A stretch of DNA of 64,000 nt from positions 2,772,501 to 2,836,500 of the forward strand of contig NZ_CP051206.1 in the NCBI RefSeq assembly GCF_012516395.1. Reading direction: 5' to 3'. The position numbers and the translations under genes were made by a program. Source of the DNA: Dolichospermum flos-aquae CCAP 1403/13F (GTDB lineage: Bacteria; Cyanobacteriota; Cyanobacteriia; Cyanobacteriales; Nostocaceae). Under the pieces are notes generated by a model. That model was not told where the DNA came from. It made no database searches and saw nothing but the letters and a program-made list of their open reading frames with translations. Shown here in pieces: positions 1-64,000 of the stretch (its first letter is position 1; the number at the start of each line of letters is the position of its first letter).

Positions 1-902
1 AACCAGTAAGTTTAGCGCACCATTTACTGGCATACTTCCAAATGGCACAACGGGATTGGGAACGCTTGGAAGACGTTTGTAAACGAGTGAATATCTCCCC
101 CTTGGGTTGTGGTGCTTTAGCGGGAACAACTTTTCCTATTGACCGCCACTATACAGCCAATTTATTACATTTTGACAATGTTTATGCTAACAGCTTGGAC
201 GGAGTGAGCGATCGGGACTTTGCCATAGAATTCCTCTGTGCTGCTAGTATTATCATGGTTCACCTCAGCCGTCTGTCCGAAGAAGTGATTCTGTGGGCAT
301 CAGAAGAATTTCGCTTCGTCACCCTCAAAGATAGCTGTGCCACAGGTTCTAGCATTATGCCCCAAAAGAAAAACCCCGACGTACCCGAATTAGTGCGCGG
401 CAAAACCGGGCGAGTATTTGGTCATCTGCAAGCCATGTTAGTAATTATGAAGGGTTTACCCCTGGCTTATAACAAAGACCTCCAAGAAGACAAAGAAGGC
501 ATATTTGACAGCGTGAACACAGTCAAAGCCTGTTTAGAAGCAATGACAATTTTACTGCAAGAAGGTTTAGAATTTCGTCATCAGCGATTAGCAACAGCAG
601 TTACAGAAGACTTTGCTAACGCTACCGATGTCGCAGATTATCTTGCAGCGCGGGGTGTACCCTTCCGCGAAGCTTATAACATTGTGGGCAAGGTCGTCAA
701 AACCAGTATTGCCGCTGGTAAACTACTCAAAGATTTGCAGCTAGAAGAATGGCAACAAATCCATCCCGCATTTGCTGCTGATATTTATGAAGCCATAACC
801 CCACGTCAAGTAGTTGCAGCCCGCAACAGCTACGGAGGCACAGGCTTTGTCCAAGTTAGACAAGCTCTTCTCAACGCCCGGACTCAAATCAGTGTGAAAT
901 AA
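1..902 (+). CDS. argH: Argininosuccinate lyase, C-terminal part (cut by window edge)
   Basis: This enzyme splits argininosuccinate into arginine and fumarate, the last step of arginine synthesis, in the cytosol. The reading frame is open from base 3, before the first internal Met at 42, so the 5' part lies outside the window. About 300 residues are present. The fumarase/aspartase superfamily signature [12 protein letters not shown] is visible near bases 345-381; in this family its Ser is the catalytic acid/base. The C-terminus is intact and ends in TAA at 902, followed directly by a repeat array. The family is usually about 460 residues, so roughly one third is missing only because of the window edge. 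No defect is seen in the visible part. Confidence 0.96.
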
Positions 903-964
903 AGGGAACAGGGGGCAGGGGGCAGGGGAGAAATTCAATTCTTTCTTGCAACTGACAACTGTAC

Positions 965-1237
965 GGGCGAAGCATTTGGAGAACTATTTTTGGCAATGAC
1001 CGGTAATTTATCTTCCAACTGACAACTGACAACTGTACGGGCGAAGCATTTGGAGAACTATTTTTGGCAATGACCGATAATTTATCTTCCAACTGACAAC
1101 TGTACGGGCGAAGCATTTGGAGAACTATTTTTGGCAATGACCGATAATTTATCTTCCAACTGACAACTGTACGGGCGAAGCATTTGGAGAACTATTTTTG
1201 GCAATGACCGATAATTTATCTTCCAAATGCTTCGCCC
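965..1237. repeat. Tandem array of a 65-bp palindromic repeat, 67-bp period
   Basis: Four near-identical units start at 965, 1039, 1106 and 1173. The last two steps are 67 bp; the first is 74 bp because of one extra heptamer GACAACT. Only the final unit (1173-1237) has both inverted ends, GGGCGAAGCATTTGG and CCAAATGCTTCGCCC; the earlier ones lack the right arm and run into CAACTGACAACTGTAC. Single complete copies occur at 20951, 47990, 57158 and 59620. Confidence 0.93.
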
Positions 1238-1260
1238 CTACTGACAACTGACAACAAATA

Positions 1261-1282
1261 AGGGTGTACTCGTGTACACCCT
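1261..1282 (-). terminator. Hairpin between argH and the small basic gene
   Basis: There is a perfect 9-bp stem, AGGGTGTAC/GTACACCCT, with a 4-base loop. It lies 3' of both the gene at 1324-1494 (minus strand) and argH (plus strand). The T-tract is weak on either strand, so termination is an inference. Confidence 0.5.
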
Positions 1283-1323
1283 AAAAATTCAGAATATGAA
1301 AGAGTAAAATTTAACCAGACATA

Positions 1324-1494
1324 CTAATCAGCAGCGTCCATTGCTGCTGCGCCTGTGTCTTCCTCTTCACTCTTGGGCGGTCTTTGTTGGAATCTTCTGC
1401 CCATTCTACCTGTGGTGGTACGTTTACGAAACTTTCTGGCGTAGGCCTGGTTTCGTAGCGCCTTTTCTTTTTTCGGGTTACGGCGCTTTGCCAT
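1324..1494 (-). CDS. Small basic conserved cyanobacterial protein, function unknown
   Basis: The protein has 56 residues with a strongly basic N-terminal half (MAKRRNPKKEKALRNQAYAR followed by KFRKRTTTGRMGRR) and an acidic, Ala-rich tail. The start at 1494 is preferred because GAGG lies 5 bases upstream; an upstream in-frame Met at 1518 has no such site. The composition suggests binding to RNA or the ribosome, but no named domain is recognised. I believe homologues are widespread in cyanobacteria, from memory and not checked. It is on the same strand as pnp, 365 bases downstream of it, so the link to RNA metabolism is only positional. Confidence 0.75.
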   Translation of the reverse strand: MAKRRNPKKEKALRNQAYARKFRKRTTTGRMGRRFQQRPPKSEEEDTGAAAMDAAD

Positions 1495-1779
1495 ATTCAC
1501 CTCATTAATAAACAACAAAAAATTGGCATCTAGGCATTACTTAGGCCATATTAGCTACCGATATTATTGATATACTTTTTTAGCCTAGTGCAGCAATCAA
1601 TACACTTTAAATAGCATACCATTATATCGCACTAAAAAGTCTAATGTCAACCATAATTTAGCGATCGCAAACTCCTAGGGGCGTAAGGACTGCGCCATCA
1701 TCAAGGTGAGGAGGAAAATTCTATTTTAACAACCCAATTAAATTTAATTTTTTATACTTAAATAATAAAGAATTCGACA

Positions 1780-1848
1780 GCGATGCCTACTAGCAAGGCA
1801 TCGCGGATTTTAGATTTGCGATTCATCTGTAATCTAAAATCTAAAATC
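1780..1848 (-). repeat. Two inverted repeats downstream of pnp
   Basis: The first hairpin has the 9-bp arms GCGATGCCT/AGGCATCGC (1780-1804). The second pairs GATTTTAGATT with AATCTAAAATC (about 1806-1843). They lie just 3' of the pnp stop and may stabilise or end its transcript; the T-tracts are poor. The rest of 1495-1859 is AT-rich with one HIP1 octamer near 1661, and I see no gene in it. Confidence 0.55.
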
Positions 1849-1859
1849 CAACCAGCGAT

Positions 1860-4016
1860 TTAATGGTTTACCGCTGCTGCTTCCCGTGCTGCTGCTGCTT
1901 GATCTGGGTGAATACCCAAGCGTGTGAGGTTAATTCGTCCCTTATTGTCAATTTCTCGCACTTTGACAATCACCTCATCACCAACAGCTACTTCATCTTC
2001 AACCTTGCCAACTCGATAGTCAGCAAGCTGAGAAATGTGAATCATGCCTTCTTTACCGGGCAAAAATTCCACAAAAGCACCAATGGGTATAACTCGTGTC
2101 ACACGACCGATGTAAACATCCCCTTCATGGAGTTTACGGGTCATGCCTTGAACGATGTTCCGCGCTCTCTTCGCCCGGTTTTCATCAACTGCGGAAATGG
2201 TGACAGTACCATCATCTTGGATGTCAATTTTTGCACCAGTTTCTTCAGTGATCCCCTTGATGGTTTTCCCTCCAGGTCCAATGACTAGACCAATCATGTC
2301 AGGATCAATCTTGATGGTCAACAGACGTGGGGCAAAGGGTGAAGTTTCTTCCCTGTGTGTGTCAATAGTCTGGAGCATTTTTTCCAGAATATGTAACCGG
2401 GCAGGTTTGGCTTGGTTGACAGCTTGGGCAATTACTTCTAAAGACAAACCAGATATTTTCATATCCATTTGCAAAGCGGTAATCCCAGTATCTGTACCGG
2501 CAACTTTGAAGTCCATATCACCTAAAAAGTCTTCAATGCCTTGAATGTCGGTAAGGATTCGCACTTCGTCCCCTTCCTTAATCAAGCCCATTGCCGCACC
2601 ACTCACAGGTTTAGTAATTGGTACACCGGCATCCATGAGGGATAGGCTAGAACCACAAACTGAACCCATTGAAGTCGAACCATTGGAAGAAAGAACTTCC
2701 GATACTACGCGAATTACGTAGGGAAATTTTTCCTTGGATGGTAGTACAGGTAACAATGCCCGTTCTGCTAATGCACCATGTCCGATTTCTCGTCTCCCAG
2801 GGGCGCGTAATGGTTTGGTTTCGCCGACGGAGAAGGGAGGGAAGTTATAGTGATGCAGGTAACGTTTGGTTTGTTCTAGTTGCAAGTCATCGTTGAGGTT
2901 TTGGGCATCTCCGGGAGTCCCAAGGGTACACATTGATAGTACCTGAGTCAGTCCCCGATTGAATAAACCGCTACCATGAACTCGTTTGGGTATTATACCA
3001 ACTCGACAAGATATAGGGCGGACTTCATCAAGTTTGCGACCATCTACGCGGACATTATCTTCGACAATTTGACGGCGCATGAAGTATTTAGTAATACTTT
3101 TGAATGTATTGCCAAGAGCTTTAGAGTTTGCTGTAGCAGCAATGCGAATGGGGTCTTCTTCTGGTAAAGCTTTGATCTCATCAGCAATACTATCTTCAAC
3201 TGCGTCCAAAGCAATATCACGATCAGTTTTAGTTAACTCAAATTGCGCTAAGATTTTTTTAATCTCATTACTAGCGCGATCGCGGATATAGTTTTCTAAT
3301 GTCTGATCTGGTTCTGGTGGTGCTTCTTGCACCAGTTTGAGACCTAGTTCATCCAGTAAATCTAACTGGGCCTGAATTAAATCCCGAACTGCTTCGTAGC
3401 CAAAATCAATCGCTTCAATAATATCTCGCTCTGGCAATTGATTTGCACCCGCTTCCACCATGATTACCCCATCTGGTGAACCGGCGACGACTAAATCCAA
3501 ATCTCCCGCTGCAATTTCTGCATAGGTAGGGTTAATAATAAAATCATCCCCCACTAAGCCTACTCGCACTGCGGCCATGGGTCCATTAAAAGGAATTTGG
3601 GCAATGAGGGTAGCAATTGAAGCACCTGTTACTGCTAACACATCAGGAGGGACTTGCTCATCCATTGACATAGTTATTGCCATAACTTGCAAGTCATCCC
3701 GCAACCATGAAGGGAATAAAGGACGGAGTGGACGGTCAATCAGCCGACTGGTAAGAATTGACTTTTCCGGTGGACGACCTTCTCGGCGCATAATTCCCCC
3801 AGGAATTCTTCCCGCTGCGTACAATCTTTCTTCGTAATCTACGGTCAGTGGCAAAAAATCAATGCCTTCCCGCGCTGCTGACCTTGTAGCCGTTACTAAA
3901 ACAGTTGTATCTCCTGATTGTATCAAAACCGACCCACCTGCTTGGGGGGCTAGTAGGCCAACCGTCAGTCGAATATCCCGTCCATCAAAGGATATTGACT
4001 TTTCAAATTCTGCCAT
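1860..4016 (-). CDS. pnp: Polynucleotide phosphorylase
   Basis: This is a phosphorolytic 3'-5' exoribonuclease that can also add heteropolymeric tails to RNA. In cyanobacteria, which generally lack a poly(A) polymerase, PNPase is the known tailing enzyme. The 718 residues match the family length. Two RNase PH-like cores lie at about 10-145 and 320-540, joined by a helical linker. A KH domain follows at about 555-615 ([11 protein letters not shown]) and an S1 domain at about 620-690 ([19 protein letters not shown]). The [14 protein letters not shown] stretch of the second core holds the conserved active-site Asp residues. The gene stands alone. Upstream of 4016 there is no gene on the same strand apart from the toxin remnant. 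Confidence 0.97.
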
Positions 4017-4246
4017 TCAGTTTTTTTTCCTTCTCTTACGCGATTCTCACTCTGTGGCAATCCTAACATTTATGCAGTCTAGACGGCTTCTGTAATGAAC
4101 AAACATACAACAAAATTCTCTAAGTTAGCTGTACAACGGGCTTCATATCTGGGTTTGTGTTCTAAGTTATCTTTTTGCTGAACGATTTAATAATATTTTA
4201 TCAATCAATTAAGAGGTAAGTAACTGCATTGCAATTGCCCCTGTCA

Positions 4247-4384
4247 TTAAAAAGGAATAGATTTATATAATCCCTCTAACCATGTTCTACCCTTTTGGTG
4301 AGAAATATTACTAAACCAGAAATAAGCGTCTTCTATGGTTTTTTGTGCTTCTGGTTGGATGATAATTTGATATTTCTCATTCAT
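4247..4384 (-). pseudogene. Truncated RelE/ParE-type toxin remnant
   Basis: A 45-codon frame starts MNEKYQIIIQPEAQKTIEDA and continues with YFWFSNISHQKGRTWLEGLY, then stops. This matches the N-terminal half of RelE/ParE-family toxins, which are normally 90-100 residues. The second strand block that carries catalytic residues is missing. It overlaps the 3' end of an antitoxin-like frame by 8 bases, the usual arrangement for such pairs. It is probably non-functional. It lies in the 4017-4667 interval, which otherwise holds the MITE described separately and no intact gene. Confidence 0.7.
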
Positions 4385-4445
4385 TGGAATTATCTAATTT
4401 ATTAAACAATTCATTAAAGAATTCTTCGGCTATTATCTTAAACGC
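4377..4445 (-). pseudogene. Antitoxin C-terminal remnant, cut by a MITE
   Basis: The frame reads AFKIIAEEFFNELFNKLDNS then NE and stop, and overlaps the toxin remnant start. The frame ends upstream exactly at the TTA that borders the MITE at 4449. If the MITE is removed, the frame meets a stop at once, so the antitoxin had lost more than the insertion alone explains. The assignment rests on position and overlap, as the family is not recognisable from 22 residues. Confidence 0.45.
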
Positions 4446-4448
4446 TTA

Positions 4449-4617
4449 GAGGATGTTTGAAAAGTGGTATTCCGTAATTTTCATCACATTGCTACCCCCC
4501 TTTCCCCTTGTAAAGGGGGGAAACAATAAAAATCCAGTTCCCTCCCCTTTACAAGGGGAGGGTTAGGGTGGGGTAAAAAATATTTGATACATCAACCATA
4601 ACTTTTCAAACACCCTC
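4449..4617. mobile_element. MITE-like element of about 169 bp
   Basis: The terminal inverted repeats are GAGGATGTTTGAAAAGT at the left and ACTTTTCAAACACCCTC at the right (one mismatch), with TTA directly repeated at 4446-4448 and 4618-4620. The inside has two inverted GC-rich blocks (CCCCTTGTAAAGGGG and CTCCCCTTTACAAGGGGAG) and no coding frame. The structure fits a non-autonomous element moved by a transposase encoded elsewhere. Confidence 0.75.
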
Positions 4618-4667
4618 TTAGAGATATTAGCAAAACTTAAAGTTGATTCATGAGGTAATAGCAATTA

Positions 4668-5084
4668 GTGTCTGCAAAAGATATATTTCACGAAGCAGTA
4701 AAGAAAGCTTTACAAAAAGAGCAGTGGGTGATTACAGATGATCCACTAAAATTTAAATTTGGCAACGTCAAATTCAATATAGATTTAGGTGCTGAGAAAT
4801 TAATTGCGGCTGAAAGAGAAAGTGAGAAAATAGCAATAGAAATCAAAAGTTTTATTAATCCTTCCGCTATTACAGACTTTTATGCTGCTTTAGGTCAGTT
4901 TCTCAGCTATCGTCTGGCTTTAGAAGCTCTTGAACCAGATCGTATACTATATATGGCAATTCCATTGGAAGTTTATCGAACCTTTTTTCAGCTTGAGTTT
5001 ACACAAGTGGCACTAAAAAGATATCAAGTGCTATTAGTAGTATATGAACCAGATAATGAGGTGATTATAGAATGGATAACATAG
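4668..5084 (+). CDS. xisH: XisH-family protein
   Basis: XisH proteins were first described as factors needed for excision of the fdxN element in heterocysts of Anabaena, but many genomes carry several copies unlinked to any element. The 138 residues match the family. The start is GTG at 4668, giving SAKDIFHEAVKKAL, which fits the conserved N-terminus. The pattern D (IDLGAEKL), E (AAERE) and EIK near residues 45-65 is that of a PD-(D/E)XK nuclease fold. It overlaps xisI by 13 bases, so the pair is translationally coupled. No excisable element is visible here, so a role in excision is not implied. Confidence 0.92.
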   Translation: MSAKDIFHEAVKKALQKEQWVITDDPLKFKFGNVKFNIDLGAEKLIAAERESEKIAIEIKSFINPSAITDFYAALGQFLSYRLALEALEPDRILYMAIPLEVYRTFFQLEFTQVALKRYQVLLVVYEPDNEVIIEWIT

Positions 5085-5407
5085 CCAAATATCGAAAATA
5101 TATTCAAACCTTACTAACAGATTATGCCAAAGATGATATTTGCACAGACGAAGTAGATGTGGAACTCATCTTTGATACAGAACGCGACCATTATCAGTGG
5201 ATGAATGTTGGTTGGGAACATTTAAATCGCGTTTATATGACGGTGATTCACTTCGATATTAAAAACGGTAAAATTTGGTTACAACAGAATTTAACAGAAG
5301 AAAATCCCGCTGAAGATTTAGTAAAAATGGGTGTTCCCAGAGAAGATATCGTGTTGGGTTTACATCCTCCTTATAAACGTCCATATACAGATTATGGAGT
5401 GGCTTAA
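5072..5407 (+). CDS. xisI: XisI-family protein
   Basis: This 111-residue partner is always encoded next to XisH. It contains the family blocks DEVDVELIFDTERDHYQWMN and GWEHLNRVYMTVIHFDIKNG and ends with the usual GLHPPYKRPYTDYGVA. The ATG at 5072 lies inside the end of xisH. The biochemical role is unknown; the two are thought to act as a complex. Its presence as an intact pair in a zone of toxin-antitoxin genes fits the view that XisH/XisI units behave as mobile accessory modules. Confidence 0.92.
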   Translation: MDNIAKYRKYIQTLLTDYAKDDICTDEVDVELIFDTERDHYQWMNVGWEHLNRVYMTVIHFDIKNGKIWLQQNLTEENPAEDLVKMGVPREDIVLGLHPPYKRPYTDYGVA

Positions 5408-5766
5408 AGAAGGTCATTTATTGTCTGAATCAGGATTTTCAGGATTTAAGGATGTACAGGATTTTTGTTGGGATTTGGATTTATATGGGTAGATTTGCCG
5501 GATATGGGATTGCTGAATAAAATATTTGATGGTGAAAGTAATGTAATCCTATTCATGCTGATTCAGATATTTTTATCGTCATTCACAGAATTTTCATATC
5601 CACAGAATTTGGTGATTATCAAAAATATTTAATCTCTTCATCCTGACAATCCTTTAATCGGTGGATATCATCTCGACTTCGCTCGATAACCACCTGATTC
5701 AGACATTTTCATCATTGGTTTATTAAAGCTGTTGTTGGGTTGCGCTGTCGCTTAACCCAACCTACA
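5408..5766. repeat. Non-coding stretch with dispersed repeats
   Basis: No gene is seen. The stretch holds a CAGGATTTTCAGGATTTAAGGA repeat family member split as CAGGATTTTCAGGATT and TAAGGATG (about 5429-5453), whose reverse form recurs near 7250-7280, and a GTTGGGTT palindrome at 5734-5765. Confidence 0.6.
5734..5765. repeat. GTTGGGTT palindrome, copy 1
   Basis: Inverted arms GTTGGGTT and AACCCAAC enclose GCGCTGTCGCTT. The same element occurs at 6627, 7305 and 26050, and shorter forms at 6488 and 25785. Here it lies between xisI and a Uma2 gene and could act as a transcription end for the minus-strand gene. Confidence 0.85.
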
Positions 5767-6447
5767 TTAAATTGTATCAGGATCTATATTTAACTCCCGC
5801 AATTTTGCTGCTAAACGTTCTGATTTTTTAGTTTCCTGTTCTGCGGTTTCTTCAGGTGTGGGAACTAACTCTCCTGCTGGTGTAAAATACCGTAATAGTC
5901 CTTGATAAATTCCTAAGTATAAACCTAGCTGACGACTCCACAAATATCCTTGCTGATTTTCTTCTAAAGGTTGATATTCTCCGTCTACTAAATGAAAACC
6001 TGCAAATTCTAGTGTATAAGGGTCGAACCAAAAATAATCTGGTGTGCGGAAGGTATTTTGATAAAGTTCTTTTTTATATTCTCTATCTGTATTTGCTGTA
6101 GTTGGTGAGAGAATTTCTAAAATGAAATTAGGATATTTACCATCTTCTTCCCAAACAACCCAACTTTTCCGGGTTTTGCGTTCTGCTCCCAAGACAACAA
6201 AGAAATCTGGACCTCGGAAATATTCAGATTTTTTCTGATTAGGACTATAGTAAATGGTGAGATTTCCCGCAGCATAGAAATCGGTTCTATCTTTCCACAA
6301 CCATTCTAGACATTTGAAAAGTAGAATTATTTGTCTTAGATGTAGTTCTGTTTCCACGGTTGGTTCATCACTATATAAATCACTTGGGGGAAATATTACA
6401 TCTTGGGAGATGTTTTCTTTACATTCTAATTCTTGAGTAATCATCAT
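5767..6447 (-). CDS. Uma2-family putative endonuclease
   Basis: Uma2 (DUF820) proteins have a PD-(D/E)XK nuclease fold and are very numerous in cyanobacteria; their biological role is unsettled. The 226-residue protein has the family blocks PDFFVVLGAERKTRKSWVVW and FILEILSPTTANTDREYKKE at about residues 80-125, giving the Asp and Glu metal ligands. The C-terminal 40 residues are charged and probably coiled (EETAEQETKKSERLAAKLRE), a common tail in this family. There is no partner gene. A second Uma2 copy is at 14271. Confidence 0.88.
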   Translation of the reverse strand: MMITQELECKENISQDVIFPPSDLYSDEPTVETELHLRQIILLFKCLEWLWKDRTDFYAAGNLTIYYSPNQKKSEYFRGPDFFVVLGAERKTRKSWVVWEEDGKYPNFILEILSPTTANTDREYKKELYQNTFRTPDYFWFDPYTLEFAGFHLVDGEYQPLEENQQGYLWSRQLGLYLGIYQGLLRYFTPAGELVPTPEETAEQETKKSERLAAKLRELNIDPDTI

Positions 6448-6487
6448 GATATGATACCAAGTAGTTATTTGTTGATTATAGCATTAC

Positions 6488-6512
6488 GTAGGTTGGGTTG
6501 AGAAAACCCAAC
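6488..6512. repeat. GTTGGGTT palindrome, short form
   Basis: GTAGGTTGGGTT is followed after 4 bases by AACCCAAC. It lies 22 bases before the small MITE at 6534. Confidence 0.7.
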
Positions 6513-6533
6513 ATTATATTATTAGGACTTACG

Positions 6534-6614
6534 CAAGATTCATGGAATAACGAACCACAGAGGCACAGAGGTCACGGAGAAATGAGGATTTGAGAGATAT
6601 TTTGCGTAAGTCCT
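6534..6614. mobile_element. Small MITE-like inverted-repeat element, 81 bp
   Basis: Perfect 13-bp inverted ends AGGACTTACGCAA/TTGCGTAAGTCCT enclose an AT-rich core with ACAGAGGCACAGAGG. There is no coding capacity. It sits between two GTTGGGTT palindromes downstream of brnA. Confidence 0.75.
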
Positions 6615-6626
6615 GATTATTTTTTT

Positions 6627-6658
6627 GTTGGGTTGCGCTGTTGCTTAACCCAACCTAC
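6627..6658. repeat. GTTGGGTT palindrome, copy 2
   Basis: GTTGGGTTGCGCTGTTGCTT then AACCCAACCTAC, ending 5 bases before the brnA stop. One base differs from copy 1. Confidence 0.85.
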
Positions 6659-6662
6659 ATGA

Positions 6663-6941
6663 CTAAGCAGATTTTTGATTACTACTACTTTCGATATGAC
6701 GACGTAAAAGTTGATTAATAGCTGTTTGATAGTCTTTATTTTGGGTTTTAAACCAAGCTATGATATCAGGTTCTAATTGAATAACATTTTTGGCTTGTGC
6801 TGCGGGAATTTGCAAAGTTGCTTTTTCAAAAAACTCATCAGTTAATGGTGGAATATCTGAATAGTCAATGTTTTCGTCTGACATTGAATCTAATGCTTGC
6901 CAATTAGTCCGTGAGATATTGTTCAAATTTTTTTCGTTCAT
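6663..6941 (-). CDS. brnA: BrnA-type antitoxin
   Basis: This is the antitoxin of a type II BrnT/BrnA pair; it binds and neutralises BrnT and represses the operon. The 92 residues end in a ribbon-helix-helix-like segment (LEPDIIAWFKTQNKDYQTAI then NQLLRRHIE, about residues 56-84), as expected for BrnA. The start lies within brnT, overlapping it by 38 bases, so the toxin gene comes first, the usual BrnT-BrnA order. The N-terminal 40 residues are acidic and probably disordered, and would contact the toxin. Confidence 0.88.
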   Translation of the reverse strand: MNEKNLNNISRTNWQALDSMSDENIDYSDIPPLTDEFFEKATLQIPAAQAKNVIQLEPDIIAWFKTQNKDYQTAINQLLRRHIESSSNQKSA

Positions 6942-7182
6942 AACGATTTGCCTTTCGTGCTGAAATAATTCTAATTACATTGCCTTGTTTTTCTGTCCAA
7001 ACAACTACAGCGACTCCATTTCCTAAAAAACCAATACCAAACCATCTTTCCTCACCATAGTCAAAACGTTCATCTTCCTCAATCAGCATTGGACTTTCAA
7101 AGATTTTATAAACATCTTCAAAGTCAATCTGATGTTTACGGATATTTTCTAAATTTTTCGCTTCGTCCCACTCAAACTGCAT
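6904..7182 (-). CDS. brnT: BrnT-type ribonuclease toxin
   Basis: BrnT toxins have a RelE-like fold and cut RNA. The 92-residue protein shows the family pattern FEWDEAKNLENIRKHQIDFE at residues 3-22, then a central EERWFGIGFLGNG strand and the C-terminal IRIISARKANRYERKKFEQY block with the conserved Arg and Lys residues. It is full length with no frameshift, unlike the RelE remnant at 4.3 kb. A GTTGGGTT repeat lies just upstream at 7305, so the promoter is in 7183-7300. Confidence 0.92.
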   Translation of the reverse strand: MQFEWDEAKNLENIRKHQIDFEDVYKIFESPMLIEEDERFDYGEERWFGIGFLGNGVAVVVWTEKQGNVIRIISARKANRYERKKFEQYLTD

Positions 7183-7304
7183 CTCTGATAGTTCAAATTA
7201 TTCTTTAATTATAATATATAGCTATCCTATTTAGCTAAAATCATTTATCCTGTAAATCCTTAAATCCTGGATATCCTGATTCAGATATTTTTATTATATC
7301 TTTT

Positions 7305-7336
7305 GTTGGGTTGCGCTGTCGCTTAACCCAACCTAC
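7305..7336. repeat. GTTGGGTT palindrome, copy 3
   Basis: GTTGGGTTGCGCTGTCGCTT followed by AACCCAACCTAC, 13 bases beyond the 3' end of the kinase gene. A CAGGATATCCAGGATTTAAG-like repeat lies just upstream (7250-7285). Confidence 0.85.
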
Positions 7337-7349
7337 ATGACTGATATTT

Positions 7350-9065
7350 TCACGGCTTGATTAAAGATTCCTCTGACTGACGATATTTAGCAATTAATTT
7401 ACGTCTTTTTAGGGGTGGATAAACCAGCATGAAAAGTGCCGGTAAACTTGTTCCAGTGAGTGCTAACAAAATAAATGAGTTAAAGCCTATTATTATTCCC
7501 GTTCCCACACTAATTCCCAATCCTATACTACTCAATATGAGTAGTATTAGTATATTAGTAAACAAGTTTTTAGCCTCTTTAGCCATGTCCACAGCCAAAG
7601 TCACAGCCATAACCATACTTATAGCCATAACCACACCCACATTCACAGCCCAACCCACACCCACAGTCACAGCCCAACCCACAGCCATACCCAACCGACC
7701 CACAGCCATAGCGCAACCCACACCCCAACCCACACCCACAGCCATAGCCTCATTTCGACAGTAAATAAACGTTATACAGCCGCACACCACGCCGAATACA
7801 TAATTAGATATTGTCAAACAAGGTATCATCAAAGTTGTGGAAATGGCTACCATCACAACCCGAAAAAACATCGCAATTAAACGCCAATAAGGCAATTTTA
7901 TCTTCTCAATGGGTAAAGCCGCCGTTTGTACCTTCACCGTCAAAGTATGACTAGCTGGATAAGCATTACTATGAAAAATTAATTGACGTTTATACTGCTT
8001 ATCCGCCATTAATTTACTCGTATCCACCTCAACCTGACAACGAATATTATTCCCGCTAAACTTACGAGGTTTAACTGAAATCCAAGCATGATTATCTGGT
8101 GTATGGGGAGGGTCTTGAGGATGAGATCCAACTTCCCATTTACCTTCTAATAAAGTATCTGGTATAGAATTTTCAATAATAATAACCCTAGTTAATTTTT
8201 CCCCCAACCAATTCGCTTTAAACTCCAAAACTGTTTCACTAAAATCAACTGCTGGTACACGAATAACATCAAGGGGTTTGAGTGATTCTAAAGCTAATTC
8301 TGCATTAGTAAAACGGTCTTTTTGTTTCGGTTGTACCATCTTTTCCAACCAACCGATAAACCGCAAACTTACCTGGGGTAAAAGATGACGAAAATTAATT
8401 AAATAAGGATCATCTTCATCTTGCAATTGATCTATTTTTGTTGACTTGATTCCTGTAAGTAAACAGATCAAAGTTGCACCCAAAGCATACAAATCTGTAG
8501 CATTTGTGGGTTTAAACATTTGCTCTGGGGGAATAAAACCAGGAGTTCCTTTAAATACACTACTTCCAGCCACATCATGACTACCAATACGAGCAAAACC
8601 AAAATCAATTAAATAAACATTGATTTGTTCATCTACTAAAATGTTTTCTGGTTTAATATCTCGATGAATTACCGACGGTATCCGATTTTGTAAATATACC
8701 AGAATTTCTAATATCTTAACTGCAATTTGTTTAATTTCTGCTGGTGAAAAGCTGCGAGGTTCTGCTAAAGTAGAACCATGAATATACTCTTGAATTAAAC
8801 AAAAACCATCGGAGGTTTCAAAGGAATGCAAGTAACTGGGAATACCAGGATGATTTAATCCTTTAAGTACCTGTATTTCTCGTGCGTGGGCTTCTGAACC
8901 GGACCAACTTGCACCCGCTTGAGCAAAACAAAACTGTTTAATTACTTCTTGTTGCCCTGTGTTAAGATTTGTTGCTAACCAAGTAATTCTACCACCTTCC
9001 CGGTTGCGTCCTAGTTCTCTAGTAACCTCATAGCCTTGTGCTTGGAAATCTGGGTAGATGCTCAT
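7350..9065 (-). CDS. Membrane Ser/Thr protein kinase with Val-Gly-rich membrane region
   Basis: This 571-residue eukaryotic-type kinase has its kinase domain at about 12-270: Lys43 in VIK, HRDIKPEN at 134-141 and DFG at 154-156. All catalytic residues are present, so it should be active. A beta-rich segment follows (about 275-385), then hydrophobic stretches from about 395 to 560. Part of these (about 440-500) is built from repeated VGVGW/AVGVG/MAVT-like units, encoded by a short CCCACA/GCCATA-type DNA repeat at 7590-7750. The kinase faces the cytosol with its C-terminus in the membrane. The substrate is unknown. No two-component or PP2C gene is adjacent; the divergent neighbour is the SNF2 gene. 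Confidence 0.9.
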   Translation of the reverse strand: MSIYPDFQAQGYEVTRELGRNREGGRITWLATNLNTGQQEVIKQFCFAQAGASWSGSEAHAREIQVLKGLNHPGIPSYLHSFETSDGFCLIQEYIHGSTLAEPRSFSPAEIKQIAVKILEILVYLQNRIPSVIHRDIKPENILVDEQINVYLIDFGFARIGSHDVAGSSVFKGTPGFIPPEQMFKPTNATDLYALGATLICLLTGIKSTKIDQLQDEDDPYLINFRHLLPQVSLRFIGWLEKMVQPKQKDRFTNAELALESLKPLDVIRVPAVDFSETVLEFKANWLGEKLTRVIIIENSIPDTLLEGKWEVGSHPQDPPHTPDNHAWISVKPRKFSGNNIRCQVEVDTSKLMADKQYKRQLIFHSNAYPASHTLTVKVQTAALPIEKIKLPYWRLIAMFFRVVMVAISTTLMIPCLTISNYVFGVVCGCITFIYCRNEAMAVGVGWGVGCAMAVGRLGMAVGWAVTVGVGWAVNVGVVMAISMVMAVTLAVDMAKEAKNLFTNILILLILSSIGLGISVGTGIIIGFNSFILLALTGTSLPALFMLVYPPLKRRKLIAKYRQSEESLIKP

Positions 9066-9259
9066 ATTTCTAAGAGGGAATAAGTATAATAGTGCATTTT
9101 GATTTTACTATAAGTAGGGATTGTTGAAAATCAGACTGTAAAAGTTTTTGTTTCAGTCCAACGTTTGTTACTATTTAAGTTGGAGGGACAGATTCAGTAT
9201 CTTCCGCTCTACCTCAAGATGCAACAGAACAATTAAAAAAATAATTAGTATATTTAAAC

Positions 9260-12200
9260 ATGGCAATTTTACACGGAACTTGGATAATAAATAATCAAAA
9301 TAGCTATTTCTTTATTTGGGGAGAAACTTGGCGTTCTTCACAGGTACAAACTGAAGTATTTGCTGAAATTCCTTTACATCCATTGGCTATGACATCAGGG
9401 CAATTAAATGAATGGTTAGAAGCATCTAATTTATTAATTGCTCATTTAATTCAACCATCTAATAATACTAAACAAAGAATTAAAAGTAAATCAGCAACAG
9501 AAACAAAATTACCTATTCATTCACAAATAATTTCTTTACCAACTTATTTTTTAGAAAATAAGAAATCAGGGTTAACCACAATTTCTCCAGTTCATTCTGT
9601 CAGCGTAGATATAGATTCTCCATCTTCGCAATATTTACATCCTTGGCAAATTGATGGTTTTTGTCTCACTCCGGCATTAGCAATTCAATTTCTCACATCT
9701 TTACCTTTGAGTGCAAATGATAGTAAAGCAGCCTTATTAGGTGCAGATATTCATTTTTGGGTACATATTTATAGATGGCATTTAGACTTAATTTCTCGTT
9801 GTAAATTCTTACCAACTGTTGAAAAACAAGATAGTAATTTAATTGCCAAATGGCAGGTACTTTTAGATAGTGCTGTAGATGTCACTAGGTTAGAGAAATT
9901 CTCCTCACAAATGCCCTTAGCTTGTCGAACATATCAACAAACTACCGAAAATATAGCAATTGATTTACCATTATTACCTCAAGAAATTATATTATCATTT
10001 CTCAATAATATTACAGATAATCAATTGCGGTTAATGGTTGGTTCTCAATCTCCTCTTGAACCTAGAATCATGATGTCCTTACCTGCGGCATTACAGCAAT
10101 GGTTACAAGGATTAATTAATGAAAATAATATAATTGATGCAGCAGGAGGAGAACGTTTAGAAACTACGTTAAAAGCTTGGACTTTACCATTACAATATCA
10201 ACTTACAGGTAAGGCTTTATTTAGAACTTGTTTTCAATTACTGCCTCCAGAAAATGAAGACCCAAATTGGACTTTAAAATATTTTCTCCAAGCAGCAGAT
10301 AACCCAGAATTTTTAATAGACGCAGCGACAATTTGGCATCAATCTGTAGAAAAATTAGTTTATCAAAATCGCACAATCGCACAACCTCAAGAAACATTTT
10401 TGCGAGGTTTGGGTTTAGCTTCTCGATTGTATCCGATAATTACCCCCAGTTTAGAAACCGCATCTCCCGAATTTTGTCACCTTACCCCCATGGAAGCTTA
10501 TGAATTTATCAAAGCTGTAACTTGGAAATTTGAAGATAGTGGTTTAGGCGTAATTTTACCTCCTAGTTTAGCAAATCGGGAAGGGTGGGCAAATCGTTTA
10601 GGGTTAAAAATTAGTGCCGAAACTCCTCAACAAAAATCAGGACGCTTGGGTTTACAAAGTTTATTAAATTTTCAATGGCATTTGGCAATTGGTGGACAAA
10701 CAATTTCTAAAGTTCAGTTTGATAAACTGGTAAAATTAAATAGTCCTTTAGTCGAAATTAATGGTGGATGGGTAGAATTGCGTCCCCAAGATATTAAAAC
10801 TGCCCAAACCTTTTTTAGTTCCCGTAAAGAACAAATGTCTCTTTCCTTAGAAGATGCTTTACGCATTAGTAAAGGAGATACTCAAGTAATTGAAAAATTA
10901 CCTGTTGTCAGTTTTGAAGCTTCTGGTGCATTGGAAGAATTAATTGGGACATTAACTAATAATCAAGAAATTCAAACTTTACCAACTCCTGGCAATTTTA
11001 CCGGACAATTAAGACCTTATCAAGAACGTGGTGTAGCTTGGTTAGCGTTTTTAGAAAGATGGGGTTTGGGCGCTTGTTTAGCGGACGATATGGGATTAGG
11101 TAAGTCGGTACAGTTTATAGTTTTCCTACTTCATCTCCAAGAACAAAACGCATTAGAAAAACCGACGCTTTTAGTATGTCCTACTTCAGTTATGGGCAAT
11201 TGGCAAAAAGAAGTCAAAAAATTTGCCCCCACAATCAAAGTTTTAGAATATCACGGTGATAAACGCCCTAAAGGTAAAGCATTTACAGAAGCAGTTAATA
11301 AACACGATATAGTAATTACTAGCTATGCACTGATTCACCGCGATATTAAGTTATTGAAAGTAATTGAATGGCAAATAATTGTTTTAGACGAAGCCCAAAA
11401 TATCAAGAATTCCGAAGCAAAACAATCACAAGCCGTCCGGCAATTAGAAACCACATTTCGGATTGCTTTAACTGGTACACCTGTAGAAAATAGATTACAA
11501 GAATTATGGTCTATTTTAGATTTCCTTAATCCCGGTTATTTAGGTAATAAACAATTTTTCCAAAGACGGTTTGCTATGCCGATTGAAAAGTATGGTGATA
11601 CTGCTTCTTTAAATCAATTACGTTCTTTAGTTCAACCTTTTATTCTGCGACGGTTAAAAAGTGATAAAGACATTATTCAAGACTTGCCAGATAAGCAAGA
11701 AATGACGGTTTTTTGTGGCTTAACTTCCGAACAAGCTACACTATATCAACAATTAGTAGATGAATCTTTAGTAGCAATTGAATCTGCGGAAGGGTTACAA
11801 CGTCGGGGGATGATTTTAGGATTATTAGTGAAGCTAAAACAGATATGTAATCATCCTTCTCAATATTTAAAATTAGCAACTTTAGAAAAACATCATTCAG
11901 CTAAATTACAACGACTAGAGGAAATGTTAGATGAAGTTTTAGTAGAAGAAGACCGCGCTTTAATTTTCACACAATTTGCTGAATGGGGTAAATTGCTAAA
12001 ACCTTATTTAGAAAAGAAATTAGGACGGGAAATATTCTTTTTATATGGTAGTACCAGCAAAAAACAAAGAGAAGAAATGATTGATAGATTCCAACATGAC
12101 CCCCAAGGACCACCAATTATGATTTTATCGTTAAAAGCTGGTGGTGTGGGCTTAAATTTAACTAGGGCAAATCATGTATTTCACTTTGATAGATGGTGGA

Positions 12201-12451
12201 ATCCCGCAGTGGAAAATCAAGCCACAGACAGAGTATTTAGAATTGGTCAAACTCGCAATGTTCAAGTTCATAAATTCGTCTGTACTGGGACTTTAGAAGA
12301 AAAAATTAATGATATGATAGAAAGTAAAAAACAACTCGCAGAACAAGTAGTAGGTGCAGGAGAAGATTGGTTAACGGAAATGGATACAGACCAACTTCGC
12401 AACTTATTAATATTAGATCGGAATGCAGTCATCGAAGAAGATGAAGTTTAA
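9260..12451 (+). CDS. SNF2-family helicase-like ATPase
   Basis: This is a DNA translocase of the bacterial SWI2/SNF2 type. The 1063 residues comprise a long N-terminal region (1-570) typical of the bacterial SNF2 group and a C-terminal two-lobe motor. Walker A is ADDMGLGKS at about 608-616, Walker B is DEAQ near 710, and the LTGTPVENR and QATDRVFRIGQTRNVQVHKF motifs of lobe 2 follow. These proteins usually sit next to a SWIM zinc-finger gene; that gene is present at 13425, but here a nuclease gene lies between the two. The role is unproven, with DNA repair or transcription restart suggested for relatives. The base composition is AT-rich, like its neighbours. Confidence 0.94.
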   Translation: MAILHGTWIINNQNSYFFIWGETWRSSQVQTEVFAEIPLHPLAMTSGQLNEWLEASNLLIAHLIQPSNNTKQRIKSKSATETKLPIHSQIISLPTYFLENKKSGLTTISPVHSVSVDIDSPSSQYLHPWQIDGFCLTPALAIQFLTSLPLSANDSKAALLGADIHFWVHIYRWHLDLISRCKFLPTVEKQDSNLIAKWQVLLDSAVDVTRLEKFSSQMPLACRTYQQTTENIAIDLPLLPQEIILSFLNNITDNQLRLMVGSQSPLEPRIMMSLPAALQQWLQGLINENNIIDAAGGERLETTLKAWTLPLQYQLTGKALFRTCFQLLPPENEDPNWTLKYFLQAADNPEFLIDAATIWHQSVEKLVYQNRTIAQPQETFLRGLGLASRLYPIITPSLETASPEFCHLTPMEAYEFIKAVTWKFEDSGLGVILPPSLANREGWANRLGLKISAETPQQKSGRLGLQSLLNFQWHLAIGGQTISKVQFDKLVKLNSPLVEINGGWVELRPQDIKTAQTFFSSRKEQMSLSLEDALRISKGDTQVIEKLPVVSFEASGALEELIGTLTNNQEIQTLPTPGNFTGQLRPYQERGVAWLAFLERWGLGACLADDMGLGKSVQFIVFLLHLQEQNALEKPTLLVCPTSVMGNWQKEVKKFAPTIKVLEYHGDKRPKGKAFTEAVNKHDIVITSYALIHRDIKLLKVIEWQIIVLDEAQNIKNSEAKQSQAVRQLETTFRIALTGTPVENRLQELWSILDFLNPGYLGNKQFFQRRFAMPIEKYGDTASLNQLRSLVQPFILRRLKSDKDIIQDLPDKQEMTVFCGLTSEQATLYQQLVDESLVAIESAEGLQRRGMILGLLVKLKQICNHPSQYLKLATLEKHHSAKLQRLEEMLDEVLVEEDRALIFTQFAEWGKLLKPYLEKKLGREIFFLYGSTSKKQREEMIDRFQHDPQGPPIMILSLKAGGVGLNLTRANHVFHFDRWWNPAVENQATDRVFRIGQTRNVQVHKFVCTGTLEEKINDMIESKKQLAEQVVGAGEDWLTEMDTDQLRNLLILDRNAVIEEDEV

Positions 12452-12458
12452 GGAAGAT

Positions 12459-13421
12459 ATGACAGAAAACATAGACCATGACCGCTTATTCAAAGAACTA
12501 ATATCAACTTTTTTCATAGAATTTATAGAATTATTCTTTCCTCAAGTTCTCGAATATATAGACACAGAATCAATTATATTCTTAGACAAGGAAATATTTA
12601 CTGATGTTACCGCAGGAGACAAATATGAAACCGACCTGATAGCCAAAGTTAAATTTTTAGGTCAACCTTCTTATTTTGTGATTCATATTGAAGCCGAATC
12701 AGGTGCAAGACCGAAATTTAATCAAAGAATGTTTCGTTATTTTGCCAGATTAGATGAAAAATTGGACTTACCAATATATCCCATAGTGATATTTTCCTAC
12801 GACTCACCCAAAACCGTAGCCGTAAATAACTATCAAATCAACTTTCCTGATTTTCAAGTGCTAAAATTTAATTATCAAGTAGTGCAACTGAATCAACTCA
12901 ACTGGCGAGACTTTTTAGCCCGTCCAAATCCAGTTGCATCGGCTTTGATGTCAAAAATGAGCATAGTGCCAGAAGATAGGCCAAAAGTCAAAGCAGAATG
13001 TTTAAGGTTATTGGTCACCTTAAAATTAAATCCAGCCAAAATGCAATTAATATCAGGTTTCATTGACACATATTTGAGATTGAATAAAATAGAAGAAGAG
13101 AAATTTCAAACAGAAATAGGCACATTAATTAAAGAAGAAAAGGAGGAAGTTATGCAAATTGTCACCAGTTGGATGGAAGAAGGAATTGAAAAGGGAATTG
13201 AAAAAGGTATTGAAAAAGGTATTGAAAGAGGAATTGAAAGAGGAATTGAAAGAGAAAAAAATTTAATTCTCCGTTTAATTAATAGGAAATTTGGACAAAT
13301 TGATCTAGAATTAGCAACGAAAATTAGAAATTTAAATATAGAAATCATTGAAGCTTTAGGAGAGGCAATATTTGATTTAGAGACTGAAAAAGACTTACAA
13401 AATTGGTTAGATAATCTTTGA
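12459..13421 (+). CDS. Rpn/DUF4351-type recombination-promoting nuclease family protein
   Basis: This is a PD-(D/E)XK-fold protein of the Rpn (transposase_31) superfamily. The start at 12459 is chosen because GGAAG lies 3 bases upstream, just after the SNF2 stop; earlier in-frame Met codons overlap the SNF2 gene. Key segments are DHDRLFKELISTFF near the N-terminus and the HIEAESGARPKFNQRMFRYF region with the catalytic Glu. A run of GIEKGIEKGIERGIER-type hexapeptides (about residues 235-257), encoded by an 18-bp-like DNA repeat at 13183-13254, precedes the C-terminal helix bundle; this repeat is common in the family. The gene is intact. It separates the SNF2 and SWIM genes and is likely co-transcribed with both. 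Confidence 0.88.
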   Translation: MTENIDHDRLFKELISTFFIEFIELFFPQVLEYIDTESIIFLDKEIFTDVTAGDKYETDLIAKVKFLGQPSYFVIHIEAESGARPKFNQRMFRYFARLDEKLDLPIYPIVIFSYDSPKTVAVNNYQINFPDFQVLKFNYQVVQLNQLNWRDFLARPNPVASALMSKMSIVPEDRPKVKAECLRLLVTLKLNPAKMQLISGFIDTYLRLNKIEEEKFQTEIGTLIKEEKEEVMQIVTSWMEEGIEKGIEKGIEKGIERGIERGIEREKNLILRLINRKFGQIDLELATKIRNLNIEIIEALGEAIFDLETEKDLQNWLDNL

Positions 13422-13424
13422 TAT

Positions 13425-14258
13425 ATGAATAATGAAACCTTACAAGCAAGTCGGGAATGGTGGTCACAAAGATGGCTAGATTTACTGGATTCTTACCGAT
13501 TTAAAAAGCGCTTAGAACGGGCAAGAAATTATTCTCGACAAGGAAATGTTCAGAGTATTAAATTTAAAGCTGCAAAAGTATTAGCTAGAGTCCAAGGTAG
13601 TGAAGCAGAACCTTATAAAGTTTCTTTATCTCTTGATGCTTTTAGTGAGGAAGAATGGGGTTATGTGGTGGAAACAATGTCTCAAAAGGCGATTTTTGCG
13701 GCTAAGTTATTAGCGGGGGAAATGCCACAAAATATTGAAGAAGTTTTTATCAGTAATGGTTTATCATTGTTTCCCTTTACTCTGACTGATGTTCACAGTA
13801 AATGTTCCTGTCCTGATAAAGCCGTTCCTTGTAAACATATAGGTGCAGTATATTATCAATTAGGCGATCGCTTTAGTGAAGATCCATTTGTATTATTTCA
13901 ATTACGTGGACGTACCAAAGAGCAAATTATCAGCGATTTACGTCAATTACGCAGCACTAAAAATGTAGAAACAATTCAGGAAATATCGGCAATTCAACCA
14001 GAAGTTTCTGAATATCAATATCCTGTTAAAATAGATGATTTTTGGCAATATAATCAGCCGTTAGAATCGTCTTTAGTAGTTATTTCACCTGCTGTTAGTG
14101 AAACAGTATTAGATGTATTAGGGACAATTCCCTTAGCGAAAGATGAGGAAAATACAACTAATTTACCTGCTAGTGAATTGGTGATGAAATATTTAAAAGC
14201 CATTTATCAAGATGTGAGTCAAAAGGCATTTCTAGCAGCGATGAATGTGGGACAATAA
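13425..14258 (+). CDS. SWIM zinc-finger protein
   Basis: The 277-residue protein has a SWIM finger at residues 127-138, Cys-x-Cys-x6-Cys-x-His (CSCPDKAVPCKH), a fold that binds zinc and is thought to contact DNA or protein. Bacterial SWIM proteins of this kind are nearly always paired with an SNF2 ATPase, as here at 9260, and probably act together with it. The gene begins 3 bases after the Rpn-type gene, so all three form one transcription unit. The rest of the protein has no recognisable domain. Confidence 0.9.
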   Translation: MNNETLQASREWWSQRWLDLLDSYRFKKRLERARNYSRQGNVQSIKFKAAKVLARVQGSEAEPYKVSLSLDAFSEEEWGYVVETMSQKAIFAAKLLAGEMPQNIEEVFISNGLSLFPFTLTDVHSKCSCPDKAVPCKHIGAVYYQLGDRFSEDPFVLFQLRGRTKEQIISDLRQLRSTKNVETIQEISAIQPEVSEYQYPVKIDDFWQYNQPLESSLVVISPAVSETVLDVLGTIPLAKDEENTTNLPASELVMKYLKAIYQDVSQKAFLAAMNVGQ

Positions 14259-14270
14259 GTTTTTCTTCTC

Positions 14271-14897
14271 TTACTTTTTACTCCTTACCCATTCCCTAAC
14301 AGCTTTTCTAATTGCCCTTCTACCATTTGCCCGATTTTGTTCAATTATTTGTGGTAAATCCCGAATTTCTAAACTAGGAAATACTAAACTTTTCTCAGAT
14401 TCCAGATATTCCCCAGCTTGCAAAAGGTAAATCTTCAATTCGCCAGAATCATAACACCAAATCTCAGGAATTCCCAAACGAGCATAAATAGAAAACCGAT
14501 TTAAAGATTTACTAGTAACATCAATTTCTAAAGCCAAATCAGGAGGTGGATCTTTTTGCAAATCTAAATCTAACCGACCCCTAACTAATGCTTCATTTTG
14601 AAAATAAAAACAATCATCAGCTTCAATTCCTGCCATTTTGCGTTCTTGCTTCCACGTGGTAGAACCCAAACTTTCATAGTCTAAATTCAACTCTTCGGCA
14701 ATATCTTCAACCGCAGTGCTGATAACTTTTTTATAATACTCGTGTTCTGGTAAAGGTGTCATAATTTCCAAATTTCCATCATCATAAGCCACTCTAGCCG
14801 CCCGATGTTCTCCCAAATCTTGCAACAGATTCTCAAATTGTTGCCAACCGATGTTATAAAGCATAACTCTATCAGCGCGATGTTTGGTGATGATCAT
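14271..14897 (-). CDS. Uma2-family putative endonuclease
   Basis: This is the second Uma2 protein of the window, with 208 residues and divergent from the copy at 5767. It shows DLQKDPPPDLALEIDVTSKS at about residues 112-131, giving the PD...E core, and the family ending with GIPEIWCYDSGELKIYLL. It is convergent with the SWIM gene, with 12 bases between stops. The C-terminus is basic (RANGRRAIRKAVREWVRSKK). No partner gene is present, and the role is unknown. Confidence 0.87.
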   Translation of the reverse strand: MIITKHRADRVMLYNIGWQQFENLLQDLGEHRAARVAYDDGNLEIMTPLPEHEYYKKVISTAVEDIAEELNLDYESLGSTTWKQERKMAGIEADDCFYFQNEALVRGRLDLDLQKDPPPDLALEIDVTSKSLNRFSIYARLGIPEIWCYDSGELKIYLLQAGEYLESEKSLVFPSLEIRDLPQIIEQNRANGRRAIRKAVREWVRSKK

Positions 14898-15033
14898 TTG
14901 TATATCTAAGAATAAAATACAAGTTAATTTAATTATAGCAAATGAAAATTCGGATTTTTTTAGGGTGCGTCAAAGTTGATAACTCAGTAATAATGAATAT
15001 ATTTTCAACATCTGACACACCCTAAATTGTCAA

Positions 15034-16032
15034 CTAGAATTGGTAAGAAATACCAAGAGAAAAAACAGGATAAATATTCAACCAATTCAGATCACTTTCT
15101 TGTTTTTTCCTTTCTGCTTCGATGTTACTATTAATTTCCGCTCGTAAAGCAGGCGTTGCATCTGGACCAAACCCAGGTGTTAATGATACCTTTGGGGAGC
15201 CAGAAAACATTGCCCCTAAATTTGCCGAAAATCCCCAACGTTTACCAGGTTTCACAGCATTACCCCAACCCAGTCCAATATATGGTGCTACACTATTTTC
15301 AAAGGAAACTTTAGCGTTCAATGATGTAAGCACAGTTTTGCTGTTATAGTCTTTGTTATTGATCCTAATGGTCACACCATTCTTGGGTTTCCCAGTTCCT
15401 TCTATATTATTGTCCTGAAATACTAAGCCTCCAGTCAAACGGAAACCGCCATTTTTCCAGGGATGGTAGTCAGCGAGGGTAGACACATTAAATAGGTTGA
15501 GGTTAGCTTTATAATCAACATCGGACAAGCTAATATCTCTACTTATACCTAAGCCATTAATGCCTAATTTAGCATTGACATTAGGTGTTATGGACTTAGT
15601 GACTGTTGCACCAACACCTAATGTACTAATTTCAGGTGTAATTGCCCAACCTCTAGTTTTTACAGAAGTTTGGCTCATTTCTTCGCTAGGTTTAGATTCT
15701 TGAGTAGGTTTTGACTCTCCCCCCTGTGGTTTTGATGGAGTAGAACGCTCAGTACAGCGAGAATTTAAAGGATAACTTTTGCAAAATATATCTAAATCCA
15801 GTGGTCTTTTTGCCAGTAAATCACCAGCACTATAACTGAAAGTTCCTGGTTGAGGATGAGTTTCAGTTTTTTCAGGAGTGATTGATGTGGCAATAACTTC
15901 ATTTGTAACTACTGGCTGAGTAATTGGTTCTACAACAACTTCCTCAGCTATAACAACTTGATTTATTGATGTCCCCATTACCAAACCAGCAGCAACTGTT
16001 AATACAGATGTGCCGAACTTTAGCTTATTCAT
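15034..16032 (-). CDS. Putative outer-membrane beta-barrel protein
   Basis: The protein has 332 residues. The first 29 form a Sec signal peptide, followed by a Thr/Pro/Ser-rich segment, then a Cys pair in LDIFCKSYPLNSRC at about residues 81-94. From about 120 it is an alternation of amphipathic strands, and it ends in SYQF, the aromatic C-terminus used by outer-membrane barrels. From memory, the Cys-containing PLNSRC motif recurs in other cyanobacterial surface proteins. The ligand and function are unknown. It is a single gene, convergent to nothing and upstream of the psbDC terminator region. Confidence 0.72.
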   Translation of the reverse strand: MNKLKFGTSVLTVAAGLVMGTSINQVVIAEEVVVEPITQPVVTNEVIATSITPEKTETHPQPGTFSYSAGDLLAKRPLDLDIFCKSYPLNSRCTERSTPSKPQGGESKPTQESKPSEEMSQTSVKTRGWAITPEISTLGVGATVTKSITPNVNAKLGINGLGISRDISLSDVDYKANLNLFNVSTLADYHPWKNGGFRLTGGLVFQDNNIEGTGKPKNGVTIRINNKDYNSKTVLTSLNAKVSFENSVAPYIGLGWGNAVKPGKRWGFSANLGAMFSGSPKVSLTPGFGPDATPALRAEINSNIEAERKKQESDLNWLNIYPVFSLGISYQF

Positions 16033-16174
16033 TGCTTAACCCTGAGTAAGATTGATTTGTTACATTATATATTAGCAGCAATGTTTAATTATTGTAAGTA
16101 CCTGTGCAAAATTTATTTTAAATTTTTACTTTTGCTTAACAAAGCTTAATGTGTGAACTTACACAGAAAACTAC

Positions 16175-16204
16175 AAAAAAAGCCCTTGCGGTGAGGCAAG
16201 AGCT
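16175..16204 (-). terminator. Rho-independent terminator of psbD-psbC
   Basis: On the minus strand, AGCTCTTGC and GCAAGGGCT form a 9-bp stem (one G-T pair) with a 6-base loop, followed by seven T. It lies 46 bases after the psbC stop. Confidence 0.92.
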
Positions 16205-16250
16205 ATCAAAAGCATTATATTGTCAGTAATGAAATTAAGCTGATAAAAAC

Positions 16251-17633
16251 CTAGTCGAGGTCAGGCATAAACATTACTGGTTCTGTTTCACGGTTAATAC
16301 CCTTCTCGAACCCACCAGCAGCAGCACGGGCGCGGCCTGCGTGCCACAAGTGACCAATCAGGAAGAAGAATCCTAAAACGAAGTGTGAACACGCCAACCA
16401 AGCGCGAGGAGACACATAGTTAAAGGAGTTAATTTCCGTAGCTACACCACCCACAGAGTTCAAAGAACCCAAAGGCGCGTGAGTCATGTATTCAGCGGCA
16501 CGACGAGCTTGCCAAGGCTGAATATCATTCTTGATTTTTTCCAAATCAAGACCGTTGGGGCCACGAAGAGGCTCTAACCAAGGACCACGGAAATCCCAGA
16601 AGCGCATGGTTTCACCACCAAAGATGATTTCACCAGAAGGAGAGCGCATGAGGTATTTACCTAGACCTGTGGGACCTTGTGCAGAACCGACGTTAGCACC
16701 CAAGCGTTGGTCACGAATCAAGAAGGTTAAGGCTTGAGCTTGTGAAGCTTCCGCAGCCGTAGGACCAAAGAATTCGCTGGGGTATGCAGTGTTGTTATAC
16801 CAAACCATGATAGAAGCGATAAAGCCCATCAAGGAAAGAGCACCTATGCTATAGGAAAGATAAGCTTCACCTGACCAGATCAAAGCCCGACGCGCCCAAG
16901 CAAAAGGCTTAGTGAAGATGTGCCAAATACCACCGGCAATACAAGTGAAAGCAATCCAGATGTGACCGCCGATAAGATCTTCCATGTTATCAACGCTAAT
17001 AATCCAGCCTTCGCCACCGAAGGGAGCTTTAATTAAATAGCCAAAGATAACAGCGGGGTTGAGTGTGGGATTAGTGATCACACGCACATCACCACCACCT
17101 GGAGCCCATGTATCATAAACTCCACCAAAGAACATAGCCTTCAGCACCAACAACAACGCACCACATCCTAAGATGATCAGGTGGAAGCCGATGATGTTGG
17201 TCATTTTGTTCTTGTCTTTCCAGTCATAACCAAAGAAAGAAGAATATTCTTCTAAGGTTTCCGGACCACGAACGGCATGATAAATACCGCCAAAGCCTAG
17301 AACTGCGGAGGAAATTAAGTGAAGTACACCGACAACAAAATATGGGAATGTATCAAAAACTTCACCACCTGCACCAACGCCCCAACCAAGTGTGGCGAGG
17401 TGAGGAAGCAGAATCAAGCCTTGTTCATACATAGGCTTCTCTGGGACGAAGTGAGAGACTTCAAACAAAGTCATTGCTCCAGCCCAGAAGACGATTAAAC
17501 CAGCATGGGCTACGTGAGCGCCAAGTAGTTTACCAGATAAATTGATTAAACGGGCGTTGCCAGACCACCAAGCGAAGCCGCTGGATTCTTGGTCGCGTCC
17601 ACCACTAATAACTCTATTAGAGAGCGTTACCAC
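16251..17633 (-). CDS. psbC: Photosystem II CP43 antenna protein
   Basis: CP43 is the chlorophyll-binding inner antenna that also supplies ligands to the oxygen-evolving cluster in the thylakoid membrane. The 460 residues are full length with six membrane helices and a large lumenal loop. The start is GTG at 17633 (GTG GTA ACG CTC), inside the end of psbD with a 17-base overlap in another frame. This overlap and the GTG start are conserved in cyanobacteria and plastids. The [17 protein letters not shown] segment of the loop holds the residues known to contact the manganese cluster. It is transcribed with psbD. Confidence 0.98.
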
Positions 17634-18672
17634 GTGGGAGTACCTCCTCTGGGAATACGAACTGTTCGTGGGGTTGATCTTGAGGAGCCATCCAAGCGCG
17701 GATACCCTCGTTTAGTAAAATGTTTTTGGTATAGAAAGTTTCAAACTCTGGGTCTTCGGCTGCCCGTAATTCTTGGGAAACGAAGTCATAAGCCCGGAGG
17801 TTTAATGCTAAACCAACGATACCAATGGAACTCATCCACAAGCCTGTCACAGGGACAAACAACATGAAGAAGTGTAACCAACGTTTGTTGGAGAAAGCAA
17901 CTCCGAAAATCTGTGACCAGAAACGGTTTGCTGTCACCATGGAGTAGGTTTCTTCAGCTTGGGTGGGGTTGAAGGCGCGGAAGGTATTTGATCCTTCACC
18001 ATCTTCAAATAGGGTGTTTTCTACTGTGGCACCGTGAATAGCACAAAGTAAAGCTCCACCTAAGATTCCCGCTACACCCATCATGTGGAAGGGGTTGAGT
18101 GTCCAGTTGTGGAAACCTTGCAAGAATAAGAGGAAACGGAAAATTGCGGCTACTCCAAAGCTAGGTGCAAAGAACCAGCTAGATTGTCCTAAAGGATACA
18201 TCAGGAACACGCTGACGAATACGGCGATAGGACCGGAGAAAGCAAGAGCGTTATAAGGACGCAGACCGACGAGACGGGCTACTTCAAATTGGCGTAGCAT
18301 GAAGCCAATCAAACCGAATGCGCCATGTAGGGCTACGAAAGGCCACAAACCACCGAGTTGAATCCAACGGGTGAAGTCACCTTGAGCTTCAGGACCCCAC
18401 AGGAACAACAGGGAATGCCCCATGCTGTTGGCTGGTGTGGATACTGCTACTGTTAAAAAGTTAGCTCCTTCTAAGTAAGAAGATGCTAGTCCGTGGGTGT
18501 ACCAGGAAGTGACGAATGTTGTACCGGTCAGCCAACCGCCTAATGCGAGGAAGGCACAGGGGAATAATAATATTCCTGACCAACCTACGAATACGAAGCG
18601 ATCGCGCTTTAGCCAGTCGTCTAATACGTCAAACCACCCTCTACTAGGGGCGCGTCCAACTGCGATGGTCAT
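17617..18672 (-). CDS. psbD: Photosystem II reaction centre protein D2
   Basis: D2 pairs with D1 to bind P680, the pheophytins, QA and the non-haem iron. The 351 residues match the family, with five membrane helices. The chlorophyll His (in [18 protein letters not shown] region) and the iron-ligand His residues in the last two helices (HFFMLFVP) are present. It ends RGNAL after running into psbC. It leads the psbD-psbC operon, and the only terminator seen is after psbC. The promoter must lie in the region above 18672, between this gene and the IS remnant. Confidence 0.98.
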
Positions 18673-18849
18673 TTAACTAAAATCCTCGTTTTTACTAAAA
18701 TTGCCCCGTTTTTTTAAGCAGTGTTTCCACAGTTTTACTGATTTATATCATCTGCCGTGAGGAATTCAACGTTTTTTTTTTACAAACCCAGCAGCCTTGC
18801 AGAAGCTAAGATTGTGAGAACTGACTACTTGACAAAGTGATCATTTCTC

Positions 18850-19210
18850 TTGACACTCCCCTGGCTAAAGCCGAGGGGATTCTTAAGAGATGACGCTCTT
18901 AATATCCTTATTTCTAAGGTTCCCAGGCTCAACACATTTGCCCTTTAGGCGTGCTGATATCTCCTCAAGGTTTTTCGGGCGTAGACTTTCCCACAGTCCG
19001 GGGGTAGGTTTTTAAATCTTGTACTGATAACGGCATTTTACCATTTTTAGTGCAGGATAAATCCTGTTTCTAGCCTTCATCCCCTAAAGCACGAACATAC
19101 TCAACTGCGTTGCTGTTTTTCAGTGGTTTTCGGCATTTACCTGATAAATTAGGCCATGATTAGCTACCGTTAACCGGCAATTTAGATTGTGGTAGCGTAA
19201 TGATTATTAA
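18850..19210 (-). mobile_element. IS200/IS605-type remnant: tnpB tail and right end
   Basis: Read on the minus strand, a decayed frame (19210-19070) gives LPQSKLPVNGS, a stop, then SWPNLSGKCRKPLKNSNAVE and YVRALGDEG, which resembles the C-terminus of IS605-group TnpB. After it comes about 220 bases of non-coding sequence ending in the hairpin CCCCTCGGCTTTAGCCAGGGG (18858-18878) and GTGTCAA, the right-end form common to these elements in cyanobacteria. TnpB guide (omega) RNA is normally encoded in this stretch. No transposase tnpA and no intact tnpB remain. The element sits between psbD and ycf4. Confidence 0.65.
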
Positions 19211-19445
19211 CTTATCACATTCCTCAGGGTTTGGGCTGGATATGGAACAGGAAGTTAAATATTCTCTATCCATATCAGAATTTTAACAATTGGACATAGG
19301 TTTTCTCAGAAATCTTCCTAGGGGCGCAGGCCCTGCGGCCTAAAATCCTTCAAGTTCAGGATAAAATTTCTGCTCAATTCTTTGATAACTTGCAATCCAG
19401 ACTGCTTCAGTGGCAGACTTGAGAAAGATAGTCCAAGGCAGTTTA

Positions 19446-20015
19446 ATGACCGTATCAACAACAATTAACAAAAGCGAGAACCTCCTCTCTCAAAAGGTTC
19501 TTGGTTCACGTCGGTTTAGTAACTACTGGTGGGCAAGCATTGTAACTATGGGAGCCAGTGGTTTTTTCTTAGCTGGGATCTCTAGTTATCTCAAAGTTAA
19601 TTTACTCATAGTTACTGATGCAACACAACTAATATTTGTCCCTCAAGGATTGGTGATGGGACTATATGGTTCTGCTGGCTTGCTATTAGCTACATATCTG
19701 TGGCTCGTGGTGCTGTGGGATTTAGGCGGCGGTTATAATGAGTTCAATCGGGAAACGGGGACATTAAAAATCTTTCGTTGGGGGTTTCCAGGGAAAAACC
19801 GTCAAATCCAAATTGACGGCAGGATTGCAGATGTACAATCTGTCAGGATTGTGATTAAAGAAGGTCTGAATCCTCAACGTGCTTTGTATCTTAGGGTTAA
19901 GGGTAGAAGAGATATTCCCCTCACACGAGTAGGTCAACCGTTATCTTTGGCAGATTTGGAAACCCAAGGTGCAGAATTAGCCCGTTTTTTAGGAGTATCC
20001 TTAGAAGGACTCTAG
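19446..20015 (+). CDS. ycf4: Photosystem I assembly protein Ycf4
   Basis: Ycf4 is a thylakoid protein that helps assemble the photosystem I core. The ATG at 19446 gives 189 residues, the family length; a GTG at 19410 would add 12 residues not expected in the family. Two membrane helices lie at about 25-45 ([19 protein letters not shown]) and 60-85, followed by a soluble domain with [20 protein letters not shown]. The C-terminus LGVSLEGL is intact. It stands alone beside the IS remnant and upstream of a cyclophilin gene. Confidence 0.95.
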
Positions 20016-20053
20016 GGATTTTGGATTGGTGAACAATAAGATCCATAACATAA

Positions 20054-20084
20054 GATCCCCGACTTCTCTAAGAAGTCGGGGATC
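20054..20084. repeat. 31-bp hairpin repeat, copy 1
   Basis: GATCCCCGACTTCT and AGAAGTCGGGGATC form a 14-bp perfect stem with a 3-base loop. Relatives are at 38413 and 49523. It lies in the leader of the cyclophilin gene. Confidence 0.88.
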
Positions 20085-20148
20085 TGGGGATATAAGGAAT
20101 AATTGGCCAGAAAAGATGAAGATATTTTGTTTAATGCAGTCACTAACA

Positions 20149-20928
20149 ATGCGGTTAAAATTTCCACAATTTTTTGTAGTTCTGTTGATGATTGGCTCTT
20201 TGACTTTGGGAGGATGTACTGGTAGTACAACATCTTCTAATTCATCCCCAACGGCAACTACTACCAGTGCTACTACTAGCGCACAAACAGTATCAGAAAC
20301 TGTTAGTGAGAGTATTCCTGGAACCAAAGGTTTACCACGCCTTGAGGGTAAAGCTACGGTGGTGATGACGGTGAAGCGTGGAGAAGTAGTTAACCCCCAA
20401 TCAATTACAATTGAAATAGATGGCACAAATGCACCAATTACTGCGGGTAATTTTGTGGATTTGGTTCAAAAAGGCGTTTATGACGGTTTAGCATTCCATC
20501 GTGTTGTCCGTGAACCTCAACCTTTTGTGGTTCAAGGTGGAGATCCCCAAGGTAAAGATCCGAAATTTCCCGAAAATAGACTGGGAACAGGTGGTTTTAT
20601 TGATCCTAAAACTGGGAATGAGCGCCGGATACCGTTAGAAATTAAACCAAAAGGCGCAAAAGAGCCTATTTACAGTAAAACAATTACTGAAAAGCCTGTG
20701 TTACAGCATAAGCAAGGGGCGATCGCTATGGCTAGATCACAACCAACTGATTCTGCTTCTGCTCAATTTTACTTTGCTTTAGCAGATTTATCGTTCTTGG
20801 ATGGTAACTATGCGGTGTTTGGTAATGTTACCAAAGGTTTTGAGGTAGTGAACAAAATTGAGCAAGGCGATCGCATTGTATCGGCAAAAGTTACTCAAGG
20901 CGCGGAAAATCTAAAAACTGCTCCATAG
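20149..20928 (+). CDS. Cyclophilin-type peptidyl-prolyl isomerase lipoprotein
   Basis: The enzyme speeds cis-trans isomerisation of Xaa-Pro bonds, probably in the periplasm or thylakoid lumen. The start at 20149 gives [20 protein letters not shown] then GGC, a compact lipoprotein signal with Cys at 23; ATG codons at 20116 and 20134 are alternatives. A Ser/Thr-rich linker follows, then the cyclophilin domain with [20 protein letters not shown] (catalytic Arg and Gln) and [20 protein letters not shown]. The insertion after the active-site loop ([20 protein letters not shown]) is typical of the cyanobacterial group. Confidence 0.92.
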
Positions 20929-20950
20929 TTTAGTTGTCAGTTGTCAGTAG

Positions 20951-21015
20951 GGGCGAAGCATTTGGAAGATAAATTATCGGTCATTGCCAAAAATAGTTCT
21001 CCAAATGCTTCGCCC
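20951..21015. repeat. 65-bp palindromic repeat, single copy
   Basis: Arms GGGCGAAGCATTTGG and CCAAATGCTTCGCCC are flanked by GTCAGTTGTCAGTAG and GTACAGTGGTCAGTTGTC heptamer tracts. It is in reverse orientation to the array at 965. The rest of 20929-21248 is AT-rich with TTTTTAATTGTTAATTTTTA and holds no gene. Confidence 0.93.
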
Positions 21016-21248
21016 GTACAGTGGTCAGTTGTCAAAATAATTGATAACTAGCACAATACGGCGTAAGTTAAGCAACCATTAAAAATCCCTGAAAAGCTTA
21101 TACCATCTGCTTTTTAATTTTTAATTGTTAATTTTTAATTCCGCCCTGCGGTACTAGCCTAAAGTTGTTTCGTAATTTTACAAGTATTCTTACTCCTGAC
21201 TTCTGACTTCTGACTCCTTCTTCATGTATTTTTATATAAGATCTAAAA

Positions 21249-22385
21249 TTGGTTAGAGTTGTTGTGACTGGGATTGGTTTAGTTTCCGCTTTAGGTAAAA
21301 GCTTGGAGGGTAGTTGGCGAGATTTACTATTAGGAAAAACGGGAATTAAATTACATCAACTATTTCCAGAATTGGGAATAATTCCTCTGGGATTAATTGC
21401 TGAAAAACCCTCTTTATTAAATACACTCACGGAAATAGTTGTTAACTCAGCTTTACAAGATGCTCAATTAATAACGCCTTTACCTGATTGCGCGGTGGTA
21501 ATTGGTTCTAGTCGGAGTTATCAAGCATCTTGGGAGATCATGGCGCGACAGATGTATCAGGAAGAGGCAGAATTAAACTTAGATAATTGGTTAAATACTT
21601 TACCTCAGATGAATGCGATCGCTGTAGCGCGACAAATTGGGGCAACAGCAGCAGTTTTAGCCCCAATGGCGGCTTGTGCAACGGGAATTTGGGCGATCGC
21701 TCAAGCTACAATGTTGATCAAAACTGGGCAATACCAACGAGCAATTACAGGAGCAATAGAAGCACCCATAACCCCCCTGACAATTGCCGGATTTAGGCAA
21801 ATGGGGGCTTTAGCCAAAACAGGAGCTTATCCCTTTGATTTGCAGCGAGAAGGCTTGGTACTAGGTGAAGGTGGTGCTGTTTTGATTCTCGAATCTGCGG
21901 AATTAGCCACCCAAAGACAAGCCAAGATTTATGGAGAAATATTAGGTTTTGGCTTGACAGCAGACGCATATCATGGAAATTCACCAGAACCATCAGGTAA
22001 AAGTGCAATCATGGCAATTAAGCAATGTTTAGAACGTAGTCACATTTCACCCACAGACATAGACTACATTCACACTCATGGTACAGCTACCCAGTTAAAT
22101 GACCGCATTGAAAGTAAAATTATTCAACACTTGTTTTCACCAAAATTAGCGATTAGTTCCACAAAAGGTAGCACAGGTCATACATTAGGAGCATCTGGAG
22201 CTTTAGGTGTAGCATTTTCACTCATGGCATTGCAAAACCAAATTTTACCTCCCTGTGTAGGACTTCAGCAACCAGAATTTAATTTAAATTTCATCACATC
22301 AGCACAAGAAAGTAAAATTCAGCAAGTGCTATGTTTTAGCTTTGGCTTTGGGGGACAAAATGCCGTGATAGCTTTGGGAAATTAA
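21249..22385 (+). CDS. Beta-ketoacyl-ACP synthase
   Basis: This is a condensing enzyme of the FabF/KAS II type, extending an acyl chain with malonyl-ACP. The catalytic triad is visible: Cys143 in AACATG, His277 in THGTAT and His311 in GHTLGASG. The start codon is TTG at 21249; no ATG gives the expected VTGIGLVSALG N-terminus. The length is 378 residues, shorter than canonical FabF (about 415), so it may be a second paralogue rather than the housekeeping enzyme. It is followed after 9 bases by a methyltransferase gene, so the two may act in one lipid or natural-product path. There is no ACP or ketoreductase nearby. Confidence 0.9.
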   Translation: MVRVVVTGIGLVSALGKSLEGSWRDLLLGKTGIKLHQLFPELGIIPLGLIAEKPSLLNTLTEIVVNSALQDAQLITPLPDCAVVIGSSRSYQASWEIMARQMYQEEAELNLDNWLNTLPQMNAIAVARQIGATAAVLAPMAACATGIWAIAQATMLIKTGQYQRAITGAIEAPITPLTIAGFRQMGALAKTGAYPFDLQREGLVLGEGGAVLILESAELATQRQAKIYGEILGFGLTADAYHGNSPEPSGKSAIMAIKQCLERSHISPTDIDYIHTHGTATQLNDRIESKIIQHLFSPKLAISSTKGSTGHTLGASGALGVAFSLMALQNQILPPCVGLQQPEFNLNFITSAQESKIQQVLCFSFGFGGQNAVIALGN

Positions 22386-22394
22386 GGATTAATT

Positions 22395-23216
22395 ATGAAA
22401 GAACTGGAACTACTAAAAAACTTATATTCTCAAGATTTAGAAACTAGAAAAAACTGGTATTCTCATGTAGCAGAAGTTTATAATAAATTCAGACCTCGCT
22501 ATCCACAAGAAATTATTAATGGTGCTGTAGAAGTAGCTCAACTTTCCACCAAAGCCAATATTCTAGAATTAGGTTGTGGACCGGGAAATGCAACTTTAGC
22601 ATTTGCTCAATTAGGTTTTTCTATGATTTGTTTAGAACCAAGTTTAGCAGCTTGTAATTTAGCAAAACAAAATTGTGTAATCTATCCACAGGTGGAAATT
22701 CAGCAAACAACCTTTGAAGAATGGGAACTAGAAACCGGAAAATTTGATGCTGTTTTAGCAGCAACTTCTTACCATTGGATTAATCCTGAATTTGGTAATA
22801 GCAAAATTTCTCAAGCTTTACGGAATCATGGTAATTTAATTTTGCTGTGGAATATGACACCGCAACCAGAATATGAAATATATCAAAATTTTCGGGAAAT
22901 TTATCAAAAGTATGCTCCACTTTTAGACAGATATGAAGATATAGAAACTCAAAAAGAGATAGTGCAAGCTTTAGGACAAAAAGCCATTGATTCAGGTAAA
23001 TTCAAAAATTTAGTTTCCGAACAAGTTGTCTGTAGAGTTAATTATTATATGGATGACTTTTTACTGCTTTTAAGCACCTATACACAATACCTAAAACTAG
23101 ATATAGAAACCAGAACTTGTTTATTTACAGCATTACGAAAAAAGATCGAAGATCATTATGGAGGAAATATCCAAATTACCTATATCTCAGCTTTTCAAGT
23201 TGCGAAAAAAGCCTAA
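22395..23216 (+). CDS. Class I SAM-dependent methyltransferase
   Basis: The 273-residue protein has a Rossmann fold with motif I ILELGCGPGNATLAFAQLGF at about residues 56-75, the acidic motif II end in LEPS, and VLAATSYHWINPE near 119-131. These are those of the small-molecule methyltransferases. The substrate cannot be inferred. The gene begins 9 bases after the ketoacyl synthase stop and is likely co-transcribed with it. A hairpin terminator lies at 23337. Confidence 0.88.
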   Translation: MKELELLKNLYSQDLETRKNWYSHVAEVYNKFRPRYPQEIINGAVEVAQLSTKANILELGCGPGNATLAFAQLGFSMICLEPSLAACNLAKQNCVIYPQVEIQQTTFEEWELETGKFDAVLAATSYHWINPEFGNSKISQALRNHGNLILLWNMTPQPEYEIYQNFREIYQKYAPLLDRYEDIETQKEIVQALGQKAIDSGKFKNLVSEQVVCRVNYYMDDFLLLLSTYTQYLKLDIETRTCLFTALRKKIEDHYGGNIQITYISAFQVAKKA

Positions 23217-23336
23217 GCAGACTGTAGCTAAAAACCTAAATTTAAATGCAATTGCCAGAATTCACAATCCAAAATCTAAACCAAAAAATGGCTACCACCA
23301 CACTGCGCTATCAAGTGAATTCTGACTCCTGCTATA

Positions 23337-23371
23337 TGTAGAGAGGTTACTGGGAAACATCTCTACATTTT
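23337..23371. terminator. Hairpin terminator between convergent genes
   Basis: TGTAGAGA and TCTCTACA form the stem, followed by TTTTG on the plus strand. It lies between the methyltransferase and the 3' end of gcvH, and could serve the plus-strand unit. Confidence 0.75.
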
Positions 23372-23394
23372 GAGTAATATGAATGTTAAATTAT

Positions 23395-23784
23395 TTACTC
23401 ACCTTCTACCAAAGCGCGATATTTATCTGCTGTCATAGCGTCTTCTATTTCAGCAGCATCATTAATACGCACTTTAATTAACCAACCTTCTCCATAGGGA
23501 TCTTCTGCTATATCTTCAGGAGAGTCAATTACAGCTTGATTCCGTTCTATGACAGTACCGCTGATTGGTGAATTCAGGTGTTCTACGGCTTTTACTGATT
23601 CAATTGTACCAAATTGGTCATTTAGAGTGATAACATCATTAATTTCTGGCAGTTCCAAAAAAACAATATCACCTAATTGATCAACAGCAAATTCGGAAAT
23701 ACCGATAGTAGCAATGTCGCCATCTAGACGAAAATATTCATGGGAATCTAAGTATCGCAAATCTTGGGGATATTCAAAAGACAT
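23395..23784 (-). CDS. gcvH: Glycine cleavage system H protein
   Basis: This is the lipoyl carrier of the glycine cleavage complex, which passes the aminomethyl group from P to T protein in photorespiratory glycine breakdown. The 129 residues match the family. The lipoylated Lys is in the [20 protein letters not shown] block at about residues 59-78. It lies 76 bases downstream of gcvT on the same strand, so the pair forms an operon. The P-protein gene (gcvP) is not in the window. Confidence 0.96.
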
Positions 23785-23860
23785 ATCACGTTCTCTGTTA
23801 AAAAAATAGTGTTACAACAGTAACCTAAACAACATTATTCCTCAAAAACCGCAAAGATTA

Positions 23861-25045
23861 TCAGTTAGGAACACGATTCTTTGAGCGATAAAATGGGCGT
23901 TTTACAACTACCGCAGGATAAGCCTTGCCGCGAATTTCCACATCTAGCTGCTGCTTGAGGGTTGCTAACTGGGTGGGAACATAAGCTAAGGCTATGGGAT
24001 AACCAAGCGTAGGTGAGAGAGTACCACTTGTTACTTCTCCTACGACCTGATCTGATGATAATACAGGGTAGCCGTGGCGGGCAATATTTCGTCCTTGTGT
24101 TTGCAAACCTATGAGTTTACGGGACATTCCTTGGGCTTTCTGCTGTATTAAAACTTCCCGACCAATGAAATCACCTTTAGTATCTAAATGTACTAACCAA
24201 CCCAAACCAGCTTCTAGCGGTGTGGTGGTATCATCAATATCTTGCCCATAAAGTGCCATTGCCGCTTCTAAACGCAATGTATCTCTACAACCAAGTCCGC
24301 AAGGCACAACACCAAGATCATATAAACTCTGCCACAAATCTATACCCACTGATGAATCTACCATCACCTCAAAACCATCTTCGCCAGTGTACCCTGTCCG
24401 GGCGAGGAATGCGTGTTTTCCAAAAATGGTTGTTTCTAAATGCCCAAAAGCCTTAATAGGTGATAAGTCTGCTGAAATTAAGGATTGCAGCGAATGAGTA
24501 GCTGTTGGGCCTTGAACAGCAATTAAGATTTTATCCTGTGACAGGTCTTGAAATTTAACTACATCAAGATCAAGATGTGCCAATAGCCATTGTTTGTCTT
24601 TGTCGGTAGTTGAGGCGTTAACAATGATGACTAAATTTTGCTTACCAGCACTGTCTGTATCCTGGTAATAAATAATGATGTCGTCAATGATTCCGCCCTG
24701 GGGGTTAAGTAAGACGGTATATTGCGCTTGTCCAGGCTGTAAACGACTTAAATCGGAAGGAACTAAATACTCAAGTTGGGAAATCAGGTTTTTACCTTGG
24801 AGGGTAAATTTGCCCATGTGAGAAATATCGAACATTCCCGCAGTATTTCTGACAGCGTGGTGTTCTTGGGTGATACCGCTGTATTGTATGGGCATTTCCC
24901 AGCCCCCAAAGCTGGTGAATCTGGCTTTGAGTTCTACACCCATTTGATATAAAGGGGTTCGCGTCAGAGATTGGGAGGCAGCGCGGTCTTGAGGGTTTCC
25001 TCCATGAGCGACTGCCGACAGGGGAGTATTTTCTTGATTAGCCAC
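23861..25045 (-). CDS. gcvT: Glycine cleavage system T protein (aminomethyltransferase)
   Basis: This enzyme moves the one-carbon unit from the H protein to tetrahydrofolate. It has 394 residues; the family is about 360-375, and the excess is an N-terminal extension (MANQENTPLSAVAHGGNPQD) before LTRTPLYQMGVELKARFTSF. That extension may or may not be translated; an internal Met at about residue 32 is an alternative. The folate-binding GCRDTLRLEAAMALYGQDID block is present. No glycine riboswitch is seen in the leader. It is the first gene of gcvT-gcvH. Confidence 0.95.
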   Translation of the reverse strand: MANQENTPLSAVAHGGNPQDRAASQSLTRTPLYQMGVELKARFTSFGGWEMPIQYSGITQEHHAVRNTAGMFDISHMGKFTLQGKNLISQLEYLVPSDLSRLQPGQAQYTVLLNPQGGIIDDIIIYYQDTDSAGKQNLVIIVNASTTDKDKQWLLAHLDLDVVKFQDLSQDKILIAVQGPTATHSLQSLISADLSPIKAFGHLETTIFGKHAFLARTGYTGEDGFEVMVDSSVGIDLWQSLYDLGVVPCGLGCRDTLRLEAAMALYGQDIDDTTTPLEAGLGWLVHLDTKGDFIGREVLIQQKAQGMSRKLIGLQTQGRNIARHGYPVLSSDQVVGEVTSGTLSPTLGYPIALAYVPTQLATLKQQLDVEIRGKAYPAVVVKRPFYRSKNRVPN

Positions 25046-25193
25046 AGGTGGTTATTTATATTTACTTGGGATAGCACCTCAACATTTATCTATCCTACGG
25101 GATTGCTGGTAATTTAGCAGAGAATTACTTCTGCATCCTTCCTGCGGTTTAATGATTAATAGTGGAATTGTTGAGATTTATTAAGCAAAGATT

Positions 25194-25691
25194 ATGAAGT
25201 ATCGCTCAATATTAGCTAGTCTGATTTTAGCCTTAGTGTTGTTTGTGTTTCCCTTATCAGCGCAAGCTGCAAGCTCTTCGAGTGTAACTAATTCTCTTAC
25301 TAACAAGGGAGTCGGGGGGAAGGACTTTTCTGGACAAAGTTTAATTGGGATTGAGTTTACAAGTGTGAAATTAGAGAATACTAATTTTAACAATGCTGAT
25401 TTACGTGGTGCTGTATTTAACGGTACTTTACTGGATACTGTGAATTTTCACGGTGTAGATTTTAGTCAAGGTATTGCTTATTTATCAAGATTCAAAAATT
25501 CTGATTTAAGTGATGCAGTTTTTACAGAAGCCATGATGTTGCGTTCCACTTTTGATCAGGTTGATGTTACTGGTGCTGATTTTACCAATGCAATTCTAGA
25601 TATGATACAGATAAAAAAAATCTGTATTAATGCCAGTGGTGTAAATTCTAAAACAGGTGTAGATACTCGTGCATCTTTAGGATGTAAGTAA
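25194..25691 (+). CDS. Pentapeptide-repeat protein, exported (probably lumenal)
   Basis: The protein has 165 residues with an N-terminal signal peptide ending near AQA (residues 1-25), suggesting export to the thylakoid lumen or periplasm. From about 40 it consists of A(D/N)LXX pentapeptides (NTNFNNADLRGAVFNGTLLD and similar), which form a right-handed beta-helix. About 16 units are present. The C-terminal Cys pair (KKICINASG...LGCK) probably forms a disulfide and matches known thylakoid-lumen pentapeptide proteins. The function of this group is unclear. Confidence 0.88.
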   Translation: MKYRSILASLILALVLFVFPLSAQAASSSSVTNSLTNKGVGGKDFSGQSLIGIEFTSVKLENTNFNNADLRGAVFNGTLLDTVNFHGVDFSQGIAYLSRFKNSDLSDAVFTEAMMLRSTFDQVDVTGADFTNAILDMIQIKKICINASGVNSKTGVDTRASLGCK

Positions 25692-25784
25692 AACCCCAGG
25701 GTTATGAATTTTAGTCTCACGCAAAGGCGCAAAGGCGCAAAGGTAAGAGCTTTAAAGGTTAAAGGTTTGAAAAAGCCTTGATTC

Positions 25785-25816
25785 GTAGGTTGGGTTGAAC
25801 AAAGACCAAACCCAAC
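25785..25816. repeat. GTTGGGTT palindrome, variant
   Basis: GTAGGTTGGGTT and AACCCAAC enclose a longer loop. It lies in the repeat-rich 25692-26274 gap, which also has AAGGCGCAAAGGCGCAAAGG and a MITE, and no gene. Confidence 0.7.
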
Positions 25817-25824
25817 TTCAGGCA

Positions 25825-26035
25825 CTAAGTAGGTGAACAGAATAAAACCAATCTGTGTAAGTGAACGGAAAAAAACCGTAGACGCGGAGCGGCTTCTCGA
25901 AGAGTAATATGTAACGAAAAGTAAAATCGCCCAAACCCTCTTCACTCTTGCCTCTTGCCTCTGGTTACTGAGCAAAGTCGAAGTATTGCCTCTTGCCTAG
26001 TGCCATAACGACGATTTTCAATGCTAACCTACTTA
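25825..26035. mobile_element. MITE-like element with CTAAGTAGGT ends, long copy
   Basis: Ends are CTAAGTAGGT and ACCTACTTA. The internal blocks AATAAAACCAATCTGTGTAA, GCCTCTTGCCT and ACGACGATTTTCAATG match, in reverse, those of the 133-bp copy at 61654. This copy is longer because it carries extra GC-rich inserts (GTAGACGCGGAGCGGCTTCT and GAGCAAAGTCGAAGTA). Confidence 0.65.
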
Positions 26036-26049
26036 AAACCAAAAAATGC

Positions 26050-26081
26050 GTTGGGTTGCGCTGTCGCTTAACCCAACCTAC
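26050..26081. repeat. GTTGGGTT palindrome, copy 4
   Basis: GTTGGGTTGCGCTGTCGCTT followed by AACCCAACCTAC, identical to copies 1 and 3. Confidence 0.85.
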
Positions 26082-26274
26082 GAACAATGGCGAAGGTATT
26101 AATATTCAGTGCATTTTTAATAGAATTGGTATAAAAATCCGATAAAAAGATTTTTAACACTGTTATGAATAATTCTTTTTTTTGTTTATTGACTTTTATT
26201 GTTAAAAAGGCTAAGGTTTTTTATGGCAATAATTGCAAGTAATTCGCAAAAATACTCTAATTGGAGTTAAAAAA

Positions 26275-27246
26275 ATGACAATAAATAAAAAGGAATTTTG
26301 GGGGATTAGTGGAGGGTTGTTAGCCTTGACGGGAATGGCTTTGAGTGGTTTGGGTTATATGCAAATATGCATAGCTAACCCCTTGAAAAATCAACCAGCA
26401 CCACGCTTAGTTGCTCAGAAAATGAACCCTTTAACTATAGTTTTTCCTAGTCGTGCTGATTCCACTGACTTGCAAAATAAAGCTAATAATGTGGCTGCTT
26501 TTTTATCTCAGGAGTTAGGGATACCTGTTAAAGCGCAAGTAGGTGATGAGACAGCCGCAGTAGAAGCTTTAAGAGCAAATCGGGCTGATGTAGCGTTTTT
26601 AAGTAGCCGTCCGGCTTTAAAGGCTGAACAATTAGCAAATTCTCGGTTATATTTGGCTGAAGTTCGCAAAAATTACTCTGGTAGGTATACTTATAATTCT
26701 ATTTTTATTGTTCCCAATAATAGCCAATTAAAAAGTAAAAATTCTCCAAAAGCAACTTTAGAACAACTCAGAGGAAAAACTATTGCTTTTACTTCTCCAA
26801 CATCTGGTTCTGGGTTTATTTTTCCCGTAAGTGAGTTAGTTAAACAGGGTTTTGTCCCTAACCGCGATCGCTTGGATAGCTTCTTTGGTAAAGTTAGTTA
26901 TGGTGGAAATTATAGTAAAGCCTTAGATGCTGTAGTTAGAGGTCAAGCAGATGTAGCGGTAGTCTCAGAATATGCTCTTTTCCCTCCCTATTTGGCGGCT
27001 GAGAATAGAGATAAAGTCAGGATATTACATAAAATTTCTGGTGTTCCGGCTCATGGGATTGCGATTGATGATGATGTCCCAGTTATCATTAGAGAAAAGC
27101 TAATTAATGCTTTATTAAAGTTAAACAAATCCGAAAACAATCAATTACTAAGCAGTTTATATAATTCCACAGAATTGGTAAGAGTTGATCATAATCGTCA
27201 TCTTCAACCAGTGCGGGAAGCGCTGAAAAATGCGGGGATGGAATAA
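26275..27246 (+). CDS. phnD: PhnD-type substrate-binding protein of a phosphate-analogue ABC transporter
   Basis: This periplasmic protein binds phosphonate, phosphite or phosphate and delivers it to the PhnE permease. The ATG at 26275 is preferred because GGAG lies 10 bases upstream; it gives 323 residues with an N-terminal signal region. The mature part has the PhnD pattern: IVFPSRADSTDLQNKANNVA, GETAAVEALRANRADVAFLS and IAFTSPTSGSGFIFPVSELV, with the TSPTSGSGF loop that in the family holds the substrate's phospho group. The three genes phnD-C-E are consecutive. No phosphonate lyase or phosphite dehydrogenase gene is in the window, so the true ligand is open. Confidence 0.9.
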   Translation: MTINKKEFWGISGGLLALTGMALSGLGYMQICIANPLKNQPAPRLVAQKMNPLTIVFPSRADSTDLQNKANNVAAFLSQELGIPVKAQVGDETAAVEALRANRADVAFLSSRPALKAEQLANSRLYLAEVRKNYSGRYTYNSIFIVPNNSQLKSKNSPKATLEQLRGKTIAFTSPTSGSGFIFPVSELVKQGFVPNRDRLDSFFGKVSYGGNYSKALDAVVRGQADVAVVSEYALFPPYLAAENRDKVRILHKISGVPAHGIAIDDDVPVIIREKLINALLKLNKSENNQLLSSLYNSTELVRVDHNRHLQPVREALKNAGME

Positions 27247-27344
27247 TCTTTAAAGGTCAGCATTCAGAATTAGGAATATTGGGAATAAAATTCTTAATTC
27301 TGACAAAATTACCATTTTCTGATGAAATTTTCACAAAACTAACC

Positions 27345-28121
27345 ATGACTCCTTCCTCTGAAGTAATTACAAATTATCATTTATCTAAAAGTAACGTGAA
27401 TTTTATTGAATGTTGTCATTTAGAAACAGATTATATTGCATCTCTACACCGGCCAATTTTAAATAATATTAATTGCCAAATTAATCAAGGTGAATTTGTC
27501 GTATTGTTAGGATTGAATGGGGCAGGTAAATCAACATTATTGAAATCACTTGTGGGTTTAGTTCCCTTAGTTAAGGGAGAAATTACAATTAATGGTGTTT
27601 CTGTGGGTGATCAAAACTTACCGCAAATTCGTCGAGATGTGGGAATGTTATTTCAAGGAGGGGGATTAATTCGTCAATTATCAGCAATTGATAATGTTTT
27701 ATGTGGAAAATTGGGAGTGAGAAAGACGAGACAAACTTTATGGGGATTTCCGCAACGCGATCGCACATTAGCCTTAGAATTATTAATACAATTAGGTTTA
27801 AGAGAACAAATATATCAAAAAACTAGTCAATTGAGTGGTGGACAACAACAAAAAGTAGCAATTGCTAGAGCATTAATGCAATCTCCACAAATACTTTTAG
27901 CCGATGAACCTACCACAGGTTTAGATGTGGTAGCCTCACAACAAGTCATGACAACTTTATCAGAATTGCATCAACAAGGATTAACTATTATTACCGTTTT
28001 ACATGATTTAGCACTAGCTACAGAATACGCTCAAAGGGCAATAATTCTAGATAGTGGAAAAGTAGTTTATGATGGTAAATGTGAAAATTTACAAGCGCAA
28101 TTTTCATCACATATCATTTAA
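27345..28121 (+). CDS. phnC: PhnC-type ABC transporter ATP-binding protein
   Basis: This is the ATPase of the PhnDCE transporter. The ATG at 27345 gives 258 residues; the frame extends 22 codons upstream without a better start signal. The motifs are Walker A GLNGAGKST, signature LSGGQQQK, Walker B ILLADEPT and the H-loop His in VLHD. It lies between phnD and phnE, with about 98 and 33 bases separating them. Confidence 0.92.
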   Translation: MTPSSEVITNYHLSKSNVNFIECCHLETDYIASLHRPILNNINCQINQGEFVVLLGLNGAGKSTLLKSLVGLVPLVKGEITINGVSVGDQNLPQIRRDVGMLFQGGGLIRQLSAIDNVLCGKLGVRKTRQTLWGFPQRDRTLALELLIQLGLREQIYQKTSQLSGGQQQKVAIARALMQSPQILLADEPTTGLDVVASQQVMTTLSELHQQGLTIITVLHDLALATEYAQRAIILDSGKVVYDGKCENLQAQFSSHII

Positions 28122-28154
28122 GAAAGTTGAATTTATATTTAGTTATTAAAAACA

Positions 28155-28949
28155 ATGAAAAAAATTTCTAATTCACAAATTTTTCATCGTTATCCTGGGT
28201 TTATTCCCTCACTTGTATTTCTATTGATGATAGGAGTTTACATTTGGGCATTACAAGGATTAAAAGTTGATCTTAAATTATTAAAAGATAGCTTTCCTTT
28301 CATAATAGACTTTATTTCTCGGTTATTTCCTCCCAACTTACAAGTTTTAGATATTGCTATTAAAGGATTAATTGAAACCGTGCAAATGTCTGTCTGGGGA
28401 ACATCCCTAGGTGCAGTTTTATCATTACCAATTGCCATAGCCAGTTCTAATAATATCGCCCCTTTATGGCTAAGATGGATAGCAAACCTACTGCAAAATG
28501 CTGTTCGTTCCGTACCTTCAATTATCTTAGGTTTAATCTTTGTTGCTGCTACAGGTTTAGGCGCACCTGCTGGAACATTGGCATTGTCAATATATACTAT
28601 TGGTTATCTTGCTAAATTTTATCAACAAGCAATAGAATCTGTAGATCATCGTTCCTTAGAATCTTTACAGGTAATTGGGGCATCGAAAATACAAATTGTC
28701 CAGTATGGGATATTACCCCAAATATTACCTTTAGGATTAGGTTACACCCTGTGGATGTTTGAATATAATATTCGTGCTGCTTCGGTTTTAGGAGTAGTTG
28801 GTGCTGGGGGAATAGGGTTTCAATTAAAAAGCTATATAGATGGTTTTGAATATACCAAAGCCACAACCATGATGTTAGTGCTATTAGTAGTAGTCACAGT
28901 TATTGACTGGTTTAGTAGTAAGTTACGCCGATATTTAGAGTCAATCTAG
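28155..28949 (+). CDS. phnE: PhnE-type ABC transporter permease
   Basis: This is the inner-membrane permease of the PhnDCE transporter. The 264 residues contain about six hydrophobic segments, starting with FIPSLVFLLMIGVYIWALQG. The EAA-like loop that contacts PhnC is around LQVIGASKIQIVQYGILPQI. It is the last gene of the unit. The following AAGAA/TTCTTCTTTC tract at about 28985-29035 is simple sequence with no clear terminator hairpin. Confidence 0.92.
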   Translation: MKKISNSQIFHRYPGFIPSLVFLLMIGVYIWALQGLKVDLKLLKDSFPFIIDFISRLFPPNLQVLDIAIKGLIETVQMSVWGTSLGAVLSLPIAIASSNNIAPLWLRWIANLLQNAVRSVPSIILGLIFVAATGLGAPAGTLALSIYTIGYLAKFYQQAIESVDHRSLESLQVIGASKIQIVQYGILPQILPLGLGYTLWMFEYNIRAASVLGVVGAGGIGFQLKSYIDGFEYTKATTMMLVLLVVVTVIDWFSSKLRRYLESI

Positions 28950-29050
28950 TCTTAATCTCAATGATCACTTTCCTAGATTTAAGACTATTCTTCCTTCTTT
29001 CTTCTTCTTTCTTCTTCTTTCTTCTTCTTCTTCTTCCTCCTGACTCCTGA

Positions 29051-29860
29051 CTACTTATTAAGAAAATCCCAAATAGCTTCAGCAACAACCCCAGCACAAG
29101 TTTCTGGTAAATTACTTTCCCCATGAGCAATATTATGTAACTGAACTTGAGGAATTAATCGAGCATAAGTATTACTTTTTGATATAGCAGTTTTTGTATC
29201 TTGACTACCTTGTAAAATCAAACAGGGAACTTTAATTTCTGGTAAGTAGTTTTCTAATAATTCTGCTTCTATTTCTGGTTTCTTGCGGTTAAAAAGTAAT
29301 TGACAAGCCGTAGAGGATTGTAATAATTCTCTTCTTAATTCTAAATCTTTAACAATTCTTTCTTCCCAACCAATCAATCTCATCAGCGGCAGAATGAAGC
29401 GTAAAAATTTAATTATCAATGGTGAACAGTTAAATAACCGCCGTCTTTTTTGCCATTCCTTTTTTTGTCCTTTTGCTGCGACACCCTCCGGCGCTAACAA
29501 TATTAAACCAGATATTTGCTCTGGATATTTTAAAGCATAACTAGCCGCAATCCAACCACCAAGAGAATTACCAACTAAATAAACTTTTTCTAATTTCAAA
29601 GCTTCTAAAAAATCAGCTAAACACTCGACTTGCAAATCTATAGAATGGTGAATATTAGGATTTGCAGATTCACCAAAACCTAGCAAATCTGGTGAGAAGC
29701 AATGGATATTTTTAGCCAATAGTTCCATTATCGATACCCATTCGCTGCCATCATTCCATGCACCATGTAGAAAAATCATGGGTATTCCTGTACCAACTTC
29801 ACGCCAAAACAGTACCCCTTGACTAAGTTTGATTCGGGAGTTACGAAATAAAAGATTCAT
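29051..29860 (-). CDS. Alpha/beta-fold hydrolase
   Basis: The 269-residue hydrolase has the oxyanion motif HGAW at 32-35, nucleophile Ser99 in GNSLGG, likely acid Asp221 in GSQDTKT and His246 in AHGESN. The triad is complete, so it should be active. The substrate is unknown; a cap region lies at about 125-200. It is the last of a minus-strand series, separated from the Nudix gene by about 95 bases. Confidence 0.88.
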   Translation of the reverse strand: MNLLFRNSRIKLSQGVLFWREVGTGIPMIFLHGAWNDGSEWVSIMELLAKNIHCFSPDLLGFGESANPNIHHSIDLQVECLADFLEALKLEKVYLVGNSLGGWIAASYALKYPEQISGLILLAPEGVAAKGQKKEWQKRRRLFNCSPLIIKFLRFILPLMRLIGWEERIVKDLELRRELLQSSTACQLLFNRKKPEIEAELLENYLPEIKVPCLILQGSQDTKTAISKSNTYARLIPQVQLHNIAHGESNLPETCAGVVAEAIWDFLNK

Positions 29861-29954
29861 TTTAATTTACTAATTTAGTTGTCTAAGTTGGGCAATTTTT
29901 AATTATAGACTTTGGATTTAATTTTCAAACCCAAAATCTTTCATCTTTGATATT

Positions 29955-30449
29955 TTATGCAAGTGTTGTTAAGCCATTTAAATAGTCTTGCAACTGACGA
30001 AAATGATCATGAGACATATCTGGTTTTGGTAAAGAACTAGGAGGAAAAGCTTGAATTTCCATGACTTCTAAGGAATCTGTTATTGCCATTTTTCCCTGAA
30101 CTTCGACTTCAACAGTAATACAGATAGAATGAATCCGAGGATCACGATTTGGTGAAGAGTAAACTCCCACTAAACGGCGAATTGTGACCACTTCTAGCCC
30201 TGTTTCCTCCATCAATTCCCGACGGACTGCATGAGGAACATCTTCTCCCCAATCCACCATACCACCAGGCAATGACCAACGACCATCATCCTTTCTTCTA
30301 ATGAGAACAATCTGACCATCAGGTAAAATGGGGATAATACTTGTACCAGTAATGGGGTGGCGGAATATAATACCCAGTACCGTTTGTCCAAAGTGCCATA
30401 AACCCCGTGTGGACTGAATCATTGGTTTAAAAACAGCCAAAATTTTCAA
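29955..30449 (-). CDS. Nudix hydrolase
   Basis: Nudix enzymes split nucleoside diphosphates linked to another group. The 164-residue protein carries an intact Nudix box, GGMVDWGEDVPHAVRRELME followed by ETGLEV (about residues 69-94), with the Glu metal ligands present. The substrate cannot be told from sequence. It is on the minus strand 42 bases below the cheA gene stop, and might be read with it, although its function appears unrelated. Confidence 0.9.
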   Translation of the reverse strand: MKILAVFKPMIQSTRGLWHFGQTVLGIIFRHPITGTSIIPILPDGQIVLIRRKDDGRWSLPGGMVDWGEDVPHAVRRELMEETGLEVVTIRRLVGVYSSPNRDPRIHSICITVEVEVQGKMAITDSLEVMEIQAFPPSSLPKPDMSHDHFRQLQDYLNGLTTLA

Positions 30450-30491
30450 ATTTAAAATTGCTTTATTGTATTTTATATATTTTTAATTCAA

Positions 30492-33386
30492 TCATGTTGT
30501 TTCTGCAATCTGGAAAATTATTTCTTCTAATGTCCTTAATAATTCTTGCTCATTATATGGTTTGGAAAAATAGGCTTTTGCCCCTAATTGCATAGCTAAC
30601 TGACGATGTTTACTACTACTACGGGAAGTTAACATGGCTACAGGAATATTTCTTAACTCTGTATTGTTATTAATCCGCTCTAAAAAGCTATAACCATCAA
30701 TACGGGGCATTTCAATATCACAAATTACCGCTTGCACTTGTAAACCACTTTCCAGCTTTTCTAAAGCTTCTTGACCATCTTTAGCTTGTTCTACTTGATA
30801 CCCACCTTTTTCAAGAGTTAGGGCGAGGTAACGGCGGACATTAATCGAATCATCAACAATTAAAATTACCCCTTTTTGGCGACTAGGTTGTTTGACAGTT
30901 GCTACTTTTGGCGGTTTGAGGAATGCAGTTTGTAATCTAGTTGTTGGTAATTTATTACTGATATGGGGACGTTCACCTGTTGTAATCCATAAGACTAAAT
31001 CATTAGTATTAATCAGGGGAACTACTCGACCATCACCAAGAATTGTACAGTTATTAAACCCACTGGGAAGGGGAATATTACCTTCTACTTGACGAATAGC
31101 TACCTCTTGCTCACCCCAGCAGCGTTCTACTTGAACTGCGACCTGTTGATGATCATGTTTGACTATCAATACACTTATAGCATTAATGATCGGCAAAGTT
31201 TCTAATTCCAGGTTATTGTAGCGGGAGCAGTTAAACTCAAAGTAACTATTTAGACGCAGCAATGGTAATTGATGGTTTTGCCAGTTAATAAATTCTTTGC
31301 CGTCTAGGAAGAAGATTTGCTCCTGTTCTAGGAGGAAAATTTCCTCGATTACGTCTGTAAAAAATGCTAACACTAAGCGATCGCTCTCAACCAATAAAAC
31401 CCGCGCGACTGACAAGGTAAATGGGACTGATAAAGTAAATTTCGTCCCCACTCCGGCTTGGGTGTCAACATTCACATCTCCTCGCGCTAATTTCAGGTTA
31501 TTACGGACTACATCCATGCCTACTCCCCGACCAGATAAGGCTGTTACCTGTTCCGAGGTGCTAAATCCTGGTTCAAAAATCAATGATAGTAGTTCTTCAT
31601 CACTAGCGCTCGCCAATAAAGAATCATCCAAACCCATTTTTAAAGCGCGGTGACGAATTTTTTCTAAAGAAATACCTTGACCATCATCACGGATAGTAAT
31701 AATTGTGCGATTACTATGATAAACTGCCTTCATTTCAATTAACCCTTGTTCGGGTTTTCCTTGAGTTTTACGAGTAGTAGGATCTTCAATTCCATGATCA
31801 AAAGCATTGCGTAACAAGTGCATTAAAGGCTCATTTAAAGCCTCTAAAATACCTCTTTCAATTAAAGTATTTCCACCTTCAATTTTCAACTGCACATTTT
31901 TTCCATATTCAACATTTAAATCTCTAATAGCTCTAGGAAAACGTTCCACTAAATCAGAAAAAGGACGCATTCTCACCTGAGTTAATTGTCTTTGCAATTG
32001 TTTAGAAGTTTTATTCAGTTTTCGCGCTATTTGGTCTGTATCATCCACACTTAATTGGATATCACTGGTAACTTCTGCAACTTGAACAATAGTTTCCATG
32101 ACATTTTGAGATAAAAGATTCAATTTTTGATAGCTATCTTGTTCTATAAAATTATTTTCTGTTCCTTGATTACCATGATTAGCTGATTCCTCTACCAGAT
32201 GATTATGAGTTATCATTTTTGTATAAGCTGTTCGCAGTTCTTGATTTTCTTGATCAAGAATTTGGACTCTTTGACTGAGATTACGCACCAATTTACGTAA
32301 TCTTTCCATTTGCACATTTAACCCATTACGTTGAATAATTACTTCTCCAAACAAATCATTAATTTTCTCTAAATGTTTACTAGGAACTCTAACTGTATTT
32401 TCCTGATTTTCTCTTTCTTTAGGAAATAAATGAATATCAGTTTTGCGTTCGGTATATTTGTAATCTATTGGCAGATTCTCTGAAGCCAATCCGCTATCAG
32501 CACTTTCTGGAGATAATTCGACATTTTCTAATAATTGAAAATCAGAAATAGCTGATTTATTTAATAAATAATCCTGTTTATTTAATGGCTCAGGAAGATT
32601 ATGATTAATAACTTTACCAAAATCAATTCTTGTTGGTAAATTACCTCGAAGATTACTTAATACTAAAGTTTGAGATTGTCGCCATGCTTTTAATGCTAAA
32701 TCAGCAATTTCCACAGCACTATCAGGATCAGTTTCTAAGTAATGACTAACTGATTGACATAGTTGGGTAAATGCCGTTAATTGCAGCATTTCTCCTAACC
32801 CACCTAACTCAGTTGCCATCATTACCAACTCTGCTCTTAAACCCGATTTGTTACTATTTTTTAATCTAGCTTCTAGGTGTTGTAAATACTCTTCAACTTC
32901 AGTTTCAAATAATAAAGGAATAATTTCTGGATCATCTTCTGATGATAGTAAAGTTGTGATATCTTCTGGGGTAGGTTCACCTAAACGCTCATAAAGTTCG
33001 TCAAAAACTGGGTAACAAAATTTTCCTAACCAACTATCATCTAAATCATTACCCTTGGCCAGTAATTCCACAATCTGTCGCAACCAATCAACACTAGATA
33101 GTAATAAACTTTGTAAATGAGTATCAAGTTCCAAGGAATCTTTCTGAGTCTTTAAAACTTTAAAAGCATCTTCCAATTTATGAGCTAAATCACTTAATAC
33201 CCGAAATCCCATCATAGCTGCTCCACCTTTAATAGAATGAGCGGCTCGCATAGCAGCATTAATATGTTCTAGTTCGATGCGTTTACTGGTGTCAATTTCC
33301 AGTAATATTCCTTCTAAAGTATTGAGATAATCAGTTGCTTCTTCCAGAAATTGCATCTGGATTTCTAATTCTTTATCTTTCGTCAT
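30492..33386 (-). CDS. cheA: CheA-type hybrid histidine kinase with receiver
   Basis: This chemosensory kinase receives signals through CheW and the receptor encoded just upstream. It has 964 residues: Hpt domain at 1-110 with phospho-acceptor His50 in AAHSIKGG, a dimerisation segment and coiled coil around 345-420, ATPase domain with LRNAFDHG, DDGQGI and GRGVGMDVVRNN, a CheW-like domain, and a C-terminal receiver from about 840 with phospho-acceptor Asp890 in CDIEMPRIDG. Such CheA-REC hybrids drive type IV pilus motility or phototaxis in cyanobacteria. A heptamer tract (TTAGTCATTAGT) precedes the start. It is the third gene of cheW-mcp-cheA. Confidence 0.94.
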   Translation of the reverse strand: MTKDKELEIQMQFLEEATDYLNTLEGILLEIDTSKRIELEHINAAMRAAHSIKGGAAMMGFRVLSDLAHKLEDAFKVLKTQKDSLELDTHLQSLLLSSVDWLRQIVELLAKGNDLDDSWLGKFCYPVFDELYERLGEPTPEDITTLLSSEDDPEIIPLLFETEVEEYLQHLEARLKNSNKSGLRAELVMMATELGGLGEMLQLTAFTQLCQSVSHYLETDPDSAVEIADLALKAWRQSQTLVLSNLRGNLPTRIDFGKVINHNLPEPLNKQDYLLNKSAISDFQLLENVELSPESADSGLASENLPIDYKYTERKTDIHLFPKERENQENTVRVPSKHLEKINDLFGEVIIQRNGLNVQMERLRKLVRNLSQRVQILDQENQELRTAYTKMITHNHLVEESANHGNQGTENNFIEQDSYQKLNLLSQNVMETIVQVAEVTSDIQLSVDDTDQIARKLNKTSKQLQRQLTQVRMRPFSDLVERFPRAIRDLNVEYGKNVQLKIEGGNTLIERGILEALNEPLMHLLRNAFDHGIEDPTTRKTQGKPEQGLIEMKAVYHSNRTIITIRDDGQGISLEKIRHRALKMGLDDSLLASASDEELLSLIFEPGFSTSEQVTALSGRGVGMDVVRNNLKLARGDVNVDTQAGVGTKFTLSVPFTLSVARVLLVESDRLVLAFFTDVIEEIFLLEQEQIFFLDGKEFINWQNHQLPLLRLNSYFEFNCSRYNNLELETLPIINAISVLIVKHDHQQVAVQVERCWGEQEVAIRQVEGNIPLPSGFNNCTILGDGRVVPLINTNDLVLWITTGERPHISNKLPTTRLQTAFLKPPKVATVKQPSRQKGVILIVDDSINVRRYLALTLEKGGYQVEQAKDGQEALEKLESGLQVQAVICDIEMPRIDGYSFLERINNNTELRNIPVAMLTSRSSSKHRQLAMQLGAKAYFSKPYNEQELLRTLEEIIFQIAETT

Positions 33387-33436
33387 TAGTCATTAGTCCT
33401 TAGTCATTAGTTATTAATTCAGAACAAATGAGAATA

Positions 33437-36061
33437 TTAATTAGGTGGAAAAGTCTCAATAGTATCTTTTAACTCCTGAGAAATATCTACTACTTTTTGT
33501 AAAGATTGGCAAACCTCAAGAGAATTATCACTATTACGGGCTGATATAATAGTAATATCCTTAATAGTTTGACTAACAATTTGTGATGTTTGGACTTGAG
33601 ATGTAGTAGAAATCAAAATTGACTGAACTAAGGTATTTATTTGCTGTGATCCATCAACAATTTGTTGTAAACTATGTTTGGCATCTTCGATAATATGGCT
33701 ACTTTGGGTAACTTGATTAGTTCCCATGATCATTGTTTTTAATACTTCACCAGTTTCTCGTTGAATTTTCTCAATTATTTCCTCAATTTCTTGAGTTGCG
33801 GCTGCACTTCTGGCGGCTAATTCTCCTACTTCTTCAGCTACTACCGCAAACCCTTGACCCTCTTCCCCGGCTCTTGCAGCTTCAATTCCGGCATTAATTG
33901 CTAATAGATTAGTTTGCATAGCAATTTGATTAATTACAGAAACTACACGGGAAATTTGTTGGGAAGATTCTCCTAACCGTCTGACTTTTTTAGCTATTTC
34001 ATCAACTGTTTCTTGGACAGAGAAAATATTTTGCAATGTTAAATCCATCGCTGCTTCAGTTTTAGTAGCCCTATGGTTAGCATCATTAACAATGGTAACA
34101 GCTTGTTGTGCTATATCAGCTACAGATTGAATAGCAATAGTCATATTGTCAATGGTTTCTAAGCTTAGGTGTATTTTTTCAGGTTCGATAATTGCTTCTG
34201 TTGTGAATTTTTCCAAATAAACATTTACTTCACCAATAGCTTGTTGAATTTGATTGACAGTTTTCTGAAGACTATTCTGAAAATTCTGGAGTTCTGAATT
34301 GTCTTGATTAGTGTTTGTCTGACTATGTGCTTTTAATCTTTTTATCTCTACTAGTAAATGGGATTGTTCTAAAGCATAGCCAATTTGTGTAGCAATTTGG
34401 GTCAAAAAATTAATTTCTTCAGATTGCCAAATATGAGAATTATGGCAATGATGAGCAATCAAAAATCCTTGAATTTCTCCATGACTTAAAATTGGTGCTG
34501 TTAAACTGCTTTGCACAGAAAATTTCTTTAACCACTCGATATAACTACTCGTTAAACTTGACTCTTGTTCAATATTTGATATTGCCTCAAATTGACTATT
34601 TTTACCAAGTTCTCGCCAGTGGGAATCATTATTATATACACCGAGCATTTTTTGGTAATCATCAATTACTGATTCAGCAATTACCTTAACAGCTTGGGTT
34701 TTTCGATGCAGTTTATAAACGATGACTCTGTCTGTTTTTAGAACTTGACTAACTTCGGAAATGGCAGTTTGATAAATAACCTCAGACTGAAGATTTAGAC
34801 GAATTTTTCTAGTAATTTCTAGGAATAATTTTAGCCATTCAATTTCTTTTTCTTGTTCCTCTTCTTTATTAAATACATCTAAATGTATTTGCTCTTGAAT
34901 TTCCTTAGAGGATATTATAGATGTACTAAAAATTTTAGAATTAATCCACTGACCTAACCAAGCTATAAACAACGTCATCAATAATGCAATTAATGGTGTT
35001 GTACTAGCAATTAATGTCAAAAATTCTCTCTGCGGCTTAAAGGCAATTGCTGCATCTTTCGCCACAAGTAACTGCCAATTGATATTCGGTAAACCTGATA
35101 ATATTGGCAATGGTACATAACTAATGAGTTGCTGCTTTTGATTATTTTTGGATCTGGCTGTAAATGTATCAATATTTTTCGCATTCAAAACATTAGTTAA
35201 ACTAGGATATATACCTATCAACTTCTCACCAACTAAATTTTGATCGGAACTAATTAAAATTCTTCCTGTTCCATCTAAAAAATAATATTGATTAGTCTCA
35301 TCTATATAACCTTTTATTACTGGTTCTAAAGCCTTTACAGGCATACGGGTTCTGACTATACCAATAGTATTACCCCGAATTGGATCTTTAATTGGTGCAG
35401 CTATATAAATTACTGCGCCTATATTTTTAACTATTTCTGCTTGACTAATAATAGGAGTATTTTGTTTGATTACTTCTTGAAAATAGATCCGTTGTTTTTC
35501 GGAAATTAAAGATTCTCCGGCTGATTGAATAATCACTTTTCCATTAAGATCAAATACAGCGACACTATCATAAACCTTAACAGTTTTTATCAAGCGATCC
35601 AAGGATGCTTGTGTTTCCATATTAATGATGGTGACATCAACTTTACTTGTTTTCCTAGATTTTTCTGATCCGGCTTTATTTCCAGAATTAGCAGGACTTA
35701 AAAAAGATATACCAGATAATACTTGAATATCTCCATAACGTTGTCCAATAAAATTATTAACTTTATCACTCAAGTTAATTGCTTTAGTTTCTTGGGATGT
35801 AATAATTTGCTTTGTAATTAATTTGCTCCCAAAAAGATAAGCGATCGCCCCAATTCCCAAAACTGGTAAAGTACCAATAGCTATGGATAAAATTATAGCT
35901 TTTGTACTCAATTTAAATTGTCGTAAATATCCTATTCCCTGATGCCACACCCTATTATAACTAGAATTTTCTCCTCTAATATCAACAACTTTTGCTGAAG
36001 AAATTAAAGATGCGTTATTTTGAGAATTGCCACTTTGTTTGATATCAGTTTTATTCAACAT
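33437..36061 (-). CDS. Methyl-accepting chemotaxis-type receptor with GAF domain
   Basis: This membrane receptor signals to the CheA at 30492. The start at 36061 has GAGGAA 5 bases upstream; the ATG at 36079 lacks this. Of 874 residues, a first membrane helix (about 45-70) is followed by a long periplasmic sensing region (about 70-340, dCache-like), a second helix near 350-370, a GAF domain (about 405-580), a coiled coil and the signalling tip with [20 protein letters not shown]. In the GAF domain the place of the Cys-His dyad of bilin-binding relatives reads [10 protein letters not shown], so bound bilin looks unlikely. It lies between cheW and cheA. Confidence 0.92.
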
Positions 36062-36121
36062 ATATTCCTCACACCACATCTATAAAATAAAAAAATTACC
36101 CCTTCTTCCGAGTATTAATTA

Positions 36122-36622
36122 TTAGTTAATACCAAGAATATCCGAACGTAAAATATGCACTGCATCTAATACCAATAAAATTTCTTCCTGTTGCACCACA
36201 CAACCACACAAGTAAGGTACTAAACTAGATGCTACTTGTCCTACGGGAGAACGAATATCATCAGCAATAAACTTAGTTGTGCCTTTAATTTCTTGGACAA
36301 CTAAACCCAAAATCATTGATTCTATTTGAATAACAATGATATTATACTGACGCAACCGATGATCGAGACATTCTAAATTAAACATCTTAGGTAAATCAAC
36401 TACCCAAATTATATGACTGCGCCAATTCATCAATCCTAATATACAAGCGGGCATATTCGGAATAGCTGTAACCGATGTCACAGGTACAACAACTGCTTCT
36501 TGAGTATGAGCAATGGATAAAACAGCACCAGTTTGTTGATTAAGTTGAAATTTAAGATAGCCATTTTCTCGGCTGTTGTATACGGCTGCTTGATGATTAA
36601 AGTCAATGTGTAATTTTTTCAT
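36122..36622 (-). CDS. cheW: CheW-like adaptor protein
   Basis: CheW links receptor to kinase. The 166-residue protein has the CheW core, with VPVTSVTAIPNMPACILGLM followed by NWRSHIIWVVDLPKMF (about residues 46-81) and the C-terminal LDAVHILRSDIL. It is the first gene of a three-gene unit, with 60 and 50 bases between genes. No CheY response-regulator gene is seen on either side; upstream lies tRNA-Leu. The receiver at the C-terminus of CheA may take that role. Confidence 0.92.
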   Translation of the reverse strand: MKKLHIDFNHQAAVYNSRENGYLKFQLNQQTGAVLSIAHTQEAVVVPVTSVTAIPNMPACILGLMNWRSHIIWVVDLPKMFNLECLDHRLRQYNIIVIQIESMILGLVVQEIKGTTKFIADDIRSPVGQVASSLVPYLCGCVVQQEEILLVLDAVHILRSDILGIN

Positions 36623-36803
36623 GGGCGAGTATTATGAACATTAATTTATGCGGTTATATAGCAATACCTTTGCTGTTTTTTTTGTAAAATATATGTCTAA
36701 AATCACTCTGCTATGTTTTGATCAATGAGTATAATATACACAAAAAAGCACTATCAGGATTTAATTTTCCTGAGTGCTTTTAATTTGGCTATTTATTTAA
36801 AAG

Positions 36804-36885
36804 TGCGGATAAAAGGACTTGAACCTTCACTCCTTTCGGAACTAGAACCTAAATCTAGCGCGTCTGCCAATTTCGCCATATCCGC
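36804..36885 (-). tRNA. trnL: tRNA-Leu(UAG)
   Basis: The 82-base gene has a 7-bp acceptor stem GCGGATA/TATCCGC with discriminator A, a D arm, an anticodon loop TTTAGGT giving UAG (reads CUA), a long variable arm as expected for tRNA-Leu and GGTTCAAGTCC in the T arm. CCA is not encoded. No intron is present. Confidence 0.96.
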
Positions 36886-36969
36886 ATCAATAACTTACCT
36901 TAGCACAATAAAATATTTATGGCAATAGGTAAAAATACAAAATTTAAAATCAGGGTATGGGGTATTGCT

Positions 36970-38157
36970 CTACATCACAGCTACACGAGGTAGACGGTGC
37001 TTGAAGCCGCAAAGAATTTCCCAAGAAATGGTATTGAGGCAATTTGCCCAATCATCAGCGGATATTTGTTCTTTTCCCTGTTCCCCTAGCAAAGTGACGA
37101 TTTCCCCTTCTTGCAAATCGGGGATGGAACTCACATCTAACATAATTTGATCCATGGTAATTGCGCCAATTTGTGGCACACGCTGTCCACGGATTAACAC
37201 CTGCATTTGGTTAGAAAGATGACGAGGAACTCCATCGGCATAACCAATGCCAACTACAGCCAGACGCATTTCTTGAGGAGCAATAAAATGATGACCATAA
37301 CTAACTCCAGTTCCTGCGGCTATGGTTTTAACTTGGGTAACTCTAGCTTTGAGTTGTAAAACGGGTTGCAGTTTGATGTGATTTTGTAAGTGATTAGCAG
37401 GATAAAGCCCATAAATGGCTAAACCTACCCGCACCATATCATAGTGTAATCTTGAATCTGCCAGGGTAGCGGCTGAGTTGGCTAAATGTAAACTGGGAAT
37501 TGTGATCCCTTTAGCTTTGATGTGGGCGATCGCCTCTTCAAATCTGCTATGCTGTTCCATCATCACCGTAGCGTCGGGACTATCTGCTGTTGCTAAGTGA
37601 GAATAAATACTGGCAATATCTAAATGGGGTAATCCTTGTACCAACTGCACAAACTCCGCCGCCTGTTGCCAATTAGTGCCTAATCTAGACATTCCCGTAT
37701 CTAATTTGATATGGACAGATAAAGAAGAATTATAGTTAATAGTTTCTAATGTGTTGGAAAATTCTAAAGCTTGCTTAGGACTACACAGTGTGGGCTGAAG
37801 TTGCCAATGAGCGATCGCCTGAATTTGCTCTGGCGTGTTGGTTGCCCCTAAAATTAAAATCGGGGCTTTAATGCCATCTTCCCGCAATTGAATACCTTCA
37901 GGAACAGTCGCCACACCTAACCAACCAGCACCCGCTTCTAAGGCAGTTTTAGCAACTGCTACCGCCCCATGTCCATAGGCATCCGCTTTAACAACTGCCA
38001 TTAATTGGGTGCGTGGTGATAAAAACTTGACCAACTGCTTGACATTATCAGACAACGCCCCTAAATCAATTTCTACCCAAGCCCGCTGAGAAAACCAAGC
38101 ATAAGTATCACATTCCTGATTGTCAGCAAAAATCGGGGTTTGCTTGCGACTTAACAT
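36970..38157 (-). CDS. alr: Alanine racemase
   Basis: This pyridoxal-phosphate enzyme makes D-alanine for peptidoglycan. The 395 residues are of normal length. The PLP Lys57 is in AVVKADAYGHG, and the catalytic Tyr from the other subunit is in GVSYGHHF. The C-terminal LPRVAVM end is intact. It is a single gene; the leader 38158-38536 holds a hairpin repeat at 38413 and nothing else that I can name. Confidence 0.95.
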   Translation of the reverse strand: MLSRKQTPIFADNQECDTYAWFSQRAWVEIDLGALSDNVKQLVKFLSPRTQLMAVVKADAYGHGAVAVAKTALEAGAGWLGVATVPEGIQLREDGIKAPILILGATNTPEQIQAIAHWQLQPTLCSPKQALEFSNTLETINYNSSLSVHIKLDTGMSRLGTNWQQAAEFVQLVQGLPHLDIASIYSHLATADSPDATVMMEQHSRFEEAIAHIKAKGITIPSLHLANSAATLADSRLHYDMVRVGLAIYGLYPANHLQNHIKLQPVLQLKARVTQVKTIAAGTGVSYGHHFIAPQEMRLAVVGIGYADGVPRHLSNQMQVLIRGQRVPQIGAITMDQIMLDVSSIPDLQEGEIVTLLGEQGKEQISADDWANCLNTISWEILCGFKHRLPRVAVM

Positions 38158-38412
38158 TGCACTTCACTCCTATCACACCACCGAAAAGCTTCTCACATCC
38201 CCTAGAAGCTATATCACTTTAATCAGGAAGTTTAACTTTGATCCGGTAATTTATACAAGATAGTAGCACGAGCAATATTATTAGTGTGTCTGAATACTCA
38301 ATAATTTTTGGAATTATTGGAAGATAGTTCTTCCTTATCAGCTTTATGATAACAAATTTAAAATCAAATGTCAACCCCTAAATCCTCTTTTATGGCGATT
38401 TTAGGTAAATAA

Positions 38413-38443
38413 GATCCCGGACTTCTTAAAGAAGTCCGGGATC
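38413..38443. repeat. 31-bp hairpin repeat, copy 2
   Basis: GATCCCGGACTTCTT and AAGAAGTCCGGGATC form a perfect stem. The paired changes relative to copy 1 (CCGA to CGGA, TCGG to TCCG) keep the pairing, so the structure is conserved while the sequence drifts. It lies 94 bases before the HNH gene start. Confidence 0.88.
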
Positions 38444-38536
38444 TGAGTCAAGGACAAAAGTATAAATTATTCTCATATCCCCAGCGGAGTGTATTTGTGT
38501 TAGTATGTGTAAAACTAATACCTTGAGCGCAGATTC

Positions 38537-39034
38537 ATGAGGAAGGTTTTAGTCCTGAACGCCTCTTACGAACCGCTCAACATCACCAGTTGGCGACGTG
38601 CCACCGTGTTGTTGATGAAAGGCAAAGCTGAACGCTTAGAATACAACAGTAAATTCCTTTACTCGGATTTTCCCATGCCGACCGTGATCCGGTTGCGCCA
38701 CTATGTCCGCGTTCCTTATATGGAAATTCCTCTCACTCGGCGAAATATCCTGCATCGTGATAGCCATACCTGTCAATACTGTGGTCACACAGGGGACGGG
38801 TTAACTCTCGATCATGTGATACCGAGATCACGAGGTGGTGGAGATACTTGGGAGAATATTACTACTGCTTGTGTACGCTGCAATATCAAAAAAGGCTGTC
38901 GTACACCTCAAGAAGCCCGAATGCCTTTGCGTCATTCACCCCGTCAACCTTACAGTAGCCTCTACTTTGAGGTAACGAAGCATCTGAAAAGTGGACTTCA
39001 CCAGGAGTGGCAAAAGTATGTCATAGGTCTTTGA
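38537..39034 (+). CDS. HNH endonuclease family protein
   Basis: The 165-residue protein is conserved throughout cyanobacteria. The HNH core spans about 79-117: Cys79/Cys82 (CQYC) and Cys112/Cys115 (CVRC) bind zinc, and LDHVIPRSRGGGDTWENITT has the HNH His residues and Asn. The N-terminal VLNASYEPLNITSWRRATVL block is typical of this group. Its cellular role is not established. It is followed by 650 bases without a gene. Confidence 0.92.
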   Translation: MRKVLVLNASYEPLNITSWRRATVLLMKGKAERLEYNSKFLYSDFPMPTVIRLRHYVRVPYMEIPLTRRNILHRDSHTCQYCGHTGDGLTLDHVIPRSRGGGDTWENITTACVRCNIKKGCRTPQEARMPLRHSPRQPYSSLYFEVTKHLKSGLHQEWQKYVIGL

Positions 39035-39688
39035 CATTACCCAAAATTAACTACAAAAGTTCAGGTCAAAATTTACCTGTAGATATATCCGTTTGACTAA
39101 ATAAAGTCAATGATAGTGACTACAAGTAGGGGTTTCACTTGCTTTTGATGAGTGTTGAATACAGCTTATGGCAAGTTTCCACTAAGCTGATATTTTCATG
39201 TCCGCAGCATCAAACAACCTTAATTTCCAGAATTGGCGTTTTGTCCTTTAAAAAACGATATATAGATAGATTTTGTTCTTAACTGATAATTTGTTACAAT
39301 TATAAGTGGATGACTTGCCAGCTAGAAATTGAGATGTCAATTTGCACACGGAATGTCCAATATAACACAAGTCAAATAAATATTCAAGATAATTATCAAA
39401 TTTTTTTCATAAAAATCTGCATATTTGTTTAGACAAAGCCACAAATTATGAGGTTTTATATAACCCAAGAGGTAAAGCGTACCTGATTTTCAGCATCTCT
39501 GTAGCACTTGAGGTAGATGTAATAGATCCTTGACTCATGCTATTGACAAAAATAAACCGCCCGACAAAGTGCCAAGACAATTAATTTTAGATTTTTGCCA
39601 AGTCTCATGTAGCTTTACAAGCGCATTATTGCTTGGATTATGCCTGAATGGATAACCCCCCTTTCCCCGCTTAAAAATACAGTTACTT
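39035..39688 (+). other. Long leader before the DHH gene, no gene seen
   Basis: I find no coding frame, repeat family or RNA gene in this 654-base interval. It is AT-rich. Any promoter for the DHH gene must lie here. Confidence 0.5.
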
Positions 39689-40978
39689 ATGTACGTGAAT
39701 TATCCGGCTTCTCAATTTGAGAGTTTATCATTGACCACAGATCCGCATCCAGAGGAAATAGAGAAAGAGAAAGAGAAAGAGAAAGAGCTAATTGAGCTTC
39801 CAACTTTAACCCGAACTTCCTTATCATCCTCTAATGGTGATGGAGGTATCTATTTAGTTCAGCGTGGCAATTCTCTAGCATCTCAAAAATCAGAAGAATT
39901 ACAGAAAACGCTGCTTGCACATCGCCATGAACGTCAATTAGTGATTTTACAGGATTTTCCCGATCCTGATGCTCTTTCTTGTGCTTGGTCTTACCAACTA
40001 ATTGCCCAACAGTATGATATCAAGTGTGATATTGTTTACGCGGGAACTTTAAGCCATCAGGAAAATATTGCTTTAGTTAAGCTAACTAATTTACCTGCTC
40101 AACGCTGGACGATGCAAACTTTAAAAAATAAAGATTTGTCGTCTTATCAAGGGTTTGTGTTAATTGACAACCAGGGAACTACATCTCAATTATTACCAGC
40201 AATCCAACAAGCGGGAATTCCCCTGATAGTGCTGGTGGATCATCATAGTTTACAAGGGGAACTCAAGTCAGAATTTGTTGATGTTCGTCCTTATGTACGA
40301 GCTACAGCCACAATTTTTACTCAATACTTACAAGCAGGATTATTAACTTTAGATAACAGCATTAGCCAGCACGTTAAATGTGCTACAGCTTTAATGCACG
40401 GTTTGCGATCAGATACAAATCGGTTGATGCAAGCCCAAGAAGAAGATTTTATGGCTGCTGGGTATTTGAGCAGGTTTTATGATGCTCAGTTACTAAATGC
40501 TATTTTGCAAGCAAATCGTTCTAAGCGGGTGATGGATGTGATCGAGCGATCGCTTAAAAACCGCATCGTTCAAAATAACTTTTCCATAGCTGGTGTTGGT
40601 TACCTACGCTATGATGACCGGGATGCAATCCCCCAAGCGGCTGATTTTCTCGTTACGGAGGAAAATGTGCATACCGCAGTAGTTTATGGAATTGTTCATG
40701 ATGAAGATGACGAACTAGAAGTAGTGATAGGATCTCTGAGAACCACAAAACTTACTTTAGATCCTGATGAATTTATTAAAGAAGCCTTTGGACAAGATAG
40801 CACTGGGCGATTTTTTGGTGGTGGAAGAACGGGTGCAGGAGGCTTTGAAATTCCCATGGGTTTCTTATCTGGTGGTAATGAAAACTCGGCTTATGCCAAA
40901 ATCAAATGGGAAGTTTTCGACGCACAAATCAAACAGAAATTATTGAGATTGGTGAATCCGAGAGATAATCCAATTTAG
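39689..40978 (+). CDS. DHH-family phosphoesterase
   Basis: The protein has 429 residues and resembles DHH/DHHA1 phosphoesterases that cleave short oligonucleotides or pAp. Metal-binding motifs are DFPDPDALSCAW at about 91-102 and VDHHS near 184-188, with DRDAIPQAADFL further on and the GGGRTGAGGFEIP glycine block at the C-terminus. The first 60 residues are an extension with an EKEKEKEKE run (about residues 25-33), encoded by a GAGAAA tandem repeat at 39757-39786. The extension may be disordered. Related cyanobacterial proteins are usually annotated only by family. Confidence 0.88.
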   Translation: MYVNYPASQFESLSLTTDPHPEEIEKEKEKEKELIELPTLTRTSLSSSNGDGGIYLVQRGNSLASQKSEELQKTLLAHRHERQLVILQDFPDPDALSCAWSYQLIAQQYDIKCDIVYAGTLSHQENIALVKLTNLPAQRWTMQTLKNKDLSSYQGFVLIDNQGTTSQLLPAIQQAGIPLIVLVDHHSLQGELKSEFVDVRPYVRATATIFTQYLQAGLLTLDNSISQHVKCATALMHGLRSDTNRLMQAQEEDFMAAGYLSRFYDAQLLNAILQANRSKRVMDVIERSLKNRIVQNNFSIAGVGYLRYDDRDAIPQAADFLVTEENVHTAVVYGIVHDEDDELEVVIGSLRTTKLTLDPDEFIKEAFGQDSTGRFFGGGRTGAGGFEIPMGFLSGGNENSAYAKIKWEVFDAQIKQKLLRLVNPRDNPI

Positions 40979-41111
40979 TCTTGAAACCGGATTAAAAGAC
41001 TTGATTGATTTAGGGTTTAGCAGTGCTGAACCCATGCAAATGAATTTAGCTTTTGCTGTCAAAGAAGCAGGTATAAATTTGGTACAATTTAGAAATATGC
41101 CAAAGACTTGA
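40977..41111 (+). pseudogene. Short orphan coding fragment after the DHH gene
   Basis: A 44-codon open frame (SLETGLKDLIDLGFSSAEPM followed by QMNLAFAVKEAGINLVQF) overlaps the DHH stop and has no start codon before 41034. It looks coding in composition but is too short to place. It may be the tail of a lost gene. Confidence 0.3.
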
Positions 41112-41172
41112 GGAGTAAGTTTTGGAAAGTGCTTATAAGTTTGTTAAGTTATAATCAAGAGATGCACTGGGA

Positions 41173-41583
41173 ATGCCAATAATACCTTTTGAATTTCTCA
41201 TTTCCAGACGGCCTGTTTCATTACAAGCAAAACCGAAAGGACTGAATGAATGGAAAAATTTTGTTCGTTCTGAAGCCGAAAAGTTTTGGAAAGGTGACAG
41301 TCCAATTAAAGTATCTTATCTACAGCTTACGCTAGTTTACATTTGTAGTGATGATTCTCCACCTGATACTGATAACATTATCAAACCAATACAGGATGCA
41401 CTTATAGGCTTAGTTTATGAAGATGATAATTTAGTATTAGATGTAGATAGTCATCGTCGGTTTATGTCAGATCCGATTGATATAACAAATTTACCTTTAT
41501 TATTGCGGGAAGGTGCCATCATTGGCGAAGAGTGTGTTTATGTCAAAGTAAGTGAATCTCAACCATTGGAACAATACTTATGA
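41173..41583 (+). CDS. RusA-like Holliday-junction resolvase family protein
   Basis: RusA enzymes cut four-way DNA junctions. The 136 residues contain the diagnostic segment PPDTDNIIKPIQDALIGLVY then EDD (residues 63-85). Asp65, Asp67, Lys71 and the Asp pair 84-85 correspond in spacing to Asp70, Asp72, Lys76 and Asp91 of E. coli RusA. Phage genes are the usual home of this family. Here the stop overlaps the next ATG by 4 bases (ATGA), so the two proteins are coupled. No other phage gene is near. Confidence 0.8.
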   Translation: MPIIPFEFLISRRPVSLQAKPKGLNEWKNFVRSEAEKFWKGDSPIKVSYLQLTLVYICSDDSPPDTDNIIKPIQDALIGLVYEDDNLVLDVDSHRRFMSDPIDITNLPLLLREGAIIGEECVYVKVSESQPLEQYL

Positions 41584-42791
41584 TAGACAATACTAAAAGT
41601 TTACGTGATGATAAAGTTGAATCTTTGATCAAAAAGTATCGTGATGAAGGATTTACAGTTATACAAAACCCGAAGGCGGATCAATTACCCTTTGATTTGG
41701 ATAACTATCAACCCGATATTCTTGCTACTAAGAATCAAAATGAATCTGGTTTAATAATTGAAGTAAAAACCAGTATTAGTCCAGTTTCAGTTGAGCGTTT
41801 ACAATCTGTAGCGGAAGAAATTAGTAGACATCCGGGCTGGCGTTTTTTATTGGTAACACTTGAAGATATAGAAGCCGAATCATTACCTGGAACATCGGAA
41901 GAACTACCTTCCTGGGAAGAACTAATCAACTATTTTAGTCAAGTTAGCAAGCTTATTGAAAATAATAATATTGAACCTGCTTTTCTTTTTCTCTGGAGTG
42001 TTTTTGAGGGAGCATTAAGAAAAAGAGCAGTTGATGTATCAATTCCTGTTGAACGTTTACCAGTCATAAGATTGCTAAGAACAATGTACTCTTTGGGAGA
42101 GTTATCAATTTCTGAATTTGATATTATTCAAGCTTATTTGGAAAAGCGCAATCGTCTAGCTCATGGATACATTCAGAAGCTAAATTCGGAGGTTTTAGGT
42201 AAGTTTTTAATGTTGATTGTTGAGTTATTGGATGAATGGATTCCTGCCATACATAGAAGCCTTTTAAGCAAAACAGTGGCTAGTATGAAAGAAAGTATTG
42301 AAACTGCACTACAAGAATATCATAAAGTTCTGGAAATAGTTGCTTCTGTGTTACACGACGTACCAACAGAAACAAAGGATAGAACACTGGCAGAGATTAA
42401 GGAGATGTCGGAACGAGAAGGATTAACCAACAATTTCAATGATTTTCGACACATAGTTGATGAGTATTGCGATCTTTATACTGAATCTAATAATCAACAG
42501 ATAGACAAAAATAAAATAGTTTTAGATGATAACGCACAAATAGCACTTGATGCTTTACCAACTCAAGAGAAAGAAAAAATTAGTCATGCTATTAGTTATC
42601 TAGAAAAATTTCCTAATTGTTCAGAAATAGAAGTTTCTAAACTGGATTCAATTTCAGGTAATTTTATTGCAAAGTCAGGAATATATAGAATCATTTTTGA
42701 AGTTAAATCTGAAAAAGTAACTATTGTTGATATAGTTAATTATAACCGGATTGAAATATTATATGGATTATTAGCAAAGGCTAAAATATGA
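41580..42791 (+). CDS. Fusion of PD-(D/E)XK-like, HEPN-like and RelE/ParE-like domains
   Basis: I know no named family for this 403-residue protein as a whole. Residues 1-100 show a restriction-nuclease-like pattern: Asp46 in QPDILATK and Glu61/Lys63 in LIIEVKTS, followed by HPGWRFLLVTLED. Residues 125-230 are helical with KRNRLAHG at 189-196, that is Arg190-x4-His195, the RNase motif of HEPN domains. After a linker, residues 315-403 resemble RelE/ParE toxins (YRIIFEVKSEKVTIVDIVNY then NRIEILYGLL). It is coupled to a RusA-like gene. A toxin or defence nuclease is my inference; each domain call comes from pattern only. Confidence 0.72.
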   Translation: MIDNTKSLRDDKVESLIKKYRDEGFTVIQNPKADQLPFDLDNYQPDILATKNQNESGLIIEVKTSISPVSVERLQSVAEEISRHPGWRFLLVTLEDIEAESLPGTSEELPSWEELINYFSQVSKLIENNNIEPAFLFLWSVFEGALRKRAVDVSIPVERLPVIRLLRTMYSLGELSISEFDIIQAYLEKRNRLAHGYIQKLNSEVLGKFLMLIVELLDEWIPAIHRSLLSKTVASMKESIETALQEYHKVLEIVASVLHDVPTETKDRTLAEIKEMSEREGLTNNFNDFRHIVDEYCDLYTESNNQQIDKNKIVLDDNAQIALDALPTQEKEKISHAISYLEKFPNCSEIEVSKLDSISGNFIAKSGIYRIIFEVKSEKVTIVDIVNYNRIEILYGLLAKAKI

Positions 42792-42916
42792 GAGATCTAG
42801 ATTCTTTTGATATAGATATTAATATGAAATTACTAATTTTACCCTCTTCTTTGCGCCTTTGCTTCTTTGCGTCTTTGCGCGAAACAAAAATAATATAAAA
42901 ACACCCAACTAAAAAC

Positions 42917-43411
42917 ATGGAACTATACTTAATTCGTCATGGCATTGCCGAAGAACATCAACCTACACTAAAAGACAAAGAACGACAACTCACCCCAGAA
43001 GGACGACAAAAAACCGAGAAAGTCGCTCAAAAATTAGTAAAGCTAGAATTACATTTTGATCTAATTCTTACCAGTCCCCTAGTTCGCGCTTATCAAACAG
43101 CAGAAATACTCATTGCGGCTGGATTGAGTTCCCAGTTAGAAGCATCAGATCATCTTAGCTTTGATGGTAATATTCAAAATTGGTGGCAAGAATGGCTGAA
43201 ACCTAGAAATTATCCCCAAAAAACCCGACTAGGATTAGTAGGCCATGAGCCTAACTTAAGCCATTGGGCAGAAATTCTGTTGTGGGGAGAAGCAAAAGAG
43301 AGCCTCATCCTCAAAAAAGCAGGTATGATGGGAATAAAACTACCAGATGATGGTTCAGCTTGGGGTCGTAGTCAAATGTTTTGGTTGACACCACCCAAGT
43401 ACCTGCTGTAA
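42917..43411 (+). CDS. sixA: SixA-type phosphohistidine phosphatase
   Basis: SixA removes phosphate from His on Hpt domains. The 164-residue protein is of the histidine-phosphatase family, with YLIRHGIAEE at residues 4-13 (catalytic His in RHG), SPLVRAYQTAE near 54-64 and the second His in VGHEPNL at about 110-116. The DNA before it (42840-42890) is a CTTTGCGTCTTTGCG repeat with no gene. It is followed by gltA after 87 bases. Confidence 0.9.
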   Translation: MELYLIRHGIAEEHQPTLKDKERQLTPEGRQKTEKVAQKLVKLELHFDLILTSPLVRAYQTAEILIAAGLSSQLEASDHLSFDGNIQNWWQEWLKPRNYPQKTRLGLVGHEPNLSHWAEILLWGEAKESLILKKAGMMGIKLPDDGSAWGRSQMFWLTPPKYLL

Positions 43412-43498
43412 TAGTTGTTACATCTGCAACTTTTGTGGTGAAAATAGTCTCTGGTGAGTTAGCGTGAGCAGATATTTTACAAAGTAAATGGTGTTGCC

Positions 43499-44635
43499 AT
43501 GACGGTATGCGAATACAAGCCTGGTTTAGAAGGTATTCCCGCAGCCCAGTCGAGTATTAGTTATGTAGACGGGCAGAAAGGAATTCTAGAATATCGTGGT
43601 ATCAGGATTGAGGAATTAGCTGAAAAAAGTACATTCCTAGAAACTGCATATCTCTTAATTTGGGGTGAGTTACCAACAAAGGAAGAACTGAAAGAATTTG
43701 AGCATGAAGTTCTCTTCCACAGACGCATCAAATACCGCATTCGGGATATGATGAAATGCTTTCCTGAAAGTGGTCATCCGATGGATGCTCTTCAAGCTTC
43801 TGCTGCTGCTTTAGGTTTATTTTATTCTCGTCGGGATTTACATAATCCTGTCTACATTCGTACCGCGGCTGTTCGTTTAATAGCGACTATTCCCACGATG
43901 GTAGCAGCGTTCCAGTTAATGCGGGAAGGTAATGATCCAGTTAAGCCTAGAGATGATTTAGGCTATGCGGCTAACTTCCTGTATATGCTCAACGAGAAAG
44001 AGCCTGATCCTTTAGCCGCTAAAATCTTCGATATCTGCTTAATTCTTCATGTTGAGCATACAATGAATGCTTCTACTTTTAGTGCTAGGGTAACAGCTTC
44101 AACCTTAACTGATCCTTATGCAGTAGTTGCCAGTGCCGTAGGTACTTTAGGTGGACCATTGCATGGTGGAGCGAATGAAGAAGTAATTCAGATGTTAGAA
44201 GAAATCGGTTCTGTAGAAAATGTTGTCCCTTATGTGGATAATCTTCTGCAACGCAAAGCTAAAATTATGGGTTTTGGACATCGAGTTTACAAAGTCAAAG
44301 ACCCCCGGGCTACAATCTTACAAGGCTTGGCAGAGCAGTTGTTTGAGAAGTTTGGCTATGATGAATACTATGAAATTGCCGTGGAAATGGAACGGGTAGT
44401 TTCGGAAAAACTGGGTGACAGAGGGATTTATCCTAATGTTGACTTTTATTCCGGTTTAGTGTATAGGAAAATGGGAATTCCTACAGACTTGTTTACACCA
44501 GTATTTGCGATCGCTCGTGTAGCAGGTTGGTTAGCACACTGGAAAGAACAACTAGTAGAAAACCGGATTTTCCGTCCTACCCAAATTTACAACGGTCGTC
44601 ACGAAATCGCCTACACTCCCATTGACCAACGTTAA
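43499..44635 (+). CDS. gltA: Citrate synthase
   Basis: This enzyme joins acetyl-CoA and oxaloacetate into citrate, entry to the branch that feeds 2-oxoglutarate and nitrogen assimilation. The 378 residues match the short bacterial type. Catalytic segments are GGPLHGGANEEV and MGFGHRVYKVKDPRA, with the active Asp in DFYSGLVYRKMGIP. A 2-methylcitrate synthase is hard to exclude, but no prp genes are near. Confidence 0.95.
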   Translation: MTVCEYKPGLEGIPAAQSSISYVDGQKGILEYRGIRIEELAEKSTFLETAYLLIWGELPTKEELKEFEHEVLFHRRIKYRIRDMMKCFPESGHPMDALQASAAALGLFYSRRDLHNPVYIRTAAVRLIATIPTMVAAFQLMREGNDPVKPRDDLGYAANFLYMLNEKEPDPLAAKIFDICLILHVEHTMNASTFSARVTASTLTDPYAVVASAVGTLGGPLHGGANEEVIQMLEEIGSVENVVPYVDNLLQRKAKIMGFGHRVYKVKDPRATILQGLAEQLFEKFGYDEYYEIAVEMERVVSEKLGDRGIYPNVDFYSGLVYRKMGIPTDLFTPVFAIARVAGWLAHWKEQLVENRIFRPTQIYNGRHEIAYTPIDQR

Positions 44636-44656
44636 CTAACAAATAAATTAACTCTA

Positions 44657-44738
44657 GATTTTGGATGTTCAATTCAAGTCCTCTAGTGGGCAGATTGATA
44701 ACTGTCCTATCTACCATTGAGGCTTGTCGTCCAAAATC
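44657..44738 (-). other. tRNA-like inverted-repeat structure (possible decayed tRNA)
   Basis: A perfect 9-bp stem, GATTTTGGA/TCCAAAATC, encloses 64 bases. Read on the minus strand the inside has a D-arm-like CCTCAATGGTAGATAGG and a middle hairpin CAG/CTG, but the T arm lacks a proper TTCRA loop. No usable anticodon can be assigned. Confidence 0.35.
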
Positions 44739-45059
44739 AAAACCCGCTAAAATTGGCAACTTGACAGCAGCAGCCAGTGTGGGAAAATCAGACAATTTGT
44801 AGACCATAGACAACCGTTACCAACTGGGAAGCGGCTAATTTGTCTTGTTTAACGACTTAATGGGGAAACTTTTGCCCATTTCCTCACCCACCAATCATCA
44901 ATTCCCAATCCCAACCATAAGTAGAAGTTGTCTTGTGGAGTCTCATGGTGAAAACCATCCAAGGATATACTAGACTCATGAATTGGCAAATGTATTGAAC
45001 TTCAATCGGTCATCATCTCAGCAGAGATTATTACTAAAGCTGAAGACAAAAGGTCAGTA

Positions 45060-45394
45060 ACCCAGCCCTAAGGGGACTGGGCTTGCAAGAGTAATCAAGC
45101 AAGCCGTGCTGACCAGACCACCCTGAGCGTAGTCGAAGGGTAGCCGTTATTTGAGTCATGACACCCCGGAATGCGAAGCTAGTTCCCTGCTCTGTCGCTT
45201 GTGATTAAACAGTTCCAAGGTCACTGGAACAGTGTTGCAAGCTCAAGCAAGCTCTTATAACAGGTCGAAGCTAACATTACCCCAGAAATGGGAGTTGGTT
45301 TCCAGGTTCCAATCAAAAATCTGGTTTTAATTTCAATATCCACAGCGGTTAAAACCGCTCGTGTCGCTTCCCTCTCAGCCCTAAAGGGACTGAG
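45060..45394. mobile_element. Possible PATE: non-autonomous IS200/IS605-type element
   Basis: Two similar hairpins bound this stretch: CCCAGCCCTAAGGGGACTGG (45061) and CTCAGCCCTAAAGGGACTGA (45374). IS200/IS605 elements have such sub-terminal hairpins at both ends. Between them, one plus-strand frame reads VMTPRNAKLVPCSVACD then stop, resembling a TnpB tail. There is no intact transposase. It fills most of the 850-base gap before ndhA; 44740-45060 shows nothing else I can name. Confidence 0.4.
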
Positions 45395-45485
45395 TCTCCC
45401 GCTTACCGCGTGATCTTATGAAAATTAGAATAACTGATTTCATCCTTCACAGTTCATCAGCACGTTGACTTAAAGAGCAGCAAAC

Positions 45486-46604
45486 ATGAATCCAGGAATT
45501 GACCTCCAAGGAACTTTTATTCAATCTGTCAAGGATTTAGGCGTTCCCCCAGGAGCGGCCAAAGCCCTATGGATGCCATTACCAATGGTGTTGATGCTTA
45601 TTGGGGCTACAGTAGGTGTCCTAGTTGCCACATGGCTAGAACGGAAAATTTCTGCGGCAGCACAGCAACGGATTGGGCCTGAATACCAGGGTCCTTTTGG
45701 ATTGTTAGTGCCTGTAGCAGATGGTCTGAAGCTGGTATTTAAAGAAGATATCATCCCCGCCAAAGCAGATCCTTGGCTATTTACCATTGGTCCAATTATT
45801 GTCGTTTTACCAGTATTTCTGTCCTATTTAATTGTGCCATTTGGACAGAATATTATCATTGCTAACGTCGGCATGGGCGTATTCTTGTGGATTGCATTAT
45901 CCAGTATTCAGCCCATTGGCTTATTAATGGCGGGTTATGCCTCCAATAATAAATATGCCTTGTTGGGAGGTTTACGGGCAGCAGCGCAGTCCATCAGTTA
46001 TGAAATTCCCTTAGCATTGAGTGTACTAGCGATCGCTATGATGTCCAACAGTCTCAGCACCGTTGACATCGTGAATCAGCAATCTAACTTTGGCATTTTG
46101 GGCTGGAACATTTGGCGACAACCATTAGGTTTCGTGATCTTTTGGATAGCCGCCCTAGCAGAATGCGAGCGCCTACCCTTTGACTTACCAGAAGCAGAAG
46201 AAGAACTAGTTGCAGGGTATCAAACCGAATATTCAGGCATGAAATTCGCCCTCTTCTACCTCAGTTCCTACATTAACCTGGTACTTTCTGCCTTACTAGT
46301 AGCAATTTTGTACCTTGGTGGTTGGCATTGTCCTATACCCCTTGACATGATCACTGGTTGGTTAGGAGTCAGCGAAAGTGACCAAGCAATTCAGGTAGTC
46401 ACAGCGGTTATAGGCATTACCATGACCGTAATCAAAGCCTACTTACTAGTATTTTTCGCCATCCTCATTCGTTGGACAGTACCAAGAGTAAGGATTGACC
46501 AATTGCTAGACTTAGGATGGAAATTCCTCTTACCAATAGGCTTGGTAAATCTCCTATTAACCGCCGCCTTCAAACTAGCCTTTCCCTTCGCCTTCGGTGG
46601 GTAA
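45486..46604 (+). CDS. ndhA: NAD(P)H-quinone oxidoreductase subunit 1
   Basis: This is the proton-channel membrane subunit of the cyanobacterial NDH-1 complex, which takes electrons from ferredoxin in cyclic flow and respiration. The 372 residues have about eight membrane helices. The conserved [20 protein letters not shown] then [10 protein letters not shown] loop near the quinone site is intact. It leads ndhA-I-G-E, an order conserved in cyanobacteria and plastids. The spacer to ndhI (85 bases) contains heptamer repeats. Confidence 0.97.
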
Positions 46605-46612
46605 ATATCAGC

Positions 46613-46674
46613 AGTCAGTGGTCAATGTCATTCATGATTGGCAACTGACTACTGACAACTGACAACTGACAAAG
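46613..46674. repeat. Heptamer repeat tract (CAACTGA), ndhA-ndhI spacer
   Basis: GACTACTGACAACTGACAAC then TGACAA repeats in register and nearly fills the spacer. It belongs to the short tandem repeats known from cyanobacteria. Confidence 0.85.
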
Positions 46675-46688
46675 AGAGAGACACAAAA

Positions 46689-47270
46689 ATGCTCAAATTC
46701 CTCAAACAAGTTGGTGATTACGCCAAAGAAGCAGTCCAAGCAGGTCGTTATATTGGTCAAGGATTAGCTGTTACTTTTGACCACATGAGACGGCGACCTG
46801 TTACCGTTCAATATCCCTACGAAAAATTGATTCCCGGTGAAAGATTTCGCGGTCGCATTCACTATGAGTTTGACAAGTGTATTGCTTGTGAAGTCTGTGT
46901 GCGTGTTTGTCCCATTAATCTCCCTGTAGTTGATTGGGAAATGGACAAAGGCACTAAAAAGAAAAAGCTCAAACACTACAGTATTGATTTTGGAGTTTGT
47001 ATCTTCTGCGGTAACTGTGTGGAATATTGTCCCACCAACTGTTTATCCATGACAGAAGAATATGAACTAGCTACTTATGATCGCCATGAACTTAATTACG
47101 ATAGCGTAGCCCTGGGACGTTTGCCCTATAAAGTTACAAACGATCCAATGGTGACACCATTACGAGAACTTGTTTACCTACCTAAAGGCGTAATGGACCC
47201 CCACGGAGTCCCCGCCGATGCCCCCCGTGCAGGTTCTCGTCCAGAAGACTTGGTAGAAAAAAATAATTAG
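46689..47270 (+). CDS. ndhI: NAD(P)H-quinone oxidoreductase subunit I (iron-sulfur)
   Basis: NdhI carries two 4Fe-4S clusters in the peripheral arm of NDH-1 and passes electrons to the quinone. The 193 residues contain [12 protein letters not shown] at about 58-69 and [12 protein letters not shown] near 101-112, all eight Cys present. An RPEDLV end and C-terminal extension are as in other cyanobacteria. The gene is preceded by AGAGAGAGAC and repeat DNA rather than a strong Shine-Dalgarno site. Confidence 0.97.
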
Positions 47271-47360
47271 TCATTAGTTATTAGTCATTCGTCATTAGGA
47301 AAGATAATTTACAACTGACAACTGACAACTAACAACTGACAACTGACAACTAACTAAGGA
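47271..47360. repeat. Heptamer repeat tracts (TTAGTCA, CAACTGA), ndhI-ndhG spacer
   Basis: The spacer begins with TCATTAGTTATTAGTCATTC and ends with ACAACTGACAACTGACAACT, so both heptamer families are present within 90 bases. Confidence 0.85.
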
Positions 47361-47368
47361 CAAAAACA

Positions 47369-47980
47369 GTGAATCTAGCCGAAGGAGTACAGTCTGTATC
47401 ACTTGGCATTCTTGGCGTAATGATGATTGGGACAGCACTAGGTGTGGTGCTATTCTCTAACATTGTTTATTCCGCCTTTTTGCTGGGAGGTGTATTCATC
47501 AGCATGGCGGGAATATACCTATTGCTAAATGGTGATTTTGTCGCATCAGCACAAATCCTAATTTATGTTGGTGCAATTAACGTTTTAATTCTGTTTGCCA
47601 TTATGTTGGTAAACAAAAGACAGGATTTTTCACCATTACCTAGTGCGGGATTACGGAAAGTATTTACAGCTTTAGTGAGTTTTGGACTATTTGCGCTTTT
47701 AAGTACAATGGTATTAGCTACGCCTTGGGCTTATACAACTAATCCCGTAGTTAGTCAAAATTCCATCATTGTCATTGGTGAGCATTTCTTCAGCGACTTT
47801 TTGCTACCCTTTGAATTAGCTTCCGTTCTGTTGCTAATAGCAATGGTAGGAGCAATTATTTTGGCACGTCGGGAATATTTACCTGACCAAGTACCAACTT
47901 CTGACCTACAACAAACAATTTTAACCCTACCAGAACGCCCCAAAGAACTCATCGGCACTGGTAGAAGTTCTGACAACTGA
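47369..47980 (+). CDS. ndhG: NAD(P)H-quinone oxidoreductase subunit 6
   Basis: This membrane subunit of NDH-1 has 203 residues and five hydrophobic helices. It starts at GTG 47369, preceded by AAGGAC. The LIYVGAINVLILFAIMLVNK segment is the conserved third helix of the family with its pi-bulge region. It is third in ndhA-I-G-E. The following spacer carries a 65-bp palindrome. Confidence 0.95.
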   Translation: MNLAEGVQSVSLGILGVMMIGTALGVVLFSNIVYSAFLLGGVFISMAGIYLLLNGDFVASAQILIYVGAINVLILFAIMLVNKRQDFSPLPSAGLRKVFTALVSFGLFALLSTMVLATPWAYTTNPVVSQNSIIVIGEHFFSDFLLPFELASVLLLIAMVGAIILARREYLPDQVPTSDLQQTILTLPERPKELIGTGRSSDN

Positions 47981-47989
47981 CAACCGTAC

Positions 47990-48054
47990 GGGCGAAGCAT
48001 TTGGAAGATAAATTATCGGTAGTTGCGAAAAATGCTTCTCCAAATGCTTCGCCC
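47990..48054. repeat. 65-bp palindromic repeat in the ndhG-ndhE spacer
   Basis: Arms GGGCGAAGCATTTGG and CCAAATGCTTCGCCC. The centre differs from other copies (GTAGTTGCGAAAAATGCTTC). It is inside an operon, so it is transcribed and could fold in the mRNA between two membrane-subunit genes. Confidence 0.93.
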
Positions 48055-48084
48055 CTACCAACTAACAACTGACAACTGACAATC

Positions 48085-48390
48085 ATGCAACTCCAATACT
48101 TTTTATTACTAGCCGCAGCTTTGTTTTGCATTGGGATTTATGGTCTAATTACCAGTCGCAACGCCGTGCGGGTACTGATGTCAATTGAGTTATTGCTGAA
48201 TGCCGTTAATCTAAATTTAATGGCATTTTCCAACTTCCTTGATTCAAGCTTAATTAAAGGTCAAGTTTTCACAGTTTTTGTGATTACCGTGGCAGCCGCA
48301 GAAGCGGCAGTGGGTTTAGCGATTGTGCTGACGATTTATCGCAACCGCGATACCGTTGATATGGAGCAGTTTAATCTTCTGAAGTGGTAA
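48085..48390 (+). CDS. ndhE: NAD(P)H-quinone oxidoreductase subunit 4L
   Basis: NdhE is a three-helix membrane subunit of NDH-1. The 101 residues match the family; the conserved Glu residues are in [14 protein letters not shown] and [12 protein letters not shown]. It is the last ndh gene of the cluster and is followed after 6 bases by NAD kinase. Confidence 0.96.
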
Positions 48391-48396
48391 TAGTGC

Positions 48397-49317
48397 GTGC
48401 AACTCAAGCAGGTAATCATTGCTTATAAAGCACGAGATCCCCAGAGTAAAAGCTGGGCTGAACTTTGTGCTAAACAACTAGAAAATCGTCATTGCCAAGT
48501 ATTGATGGGACCTAGTGGGCCAAAAGATAACCCCTATCCGGTTTTTTTGGCCTCTGCTAATCAACCAATTGATCTTGCTTTGGTACTTGGTGGTGATGGT
48601 ACTGTCCTCACAAGTGCCAGACATTTAGCCCCAGCCGGCATCCCCATTCTCGGAGTGAATGTAGGCGGCCATTTGGGGTTTTTAACTGAGTCAGTAGATG
48701 AGTTTCAAGATCCAGAAATAGTTTGGGACAGGCTGTTAGAAGACCGTTATGCTATCCAACGGCGCATGATGTTACAAGCAGCGGTATATGAAGGGACTGG
48801 CTCAAATTTAGAACCAGTAACAGAAAGTTACTTGGCTTTAAATGAGTTTTGTGTCAAACCCGCTTCTGCTGACAGAATGATTACCTCCATTCTAGAAATG
48901 GAAATTGATGGTGAGATAGTAGATCAGTATGTGGGAGATGGGTTAATTATCTCTACTCCCACAGGTTCTACTGGTTATACTGTTTCTGCCAGTGGACCAA
49001 TTATGCACGATGGGATGGAAGCAATTACCATCACTCCCATTTGTCCCATGAGTCTTTCTAGTCGTCCTCTGGTTTTACCCCCTGGTTCTGTGGTCAGTAT
49101 TTGGCCTTTGGGCGATTATGATTTAAGTACCAAACTCTGGATGGATGGTGTGTTATCTACTTCCATTTGGCCAGGACATCGTGTTGATGTCAGAATGGCT
49201 GATTGTCGCGCTAAGTTTATTGTATTACGGGCAAATAATTCATATTATCAAACACTGCGGGAAAAATTACTTTGGGCTGGTACAAGGGTTCGCTACAACA
49301 ATAATCACCGCAGTTGA
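48397..49317 (+). CDS. nadK: NAD kinase
   Basis: This enzyme phosphorylates NAD to NADP, supplying the acceptor for photosynthetic electron flow. It has 306 residues with GTG as start (48397), directly after ndhE. The GGDG motif is in LALVLGGDGTVLTSARHL at about 63-80, and the NE and PTGSTGY motifs follow (NEFCVKPA, STPTGSTGYT). Being read with ndh genes suggests joint control of pyridine nucleotides and NDH-1. A clear terminator follows. Confidence 0.95.
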   Translation: MQLKQVIIAYKARDPQSKSWAELCAKQLENRHCQVLMGPSGPKDNPYPVFLASANQPIDLALVLGGDGTVLTSARHLAPAGIPILGVNVGGHLGFLTESVDEFQDPEIVWDRLLEDRYAIQRRMMLQAAVYEGTGSNLEPVTESYLALNEFCVKPASADRMITSILEMEIDGEIVDQYVGDGLIISTPTGSTGYTVSASGPIMHDGMEAITITPICPMSLSSRPLVLPPGSVVSIWPLGDYDLSTKLWMDGVLSTSIWPGHRVDVRMADCRAKFIVLRANNSYYQTLREKLLWAGTRVRYNNNHRS

Positions 49318-49377
49318 TTTTTATGTTTATTTTCTAAATATTATCCCGGTAAGTCCGTCATAGTAAATTCAACTTCG

Positions 49378-49407
49378 CCCCCAATTTTAAGATATTTGGG
49401 GGTTTTT
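49378..49407 (+). terminator. Rho-independent terminator of the ndh-nadK unit
   Basis: CCCCCAA/TTGGGGG stem with an 11-base loop, then TTTTT. It lies 60 bases after the nadK stop. Confidence 0.92.
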
Positions 49408-49522
49408 AATATCTATTCTTACTGACAATTGAAAGTATGAACTGGGTGATTTTGTATCTTATCACCAGATTTTTTGAGCAGTTAAGTTCATAATGAAAAG
49501 AATGTAATCACTAGAATAACCA

Positions 49523-49553
49523 GATATCCGACTTCTTTGAGAAGTCGGGGATC
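49523..49553. repeat. 31-bp hairpin repeat, copy 3
   Basis: GATATCCGACTTCTTTGAGA then AGTCGGGGATC; the left arm has lost two pairs relative to copies 1 and 2. It ends 28 bases before the acyltransferase start. Confidence 0.8.
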
Positions 49554-49581
49554 TATATCTTAGCCATATTTAGGAAAATAG

Positions 49582-50370
49582 ATGGAACTTTCTTATCGCT
49601 ACAATCATTATCAACTCCATCCTCCTGATTTTCCCATTTTGCAAACTGATAAATATATCCTGCGTCTAGCTGCAAATCCTCAAGAACTAGAATCTATTTT
49701 TCAATTGCGATTTGAAGTATTTAATTTAGAACTCGGTTTAGGATTATCTAATTCTAATATTGCCCAAATGGATCAAGATAAATTTGATCAAGTTTGTCAT
49801 CATTTATTACTCATTGCTAAAAATACGGGTGAAACGATTGGTACTTATAGAATGCAAACTTATACAATGGCTGCTCAATATCTAGGATTTGATGCGGCTG
49901 ATATATTTGATCTTCATGGTATTCCTGATGCTGTTCTTCAATCTTCTGTTGAGGTGGGACGTGCTTGTATAGCTAAGAAGTACCGCAATAGTCATACTCT
50001 ATTATTACTGTGGAAAGGATTAGCTAATTATTTACTTTGGACTAAACAACAATATTTTTTTGGCTGTGCATCTTTACTTACACAATCTCATCGAGAAGCA
50101 GCTTGTACTTTTAATTATTTAAAACAAAATAATTTTATCCATCCTCATATTTTAGTATGTCCTCATGCAAAATACTTGATAGAAATTCCGCAAAGTTATC
50201 CAGAAAAGTCTAATATATCAATTCCTAATATTTTTCAGGCATATCTAAATATTGGGGCTAAAGTATGCAGTTTACCAGCTATTGATCAGCAATTTAAAAC
50301 TATTGACTTTTTAGTTATTTCTAATATTGCTGATTTTACTAGATGGCATTATGGCATGAGATTGAAATAA
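49582..50370 (+). CDS. GNAT-type N-acyltransferase (OlsB/hemolysin-like)
   Basis: The 262-residue protein belongs to the long-chain N-acyltransferase branch of the GNAT fold, related to the ornithine-lipid enzyme OlsB. Blocks are FQLRFEVFNLELG at about 40-52, GTYRMQTYTMAAQYLGF near 91-107 and SSVEVGRACIAKKYRNSHTL with the catalytic ELGR-like VEVGRACI motif. This suggests transfer of a fatty acyl chain to an amine. The acceptor is unknown. The gene stands alone. Confidence 0.82.
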   Translation: MELSYRYNHYQLHPPDFPILQTDKYILRLAANPQELESIFQLRFEVFNLELGLGLSNSNIAQMDQDKFDQVCHHLLLIAKNTGETIGTYRMQTYTMAAQYLGFDAADIFDLHGIPDAVLQSSVEVGRACIAKKYRNSHTLLLLWKGLANYLLWTKQQYFFGCASLLTQSHREAACTFNYLKQNNFIHPHILVCPHAKYLIEIPQSYPEKSNISIPNIFQAYLNIGAKVCSLPAIDQQFKTIDFLVISNIADFTRWHYGMRLK

Positions 50371-50603
50371 TGACACTGTTTTTTTCGGGCTACGCATCTT
50401 TTAAAAACATCTTTTTTTTAACTGAAGCTCTAAACTGGTGAAAATGAGTGTTTCTTATCTGTTCCCTATTCCCTATTCCCTGTTCCCTTTTTTGTAATTC
50501 TGATGACTTTTTCCTTACCTAAATTCATATATACATAAAAAATGCAAAAAATCGTCTAATTAGATACAATTTATGAACATTAGAAGAAGTTTTGGAGAAT
50601 AAT

Positions 50604-51743
50604 ATGGTCTTATTAAAAGGCTTTGAGATTGAGATGTACACTGGTACGCCTCAAGGTGATATTGTCGGACTATCGGATCAAATTACTACAAATTTAGATG
50701 GATTTATGCGTGAGCCGGATAGCCGGAATGTGGAGTATATAACTCAACCATCTATGAATTATGACAATTTATTGTGCGCTTTACTACGTCCTAGAAAAGA
50801 GTTGCGGAACTATCTCCAAAGCTTAGATAATTATACTTTGATCCCGGGTAGTACATTATCTTTGCAAGGAAGCGATCTCTTTTTGCGTTCTGACCCCACC
50901 AATCCCTATCATGATTACATTGAACAAACCTATGGCACAAAGGTAGTTACTGCCAGCGTCCATATCAATGTTGGTATCAGTGACCCAGAGGTATTAATGC
51001 GTGCCTGTCGGATTATGAGAATGGAAGCACCTCTATTCCTAGCTATGAGTGCCTCATCTCCTTTCCTAAATAGTAAAACTACTGGTTATCATTCCACCCG
51101 CTGGGGACTATTTCCCCAAACTCCCCATCATGTCCCCTTATTTGCTAATCATGCGGATCATATTCAATGGGTAAATGAACAGTTAGCGTCTGGGACAATG
51201 CAAAATGTCCGACATTTGTGGGTATCAGTGCGTCCAAATGGCGATCGCCGTCCTTATGATTTAAATCGCTTAGAACTGCGAATTTGTGACTTGGTAACAG
51301 ATCCCATTGCTTTGTTAGCAATGACAGCTTTATTAGAAGCGCGGTTAATCCAAATTATCAATAACCCAGCTATTGATCCTTTAACTCAAAGTCCGTTTTC
51401 TCCCGAAGAATTGATCACCTTAACCATGAAAAACGAAATGGCTACTGCTACTGACAGTCTTGATGCAAGATTGCAGCGATGGCAAGATGGTAGGAGTATT
51501 CTTGCCAGAGATTGGATAGCAGAAATATATGATGAAGTTTGGAGTATTGCCAAACAACAGGGCTTTAGTTGTTTCCTCTCCCCCTTGCAAAAAATTCTCC
51601 GAGAAGGTAATGAAGCTCAACAATGGTTACAACTACACAAAATAGGCGTTGATATTCAGCGTGTAATTGCCCAAGCCATTATTTCTACCCAAGAACGGGA
51701 AACCGAACTAGAAAGTAAACTATGTTCATCTGTGCGGGAATAG
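50604..51743 (+). CDS. gshA: Glutamate-cysteine ligase, cyanobacterial type
   Basis: This makes gamma-glutamylcysteine, the first step of glutathione synthesis. The ATG at 50604 is used; TTG at 50592 would add four residues and overlaps the TTGGAG site. The 379 residues match the cyanobacterial family, with FEIEMYTGTPQGDIVGLSDQ at the N-terminus, VHINVGISDPEVLMRACRIM in the middle and RLELRICDLVTDPIALLAMT. The typical cyanobacterial sequence is quite unlike the E. coli enzyme. Confidence 0.94.
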   Translation: MVLLKGFEIEMYTGTPQGDIVGLSDQITTNLDGFMREPDSRNVEYITQPSMNYDNLLCALLRPRKELRNYLQSLDNYTLIPGSTLSLQGSDLFLRSDPTNPYHDYIEQTYGTKVVTASVHINVGISDPEVLMRACRIMRMEAPLFLAMSASSPFLNSKTTGYHSTRWGLFPQTPHHVPLFANHADHIQWVNEQLASGTMQNVRHLWVSVRPNGDRRPYDLNRLELRICDLVTDPIALLAMTALLEARLIQIINNPAIDPLTQSPFSPEELITLTMKNEMATATDSLDARLQRWQDGRSILARDWIAEIYDEVWSIAKQQGFSCFLSPLQKILREGNEAQQWLQLHKIGVDIQRVIAQAIISTQERETELESKLCSSVRE

Positions 51744-51956
51744 ACACCAGACAAGAGGGAATAGGCAAGAGGGAATAGGCAAAGATACATATTCTCCTCA
51801 CTCAGATTCTTATTTCCTCTCGCTGAAATGATTAAAAAAAATAATCAATGGAAAATACTTCGTAACATATTAAAAAAAACTATATATCGCCTCTACATTT
51901 TGGTAGATTTTTAGACAGCAAGAAATTCCCTAATATACAATTTAGATTTGCAAAAG

Positions 51957-52418
51957 ATGCCCCAGATAGTTTTAGTGAACCCACAAATTCCTCCGAATAC
52001 TGGCAATATTGCCCGGACTTGTGCCGCTACAGGCACGGAATTACATTTGGTCGGTCCTTTGGGATTTGAAATTAGCGATCGCTATCTGAAACGAGCCGGG
52101 TTAGATTATTGGCCTTACGTTAAATTCCATTATCATGACTCCATAGAATTATTTCAAAGCGTACAAAAACAACGTGGGGGTAGATGCTTAGGTTTTAGTG
52201 TTCGTGGTGATTTTAACTACATTAATTTTGAATTTCAAGCGGATGATTGGCTGCTTTTTGGCAGTGAAACAGCAGGTTTACCAGCAGCTACTCTCTCAAC
52301 TTGTGACTCTACCTTATATATTCCCATGTATGAACCTGGTGTTCGTAGCCTGAATTTATCAGTCAGTGTGGCCATAGGTTTATTTGAATGTCGTCGTCAG
52401 TTAGGCTATTTACAATAA
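51957..52418 (+). CDS. trmL: tRNA (cytidine/uridine-34) 2'-O-methyltransferase
   Basis: TrmL methylates the ribose at the wobble base of tRNA-Leu. The ATG at 51957 gives 153 residues. The SPOUT trefoil is visible: NPQIPPNTGNIARTCAATGT at the N-terminus, FGSETAGLP at about 100-108 and IPMYEPGVRSLNLSVSVAIG with the knot at the C-terminus. It is a single gene. Confidence 0.94.
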   Translation: MPQIVLVNPQIPPNTGNIARTCAATGTELHLVGPLGFEISDRYLKRAGLDYWPYVKFHYHDSIELFQSVQKQRGGRCLGFSVRGDFNYINFEFQADDWLLFGSETAGLPAATLSTCDSTLYIPMYEPGVRSLNLSVSVAIGLFECRRQLGYLQ

Positions 52419-53184
52419 TTCATATTCACCAACAAAAATTTAGGATTAAGTGTGATAGAAACATATCTATCAGATCAATCACACCAAAACTTGCTATAAT
52501 AATGTTGTATAACATACATAAGCAAAAGGTGAATAGTGATAAATACTGATAAGCTCCGCTAACATGACATAAGAAATTTGTATAGATATTTTCAGGGTGA
52601 TCTAACCACCAAGGATAGAATTTAGTTAATTCTTTAGATGATGACTCGAAACAGGAAAATTACCGAAAACCATTACTCTCAATGATTTGGATAACTTTGT
52701 ATCCAGAAATACAACAAAATAATGCGAAAATTGCAGATGTTGTATACGGTTGTTTTTTAGGGAAGAATAAAAGTAAAGTGTCCTATTGATAAAACGGATT
52801 TAGTCAAAAAATCTTGAAAACGTCTACAGCGGGATCATTGCTATTGCAGAAGTTATCCAAGCTCATGAACTAATAGAGACAATAGACCTAGCCAAGTTAT
52901 GATATTTGTTTAGTTCAGTGGTTTTGCAGCAAAATGAGTGGAGATAACTCTCAAGAGTGAGAATTTTTAGGTTGTGAGGAGTGACTTAGACAAGACAGCA
53001 CCAAAAACTTGAAAGTTTAGTCAGGTGTAGAACTTGTTTAAATCAGAGAAGCACGTTAATCTTGCGTAAGTGTCTCTGGTGAATGTGATCTTGATATATG
53101 GTTTGATGTGAGATCAATCATGAATTAATATCCAACTTAAAAATCGAGATCAGTTAAACGCTAGTGATCATTAGGAGGTCGTCT
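52419..53184 (+). other. Long gap before the M23 gene; no gene recognised
   Basis: This 766-base stretch has no coding frame of note and no repeat family. A TTGCTATAATAATG sequence near 52490 looks like a -10 region. It may be a long leader of the peptidase gene. Confidence 0.45.
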
Positions 53185-55527
53185 TTGAAACGAGCATTGA
53201 AAAAAAGAGATAAGGCTGTGTTGAACAATACCCCCAGCGGCGATGATGCCCAGGTAGAGCAAACAAATTATGAGATCAATCCCAACATGACCCGCCGGGC
53301 GCGGACTCATCGGGCAGCTATGATTGGCTTGGCAATATCAATGGGAGCAACCAGCCTTTTGGTGACTCGACAAAGCGATCAAGCCCAAGCAGCGGCTCCT
53401 GTTGGCAGTCAAAAAGCAGCTTCAACAATGCCGGTTGTTTCCGAGACTGAGATGAAATTTGCCACCTCCAAACTGGAGTCCCCAAGCATCTCACCAACAG
53501 GCGCGGTAGCAAATCCCGTTATATTGGAACCAACAGTGGTTTCACAAGTACCTGGGCTTGAAGCTAAATGGCAAATTGCCACCAAAAACATAGCCGTCGA
53601 AGGCACTGCATCCAATGTAATTTCCCCAGCCAATCCCGCTGATAGAAATTCTGTTCAATTAGGGCAGGAAGTGAGCTATCGTCCAGTTCAAGCGACATTA
53701 CCCATAAATAACCAACTGCCTGAGACAGCGCCACAGTTGTCTAAAGTGGAAGCGGTAACTGGCAGTACCCAAAATTTGCCAGCAGGGGAGTTAGCCAACG
53801 GTAATGTTAATGCTCAACTGAAAGCACAGCAAGAGTTTGCCCTGAATCGCTTACAGGAAAAGTCAACTCGGTTAAGAAATAGTTTGGCAGATTTGCGGTC
53901 TGAACAAACCCAAGATTTATTAAAAACTGGGATTAAGGAAGCACAACCAACCACTGTAGCTAATAAATCCGTACTAGAACAATCGGAAAATTTGACTGAT
54001 TCTCAACAATCCGAGCTTATTTCTCGGTTGAAACCGAATAAACAAACAAGTCCGACGATACAGGAAATACCCATACCTGCATCAGCCTCAACAAAAGTTG
54101 TCGCACAATTGTCTCCCTCAACATATCAAGTTAAGCCTGGAGACACCTTAGCGGAAATTGCTAACAATTACGGTACTTCAGTTTCTGAGCTAGTTAGAGC
54201 TAATGATCTAAGTGATCCTAATCAACTGCAAATTAATCAAAGGTTAATTATTCCTCCGAACAAGATATTAGAAACCTCTGGCCGGGTAGATAATTCTTCT
54301 TTAAATAATCCTAGTTTTAACCCCAGATCATTTGTTGCTAACAATACCAGCGTTCCCGTTCCTCCACCAAGAGTAATAGAGCCGCTAGAACAGACGGAAA
54401 CTCCTGGTGTGACTATCCCAGTCCCAGTGGTGACAGGTGAGCAAGAACGGAAAAATTATCCTAGTATCGCTAACCGGATTAATGTTCCTGCACCAATAGA
54501 GACAGACAGCCAAGGACAGACTGCTATTTCTATTGTTGTCCCACAGGCTTTACCTACACCCAGTGACTCTTATGGCTTAGGTGGTGATACTCCATTACCA
54601 AGAGCTTCTTACCAAAAGCATGGGTCACAAAAACCCGTGCAAAAGGTATCTAAAGCCAAAGGTAATGAACGTATCCGCAGCTTGCAAGCAGAAATTGAGA
54701 GATTGCGATATAAATACCGCGCTCAACAAGCTGGTGTGGCTGTTACAGGATCTGAAAATAATAGTCAGTCTGTACCTATTGCTATTGAATCATCCAATAA
54801 TTCGGTAGTGTCTCAAGCCAATGCCATCCAGATTGCTGTACCTCAAGCAATATTGCCAAGTTATAGTCATCAACCGCTCAAGACTCTAGTAACAGCATCT
54901 GCTCCCACCAATGAGGCGATTAACCCAGAATTCCTGCCCGGTAAAACTGGTGCGAGATGGAATTCTCCCCGCAATTCATCTGGTATTAAGTTGACAGTGC
55001 CTCCTGCTCGTGCTAATGCGTCTGACTCTTTAGGAAAATTGCGAGGAACTTCTGTTTCTCCAGCTTTACCACCTATAGCAGCAGTGGATATACACTTGCC
55101 TCAAACCACTGAAGACAATCCCAGTTTCCCCTCTAATTCTGCCGCTACAGGCTACATTTGGCCAGCTAAGGGAGTTCTGACCTCTGGCTATGGCTGGCGC
55201 TGGGGAAGAATGCACAGAGGGATTGATATTGCCAACTCAACAGGCACACCCATTTATGCTGCATCTGCTGGTACAGTCGAGAAGGCTGGCTGGAATAGCG
55301 GTGGTTACGGTAACGTTGTGGATATCCGCCATGAGGATGGTAGTTTAACTCGCTATGGACACAATAGCCGGATTTTGGTGCAACCTGGTCAACGAGTGCA
55401 ACAAGGTCAGACAATTGCGGCTATGGGTAGCACTGGTTTTAGCACTGGTCCTCACACTCATTTTGAAGTTCATCCATCTGGCAAGGGTGCTGTTAACCCT
55501 ATCGCTTTCTTACCAAATCGGATTTAA
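53185..55527 (+). CDS. LysM-M23 peptidoglycan endopeptidase
   Basis: This envelope protein cuts peptidoglycan cross-links or regulates amidases. The start is TTG at 53185, chosen because AGGAGG lies 6 bases upstream; the GTG at 53164 would place that site inside the gene. Of 780 residues, a membrane segment lies at about 45-65 (AAMIGLAISMGATSLLVTR), then a Ser/Pro/Gln-rich region, a LysM domain at about 313-358 (YQVKPGDTLAEIANNYGTSV), a coiled coil near 493-515, and an M23 domain from about 657 with HRGID and HTHFEVH zinc ligands. All ligands are present. Confidence 0.94.
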   Translation: MKRALKKRDKAVLNNTPSGDDAQVEQTNYEINPNMTRRARTHRAAMIGLAISMGATSLLVTRQSDQAQAAAPVGSQKAASTMPVVSETEMKFATSKLESPSISPTGAVANPVILEPTVVSQVPGLEAKWQIATKNIAVEGTASNVISPANPADRNSVQLGQEVSYRPVQATLPINNQLPETAPQLSKVEAVTGSTQNLPAGELANGNVNAQLKAQQEFALNRLQEKSTRLRNSLADLRSEQTQDLLKTGIKEAQPTTVANKSVLEQSENLTDSQQSELISRLKPNKQTSPTIQEIPIPASASTKVVAQLSPSTYQVKPGDTLAEIANNYGTSVSELVRANDLSDPNQLQINQRLIIPPNKILETSGRVDNSSLNNPSFNPRSFVANNTSVPVPPPRVIEPLEQTETPGVTIPVPVVTGEQERKNYPSIANRINVPAPIETDSQGQTAISIVVPQALPTPSDSYGLGGDTPLPRASYQKHGSQKPVQKVSKAKGNERIRSLQAEIERLRYKYRAQQAGVAVTGSENNSQSVPIAIESSNNSVVSQANAIQIAVPQAILPSYSHQPLKTLVTASAPTNEAINPEFLPGKTGARWNSPRNSSGIKLTVPPARANASDSLGKLRGTSVSPALPPIAAVDIHLPQTTEDNPSFPSNSAATGYIWPAKGVLTSGYGWRWGRMHRGIDIANSTGTPIYAASAGTVEKAGWNSGGYGNVVDIRHEDGSLTRYGHNSRILVQPGQRVQQGQTIAAMGSTGFSTGPHTHFEVHPSGKGAVNPIAFLPNRI

Positions 55528-55566
55528 TTGCAGATAATCTGGAATTAAGTGATTCTCTGGTTAATG

Positions 55567-55597
55567 GAGGGAGGTAAACTCCCTCTTTTTATTTTTG
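55567..55597 (+). terminator. Rho-independent terminator after the M23 gene
   Basis: GAGGGAG/CTCCCTC stem with a 5-base loop, followed by TTTTTATTTTT. Confidence 0.92.
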
Positions 55598-55673
55598 GGG
55601 CAAAAATTTGGAAATTGATAGTTGTCAGATGCAAATTTCTATGCTATCTTAATATAAGTTGATAAAACAACGT

Positions 55674-55747
55674 GGCTCAGTAGCTCAGTTGGTTAGAGTA
55701 CGGGACTCATAAGCCTGGGGTCGTCAGTTCAAATCTGACCTGAGCCA
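55674..55747 (+). tRNA. trnM: tRNA-Met(CAU), elongator type
   Basis: The 74-base gene has acceptor GGCTCAG/CTGAGCC with discriminator A, D arm, anticodon loop CTCATAA giving CAU and T arm TCAGTTCAAATCTGA. The anticodon stem CGGGA/GCCTG has an A-G mismatch next to the loop and one G-T pair. CCA is not encoded. The first acceptor pair is normal, so an initiator tRNA is unlikely; tRNA-Ile(CAU) with lysidine cannot be excluded. Confidence 0.93.
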
Positions 55748-55831
55748 TTAAAAACAATTTGATATACAAGAGTTTCAGCCTTCAGTCATTTATATCACTG
55801 AGGCTGAACATTTGTTTGAAGGCTTTCCTGA

Positions 55832-56323
55832 CTACATTACCCGCAAACCTAAAATTATCAAATCTCGTTCCACTCCGTCCAAATCAGCAATTTTCGGTAA
55901 ATTCCCCCAGGCTTGAAAACCGAACCAGGCAAATAATTTTAAACTGGGTTGATTATGAGCGAAAATAAAACTAACTAACGTCTTTAAACCTAAATTAGGA
56001 CTTTCTTGAATGGCTTTTTCTAAAAGTTGTTTTCCCAAACCACGTCCTTGAAAATCTGGGGAAATATAAATACTAATTTCCGCGGTAGAATAATAGGCTG
56101 GTCTACCGTAGAATGATTGGAAACTCAACCATCCAGCAATTACACCCTCTGTTTCCACTACCCATAGGGGACGTTGTGAGGGGACTCGTCCTTGAAACCA
56201 AGCTAAACGACTTTCCACAGACACAGGTTCTAAGTCAGCGGTAGCCATGCGACTAGGAACAGCAGCGTTGTAAATGGCGACAATGGCGGGTAAATCAGAT
56301 TCTAGGGCATGGCGGATCATCAT
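55832..56323 (-). CDS. GNAT N-acetyltransferase
   Basis: The 163-residue protein is close to the phosphinothricin/methionine-sulfoximine acetyltransferase group: MMIRHALESDLPAIVAIYNA at the N-terminus, EISIYISPDFQGRGLGKQLL with the acetyl-CoA loop at about 84-103, and FIFAHNQPSLKLFAWFGFQA. The natural substrate is probably an amino acid or analogue. It is convergent with tRNA-Met and lies 81 bases downstream of a methyltransferase on the same strand. Confidence 0.9.
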   Translation of the reverse strand: MMIRHALESDLPAIVAIYNAAVPSRMATADLEPVSVESRLAWFQGRVPSQRPLWVVETEGVIAGWLSFQSFYGRPAYYSTAEISIYISPDFQGRGLGKQLLEKAIQESPNLGLKTLVSFIFAHNQPSLKLFAWFGFQAWGNLPKIADLDGVERDLIILGLRVM

Positions 56324-56404
56324 TGCGGCTATTTGGGCAAAATTCTTGATAAAATCTTTCCAAATAATACAGCGTTAAGAGGCTATTTATTCGATAGTTT
56401 TATC

Positions 56405-57124
56405 TTAAAACCGAACTTTGTACAACTCGAATAATTCTCCTAATTGTCTTTTGACTATTTTAGCACCCCCAGCTTTAATGGTTTTTTCCCATTCTGTAAC
56501 AGTTTCTAGAAATACCTCTGCACCCAAATAGGTTTCTAGTACAGCCCAATCTTCAGCTAAAGGCTGTTCTGAATTAAGAATATCAAATACAAAATGTCCC
56601 CCTGGTTTCAATACTCGTTTGACTTCCACCAAGACAGCTTGCCAATATTCTAGAGGAAAATAGCAACTAAATCCTGTAGCAATGACTAAATCAAATTGAC
56701 TTTGATCATAGTTTAAATGGTGAGCCGGTCCTAATTCTACACCTTTGAATAATTTTGAGTTTAACTGTGAACCACGGGAGTTAAGACCATCTCTTGCTAT
56801 ATTACTAATTTCTTGCCCATAAAAGAATGCTTGCCAATCTCTCCAAGGATAGATTAAAAAACTGACACCGCAACCAATATCTAAACAATGTTCGTTTTTT
56901 TGAGGTTGAGCAATTTCCCAAAATGGTGAAACTATTCTCTCACTTAATCTGCCATTAATCCATTCTCGAAATATTGGCATTGCTTCTACTTCGTCGGGAA
57001 CTGCAAATTTCTGATTTTGATATTGGTGATTAAAGCGATATGCTATTTGTCCTATTCTCTCTTGCCATTTATCTGAGGAATAGCTATTTCTTTTATAAGA
57101 ATTAGAAGGCAAATTTTTAGACAT
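56405..57124 (-). CDS. SAM-dependent methyltransferase
   Basis: The 239-residue protein has motif I HCLDIGCGVSFLIYPW at about 87-102, then LGPAHHLNYDQSQFDLVIAT and LKPGGHFVFDILN, the order expected for class I methyltransferases. Compared with UbiE-like relatives, the glycine motif is GCGVSF rather than GCGTG, so cofactor binding may differ. The substrate is unknown. A 65-bp palindrome lies upstream. Confidence 0.86.
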   Translation of the reverse strand: MSKNLPSNSYKRNSYSSDKWQERIGQIAYRFNHQYQNQKFAVPDEVEAMPIFREWINGRLSERIVSPFWEIAQPQKNEHCLDIGCGVSFLIYPWRDWQAFFYGQEISNIARDGLNSRGSQLNSKLFKGVELGPAHHLNYDQSQFDLVIATGFSCYFPLEYWQAVLVEVKRVLKPGGHFVFDILNSEQPLAEDWAVLETYLGAEVFLETVTEWEKTIKAGGAKIVKRQLGELFELYKVRF

Positions 57125-57157
57125 TAATTATTTTTGTCAGTTGTCAGTTGTCAGTAG

Positions 57158-57222
57158 GGGCGAAGCATTTGGAAGATAAATTATCAGTCATTGCCAAAAA
57201 TAGTTCTCCAAATGCTTCGCCC
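57158..57222. repeat. 65-bp palindromic repeat, single copy
   Basis: Same arms as the other loci, flanked by GTCAGTTGTCAGTTGTCAGT on the left. It separates the methyltransferase start from the ABC ATPase stop. Confidence 0.93.
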
Positions 57223-57241
57223 GTACAGTTGTTAGTTGTTA

Positions 57242-58909
57242 TTAAGCTTTTGCTAATAAAGGTGCAGCAGCTAAGAGGGTTTGGGTGTAGGGATGTTGAG
57301 GATGAGCAAAAATTTGCTTAGTCTGTCCTAATTCAACTATTTTACCACCATTCATTACGGCAATGCGATCGCACAAAAACCGCGCTAACCACAAATCATG
57401 GGTAATGAACAAATAGGTTAATTTAAATTCATCTTTTAGTTGTAACATCAAATCGAGAACTTGTGTTTGCACACTGGCATCTAACATACTCACTGGTTCA
57501 TCACATATTACCAGTTTTGGCTTAGTAATTAAAGCCCTGGCTATAGCTACCCGTTGTTGTTGTCCTCCAGATAAATCGGCGGGATAACGGTGATAATAGA
57601 GTTCTGCTGGGGTTAAACCCACTTTTTCCAACATCCATAAAACCTGTTCTTTAGCTTTTACAACAATATCCATATTATGAATTAATAAAGGATCTGCTAT
57701 ACTTTGTCCTACCGTCATCGCTGGATTTAAACAAGCATGAGGATCTTGAAATATCATTTGGATTTGTCTCCGAGAAGAACGGATTTTTTGCCGAGATAAA
57801 CTGGTTAATTCCTGGCCTAAAAATTCGACTTTTCCCGATGTCGGACTAATTAATTGTAAGATAGTTCTCGAAAGTGTACTTTTCCCACAACCAGACTCTC
57901 CCACTAATCCTAAAATTTCCCCAGCATACAATTCTAAATTAATCCCATCTACAGCTTTAACCGTTTGTCCTTCTCCTTTAAATATCCGTTCAATAAAATT
58001 CGGTTCTATGGTATAATGTTGCTTGAGTTCTGTAATTTTTAAAATGGGATTTGCCTTTTCTGTTCCCTGTTCTCTTTTCCCTGCGATGCACTGAGCTTGT
58101 CGAAGTGTTCCCTCTTCCTTTTGAATATGTAAAGCGGCTTTTAATAAAGATTGAGTATATTCATGTTGTGGATGAGCAAATACAGTTTCCGTTTTTCCCA
58201 TTTCCACCATTTTACCCTGATACATTACCCCAATGCGATCGCAATATTCCCCCACCATTGCTAAATCATGGGAAATTAATAATAATCCCATATTTTCCTC
58301 TGCACACAATCGCGTTAGTTCTTGGAGAATCTGAGCAGAAACAGTCACATCTAAACTAGTCGTTGGTTCATCAGCCACAATTAACTTAGGACTTAAAAGT
58401 AAAGCTAAAGCAATAGCTACCCGTTGACGCATTCCCCCGCTAAACTCATGGGGGTACTGACTCCAACGACTAGCGGGAATTTTCACCTTTGCCAAAGTCG
58501 CTAAAGCCTTTTCCTTCGCTTGCTGTTTCGATAATTCCGGTAAATGGGCTTGTAGAGTTTCAATACAGTGATTCCCAATTGTCATCAATGGATCAAGGCG
58601 CGTCATGGGGTCTTGAAAAATCAAAGCTACCTCTTCACCTCGAAACTTTTGCATCTTAATTGGTGTTAAATCTAATACAGGTTTTCCTTGAAAATTTACT
58701 ATTCCTTCAACGCGACTAGAGGCAGGCAATAAACGCATTATCGCTTTTCCAATAGTGGATTTACCACAACCGGACTCTCCCACCAATCCCATTCTTTCGC
58801 CAGGCTTGAGAATAAAAGATACACCATCAATCGCCCAGCTTTCTACCTCTCCACTCCGTCGCGGATAAGCCACACGGAGATTTTTAACACTCAATAAAGC
58901 TTCACTCAT
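57242..58909 (-). CDS. Fused two-domain ATPase of a peptide/nickel-type ABC transporter
   Basis: The 555-residue protein joins two ATPases equivalent to DppD and DppF. Each half has Walker A (GESGCGKST), signature (FSGGMRQRV and LSGGQQQRV) and Walker B (IVADEPTT and VICDEPVS). The linker at about 262-285 is variable and carries a repeat-derived segment (QCIAGKREQGTEKANP), encoded near 58070-58110 by GCACTGAGCTTGTCGAAGTG, a common dispersed repeat. The matching permease and binding-protein genes are not in the window, so it is an orphan or serves a transporter elsewhere. The substrate may be peptides or an opine-like compound. Confidence 0.92.
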   Translation of the reverse strand: MSEALLSVKNLRVAYPRRSGEVESWAIDGVSFILKPGERMGLVGESGCGKSTIGKAIMRLLPASSRVEGIVNFQGKPVLDLTPIKMQKFRGEEVALIFQDPMTRLDPLMTIGNHCIETLQAHLPELSKQQAKEKALATLAKVKIPASRWSQYPHEFSGGMRQRVAIALALLLSPKLIVADEPTTSLDVTVSAQILQELTRLCAEENMGLLLISHDLAMVGEYCDRIGVMYQGKMVEMGKTETVFAHPQHEYTQSLLKAALHIQKEEGTLRQAQCIAGKREQGTEKANPILKITELKQHYTIEPNFIERIFKGEGQTVKAVDGINLELYAGEILGLVGESGCGKSTLSRTILQLISPTSGKVEFLGQELTSLSRQKIRSSRRQIQMIFQDPHACLNPAMTVGQSIADPLLIHNMDIVVKAKEQVLWMLEKVGLTPAELYYHRYPADLSGGQQQRVAIARALITKPKLVICDEPVSMLDASVQTQVLDLMLQLKDEFKLTYLFITHDLWLARFLCDRIAVMNGGKIVELGQTKQIFAHPQHPYTQTLLAAAPLLAKA

Positions 58910-59270
58910 AATTAATTATTTTATAACCTTTAATATTGTTGGGGATTCATCATAACTCGACCAGGATTAATCAATCTATAGATTATAGATAATGGGTATG
59001 ATAGATAACCTCTAAAAAACGACTGTTAATTTACATATCTTTACAATTCGCCATCTGGGGAAGAGAGTGAGTTGGGTAAACACTTGATGGCGATGTTCCT
59101 GATTACAGCTAGATAACAGCGATCTTAGTAGATAAATTATCTAAAGTGTCTATTACATTGTTTAAAGTTATGTAGCCTTTTGCTTACAAGCTATCAAGCC
59201 CTGGGGTAAACTATGCCTTGATTATGATTCTTTCACTCCAGAAGAACACCCGCAAGGAGCAGTTTTTTAA
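58910..59270 (+). promoter_or_regulatory. psaC upstream region, no defined motif
   Basis: No gene is seen in this 361-base interval. It separates the divergent ABC ATPase and psaC genes, so both promoters must be here. CGCAAGGAG lies 15 bases before the psaC ATG and is the likely ribosome site. Confidence 0.45.
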
Positions 59271-59516
<246 letters not shown>

Positions 59517-59547
59517 GAATTTCATTTCTAAATTCTTGGTACTTTAG

Positions 59548-59607
59548 TGCTGAGGAGTGAGAATGGGAGAAAAATCAAGATTCTTCCCTCATTCCTCAGC
59601 ATTTTTT
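59548..59607 (+). terminator. Terminator of psaC
   Basis: GCTGAGGA (59549) and TCCTCAGC (59593) form the outer stem of a long imperfect hairpin followed by TTTTTT. Confidence 0.78.
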
Positions 59608-59619
59608 GTCAGTTGGTAG

Positions 59620-59684
59620 GGGCGAAGCATTTGGAAAAGCATGTCTCGCAACTACCGATAATTTATCTTCCAAATGCTTCGCCC
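59620..59684. repeat. 65-bp palindromic repeat, variant centre
   Basis: Standard arms enclose AAAAGCATGTCTCGCAACTA, a centre closer to the 47990 copy than to the array. It lies between psaC and glmS. Confidence 0.92.
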
Positions 59685-59772
59685 GTACAGTTGTCAGTTG
59701 TCAATGACCAATCACCAATTCCAGCAACTATACTTAAAATTTAATCATCCTGAAACCGGAGTGGTTTAAGCA

Positions 59773-61650
59773 ATGTGTGGAATAGTTGGATATATAGGCA
59801 CTCAGCCAGCGACAGATATTTTACTGGCTGGACTAGAAAAATTAGAATATAGAGGTTACGATTCAGCCGGAATTGCCACTATTTTGGCAGGTGACGTGCA
59901 TTGTGTCCGAGCTAAAGGCAAATTACTCAACCTGCGTTCTAAACTGGAACAAATCGAAAATCCTGCCCAAATAGGGATTGGTCACACGCGCTGGGCAACT
60001 CATGGTAAACCAGAAGAGTACAATGCCCATCCTCATCTAGATACGGCATTGCGGATAGCAGTGGTACAAAATGGGATAATTGAGAATTATCGAGAATTGC
60101 GGGAACAATTAAAAGCATTAGGACATGAATTCCGTTCAGAAACAGATACAGAAGTAATTCCCCATTTGATTGCTGAGTGTTTAAAGCATTCTCCTGAAAA
60201 TCCTCTTTCCCCTTCAGTATTTTTAGACGCGGTGCAGGAAGCTGTCAGTAAATTAGAGGGGGCTTATGCTATTGCGGCTATTTCTGCTGACTACCCCGAT
60301 GAGTTGATTGTAGTTCGCCAACAAGCGCCTTTAGTCATTGGTTTTGGCCAAGGTGAGTTTTTCTGTGCTTCCGATACGCCGGCGATTGCCCCCTATACCC
60401 GCGCTGTATTGTCCCTAGAAAATGGCGAAATTGCTCGTTTGACTCCTTTAGGCGTGGAGGTCTATAACTTTGCTGGAAATCGCTTAAAAAAGCATCCCCG
60501 CACTTTGAACTGGAATCCCATTATGGTGGAAAAACAGGGATTCAAACATTTTATGCTCAAGGAAATCTATGAACAACCGGGAGTAGTGCGGGATTGTTTG
60601 GAGGCTTATTTCCCTGCTAGTTCGGAAACACCTGTAAATTTAGGTTTACCGGCAGATTTTTATGCAGATTTAGAACAAATTCAAATTGTCGCTTGTGGTA
60701 CAAGTTGGCACGCTGCATTAGTAGGTAAATACTTATTAGAACAATTGGCAGGAATTCCTACTCAGGTACAATATGCTTCGGAATTTCGGTATGCACCATC
60801 ACCGCTAACGCCTCATACTTTGACTATTGGCGTAACTCAATCTGGAGAAACTGCTGATACTTTGGCAGCTTTGTCTATGGAAAAAGACCGCCGACAAGGG
60901 AAGGAAGCTAAGTATCAAGTACGACTTTTGGGGATTACTAATCGTCCAGAAAGTAGTTTAGGTAATATGGTGGCGAATATTATCAATACTCATGGGGGAA
61001 TTGAAATTGGTGTGGCGGCAACGAAAACTTTTGTGGCACAATTAATGGCGTTTTATGCTTTGGCTTTAGATTTAGCTTATCGTCGTCAGGAAATTAGTGA
61101 TTCGAGATTTGAGGAAATTCTTACAGGTTTACGTCAGTTACCAGGGGAAATTGAAGCGATTTTAGAAACGCAAGAACGTTATATTGAACATTTAGTACAT
61201 GATTTTTCAGAAACCAAAGATTTTATCTTTATTGGTAGGGGAATTAATTTTCCCATTGCGTTAGAAGGGGCTTTAAAATTAAAGGAAATTAGTTATATTC
61301 ATGCGGAAGGATATCCAGCAGGGGAAATGAAACATGGACCAATTGCGTTGTTAGATGCGAAAGTTCCTGTAGTTGCGATCGCTGTTCCTGGTAGTGTATA
61401 TGAAAAGGTAATTTCTAACGCTCAAGAAGCAAAAGCCAGAGATTCCCGGTTAATTGGGATAACTTCTGTTAAAGATGGGGAAGCAGCGGAGATTTTTAAT
61501 GATTTAATTCCGGTTTCTGAAGTTGAGGAAATTCTGTCTCCAATTCTCACGGTTATTCCGTTGCAATTGTTAGCTTATCATATTGCGGCGCGGCGGGGTT
61601 TGGATGTAGATCAACCCAGGAATTTGGCGAAATCGGTAACAGTTGAATAA
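59773..61650 (+). CDS. glmS: Glutamine-fructose-6-phosphate aminotransferase
   Basis: GlmS makes glucosamine-6-phosphate, the entry to peptidoglycan and amino-sugar synthesis. The 625 residues are normal. The catalytic Cys2 of the glutaminase domain is in MCGIVGYIG, followed by THGKPEEYNAHPH; the two SIS domains begin at about 295 and 470, and the end is NLAKSVTVE. No glmS ribozyme is seen in the leader, as expected outside Firmicutes. It is a single gene. Confidence 0.97.
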   Translation: MCGIVGYIGTQPATDILLAGLEKLEYRGYDSAGIATILAGDVHCVRAKGKLLNLRSKLEQIENPAQIGIGHTRWATHGKPEEYNAHPHLDTALRIAVVQNGIIENYRELREQLKALGHEFRSETDTEVIPHLIAECLKHSPENPLSPSVFLDAVQEAVSKLEGAYAIAAISADYPDELIVVRQQAPLVIGFGQGEFFCASDTPAIAPYTRAVLSLENGEIARLTPLGVEVYNFAGNRLKKHPRTLNWNPIMVEKQGFKHFMLKEIYEQPGVVRDCLEAYFPASSETPVNLGLPADFYADLEQIQIVACGTSWHAALVGKYLLEQLAGIPTQVQYASEFRYAPSPLTPHTLTIGVTQSGETADTLAALSMEKDRRQGKEAKYQVRLLGITNRPESSLGNMVANIINTHGGIEIGVAATKTFVAQLMAFYALALDLAYRRQEISDSRFEEILTGLRQLPGEIEAILETQERYIEHLVHDFSETKDFIFIGRGINFPIALEGALKLKEISYIHAEGYPAGEMKHGPIALLDAKVPVVAIAVPGSVYEKVISNAQEAKARDSRLIGITSVKDGEAAEIFNDLIPVSEVEEILSPILTVIPLQLLAYHIAARRGLDVDQPRNLAKSVTVE

Positions 61651-61653
61651 ATT

Positions 61654-61786
61654 CTAAGTAGGTCGGCGTTAAAAATTATCGTTGTGGAAAGGCAAGAGGC
61701 AAGAGGCACTCATGCAAGAGTGAAGAGGTTTTTGGAGATTTTACTTTTCTTTACACAATTTGGTTTTATTATGTTGACCTACTTAG
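61654..61786. mobile_element. MITE-like element with CTAAGTAGGT ends, 133 bp
   Basis: Ends CTAAGTAGGTC and GACCTACTTAG are perfect inverted repeats of 11 bp. The inside has GGCAAGAGGCAAGAGGCAC and no gene. A longer, reversed copy is at 25825. Confidence 0.75.
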
Positions 61787-61832
61787 CGCAATTTTACACA
61801 AGAACAGGCTAAATTGTCTTTGGAGATGTCTA

Positions 61833-62432
61833 ATGAATAAATTAGTGAAACAAGGATTAGTTTGGCTAGGTGCAGCTATGATTGCAGTTAGCTTAATAGC
61901 GTGTGATAGTTTGTTTCCTCCTCAAGGTGATCTAGTTGAACGGGTAAGTGATGGTGATACATTAATATTGAAAAGTGCTGATGGTAAAAAGTTTACGGTG
62001 CGGTTTGCTTGTATTGATGCTCCAGAAATAGCGCATTCTCAGACAGAAAAGAAGAGTAAAATTACTCAAGATGTCAATCAGTTTGTTTGGGGTATGAAAG
62101 CGAAAACACGGATAGAGGAACTGATTAAACAAACAGATAATCGTGTAAAGTTAAATATGACAGATAGCGATCGCTATGGGAGAAAAGTTGCTGAAGTTCG
62201 TTCAAAAGATGGTACGTTTTTACAGGAAGTCTTGTTAAAAGAAGGATTAGCTAAAGTATATCGTCCCTATTTAAGCAAATGTCCTAGTAGGGATATTATT
62301 CAACAAGCCGAAGCACAAGCGCAAAAACAAAGGATTGGTATTTGGAGTGATCGAAAATTTATTGATCCTTGGGATTATCGGAAAGCAAATAATTCACATA
62401 GAATGAAGAGAACCACTGATCTCAAATATTAA
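61833..62432 (+). CDS. Thermonuclease-family lipoprotein
   Basis: The 199-residue protein is of the staphylococcal nuclease fold (SNase), cutting DNA and RNA outside the cytosol. The N-terminus MNKLVKQGLVWLGAAMIAVS followed by LIAC is a lipoprotein signal with Cys24. The metal and catalytic residues are in RVSDGDTLI, RFACIDAPE and DRYGRKVAEV. It is complete. Its stop overlaps the tail of the broken hsdR gene on the opposite strand. Confidence 0.9.
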   Translation: MNKLVKQGLVWLGAAMIAVSLIACDSLFPPQGDLVERVSDGDTLILKSADGKKFTVRFACIDAPEIAHSQTEKKSKITQDVNQFVWGMKAKTRIEELIKQTDNRVKLNMTDSDRYGRKVAEVRSKDGTFLQEVLLKEGLAKVYRPYLSKCPSRDIIQQAEAQAQKQRIGIWSDRKFIDPWDYRKANNSHRMKRTTDLKY

Positions 62433-63093
62433 GCTGCTTTGTTCTGAGAATACAAATATTGTTGAAACTCGATAAATACTTCGCTGATATTAGCAACGCT
62501 TCCTAATTGTGTCACAGCATCTCTAACAGTATGAATAACCCTTTTCTGATAAACCTGCTAATAGGGCTTTACGAGTATCTGGACGACTCCAAATAGTTCT
62601 TAATTCGGCTTCATTTTTGAATAATTCAGGAATTTCCCCAAAAAGACGTTCTATAAATTCTTCCGCGCTCATGGGTTTACCGTCTTGACTCCAAAAGCTC
62701 GTAGATATCTGATGTTGAATAGTTGGTTGATTTCTGTCATGAATAATTGCACCCGGTAGCGTTCCCGTTCCTGAATTTCAATAATGCGGTTAAAGTCGCT
62801 TTCAGTGTAGGTTTTTTCTGCATCTATTGCACCTTCGATGACATCATCATCAAGGCTGTAAGTATATTCATCTAGGGTAGTTTCGATTTGTCTGACTTTG
62901 AAGGGAGTTAAAAACCCGTCGTTAATGCCGTCTTTGAGGGCGTAGATATAAACTGGATCACCAAAATAAGCGTAGGTATCGGCGTTGTGTTCGCGCTTGG
63001 GGGTGGCTGTGAGTCCCAGTTGTACGGCGGGTGAGAAGTATTCTAATATGCCTCGCCAGGTGCTTTCGTCTTTTGCTCCTCCTCGATGGCATT
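62429..63093 (-). pseudogene. hsdR: Broken type I restriction HsdR (R subunit) gene, split by a transposon
   Basis: Read from 63093 down, the frame opens in the DEAD-type Walker B box (CHRGGAKDESTWRGILEYFS), then LGLTATPKR and NADTYAYFGDPVYIYALKDG and INDGFLTPFKV, all helicase motifs of EcoAI/EcoR124-like HsdR. After TEINQ the frame jumps (deletion and frameshift) to PMSAEEFIERLFGEIPELFK, a C-terminal part, and a second frameshift precedes VRDAVTQLGSVANISEVF and the end. The upstream half must lie beyond the transposon. It is non-functional. Confidence 0.85.
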
Positions 63094-63099
63094 TGTCGC

Positions 63100-63318
63100 T
63101 TGCCAGATTAAATGACCACCTGACAAATTAATGTCCACAAAAATATTAACCCCTAAACCCTTGCTATGTAAGGGTTTTGTTATTTTAGCCTATATTGAGC
63201 CTCTTCAACATCAATTGACAAAATAACTGTCCGAGTTTAAAAACTTGACAAATTAGTTGTCCCATATTAAAAATAATGCTTTTTCCAACCTTGACTTTAC
63301 TTGACAAATTAATTGTCC
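63100..63318 (+). promoter_or_regulatory. TnsB-type binding sites in the left end
   Basis: Five sites: 63100-63117 (TTGCCAGATTAAATGACC, the most diverged), 63121-63136 (TGACAAATTAATGTCC), 63215-63232 (TTGACAAAATAACTGTCC), 63245-63262 (TTGACAAATTAGTTGTCC) and 63301-63318 (TTGACAAATTAATTGTCC). All point the same way. The uneven spacing is typical of Tn7-type ends. Confidence 0.82.
63156..63188 (+). terminator. Terminator-like hairpin inside the transposon end
   Basis: AACCCTT/AAGGGTT with a 7-base loop, followed by TTGTTATTTT on the plus strand. It would block transcripts entering from the flank, for example from the thermonuclease gene. Confidence 0.6.
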
Positions 63319-63359
63319 TCCGATAGAGTATAATTCAACTATGTTTGTAATAAACATAT

Positions 63360-64000
63360 ATGCTAGAAATACAAAATGATAAACCCAATGAGGATGAAGT
63401 AGAAGATAGCGAGATTATCACTCAACTATCCGCAGGTGATAAAGAACTATTGGAACTAATCCAGAAATTACTCGAACCATGCGATACCTTCGGTAAGCTT
63501 CGCTAACGCATCACTTACGGAGAAAGACAAAGGGAGGTAGCAGCAAAACTGGGTAAATCAGTCCGAACAGTCCGCAGACTGGTTAAAAAATGGGAAGAAC
63601 AAGGTTTAGCCGGACTGCAAACCACTCAACGGGCTGACAAAGGTAAACACCGCATAGATTCTCAGTGGCAAAAATTCATCATCAATACCTATAAAGAAGG
63701 TAATAAGGGTGGCAAGCGAATTACTCCCCAACAGGTTGCCATTAGAGTACAGGCAAAAGCAGCAGAATCGGGTGATGAGAATTATCCCAGTTATAGAACC
63801 GTTTATCGAGTTCTACAACCGATTATTGAGGAACAAGAGCAAAAAGCGAGTGTTAGAAATCGTGGTTGGCGCGGTTCTCGATTATCACTAAAAACCCGTG
63901 ACGGACTAGATTTATCTGTAGAATACAGCAATCATATCTGGCAGTGTGACCATACTCGTGCTGATATTTTACTGGTGGATCAACATGGTGAACTTTTAGC
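63360..64000 (+). pseudogene. tnsB: TnsB-family transposase, N-terminal part, interrupted by a stop
   Basis: TnsB is the DDE transposase that cuts and joins transposon ends. The frame from ATG 63360 reads MLEIQNDKPNEDEVEDSEII and LLEPCD, then a 21-base insertion (63486-63506) adds a TAA at 63504. The same frame continues without further stops to the edge: ITYGERQREVAAKLGKSVRT, ADKGKHRI, TYKEGNKGGKRITPQQVAI, and CDHTRADILLVDQHGELL, where the first Asp of the DDE site lies. Removing the insert gives GCGATCGC and a clean frame. No in-frame ATG follows soon after the stop, so the copy is probably inactive unless read through. The C-terminus is outside the window. Confidence 0.82.

Follow-up and report, generated by a model that had tools for sequence, protein, structure and literature searches.

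Type V-K CRISPR-associated transposons (CASTs) are genome-engineering tools, and their cointegrates result from the absence of TnsA. In replicative transposons, the same chemistry acting intramolecularly deletes or inverts the DNA beside an exact terminus and leaves no duplication. ShCAST from Scytonema hofmannii has, like the element described here, a V-K TniQ, no TnsA, TGT ends with arrays of TnsB-type sites, and 37-nt repeats. The Cas12k (structure 7n3o) and TnsB (structures 7svw and 8ea3) of ShCAST align with those of our element over nearly the whole length, whereas our element has an interrupted tnsB, a coreless tnsC, no target-site duplication, and a type IIG restriction cargo. According to a 2024 review (PMC11406308), a TnsA-less transposase produces Shapiro intermediates that are replicated into cointegrates, and the handling of cointegrates by V-K CASTs in native hosts is unknown. 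The layout of V-K elements including AnCAST of Anabaena sp. PCC 7120, as given in PMC9938897, comprises a regulator gene divergent from cas12k, a tracrRNA after cas12k, a truncated repeat followed by an anchor spacer of 17 nt, a GTN PAM, a tRNA pointing at the left end, and a PAM-to-end distance of 46-82 nt. Our element has this layout in common with AnCAST, and its distance of 59 bp from PAM to tRNA-side terminus lies within that range. Unlike AnCAST, it is decayed, and the published CvkR operator consensus was not found near tnsB, near cas12k or near the start of the tracrRNA (≤ 2 mismatches).

The window, i.e., the whole stretch of 64,000 nucleotides analysed (C1:2772501-2836500; the genome measures 5.2 Mb and is split over two contigs), ends inside this element, and the adjoining 35 kb (L007; window position = L007 position + 59499) were also analysed. 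The element spans 10,732 bp, from the TGT at window position 63094 to TGACA at L007:14326. Judged from its sequence, which established gene content, ends, guide and attachment site, it belongs to the type V-K CAST lineage, in a Nostocales cyanobacterium. The element itself is an unremarkable representative of an already known type, and the pattern of its flanks is the interesting part. As a whole, the locus is very probably a decayed V-K CAST that was once guided to tRNA-Pro(CGG) and was later rearranged at its tnsB-side terminus.

Gene content and ends of the element

The features of the element, from the tnsB-side end to the CRISPR array, are as follows.

Window 63094..64000, + strand: part of the element inside the window, the start of the 10,732-bp element, with the rest in L007
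Window 63094..63318, + strand: tnsB-side end, TGT terminus and five TnsB-type sites (right end by convention)
Window 63360..64000 and on to L007:5591, + strand: tnsB of V-K type, broken, stop at 63504-63506
Window 63486..63506, + strand: 21-nt insertion (small dispersed repeat) with a stop codon inside, pattern match at 63488-63509
L007:5595-6005, + strand: tnsC remnant, 136-aa ORF
L007:6199-6741, + strand: tniQ
L007:6719-7399, - strand: 226-aa ORF
L007:7392-10574, - strand: type IIG restriction-methylation-like cargo, 1060 aa
L007:10817-10896, - strand: partial copy of the regulator gene
L007:10917-11351, - strand: MerR-type regulator gene
L007:11411-13339, + strand: cas12k
L007 about 13370-13632: predicted tracrRNA region, after cas12k
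L007:13727-13852: dispersed repeat of 126 bp, between the tracrRNA region and the array
L007:13926-14108: CRISPR array, three 37-nt repeats
L007:14242-14326: tRNA-side end with inverted TnsB-type sites (left end by convention), flanked by TCTAA

The best PADLOC profiles for tnsB (TnsB_0_V-K, 535.6 bits, 371-aa part scanned), the tnsC remnant (TnsC_0_V-K, 57.1 bits), tniQ (TniQ_0_V-K, 246.9 bits) and cas12k (Cas12k, 1044.5 bits) were those of type V-K, which supports the type V-K-like Tn7-family assignment made in the preliminary description. Since the TnsB, TnsC and TniQ profiles were best for V-K and cas12k is present, another Tn7-like or rve element was rejected. The order beside the right end, V-K type tnsB, tnsC remnant and tniQ, is that of V-K CASTs, and the best solved-structure matches were 7n3o for Cas12k (937 bits) and 8rdu/7svw for TnsB (805 bits). 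TnsA was not found among the seven larger ORFs, which were scanned by profile. The LLEPCD, ADKGKHRI, TYKEGNKG and QCDHTR segments, earlier assigned to a TnsB N-terminus, do lie in one frame from the ATG at 63360, and the tnsC (as a remnant), tniQ, cas12k, tracrRNA region and CRISPR array that had been predicted to the right all occur within the next 10 kb. No tracrRNA family was found by Rfam at gathering thresholds; Rfam CRISPR-DR15 was assigned to two of the three array repeats. The 126-bp dispersed repeat recurs in five further places at 93-98% identity.

The TGT terminus starts at 63094, immediately preceded by GCATT, as had been described, and the five TnsB-type sites are real: TTGCCAGATTAAATGACC, an imperfect one, at 63100, TGACAAATTAATGTCC at 63121, and TTGACAAAATAACTGTCC, TTGACAAATTAGTTGTCC and TTGACAAATTAATTGTCC at 63215, 63245 and 63301, respectively. 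An 18-base site pattern allowing up to 3 mismatches gave 5 matches in the window against 0.52 expected, a number reached in 0 of 100 shuffles. Three of these matches, two of them exact, fall in the tnsB-side end, and the remaining two (10694 and 32331) carry 3 mismatches each. The name "left end" given to this side has to be changed, as the field convention followed in PMC11406308 and PMC9938897 uses "right end" for the tnsB side and reserves "left end" for the side of the tRNA. A matching inverted end had been predicted as well; it was found next to tRNA-Pro(CGG), and 22 of 26 terminal bases are identical between the two ends.

The Cas12k groups with those of G286 and Cuspidothrix issatschenkoi (support 100/99), and its named relatives include Cuspidothrix, Richelia, Anabaena and Nostoc. 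The element of C. issatschenkoi CHARLIE-1 (L149) is the closest named relative (92% for both Cas12k and TniQ), and its tnsB, tnsC and tniQ each match in a single stretch, a statement about match extent only; it differs in lying near tRNA-Thr(CGT) and in its terminal sequences. The element of G286, from the same genus, shares the tRNA-Pro, the anchor and the lack of a duplication (Cas12k 96%), but has a tnsB fragment fused to tniQ, lacks any tnsC match within the locus, has lost its tracrRNA region, and carries other cargo. Remnants at the tRNA-Pro site are present in further genomes of the genus, among them G154, G292, G251 and G246. In Aphanizomenon flos-aquae FACHB-1287, the counterpart of the IIG restriction gene carried as cargo by our element lies just outside the tnsB-side end (L169:3-962, 91% over residues 1-320), and cas12k is split over two contigs at residue 429/430.

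Guide, attachment site and flanks

The sequences relating the element to its attachment site and to its neighbour on the tnsB side are the following.

L007:14137-14150: truncated repeat AGGTGGGTTGAAAG
L007:14151-14167: anchor spacer GCGCACTTCGTTCGGGA, 17 nt
L007:14334-14407, - strand: tRNA-Pro(CGG), with the protospacer at 14369-14385 and the PAM GTA at 14386-14388
Window 63089..63093: GCATT flank, end of the hsdR-type fragment, adjoining the tnsB-side terminus
Window 62672-63094, - strand: hsdR-type fragment, an open frame truncated at the DE/CH helicase motif

The anchor spacer is identical in 17 of 17 nt to the sequence of tRNA-Pro(CGG) just beyond the element end, next to the PAM GTA, and 8 of the 40 elements surveyed below have the identical anchor. 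A Cas12k-crRNA complex carrying this spacer would once have guided insertion to a point 59 bp downstream of the GTA PAM, beside tRNA-Pro(CGG), and plasmids were probably the targets of the array spacers. Spacer 2 agrees with plasmid pANA02 of Anabaena sp. 90 at 35 of 37 positions, with a GTT PAM in front; no further copy of the spacer was found in our genome (≤ 3 mismatches over 26 bases). Anabaena cylindrica PCC 7122 was rejected as the target of spacer 2 (5 mismatches, and GCT rather than GTN before the match). Spacer 1 gave no plasmid or phage match, spacer 3 no plasmid match, and a G286 spacer weak unrelated matches only. A lone tRNA-side CAST end, 95% identical to that of our element, lies beside tRNA-Arg(CCG) (L019:14845-14930; G000:C1:2339844-2339929), and no partner end was found in two 20-kb stretches around and left of it. 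A second CAST, inserted at a different tRNA, has left this lone end as its remnant.

The flanks, GCATT on the tnsB side and TCTAA on the tRNA side, do not form a 5-bp target-site duplication; the second GCATT that had been predicted is thus missing. This outcome had been named in advance as refuting, yet it is no argument against type V-K because 24 of the 40 surveyed V-K elements also lack a duplication; a duplication is the mark of a single insertion event and does not define the lineage. No other TGT pair within our element yields a direct repeat of the target-site type. Window 62730-63093 matches a locus (L077) of the relative G295 at 88%, and the match ends exactly at the element terminus. 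In G295, the hsdR-type gene extends beyond the point where our fragment stops (in two frames, running off the contig), and the interval from it to tRNA-Pro contains HsdM and Methylase_S (type I specificity) ORFs. Among the best 18 of 337 candidate matches between our genome and this 5.5-kb stretch of G295, there was one long match, the 364 bp left of the element, accompanied by one of 238 bp (69%) and by short repeats; hsdM and hsdS were missing from our genome in these 18. The ancestral gene order is uncertain, since other genes adjoin tRNA-Pro in G291 and G294, and the G295 order may not be the ancestral state.

For the unmatched flanks of our element, the preferred explanation is a rearrangement after insertion, located precisely at the tnsB-side terminus, with presumed loss of hsdM, hsdS and the 5′ portion of hsdR. 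The route may have been replicative intramolecular transposition by the TnsA-less transposase or recombination between two copies, both of which would give the same end state, and selection for the tRNA probably kept the guided side fixed. An alternative that concerns the origin of the flanks, and not the V-K identity, is that two CASTs inserted separately, one into hsdR and one beside tRNA-Pro, and were joined by homologous recombination into a hybrid with mismatched flanks. This predicts an identical structure, with exact termini, unmatched flanks and loss of the intervening DNA, and the lone end at tRNA-Arg also speaks for it; against it, no array spacer matched hsdR or the other loci examined, besides the arrays themselves (4 mismatches allowed), and a second tnsB or cas12k was not found in our genome. 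We consider two insertions a serious possibility, albeit the less probable origin of the flanks.

Elsewhere in the window, positions 55750-55832 mark a rearrangement point of the genus, as G291 and G294 have tRNA-Pro beside the sequences joined here, in opposite directions. A CAST-driven inversion at 55.8 kb, suggested by synteny, was dropped, as no further such CAST end was found in the window. About 380 bp at window 45046-45424 recur (93%) in the G286 element, in the region of its tnsB start, and represent a dispersed element.

Flanks of natural V-K elements

Within the order, 90 of 291 genomes gave a Cas12k match (E ≤ 0.001), and within the family, 90 of 217 (E ≤ 1e-150). Termini were sought in 30 selected relatives that had tnsB within reach, in our element and that of G286, at two named loci, and in 40 more regions. 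Left out were G161 (no ends), one element of G139 (candidate end 1404 bp from tnsB), one of G261 (contig end), an Aphanizomenon contig pair without a repeat (ends on different contigs), and 31 of the 40 regions (4 had no ends, and in 27 no tnsB start lay within reach). In the final sample, which consisted of V-K elements alone (40 with both termini, partly from related and thus non-independent genomes), a terminal direct repeat of at least 4 bp was present in 16, and none or one of at most 3 bp in 24. Ten of the repeats were 5 bp long; the others comprised one of 4 bp, two each of 6 and 8 bp, and one of 10 bp. Among 930 mismatched pairings, from a set including two rows dropped later, 7 reached 4 bp, 4 reached 5 bp and 1 reached 6 bp. 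The five repeats longer than 5 bp (6 bp in G105 and G024, 8 bp in G234 and G128, 10 bp in G035) belong to loci L099-L100, L111-L112, L117-L118, L123-L124 and L139-L140; TnsB-type duplications may vary in length. Misplaced termini were rejected as the cause of the unmatched flanks, since 23 of the 24 elements contain no alternative TGT pair with a direct repeat of at least 5 bp, and the sole alternative pair, in G286, was taken as chance (1909 bp from tnsB, 46 bp from cas12k).

An anchor match beyond the left end (≤ 3 mismatches) was found in 15 of the 16 elements with a repeat and in 19 of the 24 without, 25 of these 34 matches being free of mismatches. The distance from PAM to end was 51-65 bp, except for one of 122, and GTN stood at the offset used in 26 of 34, the other 8 having GT one base off. 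The guided side is as expected in most elements of both classes; therefore, the tnsB side is the odd one. Of the 24 elements that lack a duplication, 5 have a further CAST-type terminus motif no more than 30 bp from the tnsB-side end; none of the 16 with a duplication does. Copies therefore do pile up at such sites, a point in favour of the two separate insertions considered above.

The survey pattern agrees with rearrangement on one side by a transposase lacking TnsA, or with recombination of copies. After guided insertion beside a tRNA, the tnsB-side terminus would join new DNA and the intervening DNA would be deleted, here a type I restriction system. That natural V-K CASTs, without TnsA and resolvase, routinely rearrange their hosts, and that the missing duplications are the footprint of the cointegrate chemistry reported for ShCAST in E. 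coli, is a tentative proposal to which we give slightly less than even weight. Titles and the starts of abstracts contained no report of missing duplications in natural V-K elements, within a scope that did not extend to bioRxiv preprints and many subscription papers. Insertion sequences without duplications are noted in a paper on large rearrangements (PMC11708052). The flanks of natural V-K elements can be read as a record of past cointegrate fate, and our element is a case in which a relative, G295, allows the lost stretch to be named. If the tnsB-side junctions are rearranged, V-K elements remove or reorder DNA in their vicinity, a matter relevant to safety and to cyanobacterial genome evolution; the flank statistics merit a controlled study.

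G103 showed two equal-score Cas12k matches (G103:C1:3559754-3561466 and 4970299-4972011), a single tnsC match, which is a fragment with two stops, and a single, weak tnsB match.

Decay of tnsB and tnsC and retention of cas12k

An in-frame TAA at 63504-63506, missed in the preliminary description, forms codon 49 of tnsB and lies within the inserted 21-nt repeat. Comparison with G201 places this insertion at a GAT/CGC site, and comparison with relatives revealed a second in-frame insertion of 21 nt in the catalytic region of tnsB. The tnsC remnant retains about 58 N-terminal and 27 C-terminal residues and lacks the ATPase core; its 136-aa ORF matched profile positions 3-62 of 283, and the C-terminal piece was detected by tblastn. 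An active element was thus rejected: the suggestion of a large CAST was right as to the presence of a V-K element and wrong as to an intact system. Because of these two lesions, which are established from the nucleotide sequence, the element is unlikely to move by itself any more. Read-through of the tnsB stop or a restart of translation (371-aa ORF) is conceivable, although the tnsC core would still be missing.

Open frames are kept in cas12k, tniQ and the regulator gene. Since both termini, the TnsB-type sites, tniQ, cas12k, the tracrRNA region and the anchor guide are all kept in sequence, the element could be non-autonomous yet mobile, moved in trans by TnsB and TnsC of another CAST. We regard this as unlikely, given the 7-residue insertion in Cas12k and the failure, already mentioned, to find a second tnsB or cas12k in our genome. 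Retention of a stand-alone module of Cas12k, tracrRNA and crRNAs, controlled by the MerR-type regulator and serving as a DNA-binding repressor or occupant of the attachment site without transposition, appears more improbable still. In its favour, our element and that of G286 both combine open cas12k and regulator genes with a broken tnsB and tnsC, through different lesions in the two. Between them, dN/dS is low (0.17 in cas12k, 0.20 in the regulator gene), and our element keeps its tracrRNA region and the plasmid-matching spacer. However, the ratio was also 0.20 for part of tniQ and 0.12 for tnsB against G201, so that these ratios may reflect shared history; the tracrRNA region is lost in G286, and cas12k occurs as fragments only in the same-genus drafts G240, G246 and G251 and at the tRNA-Pro of G154. 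Decay of a once guided V-K CAST remains the preferred reading of the locus; the low ratios of cas12k and the regulator gene, the undetected CvkR operator, and the lack of matches for spacer 1 in plasmids and phages and for spacer 3 in plasmids are points against it.

The 7-residue insertion in Cas12k corresponds to one in-frame insertion of 21 nt, of the same small dispersed repeat as in tnsB. A literature search of titles and abstracts on small dispersed repeats in cyanobacteria yielded no usable paper. The copies in the element lie at GAT/CGC sites (window 63486-63509, L007:4770-4796 and L007:13007-13036), and the repeat pattern occurs in 64 copies genome-wide, several of them tightly clustered, against 0 for the reversed pattern used as a control.
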